Assembly (NCBI RefSeq): GCF_965363235.1
Contig: NC_134844.1
Span: forward strand, 88,126,664 to 88,190,663
Origin: Mytilus galloprovincialis
Lineage: Eukaryota; Mollusca; Bivalvia; Mytilida; Mytilidae
Length of the DNA stretch: 64,000 nt
Direction of reading: 5' to 3'
The notes below the pieces were generated by a model. That model was not told the DNA's origin and made no database searches. It was given only the letters and a program-made list of their open reading frames with translations. The number at the start of each line of letters is the position of its first letter. The first letter of the stretch is position 1. A program made the translations under genes and the position numbers. This document shows positions 1 through 64,000 of the stretch, piece after piece.

Positions 1-1314
1 AATGTTAATATTATAGTAAAATCATTTGATCGGATAAACCGTCCTTACAGACATTGTACAAACTTTAAGATGAGTATCATATTCCCCTTTAACAACCGGA
101 CTACTTATCAATGTATTTGTTTTAAAGTTATCAATAAAAAGCGGAAAGAACAATGTTATCTAGATAAAGATGGTATGTCCACGTTCAAGATATTTAACAG
201 AGAAAGATGCCGATCAAGATGTAACGGTTAAACCGACATCATACTCATATACCATGAATGATAAGAAGTTCTCTACAAATTACCACAAGTCAGGTACACC
301 TTAAAAAATGCTAATATCCCAATTAATAAAGATAATTCAACAAAATATACAATAAAGAGGGGACTGAATAAATATTACGATACGTGTTAGTGTTACAAAA
401 ATGATTTATCAATCAATAAAGGGTTGACTGGATATCTATACCGATATTTCAAAGTGTTACAACGTTATGGTATACCCATCACACAAATCAGGCTGGCTAC
501 GAAAATATTTAACGGAAGAGTTCTAACTTTTAAGTGTTGGTTCAAATAAGCTTAGATCAGTAGTGGTAATGTTTCAGATATAAAAATGCATGATATAAAT
601 TGCTCTGCGAGTGACATTTAGATGTCATCAAATCAAGATTTAGATATAGGTAGTTTATGTAAGAAAATCGTGTTGTAAAGTATTATAATGTCATACATGT
701 TTATCTAGGTTCAAATCACATGTCTTGTAACATACATTTAACAACTGCACTTATTGTTGAACATTTAAATAATACATTAAAAAACACAACTGAAAGAAAA
801 TATCTATATATCTCGAATAAAGATCAACAAATAGGTTTATTTAATAGTCCGATTATGTCATTGTTGATTAATGAATAAAACAATATTAAGACAAAAACGA
901 CGTACATCAATATAGATATCTGATAAGGTAGTTGGATATTGCGAATGAAAAAGGGTGAATAAATTTGATGAACTACATATAATTATGTGGATAAACAAAA
1001 AAAAAACAGACAGACTGACAAAATATAGCCAAACAATAAGAGAATTTTCCTACAAACATTCATCCAAATATGAATGCTATAATTGCACGAGGGAAGTCAC
1101 TGTGTAGAGATGAGATGTATGAGGAATATAAAAGCGTATGAGACATGGATCAATTAGAGACAAAATAACATGGATGGAATAAGCAACTATAGGTCACAGT
1201 ACGGGCTTTAACAATTATCTGTGTGCAAAAAATCAGGTTTGGTTTGTTTATTATTATTTTAAAGTTTCTTTAAAATTTGAATGTTTTGCAGATATAATGA
1301 AACCGTAATTCATT
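1..1314. other. A+T-rich stretch without recognised feature
   Basis: I see no exon with acceptable splice signals, no RNA gene and no repeat that I recognise here. It lies downstream of the T1 first exon on the minus strand, so it is probably T1 intron 1; later T1 exons would be outside the window. Confidence 0.4.
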
Positions 1315-1512
1315 TTGATTTCTCTATTTGTGTCCCTATTTAAAAGATCCTTTGAAAGGTCACCCCTAGTTTTTTGTTGGGGTTCGTGTTGTTTATTCTT
1401 TAGTTTTCTATGGTGTGTCGTGTGTGCTGTTGTTTGTTTGTCCTTTTCATTTTTAGCCATGGCGTTGTCAGTTTGTTTAAGATTTATCTTTCGTCCCTCT
1501 TTTGTAATATAT
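1315..1512 (+). repeat. 3' tail fragment of the RT-element family
   Basis: It matches the 3' tail that follows the reverse-transcriptase ORF at 24861-25736: a stretch around a GGGGTTCGTGTTG core, then TTTTAGCCATGGCGTTGTCA, then a terminal TCTTTCGTCCCTCTTTT. Other tails of this family lie near 13690-13960, 25740-26045, 56968-57140 and 59570-59890. No coding part is attached, as expected from 5'-truncated retroelement copies. Confidence 0.7.
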
Positions 1513-1713
1513 AAATAATAACATATTGTACATTTTAATAGATTAATACAAGTTATCAAGGATTCCAGGCCTATATTTCATCAGACATGAGTTTCGTCAA
1601 CATCTTATCAGTGTCAGAGACGCTTAAATAAAAATAGATTAAAAGTTCAAATAAGTACTAATTTAAAGTGCACTGAGGTCCTAATATTATGAAACATGTG
1701 CAAGTTAACTTAC

Positions 1714-1785
1714 CCTTGTAATCAAAGCGGCGGTCAGAATAATATTCGCTGAAACAGTAATACGACTTACATTTATTTTCGCCAT
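1714..1785 (-). CDS. Tetraspanin T1, first coding exon (partial gene)
   Basis: The exon encodes 24 residues beginning MAKINVSRITVSANIIL and ending ALITR, followed at once by a GTAAG donor. It is the same length as the T4 first exon at 49144-49215, shares the same phase-0 end and 17 of 24 residues, and has similar sequence just upstream of the ATG. In T4 this exon supplies the cytoplasmic N-terminus and the start of transmembrane segment 1. The rest of T1 should lie beyond the left edge; I found no second exon in 1-1700. A tetraspanin identity is inferred only through its T4 paralogue. Confidence 0.7.
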
Positions 1786-2339
1786 TTTAAAAATTATTTG
1801 TTGATAGTAACAGTTGTACGGTTGTCCATTTAAAGATCTTAAGACATTTTCGTGGTATTTGCTCTAGATAAAAAATCTATTTTTAAACAACATTTAAAGA
1901 GATGATATGTTAGAATAGTATGGTATGCACTTACCTTTATAGTACATGGTAATTCATTGTGCATGTTAACAAAAGAAACACTACACTATTATAATAATTG
2001 ATTTCCGCGAATCTTTAACTTAATAACATGCATTCAATAGTTAAAGTACAAATCTTATATAAATATGATAGTAAAACATTATGTATAGTGTTAACTAGAT
2101 TTATAAGTATGTTTTGTATATATATATCGGCAGTATCTTTTATGTAATGTATAGTTCATAAGTTTTATAAACGATTTGCCCCTTAAGAAGGGCTTGTCGT
2201 ACATATAATATATATATCATATAAAATACATTACCGTTGGTTTTTTTTTTTAGTATATATTATGTTTTCCTTTAAATGTTTGTACATGTACATATATATA
2301 TAAAAAGAAATCGTACAATGTTATCTCACATCCTTTGTG
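1786..2339. other. Intergenic, no recognised feature
   Basis: A+T-rich sequence with short TA-rich runs near 2115-2135, 2200-2220 and 2290-2302. It would contain the T1 promoter, but I recognise no core promoter element. Confidence 0.3.
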
Positions 2340-2900
2340 TATCTAGTTCAACAGTTATAGCAAAACACACTTAGATGGGGTTGGACATTCGATTGATGTG
2401 TAACATTTTTTTTTTTCGTTCATTTTTTGTACCTCAATTAGGCCGTTAGTTTTCTAGTTTGAATCGCTTTTCCTTTGTCATTTCGGGACTTTTTAAAGCT
2501 GAATATGCGGTATGGGCATTGCTCATTTTTGAAAGCCGTACGGAGACCTATATTTGTTAATTTCTGTGTTGTTTGGCCCCTTCATGTAAGTCGTCTTGAT
2601 GTAAGCATGATCAGATCGAAAAAGTAAATTGTAAAGATGAAGATAACGTTATTGGTATTCAATTTAACCCCGCCACATTATGTTTTTATGTGCTTGTCCA
2701 TAGTCAGGAGCCTGCAATTCAGTGGTTGTCGTTTGTTCGTGTGTTACATATAGTTTTTCATTAATTTTCTTTTATATAAATAAGGCCGTTATTTTTCTCG
2801 TTTGAATTGTTTTACATGGTCATTTCGGGGCCTTTTATAACTGACTCTGCGGTTTGGGCTTTGCTCATTGTTGAATGCCGTACGGATGATGAATGACCAA
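2340..2900 (+). repeat. Dispersed repeat R1, two partial copies
   Basis: Two fragments, about 2400-2590 and 2640-2890, share a core reading AGGCCGTTAGTTTTC (or variant), then TTTCGGGACTTTTTA and GAAAGCCGTACGG. The same family occurs in plus orientation at 46660-46945 and reversed at 28160-28440, 45935-46110 and 55925-56340. Repeats of this type are common in mussel DNA; class unknown. Confidence 0.6.
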
Positions 2901-4215
2901 ACTCAAGAGTAGAAAATCACTTGACCATGCCGTGGTAATGGAAAAATAAAAGAATAGAAATAACAGTATACAACATAGAGAATTATTGAATGAGCAACAC
3001 GAACCCCAAGGGCTTTATAATGGGCAACGGAAAGGTTACTACATTAGGCTGTATATTGAGCACCCGTCGTGATGTGTATGCAAGTATTATTCGACAGTCA
3101 ATGAGACGCTAATAGACATATGTCATACTGTTCTCATCTGCACATTATCAAATATGATAGAAAAGGGATATCATATAACGGCTGAAGCAGAACACTTTTC
3201 TATTTCCACAATTTATGTTGTTTTTTTTAATTGCATCTTGACTTGCCTTAGCTAAAAGAATTTTTTTGTATATTGTTCGTTATATTGACGAAATTGAATT
3301 CGCAACCCAAATAGACATACTATTAAGTGGTGCATATGACAATAATTGAGATCGAGCAGCCACTTCTGTGTAAACATACACCACATACAGAACATACAAC
3401 GCAACTGACTAAAAAACATAATATAAATGAATTTGACAAAAATGACATTCATAATTTTTAAAGTTATGATAGTTGACAAAGACCACAAAATGGTGTTTGT
3501 ACATTTGTAGTTGCTAGTACATACAGTTATGTCGTACTAACATACGAGTTAAGGTTACGCTATAAAACTAGTTTACTAATAATCTACCATACATTTCTGT
3601 ACAAAGTCATAAAACTTACATTATTTCCAGTGTTGTAATAATTTTGTACATTGGTTGTAGGTGTATTATAATCAATTTAGACTTTTTTACTGGTTTTGCT
3701 GTTCTTGTTGTTGATAGTGTTGTGAAATACTTAACTAGCATCAACATTTTCCTCTTGTCTGTCAAATTCCAGTTGCTATTTTTCGTTATTGTACTGAAAC
3801 TTTAGTTACATATCAAATGCTGTCTTTGAAGCTTGTGGACTTCTAAGGGCGACTATTATAGGAGTCAAACTACTCATGCACTTCTCTATACACTTTGTAC
3901 TTGCATGGTTTTATGAGAATAAACTATCTATCTATCTACACTGGTTGTCTGTCATCACTGAGGTTGTTAGTACGAATACTGCATGTGGAAGGAGCGCGCG
4001 ACTCTAATTTTAATTGACTAGGGTTGCCGTTTTCCCTGTGAAAGGTCAGTGATTCTTTTTGTACACTCAATATTACTCCATTCCTAACAAATGACCGTTA
4101 CGAATGATCGTGATAGTGCTGAACGTGGCTGTTAAGTTACCAAACTTCCGTGCATTACGCTGACTAAGTGTTGAGTTAAAATAATATTAAAATGTTCTGC
4201 AATATCAGTACTTGC
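2901..4215. other. Intergenic, no gene recognised
   Basis: The short ORFs here have no family resemblance. A short piece near 2990-3020 resembles the reversed tail of the RT-element family, and there is a short TATC run at 3925-3940. Confidence 0.3.
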
Positions 4216-4261
4216 TTGTAAAAGAGGAACAAATGATACCAAAGGGAATATTCAGATCCAT
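4216..4261 (-). pseudogene. Degenerate copy of the short exon at 61407-61451
   Basis: On the minus strand this begins ATGGATCTGAATATTCCC and is clearly homologous to the 45-nt candidate exon at 61407-61451. It is one base longer (46 nt), so the reading frame after the proline differs, and the donor is GCAAG rather than GTAAG. It is probably a decayed first exon, or a 5' untranslated exon in which frame does not matter. Expression evidence would decide. Confidence 0.4.
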
Positions 4262-5439
4262 AGTTGTAAACAATCGGACAATAACATGGCAAAACACGAA
4301 AATCGTTCATACAAACCTGGCGATAATTTGGTAGGTCATATTAAAAAATATGAAAATTACCGATATTTATCCATGGTATCAGCTGTCGTGACTATTTCGT
4401 GTGATTTAATTATAGACACTATCTGTATAACTCACACTAGACTCTTGGGTAAGGCTCGAATCAAAAAAGTTAAGACGCTCAAAACAAAACATATATCGAT
4501 ATTGTTTAGAGATGTAGTGACGTCAGGTTAAGGATTTTTTGTCAGATGTTCGAACGCGTTTTTCCCCTACGTTACAGAGTAATTCATTTTGCCCCACATC
4601 GCCTACTTTTCTTTTTTAATATAAAACTTAAATGGCTCACAAAAAGTAAATACCAAAATTTCATCAGATCTAGATGTCTTTTCTTACTATTAGAGACCCA
4701 AATAATGTCAATGCTAAATATAAAGTAAAAGTCCACGTCAACCTTTTCCTGCTATTTTTATATATCGAAAAGAAGTTCTGACACTGATAAAATTTCAAAG
4801 TTTTTTTTGTTCCTTAACGTAAAATGTGGTAATGAAGTTCGGTTGTACAGGTATGTAGAAAAAAATATTTCAAACGGGATAGCAGATTTTCATTGTTTAC
4901 GGAGATGTTGTTTACCGTGTCTGGAAATTAAGAAACAATAGTCTGGTAAACTGATAAATCCGTTCAATAAAATTATTCTACAAAGGTACCAATATAACAC
5001 TGCCATTCGATCTTTGAATTTGTTTTTATTGGTTTTGACATTGATTTTGTTATCAGTAAATTTAAAGCAAACTAAATGTTATTGCTATATACACATATAT
5101 ATGCACATTCATGGATCTACAATCTGTCGACTCCTTTATCTGGACATTGCACTAGATCATATTTTCTCTGACTATTCATGACGTCATTACACTACATCTA
5201 TTTGATGTTGGATGTATACTGATAGATGATTAAGTCTTTGATGCAAGAAGTTTTATGTTGAGAGTTGACTCATTACCAATCATACCATGTCTTCTCTTTT
5301 ATATATCTTTTTATTTCAATGTTTATAGTATCAGTTTTAGATTCCAGATTTATCTTGTATACCACCAGACTTCATCCTTACAAATAGATTCTACCACTGC
5401 ATCGAGTGTGAAACGATAATTTTTCACTGAGACAGTTAA

Positions 5440-5765
5440 ATTTTAAGATTTAAAACGCGAGGCTCGCATGGCGTTTTAAACATTTAAATTCTAATAGTCG
5501 AGTGTGGATAAATATCGTATGACACGATATTTGGTGGTGCAATCTGTTTCTCTTATGATTTTAAAATAATACGCAGGCAAAATTAGTCCTTCTTTTCGAA
5601 TGATCTGCAAGAAGGTGTGTTCTTTCTATGTGACGTCATCAGGCATGGTCGCCTTTTTTCATGGTGTCAAAATAGGAAGTTCAGAGGGAAGCAAGAAAAT
5701 TCGACGTCATAATCGGATTTTAACCAATGAAGAGCTGAGATCAAACGAACTACACCATTGATTAT
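5440..5765. repeat. Dispersed repeat R6 fragment
   Basis: The part around 5690-5760, with GACGTCATAATCGGATTTTA followed by a GAGCTGAGATCAAACGAA-like end, resembles 51060-51125. The shared piece looks like one end of a bivalve mobile element; class unknown. Confidence 0.4.
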
Positions 5766-7030
5766 TTTTTTTGTTTATACAATTGGTGCAGGAATGGATA
5801 AGTTAACGAAGAATTAGAGAAATTATTTTATGAGGAATGAATAATTAGCGTCACATATATGAATATAAAGTTTAAACATAGTGCCATTTTTACAATATAA
5901 CTATAAATTTAAAGAAGCATTTTCATACAGTTACACGAAAAATAAATCTCTTAACATAGTCAAAATTTGCAAAATAAAGGAAACACATACGAACAAACGA
6001 AAAACTAATTATCAACGCTATGGCCATAAAAGTATGATTTAATATAATCTGTTAATGTACGGGCTTAGTTCAGTCTTTTTAACTCGAAACAAAACAATGT
6101 GTTATCTATATAATGAATAATTATATACATATATGAAAATTGATTGATAAATTTTTAATTTTGTCAAAGCAAATGAAAGTCAAAATATCTAAAAACCAAA
6201 ATCTTATTAAAAATCTAAAGAGCTTACAAATCTTAATAAATTATATGTACAAATGAGTTTACCTATCTCCTCTCTCATCTATATTCAAATGACCCTTCCT
6301 TAATAATTATAAACAAATATGGATATATAGAAAGAGATTTGACATCTGTCTTTTGATGTGTATAAAAGGTGCTGTTATGATATAAAGTCGTGTTGAAATG
6401 ATAATATACAAAGCTAATACTAGTATGACATAACACGCCAACAGATAACCTCAAAATAAGTTCTGACAGAATTGACGTATTTACAGTCGATCATGAGTAT
6501 TTCCTACAAATAATAAAGTCGGTTTTATTTCTTATTTTAACCGTCTGGTACTTTTTCATATTACGTAAATATTGTCATCTAACATGTCGAAGGGTTAATA
6601 ACGCAATTAAACAAGAAATATATAGTTTGGGTCAAGCATCTTATTTGTAGAACTTGTATTGCTGGTCAATTTCCGTTTATATTTATTGATTTACTTAAAA
6701 TTAGAGAAAAAAATCATTGACTGATCGAACAATGTCATTCAATGGCAATTAACAGATGTTCGTTATCATGAGTTGATGTGTCAGCAACCCAATCACAAAA
6801 CAAATCACCATTAGCTTACAACAATTGCATCAATTCAATAATATACAGTGACCTAATGTGTATTAACAAACAATGCTTTTAAAAGATACTCATTAAACAT
6901 ATGCAATAATAATGTGTTCCATGTATATATGCTCTAACGTGTCAACTACACATATAATGCAAGATAACTAACTTATTCGTTTCTTTTTTCCAGTATTTCT
7001 ATATGTCAACACTTCAGTGATATCTTAGAT

Positions 7031-7432
7031 TTAGTTGTCCGGCAATGTTAAACCTTTTTTAGCCAATTCGTCTTCTTTTTGTCTTCTTTTGTTGGTAGAT
7101 GTATCAGGTTTGTTATCAATCGTGGCTTCAGTTTCCATCGATTTCATCATATGTAGTTCAATATTTTCTTCGGCGTTGTCCTGAACAATTGTGTTTGCTT
7201 TTTGGTGTTTATCTACTGTTCCTACTGAACTTTGCCTTTTGTTTCGTGATGATCCTTGTCCTTCTTTATCTCCATGTTTTCTTTCTTTCTTTACATTATC
7301 ATTTACTATTGGTGTTTTGTCATCTTTTCTGATCTCAGCATCTTCCTCACTCGTTTTTATACTACGGTTCAATATTGTTGCCTCTTGCTTGAATCGTTTT
7401 GCATTCAATACAGTTGTTACAATACAGCAGAT
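7031..7432 (-). CDS. T2 exon: C-terminal cytoplasmic tail
   Basis: After a TTTAG acceptor, the exon opens ICCIVTTVLNAKRFKQ, which is the end of TM4 and its membrane-proximal basic residues. It then runs about 120 residues rich in Lys, Glu, Asp, Asn and Thr, ending LTLPDN and a stop. There is no hydrophobic segment in the tail. The related exon at 62793-63134 conserves blocks such as EIRKD and KANTIV, which suggests selection on the protein sequence. Confidence 0.85.
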   Translation of the reverse strand: MCCIVTTVLNAKRFKQEATILNRSIKTSEEDAEIRKDDKTPIVNDNVKKERKHGDKEGQGSSRNKRQSSVGTVDKHQKANTIVQDNAEENIELHMMKSMETEATIDNKPDTSTNKRRQKEDELAKKGLTLPDN

Positions 7433-10400
7433 CTAAATAAAAGAGTGACCTGAACTATAATCATGTGTTCACCGCAACCTCAAAATTGAATCATGTAAGT
7501 TATATTTCTTTTTAATTAAAGGGTTAATATTAAACATCAGTACATGTTCCATTTAAATATTAAAGAGAGATTACCACATTGAATATCATTTGGCAAAATA
7601 TTGCATCAAATGACTTTTTCTTTAAAACTGAGGATATATTTTAGGGATTACATTTGTAGTGTAACCATCAGTATAGCAGAACAACAGTACAATAAAGAAG
7701 GTTCTGAGTAATGTGAGCAACTAACCCGTCAAGTTTAATTATAACTTTTTGGAGAAAAAAAAATATTTGCCTTCCTGTCTAGAAAGCTCTATGACGAATC
7801 TCTTCTAGTAATGTTATTTTTTTCTTCATTGCATACGAGTACACAGATATACGTTTATATGTAATCAAAGAGCACCACGACTATATAAAAAGGAAAATAC
7901 ATTCGCGTGTTCTTTCAACATTTAATCCATTGTTTTGTGAATTACTTGTCAAATCTATACATTGATTATCTACATTTGCATCTGGTGCAGTAAAATTGGT
8001 ACCTGTGTCGTAAGTATGATATCTATTCCTGCATTTAACTTGTTGATTTTGAATATTAGATTATATCTATGTTAACTGGAAAAAAATAAGGCAGGTGCAA
8101 TGTGTATAAACGGAATTAATCTTCTAGGGATCCTGAAGTCATTCTATATAATAATTTTGATGTAATTTTTATTTATGTCTGTGTTTGTTAGTTTGGGGGT
8201 TCCTTTCTCCGAAAATCTATTTGTCGTACCGATGGTTTTTTTTTTCTTCCTTCCTTTGCTTACTTGATAACAGCATGATAACGAATGAAATTATTACAGT
8301 ACATGTTTGCCTTTTAATCGCGTCCTTATATTCTTAATCATTTTCATAACCTGTTAAAAAAAGATATAAGCAACGGTGACAAGCGGAATCAAACTATACA
8401 ATGTTCCAATGCTCGTAAATAGTACAATCGTCGGTAAAACGCAACTTTGTCTTGATACATGTATTGAAGATGAGTTAAGCAGATAAAGTATGTGTCATGC
8501 ACTGCTCATAGTTCATTATGGTATTAAAGCAATTTATCGAAGCAGTAAAGTTAAAGGCATTTCATCGAAATTTTTACGGGCGCACGCGCTTTTCTTGATG
8601 TCATGTATTGAATAATGAGAATACTTTTCCGTGCTCATTCTTCTCTAGTTTGTCATCTCGACGTGTGGAAAAACAAACAGGACATAAATGAACATCAGCT
8701 AAAATCAGTCACCTAAAGCAACGCGTACTGTTTTTTCGTCATACATCATTTGTGTGGGTTTGCACATACAACATGTACAAATACTAACCTCAGCAAAAAT
8801 GATGATCGCCATGAGTACATTGAAAATTAAGCTGTATACTCCTAATCTGTGTTTAACTGCATCATCACATGACTGAAAGACACAACACAAAACAGTACGA
8901 TAATTCTGACTTATCATGTATGTGCATTTACATGTTAAGTTTTTTTCTTTTCTTAAAATAATGTACATGTATAAAGTAAATTTTAAAAAAGTTCACTGTT
9001 GATATTATTTTTTTTTTAAATTTAAAGTAAAATAATAGTTCATGATAAAGTATTTTTTTTTTTTAAATCATCACAAAAAGATTAAAACTGATAAGTGTTA
9101 TCACGAAAAACACAATTTTAAATTGAATAATATGTAGACTGTAAAGCTTTATTTTGACGATATATCTTAAATAAAGGAATATAAACCAATCAAACAAGAA
9201 TACGTGTGTAAGAGTATTTGAAGCCATTTAATTCATTTGACATCATGTCTGTTCTAAAATAATTATTGGACATTACAGCGTGACTAACACAAATGTCAGT
9301 TAGTTTAATAATCAGGTGTGAACTAGAACAAAGTTAACTGTTTTTGGCTGTTTGTCATATTTCAACCAATACTTGCATCTTATATATCCCAGTGAACTTG
9401 AAATTAAGAATACTACTGATACTAGAAGGACTGCTTCATATCTTGATATTTTCCTCAATATTGATACAGATGGACGACTTCACACGAAAATCTATGATAA
9501 ACGGGACGATTTCAACTTCCCAATTATCAATTTCCCATTTCTCAGCATTAACATACCCTCTGCCCCTTCGTATGGTGTTAACATATCTCAATTAATACGT
9601 TATTTTCGTGCATGTTCACACTATACGCACTGCATATACAGGAGTGTGCTCCTAACGCAGAAACTACTCCAAAAAGTTATGAGGAGGACAGATTAAAAAT
9701 GACACTACGTAAATTTTACGGACACCATCACGAATCGGTTGATCCATACGATGTATCTTTGTCCAAACTAACTATGGATATTTTTACCACGTGTTTGCTG
9801 AGTGTGAATTCGTATTGCTTTAAGACGTGGCACGGTACTTTTCCATCCCAAATTAATTTGTTGGGTTTTGATGTTGTGTTTGTTGTTGGATTTTGTCAAA
9901 TGTATTAACGTTTGTAGATGTAAATCGTATTTTTTCTGTTGTATTTGTGTGTTTCCTTTAAAAATGTCCTGTACAAAGTCAGGAATATGGCCACTGTTTA
10001 ATTATAGTTCGTTTCTGTGTGTGTTACATTTTAACGTTGCGTCGTTTGTTTTCTCTTATTTTTGAGTATAAATTCACATTGCGATAAGACGTGTCACGGT
10101 ACTTGTCTATCACAAATTCATGTATTTGGTTTTGATGTTATATTTGTTATTCTCGTGGGATTTTGTCTGATGCTTGGTCCGTTTCTGCGTGTGTTACATT
10201 GTAGTGTTGTGTCGTTGTTGTCTTATATTTAATGCGTTTTCCTCAGTTTTAGTTTGTTATCCCGGTTTTGGTTTTTGTCCATAGATTTATGAGTTTGAAC
10301 AGCTCTATATTACTATTGTTGCCTTTATTTGTGTTAGGGATAACTGCTCATCAATTTGGTAGATTTCATTTTGGATCAACGAAATTTACACAATACATTT

Positions 10401-13400
10401 GGTTTGCAGTTTGATCAGAAGAAACACACACAAAGCTAGATAGTATTATTAATTATCTAATTACTACTACCATTAAAATATTAATTAGTATTATAATTTT
10501 AACTGTTATTTATATAAGTTAAATAAGTCATACAAATCTAATCTTGAATTTCATCCAAATTCTTTCTTAATTTTCGGAACACGTTTTAGAGATTTAATTA
10601 TGTGACGTCACTTTGGGCCTTGCATTGACTATGGCTAACAGGGCTGTGATTTTGTAATTTATTCGTGTTTATTCTATACGTAATCACCACTTCAGTCTAA
10701 TTATGTATATCTATCATATAGTCCTTTTATAAAATTTACTGTTTGCAAAACTATGTATTATTCTTGATAATAATGATGTTTTTGTCCTAGGCGGGTAACC
10801 CTTACCTTACACTTTTTTTGGAACTATTGGTCCTCGGTGATCTTCAACTTTGTAATTGTAATGGCTTTCAAACTTTTTACATCTGAGCATAGTTTTGTGT
10901 GGACATAGCGCGCGTCTGGCGTATATAAATATTTCTTAACCTGTTACCTTTTGATTGCTATTATTCGTTTGTTTCTCTGACGTATATTTTCTCCAATTTA
11001 TCAGTTTATTTATTGTAACTTTGTCGTGTAGTGTTGTCATTTCAATGTAATAATTAACAATTAAAGTGGAGGTTTGGAATGCCTTAAAACCAGGTTCAAC
11101 CCTCCATTGTATTCATAAAATGCCCTGTACCAAGTCAGGAAAATGGCCATTGTTACATTATAGTTCGTTTCTGTGTGTGTTGCATTTCGGTGTTGTGACT
11201 CTGCTGTGTCGTAGTTCTCTTATATATGATACGTTTCCCACAGTTTTAGTTTTTAACCCGGATTTGTTTTTTCTCTATCGATTTATGAATTTTTAACAGC
11301 GGTTTACTACTGTTGGCTGTGTCGTATTCTTGTTTCATATGTATGTTAACACATTTTTGACTGTTGGATCACAATTGTTGACTCATTCGTCTGTTTGGGT
11401 GTCAGTATAACGGAACAATAAAGAACTGTCATACAAATGGGAGATTTATCTGGTAATAAAACTAGCTTAAAATACCATTACCTTCGGAAAATGCCTGTCC
11501 CAGCGACACTCATAAGTCTTTTATAGACAAAACGCGCGTCTAACGTACTAAACTTTCAATTATCGGAATACCAAGAATTTTTCATAACTTAGTACTTGAT
11601 TTGGGAGTTTCTAATTTTTTTATTCGAGTCTCACTGGTAAGTATTGTGTAAACGAACATTTTAATGCGGTTATCTATGATGAGTTGTCTGTCAACCACTG
11701 GATCAATGCCAATAAATCAACTGTTGAGAAATCTTAGATTTTCGAAGACTAGCACTGAAGATTTTCTATCGCAGAAATATATACCTTAGCTGTATTTTTC
11801 ATTACATTTTGGAATTCGGGCTCCTCATACTTTTGTTTTGCCTTTCATACCTATTCCTTTTATTTGAGCGTTACTGAAGGGTCTATTTTAGACCAAACGC
11901 GCGTCTTGCGTCGATGCCACTAATGTATGAGTTTACTCCCCAAGGGTATCACCAGCCCAGGAGTCAGCACTCTGTATTTGTCAAACAAACATTTAATCAA
12001 AATATCAAATGCTATATCAGATATAAAGAGATTTTGATGAGATAAATCAAGAGCGTTTGATAAGAGATATTATATTGATAACACCAAGAGACTATGTTAT
12101 ACACACAGGTTTGTATTCTATATTATTCACCTCTGAATGAAAGTAGCCTTCTTGCGTCAAAGAAACTTGCGTGCAGTTTCTATCTTCTTTGGTAGAATAG
12201 GGGAAGACATCTGTCTGGGATATACAACATTGTACTGGAATGAAATTATCAGATGGAAAGTTGTACCATGAGGTGTCATAAAAAAATGACATTGCATTCA
12301 TTAACCCAACTCCACAGCACTCTGCCTATAAGGAGAAAAAAAAGATGTTACGTTGAAAATATTCTTACATATGAAATTTGTCAGTGGTATATAACAAGTA
12401 AAAATCTAAAAGATCTAACAAAATTTCTTGAAAAAACCAATAAAAAGAAACACTACAGACTTAAAATTACTTCAACTGGTGTTCAATTCAATATCGTATC
12501 AGCGTCTTTTATCTATAATATTTAGATTACGCTTTTCATTTTAATAAGTAAAATAAAAAAAATACTGAATTCCGAGGAAAATTCAAAACGGAAAGTGCCT
12601 TATCAAAAGCTGAAACACATCAAACACATGGTCATATTCCATGACTTGGTACAGGCATTTTCTTATGTAGAAAATGGTGGATGGAACCTGATTTATATAT
12701 AGCTAAACCTATCACTTATATGCCAGTTGTAGCAAATTTCATTATATTGACAACGATGCGTTAACAAAACAAACAGACATAACAGGTAAAAATGTCAAAA
12801 ATAGGTATTCAGCAGACAACATTGTGTTATAATCTTAATCACAATAAAACAAACAAATATGAAACAAAGATGCACAATATGGCATCTATGGTTAATCCAC
12901 TCATATGAAATGGAAAGATTTTAAGTACTGGGACCGAACCCCTACCCTGATACAATGTAGGCACATAGTTAGGTTAACATTAAATCTGACATAGAATTGC
13001 GCGTTTGACTTACATCAGTTGATCAACATGTGAACCACACACAGGTCAATAGAAAAGATTGATGTCGTTCAAAGTATGAACAGGATATAGTCTAAAGTTC
13101 TTGTTGGCATATCCTCTGCAGAATCTAAATTAGATGTTTCCTTTTCCATAATGTAAATGTGAATGTATGTATTCGTAGTGTACTGAGAATTTGATTTCCC
13201 GTATTTATGATAGTATACCTGTACAAATAGCGTATTCCATGAAAGTGATAATTCAGAATCATAGTGTCCAGAATAGTCAGAATAGTGATAACCACTTGTA
13301 CCAGAACTTGAAAATTGATTCATAAGTTCATCCCTTAGATCTGAAGATTCCTATAAGAAAAATTATTTTAGAATATACTCATATCAATTTGGTTGTTGTC

Positions 13401-16400
13401 AGTGTGCACTTTTATGTGAACTTTCCATTTCTGTGTAGAACCATTCCATCAGCGCCTACATCCGGAGTATATATCTGTCAATTGATACGATATTCCCGTG
13501 CATGTATATCCTATCATGATTTCCTTGATAAGGGGTTGCTGCTTGCAAGGGACCTATTGAAGTAAGAGTTCCAAACGGTGAAGTTGAAATCATCCCTTCG
13601 TAAATTTTACGAACGCCATCACGAGGTGGTTAAATGTTATAGAACTACCTTTTCACAGATCATATCGGATATATTTCTGATGTCGTAACTACAAACGACT
13701 TCCCTTTCCACCACTATTTACCGGGTTTGTAATAACATGAGCAACACGACGGGTGCCACATGTGGAGCGGGATAAGCTAACCCTTCAAGGGCACCTGAGA
13801 TCAACCCAAGTTTTCGGTGGGGTTCGTGTTACTTACTCTTTAGTTTCTATGTTGTGTATGTGTACTTTTATTTGTCTTTTTTTCTTGTTTTGCCATTTTT
13901 GCATTTGTTTTCGATCTATGAGTTTGACTGACCCTCTGGTATCTTTCGTCCATCTTGCATGCGATTCAAACGACTTCAGCAAACAACAAATTGGAAACAC
14001 ATATATAATGAACGTGTCCATATGTGTCCACATTTCTATGTCATAACCAGTTAGAGTTTCCCTTATTGGTACTTGACTCAACAGTAAAAAAAAAAGTGTA
14101 TTTTGTATAACCAGCTTAAAGTAATATGTGCTCTGATAACGCTTTTTAAAATAGCTGAAGAAAACTCTTAGATTTAGTCACATGATCAGATGTAAAGAAT
14201 AAACGAATTATTTTAATTGATGGACTTACATTAATGATAAACGTCACCCATAATCCTTCTTGAATAATATTTGCAACTGCAACAAAACACAATAGCACAG
14301 CAGTCTAGTAATAGAAAAAGTATTGCAGTGTAAACGATGTACTAAACAACATCAATATATAAAAAAGGAGACACTTAATATAAGTATATGTATGTAGGTG
14401 TATACATACATATTGTTATATTATCTATCAGTATGATTATGATGATGTAAAATGCATCGTATCAATCTATTTTGATTTCACTAAAACAATACTTATAGTT
14501 ACACAATTGAAAACATAATTTTTAAATTTCTACAAATGACGTAAGTAAACCTATTTAAAACAGTGACTGCATATATGTCATTCAAAGTAATAGTAATGAG
14601 CAACAAGCAAATGTTCATTTCTAATATTTCACAGGTAACAGGTACGACTGCGTAGAAATACATTCTCAATGGTAAACACTGTTAGATTTGAAAATATTTA
14701 CAAATTTCAAGAGAAGGATGCAATCAAAATGATTAACTGTTTGAACGACAATATATTTATTGAGTTTTGAGGATTTATATTTCAACAGAGAGTCGGCAAT
14801 CCAATTGGTACTCATTGTAAATTTATACTGGGCGATTCATTTTTGTTATTGCATGAAGCATAATTCATTCAGAACCTTCTAAAAGACAAACATAAAAAGC
14901 ACCTTGCGAAATTCTTTAATTTTACTCTCATATATAATGATCATGTCCTATCACCGAATAAGCTATATTGAAGTCAGTACATATAATTGTGAACATGAAA
15001 CTGGGGATACTCCTGACACTAGAAGGACTGCTTCATACCTTGATCTCTCCCTCTATATTCACACAGGTGGACGAATTCAAATAAATTTATAATAAACAAT
15101 ATTTCAACTTCAAAATTAATAATTTCCCATTTTTAGCAGTACTATACTCTTTGCCCATCTTATGGTGTTTGCATATCTGAGTTGATACGTAATGCTCGTG
15201 CATGTTTGCACTAAATATATAGTTTATATGAACTTCATATACAAGGGTGTGCTTCTTACGCAAACTGCTACAACAGAGTTATGAAGAGGAAAGATAAAAA
15301 AAAATGACACCAATACGATTTGTTGATCACTACGATTCGTTTGTGTCTAACCTTACTATCGACATTTTTTACTAAGTCTTATATTGTGGTTTACTATCAT
15401 CTGGTATGCTTTACCATTGTGACCTTTTTTCCGAATATGAGTTACTCGTTGTTCTTCTACAATGTTTTTTTTGTGTTTTATATTGTTCTTTACTTCACCT
15501 TGTCTTACAGATCAATTATTTTTTCTATACGTATATAAAAATGATAATTAATCAGCTATTTCATGTACGTATGATATGCACATAATTTTGTTTATATACA
15601 CAGTTTTGATTTAGAAAAAAACTCAATAAGGTGATAAAATACAAATTATAACACCATAAAAAACACAATTTCATTATAATCTTCTCAATAAAGTCAGAAA
15701 ATACATCCAATAACTCGATTAAAAAGTTAAAAAAAAAAACTTATATGTGTCTACAATAAATCTGTTCTATAAAATTGAAAATGGAAATGGGGAATGTGTC
15801 AAAGAGACAACAACCCGACCATAGAAGAACAGACAACAGCAGAAGGTCACCAACAGGTCTTCAATGCAGCGAAAAATTCACGCACCCGGAGGCGTCCTTT
15901 AGCTTCTACATTTTTTAGAAATTTACATGCGATAATATGATTTTCACAAAAACATACGTCACGTTTTGTAGTGTGAATATATTGGTGGGACGCATATCTC
16001 AAACTCTATTTGGGGTGTTCTATAGAAAAATATAGTATACTGTCGTTAATTCGCGGGAGATGTCCGTTTTATTCTGTGGTTAACTATTACAAAATTTCTT
16101 AATTTTCTGTCCTGATGTTTTTTCAGATATTGATTTTTGACTTTCCATTTTTAATTTTCTTTGCAGAGCGCTAATTTTTTTATTTTACTTTTTCTACAAT
16201 TGCTCCGCATTTTCTTTTGAAAACAGAACTTTCGTTACCTGAACAATTTTAAAATTGAACCTGTACATATCATGTAAATGTATCACTTTAATTTCTGATG
16301 AATATCTGTTCAGTCTCTGTTTTAATCACTTAACCTATGTGAATTTTGAAATTTTAAAATTATACAATCGTTATTCAAGTTTTAAGTATATAACTGTAAT

Positions 16401-18331
16401 TATTGTTTAATCAAAAAACAAAGTGGCGAAAATTACCAGAGGGACAATTAAACCCTTTGATCGAAATAAACTGACATTGTCATTGCTAAAACAGAAAAAG
16501 ACAACCGGACAAATAATAGTACAAAAGACACAACATAGAACACGACAGACTAAGCAACACGAATCCAACCCAGAACTGGAGTGATCTCAGGTGCTCCGTA
16601 TGGTAAGCAGATCTTGTCCAAATTGGGCACGCGTCGTGTTGCTCATGTTATTACAAACCCGGTAAATAGTCTAATTCGGTAAGTCAAATTCGTGAAAAGG
16701 GAACGGGTTTGTAGTTACGACATAAGGAACATATTCAGTTAAATCAGAATGGATTGATAATATTCATTTTACATCATTATATTCATAATGGCATTAATGA
16801 AATAAAGCAGACCAAGGAAAATCGTAAGTGTACGTGTATAGTTATCAAATGTATTTGGCTTATCATTTAGTAGGCCAGACGCGCGTGTCGTCTACATACG
16901 ACGCATCAGTGACGCTTAGATCAAAATAGCCAAACAAGCTAGTACAAAGACTAAAAGAATTTATGACCTAAAATTAAAAAAAGATTGTACATGCTCGAGT
17001 ATTGATATTTCTTTTTATGTATACGATAGGACTTTTAACTGGCATCTCAATCGTCATGATCAAACCATATAGGTTAAGTCAATAATATTATTAGCCTTCT
17101 TCGAAATTGTAAATACAGCCTTCTAAGAAATTTATTTTTTTAACCTTGAGTTACGCCAATGATACACGAAATTCGCGGTTACTTAAAACATCGAAGGAAA
17201 ATATTTGTTTTCAAATTATAAATTAAAGAGCATACATAATAAATACTTACGACAAAACTGAGGATTGACTTCCATTTTGGTATGGCCATGACAACGTATG
17301 AAAATATAACAACTGCTATTGATAGAGACGAAAAAGTTACAGTCACAATGGAAAACGTGTTGATAGCACTTGTGAAGGTATGATTGGAAATGTTTATTTC
17401 GGAGAATAATTCTTGAATATCTGAGTTTCCAAATACTTTGTCAAATCGTATGTTGATAGCAAGACAAAGCACCGCAAGGTTGAAAATCTGTAAATTGAAA
17501 AAATTAGTGAATTGCAAACGTGTGTAGTAATAATAACAGAGACCTTGTGCAATAACTTCCAAGTTCAGTTTAAAAGTGTTTTTCGGCAAGATTAATGAAT
17601 TAGACATATCTAGTAAAAATAGCATTTTTTTACTTATTCAATATGTATTGTATGACATGAATTCATCTGTATAAATACAGCAGTACTATACCGATGTGCA
17701 AAACTCATAAATCGATTGACAAACACAAATCCTATTCATAAACCAAAACGAGGGAACCGTATTAAATACAAGAAAATAACGATACAACATTAAAATGTAA
17801 CTCCCACAGAAACGAACTAAGCGTTAGACAAAATCCGTTGCGAATAACAAATATAACATCAAAACTAAATACATGAATTTGGGATAGAAAAGTACCGTGA
17901 CACGTCTTAAAATAATGTGTATATGTTATGCCGACAACATAGAATATAATGAATATATAGTTTCTTTTTGTTGAGATTTAACGACGTTTTTGTCGATAAC
18001 GTGACATATTGATGTGTATTTTAATCAACCTGTTAAATTGGTTTGTTGTATCAGCGAACTGTTTCGTATGTCTCCTTCCATTTTTTACCATATTCTATAG
18101 AATGTAGGTCAAAGAATACAGGTGTCTTTTATATGTCATAGAAAAGCAGTCAGATGACGCTTACACTGTCAGTTTATTTTTTTTTTATTTATGAGTTTGA
18201 CTGTCCCTTTGGTATCTTTCGTACCTCTTTTACAAGAAAATACTTGTAATCAACTATAGATAGAATATATACTCAAAATACTCACAAACAGACATCCAAG
18301 AGATATAAATTGAACCAGTGTTATTTTGGAC
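7031..18331 (-). CDS. Tetraspanin T2 (seven exons found; N-terminal exon not found)
   Basis: A four-pass membrane protein of the tetraspanin superfamily. These organise partner proteins in the plasma membrane; this one's partner is unknown. Exons in reading order: 18286-18331 (start of TM1), 17251-17487 (rest of TM1, small loop, TM2), 14230-14304 (TM3), 13219-13350 (LEL part 1), 12131-12325 (LEL part 2 with ECCG), 8789-8872 (end of LEL and TM4), 7031-7432 (C-terminal tail). All have AG/GT borders, and all junctions between them are phase 0. They encode about 389 residues. The loop shows ECCG, then VQCC, NC and SC, the usual cysteine pattern of a disulfide-bonded tetraspanin loop. The tail of about 125 charged residues is much longer than the family norm. 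The first found exon starts in mid-codon, so a small upstream exon with the ATG is missing from this model. Confidence 0.85.
7433..8788 (-). other. T2 intron between TM4 and tail exons
   Basis: No recognised feature; A+T-rich intronic sequence. Confidence 0.5.
8789..8872 (-). CDS. T2 exon: last LEL cysteine and TM4
   Basis: 28 codons between a TTTCAG acceptor and a GTTAGT donor, beginning SCDDAVKHRLGVYS and continuing into a hydrophobic stretch that ends FAE. The T3 exon at 29023-29106 has exactly the same length and register (TCADA start). Confidence 0.85.
9352..9800 (+). mobile_element. RT-element fragment (probably Penelope-like), broken copy
   Basis: A 5'-truncated copy of the reverse-transcriptase family seen best at 24861-25736. 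It keeps the region after the catalytic domain, with recognisable YDKRDDFNFPI, NFPFLS and SQLIRY blocks and a later KFYG block. It sits in the T2 intron between the LEL part 2 and TM4 exons. The copy is broken and old. Confidence 0.75.
9800..10320 (-). repeat. Dispersed repeat R3, two partial copies
   Basis: Reverse-orientation fragments of the family whose other copies are at 17660-17915, 32108-32460 and 62172-62504. Signatures are a gacgtg(gt)CACGGTACTT segment and a terminal TGTTGCCTTTATTTGTG. Confidence 0.65.
10780..10930 (+). repeat. Dispersed repeat R2 fragment
   Basis: A fragment of the family marked by GCGCGTCTGGCGTA. Fuller copies are at 49540-49880, 50580-50840 and 57140-57440. Confidence 0.5.
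11080..11300 (-). repeat. Dispersed repeat R3/R4 mosaic fragment
   Basis: It carries the motif TGTACCAAGTCAGGAA(A)ATGG of family R4, followed by a TTTCTGTGTGTGTTGCATTT segment like R3. It looks like a composite or nested insertion. Confidence 0.45.
11480..11965 (+). repeat. Dispersed repeat R2 fragments
   Basis: Two pieces contain AAACGCGCGTCTAACGT near 11530 and AAACGCGCGTCTTGCGTCGA near 11900. The second runs on into CCCCAAGGGTATCACCAGCC, the 3' part of family R2. Confidence 0.6.
12131..12325 (-). CDS. T2 exon: LEL part 2 with Cys-Cys-Gly
   Basis: 65 codons between a TTATAG acceptor and a GTGAAT donor. It begins AECCGVGLMNAM, the defining tetraspanin CCG at the same position as LQCCGV in T3, and contains further cysteines in VQCC and DRNC before ending YFHSE. 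The final loop cysteine is supplied by the next exon. One N-glycosylation sequon (NCT) is visible. Confidence 0.9.
12560..12870 (-). repeat. Dispersed repeat R4 copy
   Basis: Recognised by GAGGAAAATTCAAAACGGAA, then CTTGGTACAGGCATTTTC and GTAGAAAATGG. Related copies lie at 30240-30480, 40500-40630, 44780-44940, 47115-47240, 53295-53690, 59300-59460 and 60515-60660. Confidence 0.6.
13219..13350 (-). CDS. T2 exon: LEL part 1
   Basis: 44 codons between a CTTATAG acceptor and a GTATAC donor. It begins ESSDLRDELMNQF and ends WNTLFVQ, the amphipathic helix region and tryptophan that normally come just before the CCG motif. It also holds a Ser/Tyr/His-rich segment (SGYHYSDYSGHYDSE), unusual for this position. 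Confidence 0.85.
13440..13960 (+). mobile_element. RT-element 3' fragment with tail, broken copy
   Basis: It matches the end of the RT ORF at 25470-25736 and then the 3' tail, ending at TGGTATCTTTCGTCCATCTT. It inserted in the T2 intron between the TM3 and LEL part 1 exons. Broken copy, moderately old. Confidence 0.7.
14230..14304 (-). CDS. T2 exon: TM3
   Basis: 25 codons between a TACTAG acceptor and a GTAAGT donor, beginning TAVLLCFVAVANIIQEGLW. It is almost wholly hydrophobic. The T4 TM3 exon (41736-41810) and the interrupted T3 TM3 exon are also exactly 75 nt. Confidence 0.85.
14690..15375 (+). mobile_element. RT-element fragment, old broken copy
   Basis: A more diverged copy of the same family covering part of the catalytic region (a GTHC block in place of GTNC) and the downstream SASYLDL-like and KFYG-like regions. 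It lies in a T2 intron, between the TM3 and TM2 exons. It is heavily broken. Confidence 0.65.
15376..15770 (-). other. T2 intron, no recognised feature
   Basis: A+T-rich intronic sequence with short poly-A and poly-T runs. Confidence 0.4.
15775..15905. repeat. Dispersed repeat R5
   Basis: Contains GTGTCAAAGAGACAACAACC and CACCCGGAGGCGTCCTTTAG. I recognise it as a repeat common in mussel transcripts and introns; class unknown. Confidence 0.5.
15906..16424 (-). other. T2 intron, no recognised feature
   Basis: A+T-rich intronic sequence. A CCACCAATATA-like stretch near 15970-15990 does not match any element I know. Confidence 0.3.
16425..16735 (-). repeat. 3' tail of the RT-element family, minus orientation
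   Basis: The reverse complement of the family tail, with CGCGTCGTGTTGCTCATG and ATTACAAACCCGGTAAATAG. The opposite orientation to the other intronic copies shows an independent insertion. Confidence 0.65.
17251..17487 (-). CDS. T2 exon: rest of TM1, small loop and TM2
   Basis: 79 codons between a TTTACAG acceptor and a GTAAGTATTT donor. It begins IFNLAVLCLAINIRFDKVFG (hydrophobic end of TM1, then the small extracellular loop) and later has a second hydrophobic stretch, SIVTVTFSSLSIAVVIF, followed by a basic turn PKWKS. The relic exon at 52320-52556 has the same length and aligns without gaps. A sequon (NIS, NHT) lies in the small loop. Confidence 0.85.
17660..17915 (+). repeat. Dispersed repeat R3 copy
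   Basis: It contains CAGTACTATACCG, a CAAAACTCATAAATCGATTGAC piece and AGTACCGTGACACGTCTTA, all shared with 32108-32460 and 62172-62504. Confidence 0.65.
18185..18235 (+). repeat. End of an RT-element tail
   Basis: The terminal segment ATGAGTTTGACTGTCCCTTT followed by GGTATCTTTCG, as in the tail at 25990-26040. Confidence 0.5.
18286..18331 (-). CDS. T2 exon: start of TM1
   Basis: 46 nt between a TTTTAG acceptor and a GTGAGT donor: one base that completes a split codon, then SKITLVQFISLGCLF. It matches the T3 exon at 38236-38281 in length and phase, and leads into the TM1 remainder at 17487. The exon carrying the ATG must lie upstream (higher coordinates); I could not find it with confidence. 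Confidence 0.7.
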
Positions 18332-19430
18332 CTAAAATGTAAAGAATGCAGAGCACGATATTGAATTAAAAATTATGATGAAGACTATACAAATTTTTAT
18401 TTTCAATTGGAATAATTGATTCATTCTTAAAATGATGTATTGCATGTAAGTGCATATTTATATTATTGAAAGCATGCCTCAACGACGTTGCAGGTTTTTT
18501 TTTTACGGAAAATAGATGATATGTGTTGTCTGCTACCCTATATATATGAATCAGAATCCTGTTTTCTTTTTATTAACTATTCATGCGTCTCACTAAACAC
18601 ATTTTTTAGATAAAAAAAGATACCATCGGCACAATAAAGTCCACCGTGCTTTTTTACAAATTTATCTTAAATTGATATGAAAATGTGTTGACTCTTATTA
18701 GAAGAAAAAAACATTAAAATTATAATATCACTACATTTCTCTCATATTTTACGAACTTTAATATAATATATGTAAGAAGTCTCAGGCTTTATTGTCGGAA
18801 TCAAAAACAAAAATCCGTGTATTACCATTATTATCACATTGTATGAGATGTATATCGTTAATTGTTTCATGGTGAGGGTTTTTCCTAGGTTTTTAGTTTT
18901 CCGTCGATTTTTATAACTTTTCTTGCTTATTTTCTAACCTTTATATTTACACATTTTGCAAAGCAACCTCTTTTTTGAAATGATAAAACAACTGTAAGTA
19001 AATTGTGAACAAGGACGACTGTAACAGATTAATTGCAATACTCATATAAGAAGACCCTATATCAGTACTGAACGAATAACAATGAGATGAAGAACAACGA
19101 TCAAGTTGTTGAAGTATTTTCTAAACTATGTTAAAAATAAATCTAGAGTTGTCTCTCTTTGTCTGTTAATTATAATTCACAAATACCAAAATTGAAAACT
19201 ACAGACTTTCTGTATATTATACTCATTTGTGTAGAGGTTCCATCCTCTGTATTTCATTTACAACTTATACAAAAACAATCCTTTGAATTAAACATACATT
19301 TTATTACACCAACTTGTATTTACATTTTCATTACTAGAATATACATTTTTACTTTGTGGCATTACTTTGGCTACAGAGTATTCTATAATATTTTGTTGAG
19401 GCGCCAAGGTGACTACTGATTACCTATACA
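18332..19430. other. No recognised feature
   Basis: It should contain the missing T2 5' exon and promoter. A possible ATG-containing stretch near 18810-18870 (minus) has the wrong phase, so I did not call it. Confidence 0.3.
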
Positions 19431-19850
19431 CAATGGCTATCAGCTAACCTATGTTGACATAGTGTCATAAAACCCCTGGTAGTTAAACACGGTTACACCA
19501 CCACCTACCATGGGGAGTGACCGGGGAAAACACTCGTATTACCAATGCTCCAGTTATTAGTGCCCCACCTGTTGGCAGGTGTAGGCCTCCCCTCTATAGG
19601 ATGAGGTGGAGGAGGTCCAAGAGTCATACATCTGTAGACCCCACCGTTACCACTAACCACATTTTCCAAACCTGCAAATGTTAGAACTTGTCAGGCCAGA
19701 GCAAGGGCCGAGTGAAACAATCCCCCAATCACTACCAGTCTCCCTGGACCGCCACATGAGAGCCCAAGTCAGCTACCAAATCTGACATGGGTTCTCACCT
19801 CCACAAAATTTTCCGATTATGGAATCTTTGAAAAAGTTGATTTTATTGTG
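19430..19850. other. GC-richer island of unknown nature
   Basis: About 400 bp with base composition clearly different from its surroundings, with blocks such as CCACCACCTACCATGGGGAG and GATGAGGTGGAGGAGGTCC. I find no long ORF, tRNA or rRNA feature. It may be part of a mobile element, possibly linked to the LTR-element remnant that follows. Confidence 0.3.
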
Positions 19851-20289
19851 CGTAGGAAAGACTCAACCCCCCCCCTTTTTGTGTATTATTGAAGAAAATC
19901 TGATTTCCAGTTTGTGAAAAATGAGTTCCATCTGTTCTGTATAAAGACACTTCACTTGCCCTAATGTTCTCATGTAATATAGCTTTACCCCCGTTTTCTA
20001 TAACAAAGTTTTTGACCACTAAAAATTACTCCTTTCTGTTCTGTTCTATTATTGCACCCGCATTCAAAGGTGCAAAATGCCAGTATCGCACTGTAGCATT
20101 GAAGACCATATTATAATAACCTTTTTAAATAAAGCCTGGTAACCTAGGGTAGACTATTTTACATTTTCAATTAAACCCTTCCCTGTCAATTCTAAATCTG
20201 TCAAATCATTAGCTCCACAGTGAATAATGATAAAATGAGGGAGGGAGTCCAAATCTTAAAGAGACTATAGAGACAATAACAAGTGGTAA

Positions 20290-21030
20290 CAAGGAGTTAT
20301 CGTTCATAAACTCGGAACAGTAACTTATCAAGTCCAAGTTGGAGATTTAGTATGGAAGAAACATATTGATCAGATTCGTGAATTCGTACCGCAGGAAAAC
20401 AAAGACATACAAAACATACTTGAAATTCCAACATCTGATATCGACACTGTATTCATTACAGTACCAACATGAAATTCAAACCGCGATACCGAAAACTCTG
20501 AAAATAACAATGAATCCGAACAAACTAAAATAACCGAAAATAAAACAGTTGAAAATGCTAATGAGAATATCGTTACGAACCGCACAGAAAGTGTAAGAAA
20601 GGCACCAGAGAGACTTATTGAAAACATGTGACTGTAAATATTTGTGATTAAGTTAGTGTAGTGATATATCTGTAGGTTTAGGATTTCATAATTGAACATT
20701 TAATATATAGTCAGTAATGCTTGTATCTATTTAGTTCAATATTGAGTTTATTACTTTCATTCACTAGAGATTAATCTTGTTTATCTTGATCTTATAAATT
20801 AAAAGGGGAAAGATTGTTATGTTTACATTATACGTTATCACTATTATAGTTTAATTGGCTTATAATTAATACTGACAGTTAGGAATTTATAATCATCAAA
20901 TTAGCGGGTGTTGTGTATTTGGTCTATAACCCTATGATTGCACTGACACACTGTTTTGTACTGTGGGAGATGTGATGTGTAATAGCCAATATTCACCGTG
21001 TATATTTCCCCAAGATAAATTTGGATTTTT
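20290..21030 (+). mobile_element. Ty3/Gypsy LTR retrotransposon, 3' end fossil
   Basis: The plus strand shows the end of a pol polyprotein: a VGDLVWKKHIDQIR block, typical of the integrase C-terminus of Ty3/Gypsy elements, followed by a variable Asn/Glu-rich part and APERLIEN near the end. Downstream is a purine tract, AAAAGGGGAAAGA (20801-20813), right before TGTTATG at 20815, the expected polypurine tract and start of the 3' LTR. The LTR's far end is not clear to me; about 21030 is a guess. No 5' part is present. It is broken and looks old. Confidence 0.65.
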
Positions 21031-21036
21031 TTCTAT

Positions 21037-21297
21037 TTATAGCCTTAATTGCTCGTCATAGGTGGCCCAGTTTTCTGACCTCGTTGTCGCTAATCTTATA
21101 TCGCGCATATGTTTTAACAATACCTGTGCCCGTGTACTGTATTTCTCAATGTAGACACTCATAAAAACCATGAATGCTGAAGTCCATTCATTTATTGACA
21201 AATAAACACTCGACGATCTTTTTTCAATGCAAATTTTCCCCCTTTTTAATTTCAAATCGCCCTCGTCTACCTCTTCCATTGCCTTTTGCGTTCTCAA
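21037..21297 (-). pseudogene. Gag-like ORF fragment of a retroelement or recombinase element
   Basis: It encodes a short protein with the blocks SINEWTSAFMVFMSVYIEK and ENWATYDEQLRL. I associate this EWTSAF...YDEQ pattern with ORFs that go with tyrosine-recombinase mobile elements (DIRS-like or Crypton-like) in invertebrates and fish, but the family call is from memory. It is a fragment and is treated as a fossil. Confidence 0.45.
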
Positions 21298-22789
21298 AAG
21301 AGAATGAAGCTCAATAAACTTTCCCTACCAAATGTTTTCCTTAATTTTAAAAGGCACGTGTTCCCCAACTGTGTCATGAATGCTAGATTCTTGTGACGAA
21401 GTGAAATCAATGGAATTATTTGCAATTTCAAAGTTTTGGTGTAACGGGTCGTGCCTTAAAGGGAAATCACACTATTTAAACTACTAATAATAATTCATTA
21501 AATTTTGCATGTAGACAGATCATACTTATTTCAATATTTTAGGCGAAAAAAAAATGGGGTCACCGATGTTGTTTTCGAGATATGACGTCATCAAAAAGTA
21601 AAGAATTGCGTTATACCGTAATATAGAAATAGCGCTCAAAAATGCTAAAAGAAGGCAAAATTATTGAAAAACGATGTTTAACTGGTTTAACTAAAACAGT
21701 CAATTGTAACTTATATCTTATACACATTTATTTTTCTCAGTTTCCTTATTTTTTAAAGCCTTTTTACATTTCCCTCCATTTTAATTTTTAATTGCCGTTT
21801 ATTATAGATTTTTCTTGAAATAAAAAAAATCTACTAATTTTTTTTCCTTCAAACTTCTGCATTAGTTGCAGCTTAAGGGGAGATTTTAAAAGCATTAATA
21901 AAAAAGGGGGGGTCACCGATGTTTTAAATCCGCTACAGTGGAAATAATCTTATTATCAATTTTTGGCGGGAATTATAACTTTTTTCTCTTAACGTTATAT
22001 AGAACGACGTTGCTAGCATAGCAGCATTTCTTGCAATGCTTGGAACTATTGGGTTAAACCTTTTTTCTAAAAAAAATATATATATATTTTTTTTTTTATA
22101 TAGGTATTTTGATTATTCATTATTAAACATACAGTAACAGTTTATTAAAAAGTAATTGTCAAAGTTGGAGTCATCTAAATTTTTTAATTGCATTTGTTGA
22201 ATAGGAAAAACTAATGTGTGCCTCATGCCGTATTAAATAATTAATTTACGGCTTGCAGATTTAGAATCTTCTACTTCGGAAGATTGAGGGTATCTGGGCT
22301 GAAAAGTAACACGTTCCATTTAGACTACAAACAGAATAAATTCACTAACTTGTCCATAGCACCGGGAAGATAAAACCCGAAATGCCGTGTTTAAAAAGCC
22401 ACAAACTCGACACTTTAAAAAACAGCCCACAATGACACCGTTTTCGGAAGAAATTTAAAATTGGCTAACATTTCTGTTATTACACAACGCTCCATAATCG
22501 ACACAAATTAAGTTCGAGTTCCAGTTAAATTTTGAGTGGAAGTTCAAGTTTTATTTTGATTTCGAATATTTTTTCCAGTAAGATTTCTAGTTTAAGCTCG
22601 AGTTACACTTAGAAACTTCTTTAGTTATACTGTTAGATAGAGTAAAAATTCTGGTAAGAGTTTAAATTTTGAGATCCGATGAAATTAAGAGTAAGAATGT
22701 GGTTTCTATTTTCTGTTGGTGCACCTCTTTTTGTTTGAATGTATATTCTTTTATCACATTTATCTTTCATTGTGGTAAATGCACCTGTT

Positions 22790-22960
22790 TTTGCCAATAC
22801 TGATTAATGAGGGGGGCAGGACCTTTTTCGGATCAAGTGTTTTTAAGCTCGGGATTTCGGGATTGACCCTTTCGGGATCCGGGATTTCTTTTTTCGATGT
22901 TCGGGATGTCAGGATTTTTTTTTTAAATTCTGGACCTCGGGATTTCATGTTTTTATTCTA
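22790..22960. repeat. Short repeat with CGGGATTTCGGGA-like units
   Basis: Imperfect repeats of a GGGATTTCGGGAT-type unit. A related piece in the other orientation is at 23460-23525, so the two flank the palindrome at 23290-23451. Confidence 0.4.
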
Positions 22961-23289
22961 ATATGACATCCTTATTACGCTTTGTGAACAAAGCCGTGTT
23001 CTAATGAGCACAAAATATTTTTGACACATGCGCACGAATTTACTGTGTATATTAACGTTATTTCCATCGTTATCCTTTAAAATATATACATTTAAGCAGC
23101 TAACATAAACTTTTATTATATATTTTTTATAAAACAACATATATTTACCCTGCTTGTAATTTTTAAACTTATCAAATATGAAATGTAATGCACAGACTCC
23201 TCGGGGAGGAAATGGGAAAAGCCAAACATTTTTACGGTATTTTCGTACGCTTCGACCTATAAAAATACTGTATTTGTCCTATTAGAATC

Positions 23290-23451
23290 GAAATAATTCC
23301 TTCATGTCATGCTCTATGCTCATTTTAACATGGGTAGGCATTATATTTGACCACATTTTACACCTCGCTAACGCTCAGTGTAAAATATCGACAAATATAA
23401 TGCCTACCCATGTTAAAATGAGCATAGAGCATGACATGAAGGAATTATTTC
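23290..23451. repeat. Perfect palindrome with 59-bp arms (foldback element)
   Basis: Left arm 23290-23348 and right arm 23393-23451 are exact reverse complements by eye. The 44-bp spacer holds a smaller inverted pair, ATTTTACAC and GTGTAAAAT. Arms start GAAATAATTCCTTCATGTCA. The central CTCGCTAACGCTCAGTG is a motif I recall from bivalve repeats. It is probably a foldback or MITE-type DNA element of recent origin, given that the arms have not diverged. Confidence 0.8.
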
Positions 23452-23924
23452 TTAATTTTAAGCCCGGGATTTCGGAATCAGGACTCTTCTGGCCTCCCCC
23501 ACCCCCCATCATTAATGATAGTTAATTTGAAAATAATTAATTGAATTTGTGTGCCAATAATTAAACACTCTCTGCTATACCATGTTGGCTATTTTTGTTT
23601 AAAGAACCAAAGAATAAAGAGTAAAAAAACTGGATGTCCTTTTCAGTCACGGTCTCCGACAATATCCCTTAATCACTGTCGACAGTGATCACATTGAGTG
23701 ATCTAAACTCGAACCTACATCTGAACTTTTATTACTATTTTTTTTATTTTTTTTACAATTGTTTTCTTGATTTTTGCAAAACTTTCAGTGGCAAATATTA
23801 CATGAACATCAGCACAAAACATTTGTCTATATGAGTGGAATATTCTTTCACCAGACGGACCATTAATGTGTTTGTTAGTTCAGCAGTACTCTGTGAGACA
23901 TGTATACATCTCTACATAAATACA

Positions 23925-23966
23925 TGTGTGTGTGTGTGTGTGTGTGTTGGTGTGTGTGTGTGTGTT
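23925..23966. repeat. TG microsatellite
   Basis: An interrupted (TG)n run on the plus strand, split by one GTTGG. Confidence 0.95.
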
Positions 23967-24019
23967 AAATATTTCTCTTGTTGGAGACTTGTAAAGCCAA
24001 ATGTATAGTACGTGTTGAA

Positions 24020-24800
24020 TTATTATACGCCCGGTTACGGGACGTATTATGGTATACTTCTGTCTGTCCGTCGTCAACCTGTCGAACATTGTTTATATCT
24101 ATTGACGTGAGCTCCCTTTCTTTTTTTTTTATAAATTTTGATTTTACGTTTTCGAGTTATAGGGTTTTATCCATTAAAAAGGGTGGATTTTCCAGTTTTC
24201 GGACAATTATAACTCAATATCGCTTTCATCAATTTTCATACAACTTTGATAAATTGTTTATATCTGTTGATGTAAATACCCTTTTGATTTTCATAAATTT
24301 CTAATATGACATTGAGAAGTAATGAATCTTTCTTAAATTGTACCACAAGGTTCCATATCACAAATGAAAGGCTGAAATTGATTTAAAGGGTACATGTAAT
24401 TGCTCAAAACGTTCAGGAATTAGGAGCAACAAACAAGCATTTTACTAAAATTACTATTTTACAATAACTTGTGTTTAAGTGTATGGATCTATCTAAAATT
24501 GTACTACAAGGTTCCATACCACACAGGGAATGCTGGGATTGAGTTTGGTGGTCGGCCAGTAATTACTCCAAAAGGGGAGGGGGTGGCGTTTTATTTTATT
24601 TTTTTGCAAATTTTTCGAAATATCCCAAAAAGAAATCTCTAGTTGCACAGTATTGCACAATTGATTTTTAATACCTTTGACCACATTTATTTTGTGTCAG
24701 AAACCTATATTATGTCAAAAATTTTATCACAATCCAAATTTAGACCGTATCAATCTTTAATATTGTATCCAAACTTGCCCAAACTGTTCAGGGTTCAGAG
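24020..24800 (+). repeat. Bivalve repeat with internal duplication
   Basis: Begins CGCCCGGTTACGGGACGTAT, a repeat I recognise from bivalve genomes. Two related internal segments, CACAAGGTTCCATATCACA (about 24342) and TACAAGGTTCCATACCACAC (about 24504), show an internal duplication of about 160 bp. Confidence 0.5.
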
Positions 24801-24840
24801 GCGTTAGATATCAAAGGAACATTTGGGAAAGATGGACGAC

Positions 24841-26045
24841 ACTTAACCGATATTATCAAGATGCTTGATTTCTTAATTGACAACATATTTGTAACGTTCG
24901 AAGGACGTGTTTTTCAACAGACTATCGGCATCCCAATGGAAACAAACTGTGCCCCTCTACTTGCCGACTTGTTTCTTTATTATTATGAGGGTGACTTCAT
25001 GCAGGAACTTCTTAGGAAGAAAGATAAGAAGTTAGCAATATCTGAAACCGATATTATCAAGATGCTTGATTTCTTGATTGACAACATATTTGTAACGTTC
25101 GAAGGACGTGTTTTTCAACAGACTATCGGCATCCCAATGGGAACAAACTGTGCCCCTCTACTTGCCGACTTGTTTCTTTATTATTATGAGGCTGACTTCA
25201 TGCAGGAACTTCTTAGGAAGAAAGATAAGAAGTTAGCAATATCCTTTAACTCTACTTTCCGCTATATAGATGACGTTCTTTCACTAAACAATTCAAAATT
25301 TGGTGACTATGTGGAACGCATCTATCCCATCGAATTGGAGATAAAGGATACTACAGATACAGTTAAGTCGGCTTCATATCTTGACTTACATCTAGAAATT
25401 GACAATGAGGGTAGGTTGAAAACAAAACTTTACGACAAAAGAGATGATTTCAGCTTTCCAATTGTGAACTTTCCATTTCTAAGTAGCAACATTCCAGCAG
25501 CACCTGAATACGGGGTATATATCTCCCAATTGATACGATATTCCCGTGCTTGCATTTCCTATCATGATTTTCTTGATAGAGGGTTATTGCTCACAAGGAA
25601 GCTTTTAAACCAAGAGTTCCAAATGGTGAAGTTGAAATCATCCCTTCGTAAATTTTACGGACGCCATCACGAGTTGGTTGACCGTTATGGAATAACCGTT
25701 TCACAAATGATATCGGATATGTTCCTTACGTCGTAACTACAATCCCCTTCCCTTTCATGAATGTGACCTACAGAATTAGACTATTTACCGGATTTGTAAT
25801 CACATAAGCAACACGACGGGTGCCACATGTGGAGCAGGATCTGCTTACCCTTCCGGAGCACCTGAGATCACCCCTAGTTTTTGGTGGGGTTCGTGTTGTT
25901 TATTCTTTAGTTTTCTATGTTGTGTCGTGTGTGCTATTGTTTTTCTGTTTGTCTTTTTCATTTTTAGCCATGGCGTTGTCAGTTTGTTTTAGATTTATGA
26001 GTTTGACTGTCCCTTTGGTATCTTTCGTCCCTCTTTTAGATCATT
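24841..26045 (+). mobile_element. RT element (probably Penelope-like), best-preserved copy with 3' tail
   Basis: The ORF at 24861-25736 encodes part of a reverse transcriptase: GIPMGTNCAPLLADLFLYYY (RT core block), FRYIDDVLSL (catalytic YIDD), then YDKRDDFSFPIVNFPFL, SQLIRYSRA and LRKFYGRHHEL, ending TS. The 3' tail follows to TTTGGTATCTTTCGTCCCTC. About 200 bp covering the RT core block occurs twice in tandem (about 24847-25046 and 25047-25246), nearly identical. No upstream domain and no GIY-YIG endonuclease were seen, so Penelope-like is the best guess from the RT style, with a LINE as the alternative. 5'-truncated and not intact. Confidence 0.75.
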
Positions 26046-27069
26046 TCTGTCGTCACATGTGAAATAAATAACGATTTTAAATAGGACTTCACACATTTAC
26101 GTCCAGTGTCAAGTTTAATGCATATTCAGAACTAGATTAGAACATATGAATTTGACTCTGCTTTGTAAAAATCCGACAGTCGGAGCCGGATAAATTCTTA
26201 TATGAAATGAGATGTTTAATGAATTATTGATACATGTAGTATAGAAGACCATAATAGTTAAGACGTTGAATGCATGCGATATGAGAAAACTGTATTTTGA
26301 AACTCATTGTTCTTATTTACAACCCTCTTTTGAACAGAAAACTACAGATTCCGATAGCTATACGCTAACATGCTGGTACTCTTGGTCTATTTGTACCCCC
26401 CCACCCCCCCCCCCCCCCAAAAAAAAAAATACGCTGAACCCTACATACCGCATCGCGGCGATACGCTGCCAAAGTTGTGCCATTTCATCATGACCACTTT
26501 CGGCAATTTTTTTTGCCATACATTTTGTTCATTTCGAGTAGCATTTTAATTTTTGCACTTAAGGTCAAGATGAGTCCATAATATTTTTGGAAATTTAGAA
26601 TTCAATTAGATATTGAACATATACATTAGAAAATTTAAAAAAAAATATCTGTCACCGACTTCGTTATCGAAAAAAAGGGCCGGAGGGGGTACTAAGTTAC
26701 ATTGAATATGCTATGAAATTCCAACGTTCTTAGTGTTGATTATGCATGATGATTATGTGTTTTGTATTGGTAGATCCTTTTTATCATAATGGTCTGGATA
26801 GTGGGTCATTCATTTATTAATGTTTATTTTGTGTTTCCAATATTTTTTATTCTCTATATTTTAGCACGTCATCATTCAATCTTTTTTTTTTGCCTTTTAT
26901 TCTGCAGTATTTGCCCATTATTTTGTATTCCGCAGGTAAACCCCAATACAATCTAGAAACTCGCTAGTACAACATATCAGTTGTAAAAAATATGATATGT
27001 CCATTATCATTTCTCCTGCTTTAGTGGAACATCCCTTCGAGCGTTCGCTTTTTCATAAGTTAGCAACCT
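26046..27069. other. Spacer without gene
   Basis: No gene found. It has a poly-C run followed by poly-A at about 26397-26430, likely a slippage-prone or assembly-sensitive tract, and A+T-rich sequence elsewhere. Confidence 0.4.
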
Positions 27070-27507
27070 TTACGGCAGAATCGAAAACGGCGACGTCATA
27101 ATACAGTTACGACACGATGGCCGCGCCGAGAGCGATGCGTATAAACAATAGTGTGGTTTCCCTTTAAAGCGGGGAACGCTCGTGCATTCTCCTCCGACTG
27201 AGAAATCAGTAGTTTCCACCGGTCCTCCTGCCACCACGTGTCCGACCCCTTGTGTTTTCTTGTCAGTTCTTTTCCGGCCAGCTCCGTCCTTCTTTTTGGG
27301 GATTTCTTCGTTCTGCCCTCTCTGCCCTCTTTGTCCTCCTGTCCTGCTAACCGCTCTACTCTTCTTTCCCATGGCCGTTGGTGGAGATCTTAGGCATTTC
27401 TCTTGTTTGGCATCTTCTCTTTTTCTTTTTAAAAGTTTAACTAATTTGTGTAACACCTGCTTTCTAGTCGACAGCAAATTAACAAGTGCCCGATACGGGA
27501 ATTCCAA
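27070..27507 (-). CDS. Basic low-complexity ORF, unknown, possibly transposon-derived
   Basis: An open frame of 145 codons in a GC-richer segment. The protein is very basic: KLLKRKREDAKQEKC near the start, then GGQRGQRGQNEEIPKKKDG. I recognise no domain. The last part runs into the inverted end near 27150 and so may not be genuine. It could be the start of the same older element whose gag-like part is at 21037-21297, on the same strand, but this rests only on position and strand. The opposite-strand ORF at 27182-27547 is its shadow. Confidence 0.3.
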   Translation of the reverse strand: MEFPYRALVNLLSTRKQVLHKLVKLLKRKREDAKQEKCLRSPPTAMGKKSRAVSRTGGQRGQRGQNEEIPKKKDGAGRKRTDKKTQGVGHVVAGGPVETTDFSVGGECTSVPRFKGKPHYCLYASLSARPSCRNCIMTSPFSILP

Positions 27508-27555
27508 AATTCTAATTCAAGCTGATACGGGAATTCCAAAATTATGATTCAAGCT
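27492..27555. repeat. Two tandem 32-bp units
   Basis: Unit GATACGGGAATTCCAAAATT plus 12 more bases, repeated once with two differences. Confidence 0.9.
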
Positions 27556-27925
27556 GCGAGCGCCCTCTATGACCATGCCGAATATGGCAATGAGCTACAG
27601 GCTGCAACACCCACGCACCCAAACAAATATTTGATTGAATACAACCAGATTATTGAAAATATATTTTTTTTATAATCTCTATTAAATTAGTCTTGTAAGA
27701 GTGATATGACGCAGCCAAGGATATTTAACTGCTTAAACTTTTGAAGTTCACCAGTAGTATACATGTATGAAGATCATACTTGTTTTCTTTATTCTGTTAA
27801 AACTCCTGAGAAATAATATGTTAACTGATACATTTTGTACGACTTGTTCTACATTTGTTATGTTGCAAATACATATTGCACCATATACTGGAAAAAAATG
27901 GACGATTGTTTTAATTTTTGTTTTC

Positions 27926-28081
27926 TTACCTTTTACAGTTACTAACACAGAATAATTTTACTCCTCTAAAGATCTTCCTGAATAGTATAGACTTTGAATT
28001 CAATGCTTCTAATGATTTTTCAGTTCTCTCTGTCAACATTATAACTGAATATTCTTTGTTAACAAAGATGATACCAATAAT
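27926..28081 (-). CDS. T3 exon: end of TM4 and C-terminal tail
   Basis: After a CACAACAG acceptor it encodes 51 residues beginning IIGIIFVNKEYSVIM and ending SNCKR, then a stop. It lacks the long charged tail of T2 and T5. Of the T3 exons after the first, this is the least certain, because only its position, phase and hydrophobic start support it. Confidence 0.6.
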   Translation of the reverse strand: MIGIIFVNKEYSVIMLTERTEKSLEALNSKSILFRKIFRGVKLFCVSNCKR

Positions 28082-31000
28082 CTGTTGTGAAATAAAACAC
28101 AATGGATGAATTTGCACCAAAATATACTAGAAGTTCAAGGGAAAAAAGTAAATATAAAAAACAAGATTTGGTATGATTGCCAATAAGACAACTCTCCACA
28201 AGAGACCAAATTGAACAGAATTTAATAACTAAAGGTCGCCGTACGACCTTCAACAATGATCAAAGCCCATACTGCATTGTTTTAAAAGACCCCGAAAAGA
28301 CAAATGTAAAACAATTTAAACGAAAAAACTAACGGCCTTATTTATGTAAAAAAAAGTTAATGAAAAACAAGTATGTAACATAACGACAACCACTGGATTA
28401 CAGGCTCCTGACTTGGGACAGACACATACATACAGAATGTTGCAGGGTTAAACATATAAACGGGATCCCAACCCTCCTTCTTTCCTTGAACAGTGGTGTA
28501 ATAGTAAAACTTAAGAACGAGCTATAAAAATCAGTTGACATGCACATAGATACAGACTGAGGCGGGGTTTAATCATTTTTACAACGATTGAAACTTATTC
28601 TTTACAAGTTTATTAAAAGAGTCCATTTCCGGTTCCTTTTAAATTGATACTTTACGTAAGAACTAAAAGTATTAAACCGATTTAAAGAACTGTATGTAGC
28701 ATTTCTAGTGAACTGCTTATACATGTATGCATATATGTATAGAAGATGTCTTCAAATATTTTTCAATTTCATTAATTCATTTTATAAAAAAAAACATTTT
28801 ATTAGTATGTTTTTTCAAAATGTCTTCGGTTGTTTGTTTTTATATATCTAGTTTCATGTCTTTTTCATTCCTGTATCGTGTTATAGTTTTCTTCTGCTTA
28901 TATAGTCTTTGATCTTGAATGGTGTTTTGAATCAAAGATAACCAGTAAGTGTATGATAATATCTATTCAACTACATTGAATTACATATTCAAATATTTTT
29001 ATAGCACGTTATAATGATATACCTCTAAAACAATTTGCAGGAACGCAAACGCAAGAAACCAACCAACAAACATTCTAGTCTTGAACAAAATTGCATCTGC
29101 ACATGTCTGAAAGATATTGATTAATTATGTTAAATGCGTGTGATTTACAAAATACAAGGTACTAAGAACACAAAAAAAAGCAAACAACAACATTATTAGA
29201 ATGGGTAATTTTTGACCAGAAAAGAGAATATATTATAGACAAAAAAATGTAATGTTTTATCCTGACATATATTTTGTTTTAATTAAACTATTCAGCTTTA
29301 ATGTGTGTTTAGATTAGGTCCTGTTTTGTTATGCTTTGCTTTCAACTTTTTTATATTCAAATTGGTTTTTACCTAGTTGGTCTCGCGAGCACCTGATTTA
29401 GACTTCCATGTCTTTTGACAGATTGGTGAGGTATATTATTATATAGTTGAATGCAATTTTTCAATAAAAAAAAAGAAGAGTATCTTACTGCATATTTGAA
29501 AAAACTTCAAAATACAGTTAAATTCTCATTCCTTATGTCAAGTTCAAGAAACACCCGTTCTGAAAAAGCTTTGCTCTTATATAGAAAAAGAAACACTTGT
29601 GTTTGTACTCCTGGCTTGTAACTTATAGAACCTCTCTCACTTGTTTTGTGCATATTGCAAATATTGTTGTATTTGTTATCTCTATAACGATGTAATATAT
29701 ATTATATGTTATATTTACATTCACTCATGGCTAGTTCTGAAACATGTTTGTTCGCACTGAAATCAAATCATATACGTCTGTACTCAGGAAAATGAATTTG
29801 ACTACTGAACTTATTAAAATTCTGTTAAGACCAGTAAGCTACGTTTGTTTTAATTTCATATAACACGGTTAGATAATGATTCCATCAACAGATTAGGAAT
29901 AACCTAGTAAACTATCGTTATCTTTTTGAAACTTACTTCTGTTTTGTATCCACCACATCCCCCAAAATAATTATCTAATAGTTCAGAGGCATGAGTTGAA
30001 CTTGTATTTGAATCCAGTATACTGGGATGAGCATTTTTACAACAGAATTCTTTTCCCTTTGTGTCATATGTGTCATTGTAATAATTAACGCCACAACACT
30101 GCAACTGAAAACATCGGAAGAATACTTTATGTTCATAAAGGAAAATTCTCACGATGGCGAGTTATGAACTAAGTATTGTTTTGTAGTGCTAAATTATTGT
30201 TTGTTTTTGTTCTAATTGAGATTGTGACACAGTGATGACTGCCGTACCCATTTTTTGACAATCTTACCTATTATGTCTGTTTTGTTCATGCATTGTTGCA
30301 AATATAGTGGCATTTAATGCGACTGTCATACAAGTGATAGGTTTAGCACTGTAAAACCAGGTTCAATCCACCACTTTCTTCATGTGAAAATGCATGTACC
30401 AAGTCCGGGATATGACAGTTATCGTCCGTTTGTTTGATGCGTTTTGTCATTTGATTTTACCATTCGATTAGGGACTTTCCGTTTTGAATTTTCGTCGGAG
30501 TTCAGTATTTTTGGTGATTTTACTTTTTTGTATCAACTGGTAATATTTGGGTACTGTGCGATACTTTATTCTATCTGCGTAAGCTTCGTCAATAATTCAT
30601 TTTTTTTATTTATTTCAATTTTTTATTAGCAATTCTGTTTTCATGTTTTCTATAGCCTTTAATTAACTTCTTGAATGATTGAAGCTAACCTTTTGAGTTT
30701 TTATTAAATATACATGAATAATGACAACTGAAAACATATGCATTTCTTATGTTTTTCAATGTATTTTTTTTTTTTTTGTAATTGTAATTGTTCTTAATAC
30801 TGGTGTTTCGTTATAAGAGTTTTTCCTTTTAAAATGATTGCTACATGTATGCTAGCAATTGAATCAAGGGTTATAAATAGTGGAATTTAAGTACTGTAAG
30901 TACAATTTTGTTGATTGTTGTGTAATATGTGTCAAAGATTACATATATTATCTTTCTAATTGTCTCCATTTTTAACTTTAAAAAAGGGAAGATATCGTTT

Positions 31001-34000
31001 TTTACCAAATGTAACACACGAAATGAAGTATAAGATGGATGAAACTTGTGGTACTACCCTCCCTGTGCATTTCCTGTGATTATTTTAGGTCTGTATGAAC
31101 TCGCGTATTCCTAAATCATTATTTCCTGCGTTTGTGCTGAGAACTGTTGTTTTTTTCATTTCGTCATGTTTGTCTTTTTTATATGACTCATTTTCTATTT
31201 TTCCCTTTAGGTCTTCACTTTCTTAAAGAAGAAATGAGTGTGCATTTGATATCTTATTATAATTATTTAGCTCTTTCAATTTTTTCAAAACACAGTTACG
31301 GCGAACACTTTATTTGCACATTTACGGTAGCATTTAACTTACTGTCATAATCATGTTGTTCCATTTTTCAGTAATTGTATTTCCTTTGTCTTTATAAAAA
31401 TAGCCTGACTGTTGTAACTCTAACTGAAATTTCATATCACTATTTATCTAAAAAGCAATTTAATTTTCAATGTTAATGACATATTTTTGCATTATAATAC
31501 TTTCTATAAATGTTTCAAATGTATATCGCCCATTCTAGTTTCTCTATATATTGGGTTCTTGTGATTTCTTTATTTCTTTTGTCGTGTGGTATATTCCAAT
31601 TTGATCAAATAATTTAGAAAATAGATCAACTACTGTCGATTCTTTCTTATTTTTAGAAGAAAAATCGGTATACTTCTGTCGCTTCTTATTTACATACAGT
31701 CCATAGATTAAACATTTTTAGTTGAAATCAAAATATTATAAAACAGGACTTATCTACAACATGTACCAATAGTCACCGGCTTTTTATCAATTAGTCCGTA
31801 CCAAAGAACAATAATTCAATTATATGCTTGTACAAATTATACTCTGTTTGATAATTGGAATATAATTATCATGTATACATGGTATAAGTGTCAGCGGCTC
31901 AAAGAAAATTCAAAGGATATCTATATATGCATAAATGTATTCTATATAACCACTGGGTCGCAATCCATGCCACTACTTTTAATTCCCCGAGGGTATCACC
32001 AGCCCAGTAGTCATCACTTCTGTGTTGACATGAATTATCATTGAAATTGTCACACTTATAAATTAAGTGTTTACAAAACTTGGAATTTTTTAAATACTAA
32101 GGTTTTTTTACCGCAAGAACATATAAATAAAGGCAACAGTAGTATACCGCTGTTCAAAACTCATAAATCCATGGACAAAAACCAAATCGGGGTAACAAAC
32201 TAAAACCGAGGGAAACGCATTAAATATAAGAGGAGAACAACGACACAACATTAAAATGTAACACACATAAACAAAATCCAACGAGAATAACAAATATAAC
32301 ATATATATATAACATCAAAACCAAATACATGAATTTGGGATAGACAAGTACCGTGACACGTCTTATCGCAATGTGAATTTACACTCAAAAAAAAGAGAAA
32401 ACAAACGACACAACGTTATAATAAATACACACAGAAACGAACTATAATATAACAATGGCCATATTCCTGACCGTAGCTGTATTTTGCATAATTTTAAGGA
32501 ATATTTGGTCTTTAATGCTCTTCAATTTCGTACTTATTTGGCCTTTTGAATTTTGTTTTATTCGAGCGTCACTGATGAGTGTTTTGTCGACAAAAAGCGA
32601 GTCTGGCGCAAATACAAACTTTCGATCCTGGTATCTATGATGAGTTAATTTATAAAAAGCAAGTGTATATGAAATATTTACAGTTTATCAAGGTATAGTT
32701 TTCGTTGCAGGAGTTCGTTATTTTGTTCACCCACCATTCCACTCAATTTGGAGTCGATTATGTTTAATGTTTGTATACAAAGTTTGTAGATATATTTTCA
32801 TAGTGTATACTTTTCTATTATTGAATTGGTAATGCATGTCAGATTTTATGTGAAGGACTTTAATTTGAATAATATTAAATGTATTTAATATAAAAGGATG
32901 CTATATCTTTTTTGGAACCTCGTGTTACTTTTCACCCCTCTTGGGCTGTCACTTTCGAAACTCCAAAAGAGTGATTGCTTAATTTTGGTTTCACTATTTG
33001 TAGTTTATTTTGATATCAATCGGTTAAATGACTATAGTCTTTAAATGAAAAATATATTTGTCATACAATTTTACGATCAAACAGTTTGGCAAAAATTAAG
33101 TGCATACCTTTCTAATGAAAACTATCCATAGTATAACTGCAATGAATCTTGGTATATGTATGTAACAAACTTCAGTTAATTATTTATATGATTTATTTTA
33201 CACCTAGGACTATATTTTATGTTATCTCTTATTTTCACTAACACCGGTAATCTAGTCAAGCAGACCTTGTTTATCACGTGATTACGCACCTATTGAAATT
33301 TAACAGGTGAGTCTCAAATCAGTCGGCACATGATCATTGAGAGTAGCACACGTTTGTGCAGTTGGGTTTGTGGTTTAGATAGCAATTTGGACATTATAAT
33401 TGTCAGGACAGGACATGGATGTCCAAAGGCTAATTGAAACAACACTCAGGTAAGTTATTTTACTTATATTTTATGGTACATTGAGGTCAATTTGCTGTCG
33501 AGATGATATTTCTTGCTCGCGGTCCAAATGTACGGATAATTGCCATATTATTCATATTTATAGATAACGTAAGTAATTTTTGGGTTCAATTATTATTTTG
33601 CAGGGGTTTTTAGGCCCGGTTTTAGTGTGCGTTGGCACGTTGCTAATTGTCGACTGGTCGGAGATAATGGTGTCGATGAATTAATGGTGTCGGGGTTAAA
33701 AATGGTAACAACTCGGTGATATATTGGTTGGAGTTACAACGCATGGAGGCGGTGATAAATTTATAGTCCGTTTCTATTTATTTGGAGCAAAAAGTCCGTA
33801 AAATTATATACATTTTTAGTTGAGAAATCGAGAAGTCCGTGCAGTATTTATGCAGTTTAAAGCAGTTATAGTTTGTTATTCAGCATTATATTTATTCATA
33901 CAAATTTAGTGTTCTCTTCAATCAATTTAGAAGCAACCAGATATATGTGAAAATTAGTTAATTCGTCCGTTTAATTATAAAGAGAAATTTAAAGGGGAAC

Positions 34001-37000
34001 AACCCAGTTCATCATTTACATCTACAGTACGTACAACGAGGAACGTATCCGGGCAGTGTGCGGAAAGTGTGCAGGCCGAAATTTGTTTGATTTATGTTTA
34101 TTTCATGACATTTTGTTTTGTTCCGTGTGTGTTTATTTAGTTACATTTGTGTTCTCATTTCATATTACATTTTTTGTTGAATTTACTTTATTTTGTTTTG
34201 TTAATTAAATTTATATTTTAATTTGGTTTTGTATGACATTGGCCACCTGACAATTCCCAAAGAACTTACTTCGTTACAATGGTGGCAGCGGTGGGATTGT
34301 CACTGTGCCAATTGTTATATTAGAAAATATTGTCAGATAGACAACAGGGATTTTTTTTTTGTTATATATTTTGTTTTTTTTTTTTTTTTTACTGATATAG
34401 CTTAATTTCAGATTAGATTTTGAAGTTTGTTGTTTCTTGTCGGACTAAATGTTCTTTAGTCTCCTGGAAAGGGACGTTTGTAACAAACTTCAGTTAATTA
34501 TTTATATGATTTATTTTACACCTAGGACTATATTTTATGTTATCTCTTATTTTCACTAACACCGGTAATCTAGTCAAGCAGACCTTGTTTATCACGTGAT
34601 TACGCACCTATTGAAATTTAACAGGTGAGTCTCAAATCAGTCGGCACATGATCATTGAGAGTAGCACACGTTTGTGCAGTTGGGTTTGTGGTTTAGATAG
34701 CAATTTGGACATTATAATTGTCAGGACAGGACATGGATGTCCAAAGGCTAATTGAAACAACACTCAGGTAAGTTATTTTACTTATATTTTATGGTACATT
34801 GAGGTCAATTTGCTGTCGAGATGATATTTCTTGCTCGCGGTCCAAATGTACGGATAATTGCCATATTATTCATATTTATAGATAACGTAAGTAATTTTTG
34901 GGTTCAATTATTATTTTGCAGGGGTTTTTAGGCCCGGTTTTAGTGTGCGTTGGCACGTTGCTAATTGTCGACTGGTCGGAGATAATGGTGTCGATGAATT
35001 AATGGTGTCGGGGTTAAAAATGGTAACAACTCGGTGATATATTGGTTGGAGTTACAACGCATGGAGGCGGTGATAAATTTATAGTCCGTTTCTATTTATT
35101 TGGAGCAAAAAGTCCGTAAAATTATATACATTTTTAGTTGAGAAATCGAGAAGTCCGTGCAGTATTTATGCAGTTTAAAGCAGTTATAGTTTGTTATTCA
35201 GCATTATATTTATTCATACAAATTTAGTGTTCTCTTCAATCAATTTAGAAGCAACCAGATATATGTGAAAATTAGTTAATTCGTCCGTTTAATTATAAAG
35301 AGAAATTTAAAGGGGAACAACCCAGTTCATCATTTACATCTACAGTACGTACAACGAGGAACGTATCCGGGCAGTGTGCGGAAAGTGTGCAGGCCGAAAT
35401 TTGTTTGATTTATGTTTATTTCATGACATTTTGTTTTGTTCCGTGTGTGTTTATTTAGTTACATTTGTGTTCTCATTTCATATTACATTTTTTGTTGAAT
35501 TTACTTTATTTTGTTTTGTTAATTAAATTTATATTTTAATTTGGTTTTGTATGACATTGGCCACCTGACAATTCCCAAAGAACTTACTTCGTTACAATGT
35601 AAAGCTAGAGAGAAAACTGAACTCTGAAATGAAAGGGCTTACAATTGTATTTTATTGACAATCATTGCGTACTTATTTATTTTATAATGGGTTGTGTCAC
35701 TGAAGCATCAATCAATCAAATCAATAAAACATCCTAAGGATACCATGCAATTTCCAAAGGAGTAGGTCCGATAAGGGCTGATTTTGGCCTCAAATTTCAA
35801 GTTCATCTAACGAAAGATTTTGAACAGTTTTTAATCATTTAAGTGTGTATTTCAATTGATTCAATTAGTTTATGTGAAAGATTTTAACTGATTTTATCAT
35901 TACAAATGCTCCGATTCAAACTTAAATATGAAAAATCTATCAAATATGCTAAAAAACGTCACTCTTCAGTTGTTTTTTGTCAAAAAGGAAAGTGGTCGCA
36001 TCCGTGTTCATCCTCAACCTTTTTAAATGTTATGTATTGTCATCAAATACAACTTTCATCTCAATATTATGAATGAACACGAATGCGGCCACTGTCATTT
36101 AAGACGGAAACCATCTAAAATTTAACTAAAATGCTGAAATTGTGAAGATTTCAGTAATTTAGTATGACTATATGGTGCTAGTACACGATATATGTGCATT
36201 GTATTGTCAAAAACAGCCCATATGTAGCAGAAGCATTCTTTTCCAATAAGTAGCTAAAAGATTACATTTTCACAATTTTGTAAAACTGCTCTATTTTGGG
36301 GCCAAAAAGGGTTCTTACTAAACCTACTCCTTTAGATAAGATGTTAAGACATTTTGTAACGGTAAATTTAATTATACAAATTTGTGTGCCACTTCCAAAG
36401 TACTGGCTACTTGGAGGATGCTATCTTTTAGGAGTAGCAATCTTTCTGTATTTACTTTAATCCATCTGTTTATTCGTCCTAGGTCTACGTAAAGTTGTAT
36501 AACTAACTTGTCTAAAGAAACGCGTGATAAGTTGAATGACCAAAGAGGAACCTAAACTACTAGCATATGTAATAAGCTTTTCACAACAGTAGAATTCAAA
36601 TCAATTTTTCTCTGAAATATTGTTTAATGAACTGTCAGTGGATATATTTATATATTATATGAGTATATATAATTCTTGTAAATATCAGCCAAACAATGTT
36701 AGATCTGTGAATTTGTGTGAGCAAATTTTTGTTCCTTCCCTCTCCGGGATTCAAATTCATGCGAATGATTCGAGGCACCAAATCGGATGCACTATGCCGA
36801 CGCGCTAGACCACTAAATAATTGTATATCTAGGTGTCTTTTGTGAAACATTATTTAATTTCTTATTGTTTGATTTATTCTTAATCGTCTATTCATATATC
36901 TAACCAACCTGTTGCTAAATAACATACCGTTACAAGTATCCGTGGTGATTTCTTCCAAGATCCAACTAAGCCAAGAACAGCAGTTGAGGTCGTTAAAATC

Positions 37001-38281
37001 CCAATTACTACAGAAGCTGCAGCAAGACCCGCAAGTATATCATAGAAATAGTAGCAGTAAAACTGCAACTTGTAAAATATATGCTTGAGAGATCCATCAC
37101 TAATGAATACGTCCCCTATAAGTGTTAATCCGAGTACAAGGAGCCCAACTCCTGCTGCCTAAAACATACATTTAAGCGTATTTCATTGAGATTCATTTCA
37201 CTGAAGAAGTAGGTTCAGTAAGACCCCTGTTTGGCCCCAAAATATAGCAGTTTTACTAAATTGTGAAAATGTAATATTTAAGCTATTTACTGGAAAGTAG
37301 AATGCTTCTGCTACATAAAAAGAGCTGTTTTTGACAATACAATGCACATATATCGGTTACTAGCATCATTAAGTCATGCTAAATTACTAAAATCTTTACA
37401 ATTTTACCATTTTAGTTAAATTTTAAACGGTTTCCGTCTTAAATGAAAGTGGCCGCATTCGTGTTATATTGAAATGTAAGTTGTATTCGATGATAATACA
37501 TAACATATACGGATGCGGCAACATTTATTTTTGACAAAAACCATCTGAAAAGTGACATATTTGATTAATTTTTCATATTTAAGCTTGAATCGGAGTGTTT
37601 TAATGACTAAATCAGTTAAAATCTTTCACATAAACTAATTGAATCAATTGAAATAGACACTTAAGTGTTTGAAAAGTGTCCAAAATCTTTCGTTATATGA
37701 ACCTGAAATTTGAGGCCAAAATCGGGCCTTACCGGACCTACTCTTTTGGTGTCTAACTTATATACGGTATTAAATAATATCAATAATTTCATCATCTGAA
37801 AACATTTTTGTGCCATCATATGCAGACGAAATTAGCATTAATATTAGGATTAAACTTATATACCAGCTAACACTTCAATCTTTTATATCTGTGTACAGAA
37901 CCTGATTTTTTTATTAGTTGTTAGATGCTTTGAACTAGCTGTACCTAGTGTCTTTTTATTGTTGGGATGTACAAGTACCCGTCTACGTCCACTTGTATTT
38001 TTGTCCATCTGATGAGATAAGCCTTTTTCAACTGATTTGTATAGTTCGTTCTTATGTTTTACTGTTATACATGTTATACCATTGTCCCAGGTTATAACAC
38101 ACTATATAACAACACATTATGAAATAGATGAAATTGTTAAGCTCTCATGGTATTTCTCTATCAAACGATCAATAGTATGGCAGTTTAATGTTTTTGAATT
38201 CAATTCTTATATAATAAATCAGTACAAATACTTACAAGTGAGTTTATCTTTAGTATGACCGACGCAACCACAACTTTTGAC
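27926..38281 (-). CDS. Tetraspanin T3, TM3 exon interrupted by an LTR element
   Basis: Exons in reading order: 38236-38281 (start of TM1), 36934-37158 (rest of TM1, small loop, TM2), TM3 exon in two parts (35602-35623 and 33108-33160), 31343-31447 (LEL part 1), 29937-30104 (LEL part 2 with LQCCGV), 29023-29106 (last LEL cysteine and TM4), 27926-28081 (tail). Together they encode about 285 residues of a canonical tetraspanin, with CCG, CC and GC cysteine motifs. All junctions are phase 0, except that the first found exon begins with a base completing a split codon. A candidate ATG exon is 38404-38417 (14 nt, GTATTT donor), correct in phase but weak. The LTR element at 33161-35596 splits the TM3 exon, so the allele in this window should not produce a normal protein. 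The other exons look intact, which suggests the loss is recent. Confidence 0.85.
28160..28440 (-). repeat. Dispersed repeat R1, reversed copy
   Basis: Contains GGTATGATTGCCAATAAGAC, ACTCTCCACAAGAGACCAAA and GGTCGCCGTACGACCTTC, shared with 45935-46110 and 55925-56120. Located in the last T3 intron. Confidence 0.7.
29023..29106 (-). CDS. T3 exon: last LEL cysteine and TM4
   Basis: 28 codons between a TTTCAG acceptor and a GTATAT donor, beginning TCADAILFKTRMFVGWFL and ending IVLE. Same length and cysteine position as the T2 exon at 8789-8872. Confidence 0.85.
29937..30104 (-). CDS. T3 exon: LEL part 2 with Cys-Cys-Gly
   Basis: 56 codons between a TTTTCAG acceptor and a GTAAG donor. It begins LQCCGVNYYNDTYDT and continues through KEFCC and GGCGGYKTE: CCG, a second CC pair and GC, the classical six-cysteine tetraspanin pattern once the next exon's cysteine is included. 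Sequons NDT and NTS are present. Confidence 0.92.
30240..30480 (+). repeat. Dispersed repeat R4 copy
   Basis: Shows TTACCTATTATGTCTGTTTTG, TAAAACCAGGTTCAATCCAC and TGTACCAAGTCCGGGATATG, matching 59330-59455 and 40550-40620. It lies in the T3 intron between the two LEL exons. Confidence 0.6.
31343..31447 (-). CDS. T3 exon: LEL part 1
   Basis: 35 codons between a CTTTTTAG acceptor and a GTAAG donor, beginning INSDMKFQLELQQSGYFY and ending WNNMIMT, leading straight into LQCCGV. A second AG, 24 nt further in (after AAATTTCAG), would give a shorter form in the same frame; the longer form fits the family better. Confidence 0.85.
31945..32085 (+). repeat. Dispersed repeat R2, 3' part
   Basis: Contains CCCCGAGGGTATCACCAGCC and GTGTTGACATGAATTATCA, as in 57340-57400. 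Confidence 0.6.
32108..32460 (+). repeat. Dispersed repeat R3 copy
   Basis: Starts ATAAATAAAGGCAACAGTAG and contains AAACCGAGGGAAACGCATTA and CAAGTACCGTGACACGTCTT. Nearly the same as 62172-62504, whose ends are defined by a paralogous empty site at about 6875. Confidence 0.75.
32455..32650 (+). repeat. Dispersed repeat R2, 5' part
   Basis: Contains AATGCTCTTCAATTTCGTAC, then CGAGCGTCACTGATGAGTG and a GACAAAAAGCGAGTCTGGCG variant. It directly follows the R3 copy. Confidence 0.6.
33108..33160 (-). pseudogene. T3 TM3 exon, 3' part (interrupted)
   Basis: 53 nt ending at a GTATGC donor, encoding RFIAVILWIVFIRK at its end. It stops exactly at the 5-bp target duplication ATGTA (33156-33160) that borders the LTR element. 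With the part at 35602-35623 it adds up to 75 nt, the size of the TM3 exon in T2 and T4, and in one frame. Confidence 0.85.
33161..34278 (+). repeat. 5' LTR
   Basis: 1118 bp, TGTAAC...GTTACA. It contains the short stretch ACATGGATGTCCAAAGGC followed by a CAG/GTAAGT donor-like site at 33447-33455, present in both LTRs. Confidence 0.92.
34280..34298 (+). other. Primer-binding site complementary to tRNA-Leu
   Basis: TGGTGGCAGCGGTGGGATT is complementary to the 3' end (including CCA) of animal tRNA-Leu(AAG), 19 of 19 positions as I recall that tRNA. One base separates it from the LTR end. Confidence 0.85.
34479..35596 (+). repeat. 3' LTR
   Basis: 1118 bp, no difference from the 5' LTR found by eye, offset 1318 bp. 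Confidence 0.92.
35602..35623 (-). pseudogene. T3 TM3 exon, 5' part (interrupted)
   Basis: 22 nt following a CATTTCAG acceptor, encoding SSVFSLA and part of the next codon. It borders the second ATGTA copy. Phase 0 start, as in T2 and T4. Confidence 0.85.
35756..36333 (+). mobile_element. MITE-like inverted-repeat element, copy 1
   Basis: About 578 bp with terminal inverted repeats AAAGGAGTAGGT and ACCTACTCCTTT, extended imperfectly to about 30 bp (TTTTGGCC near both ends). No coding capacity. A related copy in opposite orientation lies at 37203-37747. Class II non-autonomous element, superfamily unknown. Confidence 0.75.
36385..36450. repeat. Short repeat with an AAAGTACTGGCTAC core
   Basis: CCAAAGTACTGGCTACTTGG resembles ACCAAAGTACTGGCTACCGG at 49026-49045, followed in both by a GATGATACTTT/GATGCTATCTTT variant and an (AGT)AGC end. 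It may be the 3' body of the tRNA-like SINE next to it. Confidence 0.45.
36727..36822 (-). repeat. tRNA-derived SINE head
   Basis: On the minus strand, TTTAGTGGTCTAGCGCGTCG resembles a tRNA D-arm with A box, and about 55 nt later AATTTGAATCCCGG resembles a B box (GGTTCGAATCCCGG). The intervening region can form an anticodon-arm-like segment only poorly. It is therefore a decayed tRNA-derived SINE promoter region, not a tRNA gene. Confidence 0.6.
36934..37158 (-). CDS. T3 exon: rest of TM1, small loop and TM2
   Basis: 75 codons between a TGTTTTAG acceptor and a GTAACGG donor. It begins AAGVGLLVLGLTLIGDVFIS, has a small loop with FYKLQFYCYYFYD, then TM2 LAAASVVIGILTT and a GLVGSWKKSPRIL end. 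The Gly-rich end of TM2 followed by a basic turn is typical of tetraspanins. It is flanked on both sides by inverted copies of the MITE-like element. Confidence 0.9.
37203..37747 (-). mobile_element. MITE-like inverted-repeat element, copy 2 (opposite orientation)
   Basis: About 545 bp matching the reverse complement of 35756-36333 throughout. Ends are GAAGAAGTAGGT and ACCTACTCTTTT. It has diverged from copy 1 by scattered substitutions and short indels. Confidence 0.75.
37900..38110 (+). repeat. Dispersed repeat R1, 5' region fragment
   Basis: Contains CATCTGATGAGATAAGCCTT and AGTTCGTTCTTATGTTTTAC, ending CCATTGTCCCAGGTTATAA. I recognise this as the upstream part of the long R1-type mussel repeat. 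Confidence 0.55.
38236..38281 (-). CDS. T3 exon: start of TM1
   Basis: 46 nt between an ATACAG acceptor and a GTAAGT donor: one base completing a split codon, then SKVVVASVILKINSL. It has the same length and phase as 18286-18331 of T2. Confidence 0.7.
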
Positions 38282-38469
38282 CTGTATTGGAAGAAGCTGA
38301 ACTTATCATAATGAATGTACTTTTTTTATATTGAGATCTTTAAATATTGTTTTAATGATACAAATATTGATGTTGTTATCAGTAAATTAAAATCTGAAAA
38401 TACCTCCATCTTTGCATTGCACAGGTTCATTTTTTTTCTATAACTATTAATTGCGTCTCAATACTAAAT

Positions 38470-38830
38470 AATTGTATTGGGTGTTGGATGTGTACAGAAC
38501 TTTATGTCAGTATTTACGAGTCCTCTCAGTTCTGTATTCAGTGTCTTTTTGGTTGTTGTCAATCTGTATACCCTGCAATGACCCGTCATGTTTTTTATTT
38601 ACTGTTTTTTCCGCTTTGTGTCGATCTGATGAGTTAAGCCCTTCTAAACTGATTGTAATAGTTTGTTCTCCTGTTGTACTTTTACAACATTGTCCAAGAC
38701 AAGGGGGTTTTGGCACCAACAAACTAGTTTAACCCCACCAAGTAAACTCTAACTTCCTGTGGTCTCTGGTGTAAAATTGTCTCATTTGCAATCATACCAC
38801 TATTGGACGAAGTTATTTATAATGTGTATG
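38470..38830 (+). repeat. Dispersed repeat R1, 5' region fragment
   Basis: Contains GTGTCGATCTGATGAGTTAA, ACATTGTCCAAGACAAGGGG and AACTAGTTTAACCCCACCA, the same region as 37960-38100 and the start of 2640-2690. Confidence 0.55.
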
Positions 38831-39159
38831 GGGTAATGGTTATGAATAAACTTAGTTAAGTCTTTCGTTTACCAATGTTCGGTTTAGGAGGAATTTGCTC
38901 CTGAAACAAATAGAAATTGATCAAAAATGTTGTTGCGTATAGAAATACGTTACAATATTTATATAGTATCCAACATAATAATTTACAAAAATGTATGTAA
39001 AAACAAATAATCAGCTCCAATGAAATTTTTTGATCATCAACGCAACAGAAATAAGTATTTCCAAACTTATCACAGAACAAAAACATACTACTATATACTT
39101 ATTTTTGTACAACTAAATAAATGAAGATCAGGTACAATTAAGGAATAAAATTCTACGTT

Positions 39160-39318
39160 TTACCTTTTCCAATTATCCTTTATAAAGATGATAATACTTC
39201 GAAATATCCCATGCTTCAAGCTCAACAAAATATAAAACGTATTCTTTGAAATGATTGATTTCTTTTCTTTAAATTCAAGTTTACGGAATGTGTATTCAGC
39301 TGCAACTATTGTAACAAC
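39160..39318 (-). CDS. T4 exon 6: end of TM4 and tail
   Basis: 52 residues after a CTTTTACAG acceptor: VVTIVAAEYTFRKLEFKEKK, then a less charged part ending KDNWKR and a stop. The first 7 residues finish TM4. Confidence 0.8.
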   Translation of the reverse strand, partial: VVTIVAAEYTFRKLEFKEKKSIISKNTFYILLSLKHGIFRSIIIFIKDNWKR

Positions 39319-42300
39319 CTGTAAAAGTATCAGTATTTGAAAAGATGCATCTCATTTCAATAATAGTTAATATGCCTTGTCATCAGTCACCAACGAATAC
39401 ATAAAATCAAAACAGACAAGTTGGAATTTCAAATTACAGAGGTACATTCATTCAGTTTAAGAATTGCTGATCTGGAGTTGTGACATATTTGCCTTCCATA
39501 CTTTGCTGAATCATTGTAACCGTATGTGGAATTATCGTTGTATTTTAGAAGTTTTGTTTGGTCATAGTATTGTTTTGTTTCGTCTCAATGAACGTTTTTA
39601 TGTTTTTGGCTCTTGATGTTTTCTCTATTTTTGGCATATAATTATACATTAGGTAAAAGCAAAAATATGAAGCACAATATTTTTTCAGCTATAACTTTTT
39701 TCTTGGTGCAATTTCAATGGTCACTGGTATGTTCCAATAACATGAAACGGTGTCAAATACAGAATATATGACAGTATCACATAGAAACAAACATTCAACA
39801 AAGTCACTTCAATACTTCAATATTTTAAACTCTCAGCTTAACAACGATGTTACACAAACCTGACACACTATACACGTTACAATTACTCCGATGTATATCT
39901 CTAAGTAAGTGTCTAATTTCTTGACATACACACTCCCGCATATTTCTGGATCACTATTGTTGCATCCAAGCTACAAATAGGAGGGAAAATCAAAAATATT
40001 TATTTCTTATATTCCCTTTATTGCTAAATTAAGAAATAAGTAAGAAAACATGGTTCTTCCAGCTTTCTTATTATGCAGGCAAAATTGACATAGATGAATT
40101 TGGCTATACTTTATTTACCTTTGAGTCGTGCGTTTCTCGGTGTTTTGTTCATTCAACATTCCTGAATTTATTTTAAATGTTCCCGTTATGATTTTGGTTG
40201 GATAATCTATGAAATTTTATCGTTTGTAGTCCAAATAATTATAAAACTGCCTTTTCATATCATAATTGTCATGAAAATTGTTTTGACAAATATTGTGAAA
40301 ATATTCATATAGAGTTCGGGAGCGCATGTTTGTTATGTAAGCGCATCACTGTTTTTGATATCCTGTGGTGTTTGTCGCTGATGGAATATGTTCATTGTTG
40401 TTTTGTGGTTTGCATGTTGTATCGACTATTATATTATTTGTTTGTGCGTTTCTCTGTTATGTTTGTTCGTGTGAGTGTTTGTGCTGTATTTTTGTCACGT
40501 TGTGTTTAGCGATATTTTTCAACATTGTCATAAAGCGGGAAATCTTACATGCCATTTAACCAGGTTCAAGCCATCATGTGTTCTTTAAATGTCATGTACC
40601 AAGTCAGGACGATGGCAGTTGCTATCAAATAAATCGTTTATATGTGTGTTGAAGTTTGTTTTTGTTGTTTCTGCTTCTTATAAATAAAGGTTTTGTATTA
40701 ATTCTTTTTTACATGAATTAAGGTTTTAAATGAACTCCACTTCAAATGAATAAAGACATGGTCATTATCATGCATGATTACCATAAAATCAAAGAGACAT
40801 ATGTGCTTTTTTCAAGCAAAACAGCATTTTTGTATAAAAACTAAAAAAAAAATTTTCAATCTTTTCAATCAGCTCATCCTTTTGCAACATCGGTGATCAA
40901 CAAACTTGATTCATGTTGCTCAATTCTATGTTGTGTTTTTTATTCTGTTGTTTGTAGCTTTTTACCATTGGATTAATAGTTGGTTTGAACACATAAATTT
41001 GAGTTTTGGAAGTTGGTAGTACCTACAGTAAATTACGTTATGTATTGATTAAGTACAAATAGAGTAAAGCACACCTGCCAAAGAAACAACAATATCTCAC
41101 CTTTTTTAAAAACGTCTCGAACGTGTTTACTTGGTCCTGGTATGCTGTCAAGTATGTATTCTGACGAAAATAAGTCTGGTAAGCTGATGTGTAATTTTTC
41201 AATGTTTCTTTCAGGTCAGCTTTCTGTAATTTTTAAAGTGAAAATTCATACATTATTTTGAGGTATTTCACAAGAAACTTATTTTTTATTGACATTTTTA
41301 TTTGACAATCAATTTGCGAACGAATATATTTTCAAATGCAATGTATAGACATCAGTTAATCAATTATCTCAACAATTAAAACCAACTACAAAAAATGTAC
41401 ATTTTACGATCGGATCAATTGATATAACGACCGTATGTTTTATAATACAAACGTGATATGCTCTGATTAAAGAAACAATTGTCAACATATTATTCAGTAG
41501 AAAACGTTCAACTGTTAAAACGAACTCATTAAAAAAACAAGTCATAAGTAAGCATACGACAACAACTGTGTTCAGACAAATAAAGAACTGAAATGAGTTC
41601 AACATTATGCTTTTATGAAAACAAATGAATAGAACAACCAAACTCATTTTCTAGAATGTCTTACTATCTAATAGTATATCATAGTCATTCGATGTTATCG
41701 TCCCTTTCTAATACTGAAAAATCTTTGTAACTTACCTTATCGTATATAATAGAGAGAATCACTATATATATAAAGTAGACAACTATCATGATGGAGCTCA
41801 TTAAGACGTTCTGCAAAAAATAACATGTGACTACAGTACTTGCAACCTTGGGCGTTACTGTTTGACGTGAACTTGACTGGTCGGTGAATGATCGGTGACG
41901 GATGTTTGACTGATTGATGAGTGATCGGTGACCCATAGAATCCGTCAGATAAGTCAAACAAACTATGTGCGGATCGGACGGATACATATATATTTAAAAT
42001 TCTTCTGCAAACTGAAGTCCACAATATTGACAATCGATGAACGCGGACCTCTACAAAGACACCTTTATTCGTTAATTTGTAATCAACTTACAATGACAAA
42101 TAAAAAAATATAAATAACTTTTCACTACTAATATGTATTACTTCAGATTCTTTTATTTAAATTTTGGCTAAATAGATTAAATGCAAGTGCAATTAACGAT
42201 ATACTCACAATATCAATGTAACGATTATCTAAGGTAAAATGTTGTCGTTTTAAAACGGGGACTTTCTATACTTTCTTAGTATAGAAAGTCCCTGTTTAAA

Positions 42301-45300
42301 ATAATTCCTTTATTTAGCATTTTCATGTCACTAGATGAAAAAAGTGAAAATAGTAATTTAAGATGATTTGAGCTTTATTTGTGATGATTAAATATGTTGT
42401 TTAAATTATTGTTTAAGATTACTTTCATTCCTTCAAAGTAATTCATTTTTTTTTGTAATTTGTTATTTTAAAGGCCTCAAGATAGGTCTGAAGTCTTTTC
42501 TTATAAACTTTTGTTTGTTTGTTTTTTTGGAATAAGATTTGTTGTTGTTTTTGTTGACCAAGAATGCAATTCTTTCTTCATTTTAAAATAAATCATTGAC
42601 CACTATTGATTTTTTCTACATTTTATATTTTAGGATTGGTTGCTTTTCATAAAAATAAAAGATTATTTGAGGAAATATACTAAAATGTCGTACGCATTGT
42701 ATTAAATTGTAAAAATTATTCTTCTTTTGGTAAAAAATTATGCTATTTTATTTGTAATTTATTATTTTAAATGCATCAAGATAAGGTTTTGTTTAGAATT
42801 TAGATAATTTAAAACACTCAAACTATTGTTTTTTGTAGAATAAGATTGCAGTTATTGCCTAATTTTAATAAAAATTATAAATCGCAACAAGATTTCAGTA
42901 CTTTTTGTACATCAAGAATAATTGTTATTCACAAAATATGCTAAATTTTATAGAAAAGATACAAAATTTGTGTACGCGTTGCCTAAAAAAAAATTCTTCT
43001 CATATTGGACATAACATGCATAATGCAACATCAATTGCAATCAGTCATTGAAAATACAGTTTTTTTTTATCAAATGTCAATATTTGAAGGACAAATATAC
43101 ATGAACTTTAATTTGTTTTTGTTAAATAAGAATGCACTTTTTTCTTTATTGAAATGGGAAAAAAAAGACCGCCATAGAATTTTTGTACTTTTTATAGTTT
43201 AAGATTTGTTATATTTCATTACGGCAAAAGAATATCAGAAAAAATATGCTATAATGTTCTTCGCATTTTTTTAAATTACCAATACTTCTAATCTTTTGAA
43301 AGATAATACATCTATTTTATTTGTAATTTTCATCTTAAAGGCCTCAAGATAAGTCTTTAACTATAATTAAGATGAAATCAGAATAAAAATACTAAAACTT
43401 TTGTTTTTGTTGAATAATAATGCAAATACTGTATTATCTGAATACAAATTATAAACCGCCATAAGATTTCCGTACTTTTTGTACATCTTAATTGGTTGTT
43501 ACATTTGTACTCACAAAATATGCTAGATTTTACGTAAAAGATACAAAATGTGTGTACTTGTTGCCTAAAATGCAAATATTTCTTCTCATATTGGACGTAA
43601 TGCAACATCAATTGTAATAAGTCATTACAAATGCCTTTTGATGAGTTATTTCAAATGTGAATATTTAAAGGATAAATATGCATAAAATGTTGTTTTTGAT
43701 AAATAAGAATGCATTTTTTTTCTTTTTTTTAATAAACATTATAGACCGCCATAGGATTTTTGTACTTTTTATAGTTTTAAGAATTGTTATTTTTCATTAC
43801 AGCAAAAGAATATCAGAAAAAGATATGCTATAATGTTCTTTGCATTTTTTTAGAATTACCAATATTTCTTATCTTTTGAAAGATAGTGCAGCAATTTTAT
43901 TTGTAATTTTGTTATTTTAATGGCCTCAATTGAGATACGTTTATCTTTAAAGAATTTCAAGATTATAACATGTATAAGGAAACAAAACTTTAAAATAATA
44001 AAAAAATAGTACACCAACAGTTTAAGGAACTGCTCATATATTCATTGTCCAATCTATTTACGAAAAAAAATCAAAATCTCAAACATTATGTAAACATCCT
44101 TTCTCGATCTGTTCCGGTTTGAAAATATATAATATAAATTAAAACGAAATGACCATTCTATTATGATAATTTTCAAATTTATGTTTTATCTGTATATGTC
44201 TTTTTATTTAAATTCATTAAACTTGGCTGAATATTTTAATAAAAAAGAAGTTTTTGATCAGTTGTAAATAAACGTTTCGTACTTTACATGTCGCTATTGT
44301 CTTGTCTTGTCTTGTATGAATAGCCTGTCTTTGAAAGGCACACCTCTGGTTTCAGAGTTGAATAAATATTTTGGTGTAATTAACACCCACTAAATGTTTT
44401 TCACACTTTTTAAAATCTAAAACCAAATATAATTTAGATGTTAACTATTCACGCCTTTGACTGAGTGGTTGCAAGCAACCCTTTCATTTTAAATCAATAA
44501 AACGAAATTACGATTCCGTAATTTGTATCTGTTTATCATGTGACTTGATAGTGTTCAATCCGTCAGAAAGGTCGATCGGTCTTATCTGTCCGATTCGTCC
44601 GATCAGTCAACGACTTTTGCTATAAGTTTGACGGATTGATGACGTGAGATTGACGCGAATTTGACTGATCGGTGACTGATCGATGACCGCTGATTGATCG
44701 CCTAAACAGTTACGCCTAAGGTTGCAAGTACTTTATATATCAAATCCTATTTATTTAGGTTTTATATCGCATTAATCAACCATTTATTACATAAGAAAAT
44801 GCTTGTACCAAGTCAGGAATATGACAGTTTTTGTTCATCCTTTTGATGTGTTTGAGCATATGGTTTTGCAAATACATTACGGACTTTCCGTTTTTAATTT
44901 TCCTCGGATTTCAGTTTTATTGTGGTTTTGATTTTAAGTATAAAATTTATAGTATGTTTTTTGTTGTATTTGTATAAATGGTTTGCATTTAATTCATTTA
45001 TATGATATTCGGCACTTTCTATTATTTTCATAGACTTTTTTCGACAAAAGTTGCTGAAGATTTGTATTGTATTCAATTTAAAATGTTGATTAGTTCATCC
45101 TTTGAAATCATTAGAATTAGTAGAACCTGGCATAAACATATTTCATCGACGTCTTTCTAATGGGCGGTGAGGCGAGTGAAGTACAAAATTATTTTTGTTT
45201 TCGATCTTACAAATGTACACAAAACATTTATATATGATCTTGAAGAAGAAGGTTGGAGACTAAGTGTACTTACAACAGCCAGTACTCGTTTTTTCCTTCC

Positions 45301-48300
45301 AATTACACCCCATATTCCAAAAATACCAGTAACAAGTTCTAAGAAAAATACTCCAATGAAAGAAAATACAATAGATTTAACAGTTGTTCCTAATGGCATT
45401 CCAGCTAATATCTGCATGTCGACAATTTTTATAACATCTTCGTCTAGAATGTCGTTGTTAACCTTGATTAATATCAACATCATTATGAATCCAAAAGTAA
45501 ATGTCTGTAATACAAAAATAACAATATATGTAGTCTTTGAATTGTGTAAACTAACCACCTCATTATTTCCTATTACACCAAACATCATTTCTTTTTATTA
45601 TCTTATCCCTATTGCATCATATACCAACCATGTCATTTTCTACTGTTAGTCAAACACGAGACTGTACCATTAAAACACATACACCTTTCCCGAACATATG
45701 ATAGACCATTATCTTTTTCACCAAAACATATTTCCTATTGGTCATTACAAAGAATGTTTTCGTCCTCCTATAACAAATACACTTGGGGGGGATAGAACCA
45801 TTCAAGGAAAAGCTCTATTACATCGGAAGTGATTGTTAATTATTATTTATCTGATGTTAGTATCTATTGGAAATTAACGTCATATGAACTTAACAAAATA
45901 GGAAGTTGAAAGCTAAAAGAGTGATAAAAAAAGAAATATAAAAAAAGATGTGGCGTGATTGCCAATGAGACAACTCTCCACAAGAGAGCAAAAATGACAC
46001 AGAAACTAACAACTATAGGTCACTGTACGGCCTTCAACAATGAGCAAGCCCATACCACATAGTCAGCTGTAAAAGGCCCAAAAATGACAGTGTAAAACAA
46101 TTCAAACGATAAAAGATTATTTATAAAATCTGAAATTAAAGTTATATGTGCATAGCATTTCATCAACAGTGCTTAACACATTTCATAGTAAAATGTTCTT
46201 AATTATCTTCAGCATTTAATATATTTGAAAACTGAGTTTCAAATCATGCGCTGTTCCCCCCCCCTTTTTTTCGTAAATTTCTAAAGAAACATTACGAATA
46301 TATCCTAACGGTTTATTTGGTCTTCGTTTGGTATAAATTTGGATCAATTGATATACGCATTTAAATATATATATAGAAGCAAACAGAATGTAAGTTAATT
46401 ATTCTGACATAATTGAAATTGATTTCGGATAACAATTTTATTTCAAAAGTGATATAACTTTTCATGTATTAGAAACGATTAATCGGGATTTAAATTTAAA
46501 ATCTGGTTCATAAACATCCGTGTTCTATTTTTAAAATATTCATTGTTAACAACAAAAAAGTCACAAAAGAATGAAGTTCTAAAATAACAAGGTCGTTTCC
46601 ATCCGTCTTCTTTTAAATTAGTATAAAATAACAAGGTCGTTTCCATCCGTCTTCTTTAGATATAGTCACCTGTCATAAGTCAGGAATCTGATGTACAGTA
46701 GTTGTTTGTTTATGTAATTTATACGTGTTTCTCGTTTCTCGTTTTTTATATAGATTAGACCGTTGGTTTTCCCGTTTAAATGGTTTTACACAAGTAATTT
46801 TTGGGGCCCTTTATAGCTTGTTGTTCGGTGTGAGCCAAGGCTCCGTGTTGAAGGCCGTACATTGACCTATAATGGTTTACTTTTATAAATTGTTATTTGG
46901 ATGGTGAGTTGTCTCATTGGCACTCACACCACATCTTCCTATATCTTTGTACAATATACTGAAACAGCAAACTATGTAATGCTTAAAATTTATATTCAGA
47001 ATTATTTCGAATGTTTTATTGCTTTTTCGTCTACTTATATCTTAAAACAAGTAGAAAACGAACACGTATTATACAGGGAAAGTATAGCCCTAAATCACCA
47101 CAAAAACATTAAATGTGAAAAAAAAAACTCCTAGGAAAATTTAAAACGGAAAGTCCCTAATCAAATTACAAAATCAATTAATCACACCAAATGGATGGAT
47201 TACAACTGTCATATTTCTCACTTGGTACACATGCGATTGGAACAATAAGATAGGACTTAATATATTAAAAGAATAGATAGTTAGTAGCTAAGGTTCTTAT
47301 TATGGGAAACAATGTCGCTTATTGGTTAAGACTTCCAATTAGTGATGTTAAAAATAAACTGTATTGTTGTCATATCTCTGCTGTAACAGGTTTGTGTAAG
47401 AAGAAAAAGAAACATTCCAGCTTTTTGGGGTCAGTTTAGATTAAATGTTCTCATGCTAGCTGTACCATAATTGGAGAGGGGTTCTTTCTCCTTTTTTTCT
47501 TGGTAAATACTAGTATACCTAATTGTGGGAATTGGTGAACATGACAATACGTTCTAATAAAAATAATACTGGTATTTCCATTCTGAGTAAATAGATTTTG
47601 ACCGTTGATGAAGAAAAAAAAATGCCATTTAATAGATCTAGTACGTTTGGTTGAGTTTCTTACAAACTTAACTCATTGTAATTGGTTTATCAAGACTAGC
47701 TTTTGATTTCAAATATTCTAGAATTAGAAGTTTTTTAACAGTCAACTTTGAAGCAAGATGTGCACCCCTCGCGGTCATCAATAGGCGTGTTTTTCTCAAG
47801 AACCTTTTCATTTGTTCTGCATAACTTCGATCAATACCGTTCTATGCAGTATTTGTAATATGCACAATAGGGACGTATAATTCAATCTTGGTACAGGTTA
47901 TTATTTGAATCTTTTTTATCTCTTCAATATTTGTTTTAGGTTTCCTTTTGGTTTTCAGCATTGCTAAATAAACATTATTTGTCGAAATGCTTATCGTATG
48001 TATTAAATTCTAATATTTTATTACACAGATCTGAGGAATTTTGTCACACAGAACTGATCTATAATTTGCTCTTTTGAAAATTTTGAGATGATGTTGCCAA
48101 TCCAAATTCAAGATGGAACTACCTTTGAACTTCTTGAAACCGTTCAACATTTTTTTTATTCAAGCTTCACTGATGAGTCTTTTGTAGACGAAACGCAGTC
48201 TGGCGCAAATACAACATTGTAGTTCTGGTATCTATTCTAAGTTTATTTATACGCGTACACGAAATCTTGCACTTATTATACTTTTATTGTCGTATACTAA

Positions 48301-49215
48301 TTTTCATTACTGTGGGACAAAATAAAAATATATTAGATACGAAAATGATAGATACAAACGATAGTTTTGCTATTCATATCTTATAACCAAATCATGCACA
48401 AATGTTCATAGGGTGGTCCTATACTTGTTTGTATACAACGTATCTATCTGAAAACAAACGATAATTTTGTGAATCATAGTTAACTTAAAAAGATATCTTC
48501 CCATTCAAAGTTATGCCTATTTTGAGTTTTCCCTAGACTATTTCAAAACACATCTATCGAATCAATGGTCTCTAGTGTGGATGGAAAATTTTTTCTGTCG
48601 TGCATACCTTTGATAGATTGTGATTGACGTTTAAAAGCCGTCCAAGATTTTCAACATATCAAATACCAAGTTTATGTTACAATCTACAATTAGCAGAGCT
48701 GTGTTTATAAATGCAGTTTAATTCAATTCCATGTTTTCTATTATTGAAGTTTTAATTATTAATGAAACTTATTTTACACTTCCAGATGTGCATTTAGACA
48801 ATAAACGACTCGTCAGTGATGTTCGAGACGAAAATATTTGAAAATCCAAAATATCTATTTTTCAAATTTTTAAACTGATCAAACCTCAAAGGTCAAAAAG
48901 TTAAGCCAAAACAGTTCCAGAAACTAGAGCTTTTCATTCAGGAGATATATTCCTTGATTTAAGTGTATTTCTTCAATTCTGTCACAGCAAATATCCATAA
49001 TACAGTATCCGTATTGTCATGCCAGTACCAAAGTACTGGCTACCGGATTGATGATACTTTCGGGGACTAATAGCCCATAATCAGATGTATCAACCAAGTG
49101 ATGTACCTTATTTTAGCAGACAACATATATATGTATAACTTACCCTGGTTATTAAGGATGCTGTCAAAACTATATTTGCTGAAATAGTCAAACGACCTCG
49201 ATTTATTTTCTCCAT
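39160..49215 (-). CDS. Tetraspanin T4, complete, short loop
   Basis: Six exons, all with AG/GT borders and all junctions phase 0: 49144-49215, 45274-45504, 41736-41810, 41101-41223, 39860-39970, 39160-39318. They encode 256 residues, a normal tetraspanin length. TM1 spans exons 1 and 2, TM2 is in exon 2, TM3 is exon 3, and the LEL starts in exon 4. Exon 5 holds a nine-residue remnant of the CCG region (LGCNNSDPE) joined directly to the TM4 exon sequence (ICGSVYVKK...). The LEL is therefore only about 58 residues, with two cysteines and no CCG. Exon 6 is the end of TM4 and a 45-residue basic tail. T4 lies about 0.9 kb upstream of T3 and on the same strand. The short loop suggests that partner binding differs from ordinary tetraspanins. 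Confidence 0.85.
39860..39970 (-). CDS. T4 exon 5: reduced LEL and TM4
   Basis: 37 codons between a TTTGTAG acceptor and a GTTTGT donor. Residues 1-9 (LGCNNSDPE) align with the start of the CCG exon of T2 and T3. Residues 10-37 (ICGSVYVKKLDTYLEIYIGV and on) match the 28-codon TM4 exon exactly in length. It looks like a fusion of two ancestral exons with loss of most of the first and of the intron. Confidence 0.85.
40500..40640 (+). repeat. Dispersed repeat R4 fragment
   Basis: Contains AACCAGGTTCAAGCCATCAT and CATGTACCAAGTCAGGACGA. Confidence 0.5.
41101..41223 (-). CDS. T4 exon 4: LEL part 1
   Basis: 41 codons between an ATTACAG acceptor and a GTGAGA donor: KADLKETLKNYTSAYQTYFR and on to FETFLKK. 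Helical, polar, with one sequon (NYT). It corresponds to the LEL part 1 exons of T2 and T3. Confidence 0.85.
41736..41810 (-). CDS. T4 exon 3: TM3
   Basis: 25 codons between a TTTTGCAG acceptor and a GTAAG donor, beginning NVLMSSIMIVVYFIYIVIL and ending IIYDK. Same size as in T2 and in the split T3 exon. Confidence 0.88.
42248..42302. repeat. Short hairpin
   Basis: Arms ACTTTCTATAC (42261-42271) and GTATAGAAAGT (42279-42289) pair perfectly around a 7-base loop. Pairing extends outward imperfectly through GGGG/CCC and TTTTAAA to about 23 bp. Confidence 0.7.
42400..43970. repeat. Tandem array, unit about 575 bp
   Basis: Shared landmarks recur at a spacing of about 575 bp: ACCGCCATAG at about 43169 and 43746; TCTTCTCATATTGGAC at about 42995 and 43580; GCCTCAAGATA-type at about 42474, 43340 and (diverged) 43922. 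A further copy of the last motif at about 42770 suggests the unit is itself built from two halves of about 290 bp. About 2.7 diverged units lie in T4 intron 2. It does not encode protein. Confidence 0.7.
44560..44710. repeat. GATCGGTGACTGATC-like short repeats
   Basis: Several short degenerate units such as GACTGATCGGTGACTGATCG. A reversed relative is at 41875-41970 (GGTCGGTGAATGATCGGTGA), so the two flank the tandem array region in T4 intron 2. Confidence 0.5.
44780..44940 (+). repeat. Dispersed repeat R4 fragment
   Basis: Contains TTGTACCAAGTCAGGAATAT and GGACTTTCCGTTTTTAATTT, then CCTCGGATTTCAG. Confidence 0.6.
45274..45504 (-). CDS. T4 exon 2: rest of TM1, small loop and TM2
   Basis: 77 codons between a GTATTACAG acceptor and a GTAAGTAC donor. 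It begins TFTFGFIMMLILIKVNND, then the small loop and the hydrophobic segment IVFSFIGVFFLELVTGIFGI, followed by WGVIGRKKRVLAV. The Gly-rich end of TM2 and the basic turn are tetraspanin-like. The ORF on the opposite strand here is a shadow. Confidence 0.9.
45935..46110 (-). repeat. Dispersed repeat R1, reversed copy
   Basis: Contains GGCGTGATTGCCAATGAGAC, CAACTCTCCACAAGAGAGC and CACTGTACGGCCTTCAACAA. Confidence 0.7.
46580..46660. repeat. Two tandem 43-bp units
   Basis: TAAAATAACAAGGTCGTTTC followed by CATCCGTCTTCTTT occurs twice, 43 bp apart, with no difference over 34 bp. Confidence 0.9.
46660..46945 (+). repeat. Dispersed repeat R1 copy
   Basis: A good-length copy: CATAAGTCAGGAATCTGATG near the start and GTTGTCTCATTGGCACTCAC near the end. 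It is closely related to the reversed copy at 55925-56220. Confidence 0.75.
47110..47245 (-). repeat. Dispersed repeat R4 fragment, reversed
   Basis: Contains AAATTTAAAACGGAAAGTCC and CTGTCATATTTCTCACTTGG, matching 53320-53430. Confidence 0.6.
48110..48245 (+). repeat. Dispersed repeat R2 fragment
   Basis: Contains CACTGATGAGTCTTTTGTAG, then ACGAAACGCAGTCTGGCGCA. Confidence 0.65.
49144..49215 (-). CDS. T4 exon 1: N-terminus and start of TM1
   Basis: 24 codons from the ATG to a GTAAG donor, beginning MEKINRGRLTISANIVLTAS. A short basic cytoplasmic N-terminus leads into TM1. The start is supported by its homology to the T1 first exon at 1714-1785. The sequence upstream of the ATG is also similar in the two, consistent with a shared 5' UTR or promoter. 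Confidence 0.8.
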
Positions 49216-49539
49216 TTTTCAAATAATATTTTGATGCTAGCTGTGATGTGGTTGTCAATTTAAATGTCTTACTTGTTGTTATATTACGTGTTTTAAACGA
49301 ACTTACGTGAAATTTGAGGCTTAATTACATTTAAATACATGCCATTCTAGATAATATATAACATAATAGACTTCCGAGTTCTTTGTCACACAGAGGACAA
49401 TCTTTCCACGAAACTGACACTTAATAAAAAAAAATGTGGTTATTTTTATAAATTTCCTATTTACAAAACTTTGAAATTTTCGAAAAACTAAGGATTTTCT
49501 TATCCCAGGCATATATCACCTAAGCCGTATTTGGCACAA

Positions 49540-49880
49540 TTTTTTGGAATTTTAGATCCTCAATGCTCTTCAACTTTGTACTTGTTTGGCTATATAAATT
49601 TTTTGATATGAGCGTCACTGATGAGTCTTATGTAGCCGAAAGGCGCGTCTGGTGTGCTAAATTGTAATCCTGGTGCCTTTGATAACTATTGGACCAATTT
49701 TTGCTTCAAACACTTTTTTTACTCATGAAATGCAAGTCTAGAGAAACTATAAATTTTCAATCCTGGTGTCTGTGATTAGTATATTTACAACCCTTAGGTC
49801 GATGCCACTGCTGAGGGAGTTTTTATTCCCCAAGGGATCACCAGCCTAGTAATAAAAACCTCTGTGTTGATATGCATTAT
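49540..49880 (+). repeat. Dispersed repeat R2, near-complete copy
   Basis: Order of parts: CAATGCTCTTCAACTTTGTA, GAGCGTCACTGATGAGTCTT, AAAGGCGCGTCTGGTGTGCT, CGATGCCACTGCTGAGGGAG, CCCCAAGGGATCACCAGCC. A dispersed bivalve repeat; SINE or MITE not decided. Confidence 0.7.
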
Positions 49881-49889
49881 CTTAATTAT

Positions 49890-50140
49890 ACATTATACAT
49901 TAACTGTTTCATTTTGTTTTATTTTTTAGGTTTTATACCTCTCGAATAAATTACATAAGTGGTATTTGACAAAACTTTTAGGAATTTGTGTTCCACAATG
50001 CTCTTAATTATAACTACGTACTTTATTTGGTCTCTTCAAAAAAAATGTTTTTATTAAAGCCACACTGATGAGTCTTTTGTAGACGAAACGCGCGTTTATC
50101 GCACATATAAAATTTAATCCTGGTATCTATAATTAGTTAA
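49890..50140 (+). repeat. Dispersed repeat R2, second copy in series
   Basis: Contains GATGAGTCTTTTGTAGACGA followed by AACGCGCGTTTATCGCAC. Confidence 0.65.
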
Positions 50141-50579
50141 TTCGTGGTTTTAAAGGAAAAAATTACAAATTATTTTGATAAGAATTTTAAAACTTGATAA
50201 TTTAATTTGACGATACATTATTTGCATAGAACATGCCGAAATATTTCCCAAGGATTAAGTTGAGAGCAATATTATATCACGCCAGTCAACTATCTAAGCT
50301 TATGTATAAAAAAATATCTAAATAAAGTAATTTAGAATGAAAGCAGACTTGTTAGTTTGAAAATAGATAATTGACTTGCTTTTGACTATTTATATTTTTG
50401 TCTGACTTGGAAGTAGTTTTTTTAGGATGTTCTTCAAACTCCTACCTTATTTTGTATTTAAAATGTTTGAGTGCCATTGATGATTTTAATGCAGATGAAA
50501 CACTTTTAGCTTATCAAATATTAAGCTTGATAACTTGCATTTACTTTACAACCGCTCGAAACATCATTGATATGATCAT

Positions 50580-50840
50580 ATTTATAAATTAACAGTTTAC
50601 AAATCTTTGGAATTTTTGAAATACTATGCCTTTTCAACCTCAGTAATAGATTACCTCAGCTGTATTTGGTTAAACGTTTATGAATTTTGGTCTTCAATGC
50701 TCTTCAGCTTCGTACTGTATTTGGCCTTTTAAACTTTTTTGGAGTCGAGCGTCACTGAAGAGTCTTTTGTAGACGAAACGCGCGTCTGGCGTAAATACAA
50801 AGTTTAAACCTGGTATCTATGATGAGTTTATTGATTGATT
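50580..50840 (+). repeat. Dispersed repeat R2, third copy in series
   Basis: Contains TCAATGCTCTTCAGCTTCGT and GACGAAACGCGCGTCTGGCG. Three copies in one orientation within 1.3 kb suggest preferential insertion or local duplication. Confidence 0.7.
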
Positions 50841-50889
50841 CAATGCTGGTGAACGTTTCGAACCAAAGGTACAGCTACACCAGTCAATA

Positions 50890-51125
50890 TTTTTGCAGTC
50901 CTGTGGTGTAAAATGTTGGCTCGTGATTTTAGGGCACAAGGTACCGAATTTCTGTTCTCCTTTTGTCAGTGGTCAGTAAACATATGGTTCTTTTCCTGTA
51001 AAACAATCTGTAAACATGTTTGTGTTGACGTCACAATAGCGAAATCAGTTGAAAGCAAGACAGTTTGACGTCATAATGGAATTTTGACTGATCAAAAATT
51101 GAGAGCAAGCGAATTATACGTTTTA
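50890..51125. repeat. Dispersed repeat R6 fragment
   Basis: Related to 5690-5760 through TTTGACGTCATAATGGAATT and GAGAGCAAGCGAATTATAC. Confidence 0.4.
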
Positions 51126-51229
51126 TATATGATAAATACTAACTTAAGAAAATACAAAAATACAGAAAATGAACAAAATGGTAAAGTAATTAAATTCATC
51201 CCTTTGAATGATGTACGGACGCCTTTAAA

Positions 51230-51450
51230 CCAGTTGACTCTTTAAAAGTATTCGGATTGTAGCCCTAATTCCGTTCTCTACTCCTTGATTGAAACTTCAT
51301 CAAATGCAACTAATCCCCGACGTCTAACAAACAATGGATTAAACAACGGATACCACAAGAGGACTAAGAAATTGTTACCGTTTATAGCAACTGCTATTAT
51401 CCTGACTCGATACAGACATTTCCAAGTACACTGGTAAGGTAATATATTCC
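51230..51450 (+). other. Unassigned segment, possibly transposon-derived
   Basis: The plus strand has a short open stretch reading NPRRLTNNGLNNGYHKR. It has somewhat higher GC than its surroundings. I do not recognise it. Confidence 0.25.
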
Positions 51451-51539
51451 TGAGGTAGAAAAGCCTTAGTTTTTCAAAAATTCAAAGATTTGTAAACAGT
51501 TAATTTTAAAATATGACCATATCAATGATAATTCATGTC

Positions 51540-51990
51540 AACACAGAATTGCTGACTACTGGGCTGGTGAAACCCTCGAGGAATAAAAACTACACCAGCA
51601 GTGGCATCGACCTAGTGGTTGTAAATAAACTCATCATAGCTCAGCATCAGAGATACCAGGATTGAAATTTTGTATTTGCGCCAGACGCGCGTTTCGTCTA
51701 CAAAACTCATCAGTGGAGCTCGAATCAAACAAAATTTTAAAAGCCAAATAAAGTACGAAGTTGAAGAGCATTGAGGACTAAAAATTCCTAAAAGTTTTGC
51801 CAAATACAGCTGAGGTAGTCTATTCCTGAGGTAGAAAAGCCTTAGTTAATTTAAAATATGACCATATCAATGATAATTCATGTTAACACATAAGTGCTGA
51901 CTACTGGGCTGGTGATACCCTTGGGAAATAACTCCACCAGTAGTGGCATCGTCCCAGTGATTGTTAAAAAACTCATCATAGATACCAGGA
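51540..51990 (-). repeat. Dispersed repeat R2, two reversed copies
   Basis: Reverse-complement signatures CGCCAGACGCGCGTTTCGTC (near 51680) and two copies of ACTACTGGGCTGGTGAAACC or its variant (near 51555 and 51900). Confidence 0.7.
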
Positions 51991-52319
51991 TTGAAATTTT
52001 GTATTTGTTAAACGATTTTACACTTTTATTAGTCTTATATTGCATATCGCGAACAAGTTTCCGTTAATCTCTATGTTTCCGTAGTGTATGACTTATTAGT
52101 TCACGTCTTTTCTGATCATTTTCGTATTGCTGAACAACTTTTGCCATGTTCCTTTTATTAACAAGTACTCTTGAAACTAGAGTATTGCATTGTATGACAT
52201 ATGCCGTAATATATCTTCCAGGAAATTATCCTCGGGTATATGAGCATGATTTTGATTGTAAGGGGTTTATAGAACTTTGATGTTTATACAAATATTTTCA
52301 TAACGTAAAATTTACTTAC

Positions 52320-52556
52320 TGTAAATGAAAGTATTCTCCTCCATTTCCATGAAACAGTGGCAACAACAGAATATATAATGGCAATAATCGACAATGACGA
52401 TAAGGTTGAAACCACGATACAAAATGTGTTAAGAGCTTTGCTGAATGTGTGATCGGCTATGCTAAATCTCGAAAGTATTTCCAGGATATCTGAATTTCCA
52501 AACACTGTATCATATTTTACGTTTATTGCTATTCATAGTAAACTTTAATAAAATAT
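52320..52556 (-). pseudogene. Relic tetraspanin exon (TM1 end, small loop, TM2) with two stops
   Basis: 237 nt between a CCCTTTCAG acceptor and a GTAAG donor, aligning codon for codon with the T2 exon at 17251-17487: IAINVKYDTVFGNSDI against LAINIRFDKVFGNSDI, and a similar TM2. Two in-frame stops occur near the start (codon 4 is TAA, codon 8 is TGA), while the rest is open and the splice sites are preserved. No TM3, LEL or TM4 exons were found between it and T4. It is what remains of a tetraspanin gene copy once located between T5 and T4. Confidence 0.85.
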
Positions 52557-53089
52557 CTGAAAGGGATATTGGCAATAATAACAAAAATACTATATAAATT
52601 ATACTAGAATATGTAACAATTATTTTCTATTAAATTGTGCTGAACGCAGATTTTCAAAAATTGACTTAACCAATTTTTTAGATGATCACGGATGATTAGT
52701 TTCCTTTTGTCGTGACTACAATCCGTCATCGTTTTCTCAATTGTGACATTCCTTACACTTACATGAGAAAAATGACAAATGCCATATATGATTAAGGTCT
52801 ACTTACGCTTCTGAAGCATCAAAAATCCCCCAATTCGTTTTAAAGGGGATCCATGTTGGTCTTGCTTTAATTTTCAATGTTGCTCTTTTTCCTTTTTCTA
52901 AATTTCTATGTTGTTCCTACCGGCAACAGTCTTGCTTATCCTTTGTCCTGAAAACCCTGTTTCTATTTCAAAAGTTCAGATTCAGTCAAGTTTTAGGTAA
53001 GGAAAATTTGTATGACCGATGGATTGCAAATCTAGCGATCTCTTATAGTTAGAAAAAAATCAATTGTTTATCCGCTATTTTGTGCTTTA

Positions 53090-53290
53090 TCACTTGATAG
53101 AGGTGTAACATACGTGTGTCACAGGCAGATCATGACCTGCTAGCCCTTCCAAGATACATGAGATCACCCGTTGTTCACAGCTTCCTATGTTGTGTCTTGT
53201 AAATCTGTTAATCTTTTAGTTATTTTTCGTTATTTATTTGGCGATGTCAGTTTTTCTTCAACTTGAACTTTGAGTGTCCCGCTCGTATCG
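53090..53290 (+). repeat. Diverged RT-element tail
   Basis: Resembles the family tail (CAAGATACATGAGATCACCC, then TTGGCGATGTCAGTTT and GTCCCGCTCGTATCG), clearly older than the others. Confidence 0.5.
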
Positions 53291-53294
53291 TCAG

Positions 53295-53690
53295 CCTCTT
53301 TGTTATGTAAAAAATACTGAAATCCGAGGAAAATTCAATCAGAAAGTCCTTAATCACATGGCAAAATCAAATGACAAAACACATCAAAAACGAATGGACA
53401 TCAACTGTCATATTCCTGACCTGGTACAGGCATTTTCAAATGTAGAAAATGGTAGATTGAACCTGGTTTTATAGCGTTAAACCTCTCACTTTTATGACAG
53501 TTGCATCAAATTCCGTTTTTTTTATAACGATGCGTGAACAAAACAGACATAATCGGTAAAATAATAAAAATATGGTTACAGCAGTCATCACTGTGTTACA
53601 ATTCTCAAGACAAACAAACATATACAAAAAACACAAAAAAGCACCTATCAAATTAAAAAACACATTCCTTGTTTCGCGTGTTGGGCGTCA
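53295..53690 (-). repeat. Dispersed repeat R4, long copy
   Basis: Contains AAATCCGAGGAAAATTCAAT, CTGACCTGGTACAGGCATTT, TGAACCTGGTTTTATAGCGT and a final AACAGACATAATCGGTAAAA. It aligns with 12560-12870. Confidence 0.65.
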
Positions 53691-53999
53691 GAAATACAAA
53701 CGTCACAAAAAAGAAATTTTGTCGTTCAATGTCTATACAAAACAATTTTAATTTCACATGGAGATGGTGGTATGCAGGGTTATAAAATCAAAAGTTATGT
53801 TAGAATTAATTACAGAAACAGACTGAGATTAAAAATTATCCAGCAGTACTATCCCAAGGTGACATATAATTCATTCATTTTGATAAATTTTCAAACTTCT
53901 AAAAAATCAATATCAACACTTTACTATGAAAAGCATAATTCCTTTATCATCCTACATTTTAATCATAATTATGGATCAACATCCAAATTCGTTGTCATG

Positions 54000-54175
54000 A
54001 TTTCAGTTACAGTGCAGGCAATTAGATTACATGTGATGCATTACATTACAATTACTTGGACAAAACCAGCATTATATTATAATTACAACTACATATATTT
54101 TGGAAAGTAAGCATTGCATTACAATTACTGTACTGCATTATATTACACATTGCATTTTAAAAAAAAATTATAAAA
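54000..54175. repeat. ATGCATTACA-type cryptic repeat
   Basis: Dense TGTAATGCATTACA-related words on both strands. Related tracts are at 55020-55150 and 55740-55925, so three tracts lie within 2 kb. Confidence 0.65.
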
Positions 54176-54349
54176 AAAAACATTTTATACTGAAATCTTG
54201 GTAACTATAAAATAGGTATTATAAAAATCCGTTCATTGTTCTAATAGACTACATACAGTGAAACAAATGTAATTAGCTTCCTCAAGGTTATCATACACTT
54301 TTTTCTGTGCATCTTTCGCCTAAGTCTGTATCAATTTATATTAGAGATG

Positions 54350-54592
54350 TTACCGGCTTGAAATTTGAAGTTTTAGGTTTAGATTTTCTATGAAGTTTGG
54401 ACTGTCAATTGTTAAAAATGAAAGTAAATCACTTTTAACAATATACAAGAAAATTAAATCTGAAGCTTTGTTTTGCTTTTGGTCATTTAATTGATATTTC
54501 TGAATACCAGATGGTTTTACAAAATCTAAGGCTGATTGTTCTTCTGGGTCAGGTTTATATATTTCGAAGTATACATCTCTGTGCTTTCTCAA
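54350..54592 (-). pseudogene. hAT transposase remnant
   Basis: The short frame ends FLTIDSPNFIENLNLKLQISSR-like (written in parts: SFLTIDSPNF, ENLNLKLQ, then SR). This fits the hAT pattern of a Pro/Ser-Phe-x-x-x-x-x-x-x-Phe block followed by a Tyr/Gln-x-x-Ser-Arg. No DDE catalytic part is nearby, so only a small N-terminal region survives. Confidence 0.45.
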
Positions 54593-55019
54593 AAAGAAAT
54601 AACGGAAATGTTGTAAGGAATTTATTCTACAATTATGTTTTTTTTATATATTATTGGCTTAATCTCAAAGTTATTTAATTACTAAAAAATTAGAAATTCA
54701 CTTTCAAAAGAAAGACATTAATTGCTATAAAACAAATAAGTGTTTTTTGACAGGTGTCAATTATCAATCATTCAACTTATATCTGTTACCTTTAAATATA
54801 AAAATGACTGCAAATAAAGAACAATATTATTTGTGTTTGTTTATAAAATAAATCGTTTTTAATTAGTAGTATAAAAGTTTAAGTATTAAGGTAAGACGAA
54901 GAAAATCATTAGTTTTACAACAGTTCTAATTTACACGTTTTGTTAAACCTTTTAAATAGACATTGATTTGTTTTTAATTTTATTTTTTTCTTAAATAAAG
55001 TAGGTACTTATTAACCCTG

Positions 55020-55150
55020 ACATTTGTAGCAACATATAGCACTATCAGACTAGAAACAATGGCATGTTATGCCATGTAATGCATAATAACATGCATGTTT
55101 GCCGCATTGCATTAAAATTACAAAATTTGGGCATTACATATTACATTCAG
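55020..55150. repeat. ATGCATTACA-type cryptic repeat
   Basis: Contains GGCATGTTATGCCATGTAAT and GCATAATAACATGCATG. Same sequence style as 54000-54175. Confidence 0.55.
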
Positions 55151-55739
55151 TTTTTTTTAATTAAATGTTAATTTTGCTATTATAAATATACATTTGTTTT
55201 TTTTTAAATTCAATCAAAAGGATTACTGAGAATTATTTCTTAATTATATAATAAACAAAGAGCTTAATGCCTAAGTGTCAAAATGGTGAAAGGATTAAAT
55301 GTAATACACACTAATGAGTGTTTTATGACAATGTTCAATTATCTGTTATTTCATCATAACATAGTATTCATTGATCTTTTGACAACAATCAAATACAGTA
55401 ATGTTTTTCAAATATCAATCTTTTCATACAGGAAAATGAATGAAAATATATGAGTAAAATGAATTTAAAATAAACCCTATGATATACAGGATTTTGTTAT
55501 TCATTGAGAATTAAAATGTGGTCATTCTAGTATTTATACCATTTTATTTTCAAGTTCTACATGTACATGGGGCTATGAGTAATCTCCACTAGTGATTTAT
55601 GTAAAGAGCGAAATATGAATAGAAAACATAAATTGATTATTCAATTGATTATGTTCTTACATGTAGTTAATCAAGAATGCTCAATTTCTGCTTTAGTTAA
55701 CTCTACAACAACTGTATATATAAGATATATAGTATGTGA

Positions 55740-55925
55740 AAAAGTAATGACAGGTAATGCAATGTAATGCATGAAATTACACAACTTTTTGTAATGCTAA
55801 AGTACTAAAGTAATGCATTATATTACAATTACATGTAATGCAAACATTGCTGCATTACACATTACATGCAATTACTTGGGAATATGTAATGCATTACCAT
55901 GCATTATAATTACAAATTTGCATTA
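55740..55925. repeat. ATGCATTACA-type cryptic repeat
   Basis: Dense GTAATGCA and TGCATTAC words in both orientations; the most regular of the three tracts. It abuts the R1 copy at its right. Confidence 0.7.
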
Positions 55926-56340
55926 CCCCATAGATATAGGAAGATGTGTTATGAGTGCCAATGAGACAACTCTCCATCCAAGTAACAATTTATAAAAGTA
56001 AACCATTATAGGTCAAGGTATGGCCTTCAACACGGAGCCTTGGCTCACACCGAACAGCAAGCTATAAAAGGCCCCAAAAATTACTAGTGTAAAACCATTC
56101 GAACGGGAAAACCAACGGTCTAATCTATATAAAAACGAGAAACGAGAAACACGTATGAACTACATAAACAGACGACAACTATAATACATCAGATTCCTGA
56201 CTTAGGACAGGTGCAAATATTTGCAGCGAGATTAAACGTTTTATTGGTACCAAACCTTCTCCCTTTTCTGAGACAATAGTATAACATCACAAAATAGAAA
56301 GACATACTATAAAAAATCAATTGGAAGGCTTAACTCAATA
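55925..56340 (-). repeat. Dispersed repeat R1, reversed copy
   Basis: Close reverse complement of 46660-46945: AGTGCCAATGAGACAACTCT, GGCCTTCAACACGGAGCCTT and CATCAGATTCCTGACTTAGG. Extends beyond it with ACCAAACCTTCTCCC. Confidence 0.75.
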
Positions 56341-56519
56341 AAAAAAAAACGCAAATTAACACAAAATGAACGAATAAATTTGATCTGTGATACCTGAATG
56401 CAAATACATAGTTAATACAAGTTATAAAGGATCAATAGTTAATGTCAAAAGTAATTAACAGGTTTAAACAAAGTTAAAGTATGATACCACTGTGAAATAT
56501 TGAACAATATTTAGAAAAT

Positions 56520-56567
56520 CAACACTTTTGAAAAAACCTATATCAACACTTTTGAAAAAACCTATAT
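56520..56567. repeat. Two tandem 24-bp units
   Basis: CAACACTTTTGAAAAAACCT plus ATAT occurs twice in a row without difference. Confidence 0.9.
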
Positions 56568-56967
56568 TATACACAGGTAAATGAAAATAATTTTGTATAC
56601 ATCTTCTTCTGTGTGTATAAAATCTTCCGTTTAGGAATACCAAGAAATTTCATGTTGGAAACAATATGCATGATTAGTCGTTAAGAAAACAATGTTCAGT
56701 TAAAGAATGAGCCCAGTTCAACTTGTTTATGAATAATGCTAACGCATTTTAAAAATCTATAGGCTCATCAGGCAAACAAAAGTGACAAAAACACATAAGA
56801 CACAAAGAATTGATTTATGATAAATCACAGGTACAGAAAGCTACTTCAAAGCCTATTACGTTTAATAGGGTAAATCATCAATACACAGAATACGATATCG
56901 GTCGGTACACACCAAACAGATGCAGTTTAATGGTTTTTTTTACACTTTGTATACAAAACAATGAAAC

Positions 56968-57140
56968 ACCAAGGTCTTATTCTTCCGGGGCACATGAGTT
57001 CACTCTCGATTTTGTTGGAGTTCATGTTGTTGCTAAAGTTTATAAGTATTTTATGAAGTATTTTGTTGCCTTGTTCGTCTGTTCGTCATTTTTCGTGTCT
57101 GCCATGGCGTTGTCTTTTTTCTTTAACTTATTAGTTTTGA
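56968..57140 (+). repeat. RT-element tail fragment
   Basis: Diverged tail with GGGGCACATGAGTTCACTCT and TGCCATGGCGTTGTC. Confidence 0.5.
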
Positions 57141-57440
57141 ACGTCTCTTTTCAATGCTCTTCAACTTCGTACTTATTTGTACTTTTAAACTCATTTTGAT
57201 TCGAGCGTCACTGATGAGTCTTTTGTAGACGAAACGCGCGTCTGGTGCAAATACTAAATTTTTATCCTGGTATCTGTGATGAGTTTATTTACAACGACCG
57301 ACTGGGTCGATTCCACTGCTGGTGGAGTTTTTAATTCCCCGAGGGTATCACAAGCCCAGTAGTCAGCACTTTTGTGTTGACATGAATAATCGTTGATATG
57401 GTCATAATTATAAATTAACTGTTTACAAAATTTGAATTTT
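57140..57440 (+). repeat. Dispersed repeat R2, near-complete copy
   Basis: Contains CAATGCTCTTCAACTTCGTA, ATTCGAGCGTCACTGATGAG, ACGAAACGCGCGTCTGGTGC, CGATTCCACTGCTGGTGGAG and CCCCGAGGGTATCACAAGCC. It lies directly after an RT-element tail. Confidence 0.75.
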
Positions 57441-59299
57441 TGCATGAACCACCTGAGGGGTTCATGCTAATATATTAGCAAGTTTTGGATGTGTCTATTG
57501 GCCACTCGATATCTCTCGACCAGAAGTCAGAATAAAATTCTCGGAACGTCTCGAAAGTTTTCGGTCATTTATACAGGTCTTAACAGGTTGTTATCTACGT
57601 CTTTGATATGGTCCCTTGATGGCCCTTGACGACGCAATTATATTTGTTTTAAAACGACCACTGTACACTGTGTGTATCTGGGTCAATTATAACGTGGTAT
57701 TGTATGTTGTCTCGATAACATGTGAACTAATTATGTTTGAAGATTTACCCACGGGATACTGAGTGTGTATTTCATCATAGACTTACGGGAGAGAAGATTC
57801 TGGTTAAAACAATAATATTAGATCGGAAAACAGAAAGATAAAATTCTTATCAAAAGTATTTAATTCAATCGGAATCAAAAAAATATATACAAAATATATA
57901 CTGTATTTATGTTTCTGAAGAAACTGACAATGATTGAAATCAGAATATTTTCAGAGTTGCAATTAAGAAATAAGTATTTTATATTACAAGATACTCTGCT
58001 TTGGTATTTTTAGATATTCATTTGTAAAGGAAACATAAAATTTAAATCTAAATAAATACTTGCATCCTACAAAAAAAATGTTCATAAACAATTATTTCAT
58101 ACCATTTTAGTATTAATGAGTATTTATTATTTTTTTTTTTTTTGTCTATTGTAATATATCCATAAAACGGAAAGTAAGATAAATTTAGTAAATATTTAAA
58201 TTTTAAACGGTCGTGAATGAAAGTACGTGTGTGTTTTCAATTCATAAAGCATGATTTTAAATCCTTGCAAATCACAACAACCGTAAAAATATTTTACAAC
58301 AATCACAACAAAATTTAATCATAGAATTTGATCGTATTTCTGCAGAGGTTATGAAACTTAGATACAACTGGTTTTTAGTTTAAAGCAAACCAGTCTTAAA
58401 AAATGCTATCAAAATGTAAGACTCTTAACTCATTTCACCTCTCAAACCACAAAATATCAAACTGCAGTTACAAGTGTCACATTTTTTTGCCCCCCTTATA
58501 CTTTTTCCAGTCATAATCTTGAATTGGGACTCAAGAAGAAAACAATTCCTTCAAAATTGCATTCACTGATGTTGTTTTTTTCTTGTTGTTGTCTTTGTTC
58601 CACAACTTGTAAATAAAGCACTCTAGTGGTCGATTATCCCATTGGTATCTTCTGACTTTTTACTGATATATGAGTATTAATCATGTCCTTAAATTTTCAA
58701 TTGCATACCCAAAAAAATGCCAGCATTTTTCAGCACACACATACACATGTCATGTATAATTTTTTTGTAACCTACAATGTTACACTACTTCGTGTATCTC
58801 ATTCAAAACTACAGTTTTCAAAAAAAAAAGGATCATGGAGTACTAGTTAATTCTGGTTTGATTTTTATCATATTGGTACGAATAGAAGCAGAATTTTCCT
58901 TGGTTTATTTATTTATTTGGTTATAATTTTATTGGTAGGCGTTTTTACTTTATATACTTTATACTTCATTATATTATATGTAAGGCATATGTAAAAAACG
59001 AAACAAGTTATGGTCCTTTCTGCTTCCCTTTACCTGGTTTGGTTTTGTAAATTTATTTTACTTTGAAATTTTCATATCTTGTCTCTTTGAAGATTTATTG
59101 ATGGAAAGTGTGTAACTATAATTGGATTAAATGAATAAATGAATAATAATAGGTGTACATCTGCTCTTATCAACAATGCTAACATTCTGATCAGGATCTT
59201 TTAAGTACTTCCATATTGCATGTGATTTTAAAACGCTGCAATGAAACAGACTATAAGTAAGAGTTATCTTTTCTTAGGTGTAATGTACCCTCTTAAGAT
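57441..59299. other. Intergenic, no gene recognised
   Basis: A+T-rich, with a small palindrome GCATGAACC and GGTTCATGC at 57442-57467 and poly-T runs. I see no exon. Confidence 0.35.
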
Positions 59300-59460
59300 T
59301 ATAATAGAATGTTGACTGCTGTACCCCTATTTTTGATATTTTTACCTATTATGTCTGTTTGTTTTGTTTACACATCGTTGTCAATATAATGGAATTGTAG
59401 GCGACTGTCATACAGGTGAGAGGTTTAGTAGCTATAAAACCAGGTTTAATCCCATATCCA
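59300..59460 (+). repeat. Dispersed repeat R4 fragment
   Basis: Contains TTGACTGCTGTACCCCTATT, TTACCTATTATGTCTGTTTG and TAAAACCAGGTTTAATCCC, matching 30230-30370. Confidence 0.6.
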
Positions 59461-59569
59461 GAAATCAACGCCACTTTGCTCATTTGAATATTATACTAAT
59501 TTAATCGGATACGGGTCACGGAAATTATATTGAAATGATAGGGATTTTTGAAAAAATGGTCTATTTAAA

Positions 59570-59890
59570 GGATATGTTCCTTACGTCGTAACTACAATTC
59601 CCTTCCCTTTCATGAATGTGACTTACCGAATTAGACTATATTTACCGGATTTGTAATCACATAAGCAACACGACGGGTGTGGAGCAGGATCTGCTTACCC
59701 TTCCGGCGCACCTGAGATCACCCCTAGTTTTTGGTGGGGCTCGTGTTGTTTATTCTTTAGTTTTCTATGTTGTGTCATGTACTATTGTTTTTCTGTTTGT
59801 CTTTTTCATTTTTAGCAATGGCGTTTTCAGTTTGTTTTAGATTTATGAGTTTGACTGTCCCTTTGGTATCTTTCGTCCCTCTTTTTTTAA
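59570..59890 (+). repeat. RT-element 3' end and tail
   Basis: Begins GGATATGTTCCTTACGTCGT, exactly the end of the RT ORF at 25716-25735, and continues through the entire tail to TATCTTTCGTCCCTCTTTTT. It is close to the copy at 25716-26040, so both are young members of the family. Confidence 0.8.
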
Positions 59891-60514
59891 CTTTAATTTA
59901 AGTGATAAGCAGGATGCCGGGGCAGAAAATAAATATACTCAACAATATACACCATTTAAAAGAAACATAATGACTGTCGTTGCAAAAATCAAGGTTCCTG
60001 AGCTATTTTGAAAATCGAAGCGAGAGGCTTTTATCATTGCAAAATAAAATACAGGCTAAAATGGCTGAAACGTCAAATTTGCAAACTTCGTGTTGAAAAT
60101 TGGCTAACAAGGTTTTTAGAAAAACAAGTTGCCGGGGTGAAACTTGAAACTTGGATGTCCAAAGAATAAGCAAGTCCAAACGTTGTATGTGTATTCGTTG
60201 AACTCTAGGTTCCCACGTAAAGTTAAAATGCCAATATCTTAATAGTCAGTAGAAACTCACGAGAACACGAAAAATTAACTTAATTCGCGTTCATTGTTTT
60301 TATTTTGACCGCCTGACATCTTTACGGAAATATAAGAGTGATTATAAACAAGGACTATGTGACGGGCAACTAATAATATCCGTGTTTGAAAGATTTTAAC
60401 GATATCAATCCAGTCTAGTTCAAACTATAATCACGTGGTACAATTCTCATTTACATATTATGAATATTAATTAGCAAAAGCACCACTAATTTCTGGCTAT
60501 GTCACCATTTTCTA

Positions 60515-60840
60515 CATAAGAAAATGCCTGTACCAAGTTAGGAATATGACAGTTGTTATCTATTCGGTTGAAGTGTTTGAGCTTTTGATTTTGCCATTTG
60601 ATTACGTACTTTCCGTTTTGAATTTTCCTCGGAGTTCGGTATTTTTGTTATTTTACTTTTGAATGACAATTTAACAAGTAAATAAAGGCAACAGTAGTAT
60701 ACTACTGTTAAATCGTCATAATTGGATTAAGTAAAAACAACTCCGGTTAACAAACTAAAACCGAGGAAACACATCAACTATAAGAGGAAAACAACGGAAC
60801 AACAAAAGCAAACGCCAACATACATAGAAACGGACTCTCT
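60515..60840. repeat. R4 copy followed by R3 copy
   Basis: R4: CCTGTACCAAGTTAGGAATA and ACTTTCCGTTTTGAATTTTC (60515-60660). R3: GTAAATAAAGGCAACAGTAG and AACTAAAACCGAGGAAACAC (60680-60840). Confidence 0.6.
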
Positions 60841-61406
60841 GTAAACCATGAATTAATTACTTAGCTAAGTGTCGATTTCAAGTGACTTGTTATAGATATT
60901 TTACTTTTTCATTGAATTACCCCACCTCTTTGGTATTGTCAGTTTATGTAATTTACCTTCATCTTTGATGAAACCGTGACTTAATTAACTGTTTGACATT
61001 CACAGAAATAGAGAGTTTTTCTTTGTAAGTCTTTATTCATTCCGCCCTATGTGCTATTGACAATTTTTAGGATTTAAGATAAGATGTTAATTATTGATAC
61101 TGAGCAACACGAACCCCACCATTAATCAGCGGATAAACTTATGTGATCCTGAAGAGTAAACAGTATGATCTACATGTGACACTTTTAAAATAAACCTTCG
61201 GAAGCTTTTTCTCCAATATGGTGCATTTCCTTTCGTTTTCTTTTTTCGTGACCGAATGGATACCTGCTAGTGATATATTGGGGTAAAGACTGTGTCAGCA
61301 GTAAAACAAAAATGTCTGATTTGTACGTTACTAACCTAGTTTGCATTACACTGAGTTAATGTTGAGTAGAAATGATATTTGAGTGTTCTGCAATAGTAGT
61401 ACTTAC

Positions 61407-61451
61407 TTGTAAAAGAGGAGCATATGATACCAAAGGGATATTCAAATCCAT
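61407..61451 (-). CDS. Candidate first exon of a lost or unassigned tetraspanin
   Basis: 45 nt from an ATG to a GTAAGT donor, encoding MDLNIPLVSYAPLLQ in phase 0. The size and phase fit an exon that precedes a TM1 exon such as 52320-52556. Its sister at 4216-4261 has lost this frame. It could instead be a 5' untranslated exon of T4, or simply not an exon. I found nothing downstream that proves coding use. Confidence 0.35.
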
Positions 61452-62108
61452 AGTCGAAAACAAACGGACATTTTTAGCTTATTTTGTACCTTAACTAATG
61501 CTCTTCTAATTTATAGTATTAATCTTAAATTCTAGAATTATTTTTTTCTAATATCACCGGACTACATCCTTAAATTATTTTATTGAGAATAAATATTTAG
61601 TGTTACATCTATGTATATAAAGTTGAAACATAGTGTCATTTTTACAGTTTTAATATAAAAATAAAGAAGCATTTTCATACAGTAACACGAAAAGATAAAA
61701 CTTTTAACATAGTACACATTTGCAAAATAAAAGAAAAACATACACAATTGTAAAATAATTAACGATTTGGCCACAAAAGTATGATTGAATATAGTCTGTT
61801 AATGGAAAGTACGAACACAGTTCAGTCTTATTAACTCAAAACAAAAAATATTTTCTTATTCATATTTTGGATAAATATATCTACGAGAATAAATTTATAT
61901 ATTTTTTAACTCCATTAAAAATCTAAAACTGACCATGAAAACTTTCATAAACACTATCGCCTACAGATAATCCTCCAAATAGTTTCTGACAGTCTTGAAG
62001 AATTTACGATCATGTCATTTAAGGGGTATACTCATAGAACAGAATTCTTGGTTAGTAGGTGTTGAAAAACCCAATCACAAAAAAAGCTAGCTTTCAACAA
62101 TTGCATCA

Positions 62109-62137
62109 GGTATATATATATATATATATATATATGA
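62109..62137. repeat. TA microsatellite
   Basis: (TA)n run, absent at the matching place in the left copy of the duplication. A second run is at 62604-62624. Confidence 0.9.
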
Positions 62138-62171
62138 CTGCCAAATTTGTATTAACAGACAATACTTTTAA

Positions 62172-62504
62172 ATAAAGGCAACAGTAGTATACCGCTGTTC
62201 AAACTCATAAATCCATGGACAAAAAAACAAAATCGGGGTAACAAACTAAAACTGAGGGAAACGCATTAATATAAAAGGAGAACAACGACACAACACTACA
62301 ATGTAACACACACAGAAACGGACCAAGCATCAGACAAAATCCCACGAGAATAACAAATATAACATCAAAACCAAATACATGAATTTGGGATAGACAAGTA
62401 CCGTGACACGTCTTATCGCAATGTGAATTTACACTCAAAAATAAGAGAAAACAAACGACGCAACGTTAAAATGTAACACACACAGAAACGAACTATAATA
62501 TAGC
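62172..62504 (+). repeat. Dispersed repeat R3, full-length insertion
   Basis: About 333 bp between CAATACTTTTAAA and AGATACTATG. In the left copy of the duplication the corresponding site reads CAATGCTTTTAAAAGATACT with nothing between, so both ends of this family are defined: start near TAAAGGCAACAGTAGTATAC, end near ACTATAATATAGCAA. Confidence 0.8.
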
Positions 62505-62792
62505 AAAGATACTATGAAAAAAATATGCAATAATAATTCGTTCCATGTTATGCGAAAGCAAATTTACAGATTTACATTGTTAGGTTGATGTTTAGACGAG
62601 TTGATATATATATATATATATATGTTCTAACGTGTCAAATACACATATGAACCAAGATATTTAACTTATTTGTTTCTTTTTTCCAATATTGTCAGATGTC
62701 ATCACTTCAGTAATATCTTTGATTTAGTTGTCAAGCATTGTTATATCATTTCCAGCCAATTCGTCAACTTTTTGTTTTATTTTGTCGGTAGG

Positions 62793-63134
62793 TTAATCTG
62801 GTTTGTCATTAATCTTGTCATCAAATTCCATAGATTTTATCGATTGTAATTCAATAATGTCTTCGATGTTTTCCCGAACAATAGTATTTGCTTTTCTGTG
62901 TAAATCAGCAGTTCTAACTGACAATCGCAGTTCGTTTTTAGATGATTTGTTTGCTCGGTTATCCTCTTCTTTTCTTTGATTTCTTTTTTTCTTAGCATTA
63001 TCCCCTACTTTTTGTGTTTTATTGTCTTTTCTGATTTCAACTTCCTCTCCATCCGCTTTAACACTCACATGCATCATGTTTGTGTCTTTCTTGAATCGTA
63101 TTGCATTCAATAAAGTTGTTACAACACAACATAT
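62793..63134 (-). CDS. Tetraspanin T5, last exon (partial gene)
   Basis: After an ATTCAG acceptor it begins ICCVVTTLLNAIRFKKD, the end of TM4, then about 97 charged residues ending DDKINDKPD and a TAA stop. It is homologous to the T2 tail exon at 7031-7432. T2 continues for 24 more residues, and the sequence past the T5 stop still matches them (KQKVDELAG against RQKEDELAK), down to a second stop at 62724-62726 in line with the T2 stop. So T5 has a recently acquired earlier stop. Its other exons lie beyond the right edge. Confidence 0.8.
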   Translation of the reverse strand: MCCVVTTLLNAIRFKKDTNMMHVSVKADGEEVEIRKDNKTQKVGDNAKKKRNQRKEEDNRANKSSKNELRLSVRTADLHRKANTIVRENIEDIIELQSIKSMEFDDKINDKPD

Positions 63135-64000
63135 CTGAATTAGAGAGTGGCTTAAAATTAGAATATTGTTGTAAACATGGTAGACGCCACCACAAAATCG
63201 ATTTTTTTTTTATAATTATCTGAGACACCTGAACGATTTCATTTCATAAAAAATCTCTTGTGTTTACTTATTGTACCTATATCTTAATAACAAGGTGTAG
63301 GTCCTGAAATTGCAGTTTATTCTCATTAAATTAATCGGGCATGACTAATTGGGTACGCCTTGTATAATCAAGGGGTCCACATACGGCATTCAAAATACAA
63401 TAAGTCAAAAATTCGTGGAATAAAAATGCATTTGATTGATCATCTCCAACTAAAAATCAGACAATATCATAGTGGAAATCCAAAGATGTTCGAAACCTGC
63501 AAATTGATAAACATAAAAGTACACGTCTTATTGACTGTCATGTTTGAATTCGTTGGAAAATTTGTTTAAGGTTTTTTAGAGGTTGACCCACTCGTCCAAA
63601 ATATACATAAAAATATTTGCAACTGGACATTTAGGTGACACAGGATTGAACTTACGTATTCAGACCGAACGTTGCTTCGTATTCATACATCCATCACAGA
63701 CACACAGCCGAACGGATGCCTCACTTTAGCAAGGGTTTACTGTTGTATAAGAGAAGTGCAGGGGTTATTCGCGTCCAGCTGTTAAACGTAAATCTAATCT
63801 TTTCATTAATCATTTGTTTTTTCAATTTGTATTTTTCGGACCTTTTCACTGGTATCAACGTAAGAATCTAAATGTATTACACGATGTTTGATACATGAAT
63901 TGTTGGAATAGATTTACTAACTGTCTGCTTATAATCTGGTATTAAAAAAAATTATTTCTTGATTACAGACACATAAACAAAACCACCAAATATATATATG
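63135..64000 (-). other. T5 intron, no recognised feature
   Basis: A+T-rich. The short ORFs have no family resemblance, and I found no TM4 exon (28 codons, phase 0) up to the window edge. Confidence 0.4.

Follow-up and report, generated by a model that had tools for sequence, protein, structure and literature searches.

Among the described systems closest to the one presented here, TRIMs are defined as elements under 1000 bp with LTRs of 100-250 bp, and one of them, biv-TRIM, is known in bivalves (PMC6934838). For the animal Helenus elements, the published account gives a primer-site sequence common to Gypsy elements (PMC10886601). With regard to the effect on a host gene, exon 36 of mouse Reln provides a precedent, with an antisense IAP insertion described together with exon skipping (PMC6466679). 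Our literature search retrieved no paper on a tetraspanin with a retrotransposon insertion and exon skipping, and none on this in molluscs either. LTR elements are well known to insert into exons, and the predicted gene T3, found in a stretch of 64 kb of Mytilus galloprovincialis DNA (the whole of which is referred to here as the window), is a clean example. This allele of T3 is very probably disrupted by a non-autonomous LTR retrotransposon that inserted recently, in antisense orientation, into the exon of the third transmembrane segment (TM3); the disruption would come about through in-frame skipping of TM3 or through truncation.

The element (33161-35596, plus strand, 2,436 bp) consists of a 5' LTR (33161..34278), an internal part of 200 bp without visible genes (34279..34478) and a 3' LTR (34479..35596). 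Both LTRs are direct terminal repeats of 1,118 bp with the termini TGTAAC...GTTACA (TG at the start, CA at the end), and their pairwise comparison gave 0 mismatches (1118/1118). Gene conversion is another possible source of identity between LTRs. The target-site duplications of LTR retrotransposons are 4-6 bp long and here the 5 bp ATGTA, read directly at both borders (33156..33160 and 35597..35601), flanks the element as expected of such a duplication. One base past the 5' LTR, from 34280, there is a candidate primer site (TGGTGGCAGCGGTGGGATT, 19 nt) with the shape of a tRNA 3' end and the complement of CCA, which we take to be of the animal tRNA-Leu type. Minus CCA, its complement is the same as the 3' terminus of a tRNA annotated as tRNA-Met in a viral contig; of the three viral contig matches to the primer site, two (from one contig) fall within this tRNA-Met and the third has no called tRNA. 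At the other end of the interior, a short and imperfect purine tract (GGAAAGGGACG) is followed by TT and then by the 3' LTR. No gag or pol was found, the longest stop-free stretch within the element being 71 residues and the interior just 200 bp. The LTR element of the preliminary description, whose repeats and duplication were found as claimed, can thus be refined to a gene-less, non-autonomous LTR retrotransposon, antisense to T3. A classification as a TRIM sensu stricto (under 1000 bp in total, LTRs of 100-250 bp) was considered and is ruled out by the 2,436 bp of the element and its 1,118-bp LTRs.

Within the window, the search for further copies gave short matches only (at most 43 bases long for the LTR, 39 for the internal part), and neither tRNA genes nor Rfam families were detected (zero of each); a GGTTC-like stretch was the sole such feature noted inside the LTR. 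A combined LTR and primer-site pattern had no matches in viral contigs, a generic primer-site pattern had none either and the LTR pattern had none in the genome contigs; these collections, being made up of viruses, bacteria and archaea, are little informative for this purpose.

T3 is read from the minus strand and its TM3 exon is found in two parts, the first 22 nt (35602..35623), preceded by a TTTCAG acceptor, and the last 53 nt including one ATGTA (33108..33160), followed by a GTATGC donor. When 35623-35602 and 33160-33108 are joined with a single ATGTA, the resulting 22 + 53 = 75 nt are open, in phase 0 and read SSVFSLALHIPRFIAVILWIVFIRK. With the insertion, this 75-nt exon has become more than 2.5 kb long. 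A scan of the empty site recovered it as the only 75-nt transmembrane exon, and among 2,000 first-order Markov resamples none had a 75-nt transmembrane exon spanning the junction and two had any such exon, with scan thresholds chosen when the TM3 exon was already known. The split of the exon by the element, as first described, is therefore borne out by the open 75 nt, the AG and GT borders and the ATGTA on both sides. The use of a different TM3 exon elsewhere, which had been named as the finding that would speak against a disruption, is unsupported, since a scan of the two T3 introns adjoining TM3 found no alternative TM3-like exon of 57-159 nt.

The remaining T3 exons (all on the minus strand) are a tentative first coding exon (37766..37819, MMAQKCFQMMKLLILFNT, with a second ATG at 37816 as an alternative start and a weak donor, -1.6), the TM1/TM2 exon (36928..37158, 231 nt, phase 0, within the Pfam Tetraspanin match), two large-loop exons, LEL1 (31343..31447, 105 nt, phase 0) and LEL2 (29937..30104, 168 nt, phase 0, with the CCG motif and more cysteines), and a last exon with the final loop cysteine, TM4 and the stop (28999..29106). 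The four from TM1/TM2 to TM4 are open and bordered by AG/GT or the stop, and the large loop has the cysteine motifs CCG, FCC, GGC and TC. As to the earlier statement that these exons are open and well spliced, it is right about their openness and borders, but too strong for the splice sites, the acceptors of LEL1 (-7.8) and TM4 (-4.1) being weak and the first exon tentative. All the exon joins used are phase 0; one of our two exon scans admitted phase-0 exons only, while the other took all phases and had phase 0 in 4/4 rows. Ancestral tetraspanin introns have been reported as phase 0 (PMC2650405).

The joined T3 model matches Pfam Tetraspanin with an E value of 3.8e-14 and 53.3 bits (cut-off 32.1), and minus TM3 it drops under this cut-off (22.6 bits). 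As a control we scored ten composites, with the true TM3 (52.2 bits) or one of nine other inserts (T2, T4, four decoys from the window, one reversed and two shuffled), which gave 38.4-57.3 bits. We no longer take the Pfam score to prove the TM3 sequence, as reversed, shuffled and unrelated hydrophobic inserts score alike. Judged from its sequence, T3 is a tetraspanin gene, its match being above the cut-off though unspecific for the residues of TM3. Ten stretches of viral contigs fitted the T3 peptide pattern and none of the ten was confirmed, a result of little weight given the viral collection.

The preliminary description had also pointed to TM3 exons of the same length in T2 and T4, and both (41736..41810 and 14230..14304, minus strand) are indeed 75-nt, phase-0 transmembrane exons with GTAAGT donors. 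The TM3 peptide of T3 resembles that of T4 in register (p ~0.0004, from shuffles of the T3 peptide); its similarity to that of T2 is weak (p 0.013, with one decoy beating it, 18 vs 16). T4 carries the CCG motif but matched no Pfam family at E up to 1, and its weak UPK1B match (E 0.038) came behind an unrelated chain (0.025), while T2 had a sub-threshold match to Pfam Tetraspanin (20.9 bits). A stretch related to T4 (52586-52293) has stops within its aligned part. No paper on a 75-bp third-transmembrane exon was found in the literature search.

Along these lines, an autonomous partner, not seen here, would have supplied the enzymes that mobilised the element in trans, and its insertion into the TM3 exon of T3 would have duplicated ATGTA. 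Recognition of the enlarged exon should then fail because of its growth from 75 nt to more than 2.5 kb. The most likely outcome would be skipping of TM3, which would stay in frame because the flanking joins are both phase 0 and would produce a tetraspanin without TM3; otherwise, transcripts would read through into the LTR and terminate, a stop being located after 34 codons. A count of the poly(A) hexamers that the LTR carries on the T3 strand gave no evidence of enrichment (8 vs a mean of 5.6, with 8 reached in 19.7% of 1,000 resamples). In either case, the allele carrying the insertion has probably lost the normal four-pass tetraspanin. The previous claim that T3 is knocked out can be kept as far as the recent insertion and the probable loss of the normal product are concerned; as skipping keeps the frame and, at the loosest splice-score thresholds, 3/1,373 cryptic splice pairs could remove the insert, both a null allele and an altered in-frame form are compatible with the data.

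That the product is altered rather than lost, with TM3 skipping leading to a stable, expressed TM3-less protein having some activity or a dominant effect, appears unlikely. The TM3 exon does have 25 codons and phase 0 at both ends, the frame stays open up to the stop when the TM1/2 exon is joined straight to the first loop exon, and mouse offers a documented case of an exonic antisense LTR element that led to skipping (PMC6466679), but judging by the topology the loss of TM3 would bring the large loop out on the wrong face of the membrane, and the TM3-less model falls under the Pfam cut-off. Removal of the element as a new intron via cryptic sites, which would leave TM3 shorter but still usable, seems quite improbable from the sequence. 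A GT donor at the element edge (0.7) is better than that of the tentative first exon, an AG acceptor in the host exon (-3.6) is better than those of LEL1 and TM4 (all by a simple scoring matrix), and this pair, with a junction from 35596 to 33136, would keep 19 open codons (SSVFSLALHFILWIVFIRK), with a best hydropathy of 1.51 vs 2.13 in the native exon. An initial test had given 0 open in-frame pairs, but with thresholds that three scored T3 acceptors would fail; looser thresholds gave such pairs, and we kept intronisation as an alternative. Over five sets of thresholds, the insert-removing open-frame pairs were 0/14, 0/39 (donor ≥4, acceptor ≥-2), 1/190 (a different pair), 3/858 and 3/1,373 (donor -2, acceptor -8, chosen to admit the weakest scored T3 sites). 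The last of these can be explained by chance, the best-scoring of the three pairs deletes most of TM3, and the interior of the LTR holds stronger donors. This rerun slightly lowered our confidence in a disrupted allele and slightly raised that in intronisation and, by even less, that in a broader scenario in which the allele segregates and is expressed as an altered tetraspanin (TM3-less with a changed topology, or with a 19-residue TM3 after intronisation via the terminal GT and the host-exon AG), the element belonging to an undescribed active family with over-long LTRs and a near-empty interior. To this scenario we also give little credence.

It is possible, if rather doubtful, that T3 was dispensable or decaying before the insertion and that the hit is neutral debris. 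Repeats are dense around T3, its first-exon donor and LEL1 acceptor are weak, and the T4-related stretch with stops (52586-52293) suggests that copies may decay locally. Against prior decay, five T3 exons, counting TM3 as joined, remain open and are delimited by AG/GT or a stop, the cysteine motifs are present, and 228 stop-free codons would have a chance of ~3e-8, a figure that ignores that the exons were picked as open. An artefact of assembly or of haplotype merging is hardly credible: the site is known from a single sequence, but exact LTR ends, the 5-bp duplication, the candidate primer site and the purine tract appear in the correct order, and an exon broken precisely at the duplication fits a real insertion.

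Returning to a recent insertion that disrupts T3, its youth, already put forward in the preliminary description, is supported by the 0/1,118 LTR mismatches (95% upper bound of the divergence 0.27%). Heterozygosity in the Mediterranean mussel is given as 1.73% (PMC7653742) and, since the bound for the LTRs is far under this value, the insertion likely segregates in the population and other individuals may carry the uninterrupted exon. The site is exact and can be genotyped (one ATGTA vs the element plus two ATGTA), which allows asking, in a variable genome, how often alleles become null or altered through recent retroelement insertions. It also suggests that a gene-less LTR element with LTRs far longer than in the TRIM definition (PMC6934838) has recently been active.

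The element shares with TRIMs and biv-TRIM, as described, the two LTRs, the short gene-less interior and the purine tract, but differs in its 2,436 bp and 1,118-bp LTRs and in having a candidate tRNA-type primer site, a feature which in biv-TRIM the authors could not identify unambiguously (PMC6934838). Helenus TRIMs, which also occur in bivalves, are likewise non-autonomous with a primer site (a candidate one here) and a purine tract; however, they are reported to measure 311-1263 bp, with 4-bp duplications in animals (here 2,436 bp and 5 bp), and our element has only the GGTTC-like LTR stretch, with no tRNA gene in the window (PMC10886601). The Steamer-like MchSLE1 of Mytilus chilensis, also a bivalve LTR retrotransposon, is described as encoding a polyprotein and as having LTRs of 185 bp and a primer site for tRNA-Asn (PMC11046912), while the LTRs here are longer, a polyprotein is missing and the candidate primer site would be of the tRNA-Leu type. 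At the level of the gene, the presence/absence genes of the Mediterranean mussel offer a possible likeness, i.e. a gene functional on some chromosomes only, but they are reported as whole genes, often in hemizygous regions, whereas T3 is present but interrupted (PMC7653742). The mouse ETn/IAP exon insertions (Reln rl-Alb2) share with T3 an antisense LTR element in a coding exon and are described as disrupting the exon or causing it to be skipped, though in another host and with another element (PMC6466679), skipping in T3 being a prediction from the DNA.

The TM3 exon of T3, a tetraspanin gene on the minus strand, is split by an LTR element. The two direct repeats of this element, each of 1,118 bp (33161-34278 and 34479-35596, + strand), show 0 differences from each other, are separated by 200 bp, start with TGTAAC and end with GTTACA, and the element is flanked at both ends by ATGTA. 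Joining the flanks (35623-35602 and 33160-33108) with one ATGTA gives an exon of 75 nt on the minus strand, open and in phase 0, bordered by TTTCAG upstream and GTATGC downstream. This is the structure proposed in the preliminary description, whose main step is sound; the knock-out of T3 and the polymorphism of the insertion that it also put forward are unproven. The event is of an ordinary kind, and its structure is unusually clean.

The other T3 exons, all on the minus strand, are a tentative first exon (37819, or 37816, to 37766; donor score -1.6), a TM1 and TM2 exon of 231 nt (37158-36928), two large-loop exons of 105 nt (31447-31343) and 168 nt (30104-29937; this one carries CCG and additional cysteines), and a last exon (29106-28999) that contains TM4 and the stop. 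From the TM1 and TM2 exon onwards the joins are phase 0, as is the rule for ancestral tetraspanin introns in the passages of PMC2650405. The joined protein matches Pfam Tetraspanin (3.8e-14) and, weakly, the solved structures of CD53 and UPK1B (E 0.00012 each). An inverted repeat pair (35754-36335 and 37749-37201, 83% identical over 587 columns) flanks the TM1 and TM2 exon, the first copy within the intron preceding TM3 and the second immediately upstream of the TM1 and TM2 exon.

Several observations bear on whether the split exon is genuine. When the empty-site sequence (one ATGTA, element removed) was resampled with a first-order Markov model, a 75-nt transmembrane exon of equal quality appeared in 2 of 2,000 resamples and one spanning the junction in 0 of 2,000, at thresholds picked with the T3 exon already known. 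The neighbouring tetraspanin-like genes T2 and T4 both have, as had been claimed, TM3 exons of 75 nt in phase 0, and their best-scored TM1/TM2 candidates measure 231 and 237 nt. The joined T3 peptide resembles that of T4 in register (6 of 25 positions identical, p about 0.0004) and, more weakly, that of T2 (4 of 25, p 0.013), against which one decoy outscored it. Both comparison genes are divergent, since T4 has no Pfam match and the single match of T2 lies below the cut-off. Without the TM3 exon the Pfam score of T3 drops by ~31 bits; other hydrophobic 25-residue inserts regain much of this loss (52.2 for the true TM3 and 38.4-57.3 for the other nine of 10 composites), so that Pfam shows a TM segment to belong at this position and does not single out that of T3. 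A stretch at 52586-52293 (- strand), 47% identical to the TM1/TM2 region of T4 and with stops in the first part of the alignment, is possibly a decayed tetraspanin copy and perhaps the preliminary T1.

The element lies antisense to T3, and reading through into it leads to a stop after 34 codons, the first 9 from the host. Skipping of the TM3 exon preserves the frame; in mouse Reln, passages of PMC6466679 describe skipping of an exon after insertion of an antisense LTR element in it. Use of a TM3 exon elsewhere would have spoken against the preliminary description, and a scan of the adjoining T3 introns found no alternative TM3-like exon. Cryptic splicing could also remove the element in an open frame, but no pair of good splice sites does so (0 of 14 and 0 of 39). 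Once thresholds are relaxed to the level of the weak sites of T3 itself, the frame stays open for 3 of 1,373 pairs, which is not evidence for their use. One of these, a GT at the border of the element (0.7) paired with an AG inside the host exon (-3.6), retains 19 TM3 codons with a hydropathy of 1.51, versus 2.13 in the native exon, and the remaining two keep 4 nt and 14 nt of the exon's second half. Skipping of the TM3 exon or truncation of the transcript, with loss of the normal T3 protein, would be the most likely outcome.

The 0 differences in 1,118 bp place pairwise LTR divergence below 0.27% (95%). Were it equal to the Mediterranean mussel heterozygosity of 1.73% stated in part of PMC7653742, the chance of 0 differences would be ~4e-9. 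Because the insertion is far younger than a typical allele split, it is more likely segregating than fixed, given mussel-like heterozygosity and no LTR gene conversion. The intact state of the T3 exons is no sign that the interrupted allele functions, as the time since insertion is too short for decay.

Short dispersed repeats of many families occur across the whole window, with 94% identity in some pairs (e.g., 10001-10330 and 62499-62170). A reverse-transcriptase-like ORF (24861-25736, + strand; RVT_1 19.2 bits, below cut-off) contains a 201-bp tandem duplication (24845-25243, 98%), and therefore one stretch is read twice. Two related ORFs of unassigned function, 7031-7408 and 62793-63110 (both - strand), start with MNAKRFK and MNAIRFK, and the DNA stretches holding them are 75% identical.

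No genes were found in the element splitting T3, where no stop-free stretch exceeds 71 residues. One base past the left LTR begins TGGTGGCAGCGGTGGGATT, with the primer-site shape for a tRNA 3' end including CCA; it may be the complement of the animal tRNA-Leu 3' end, and a viral tRNA sharing the 3' end that matches this site is called tRNA-Met. A short purine tract lies just ahead of the right LTR. By its LTRs, ATGTA, primer-site shape, purine tract and 71-residue stop-free maximum, the element is a gene-less LTR retrotransposon on the + strand, and we infer that the enzymes of another element must have mobilised it. Although it falls outside the size definition of TRIMs, it is similar to these elements as they are described in passages of PMC6934838 and PMC10886601.
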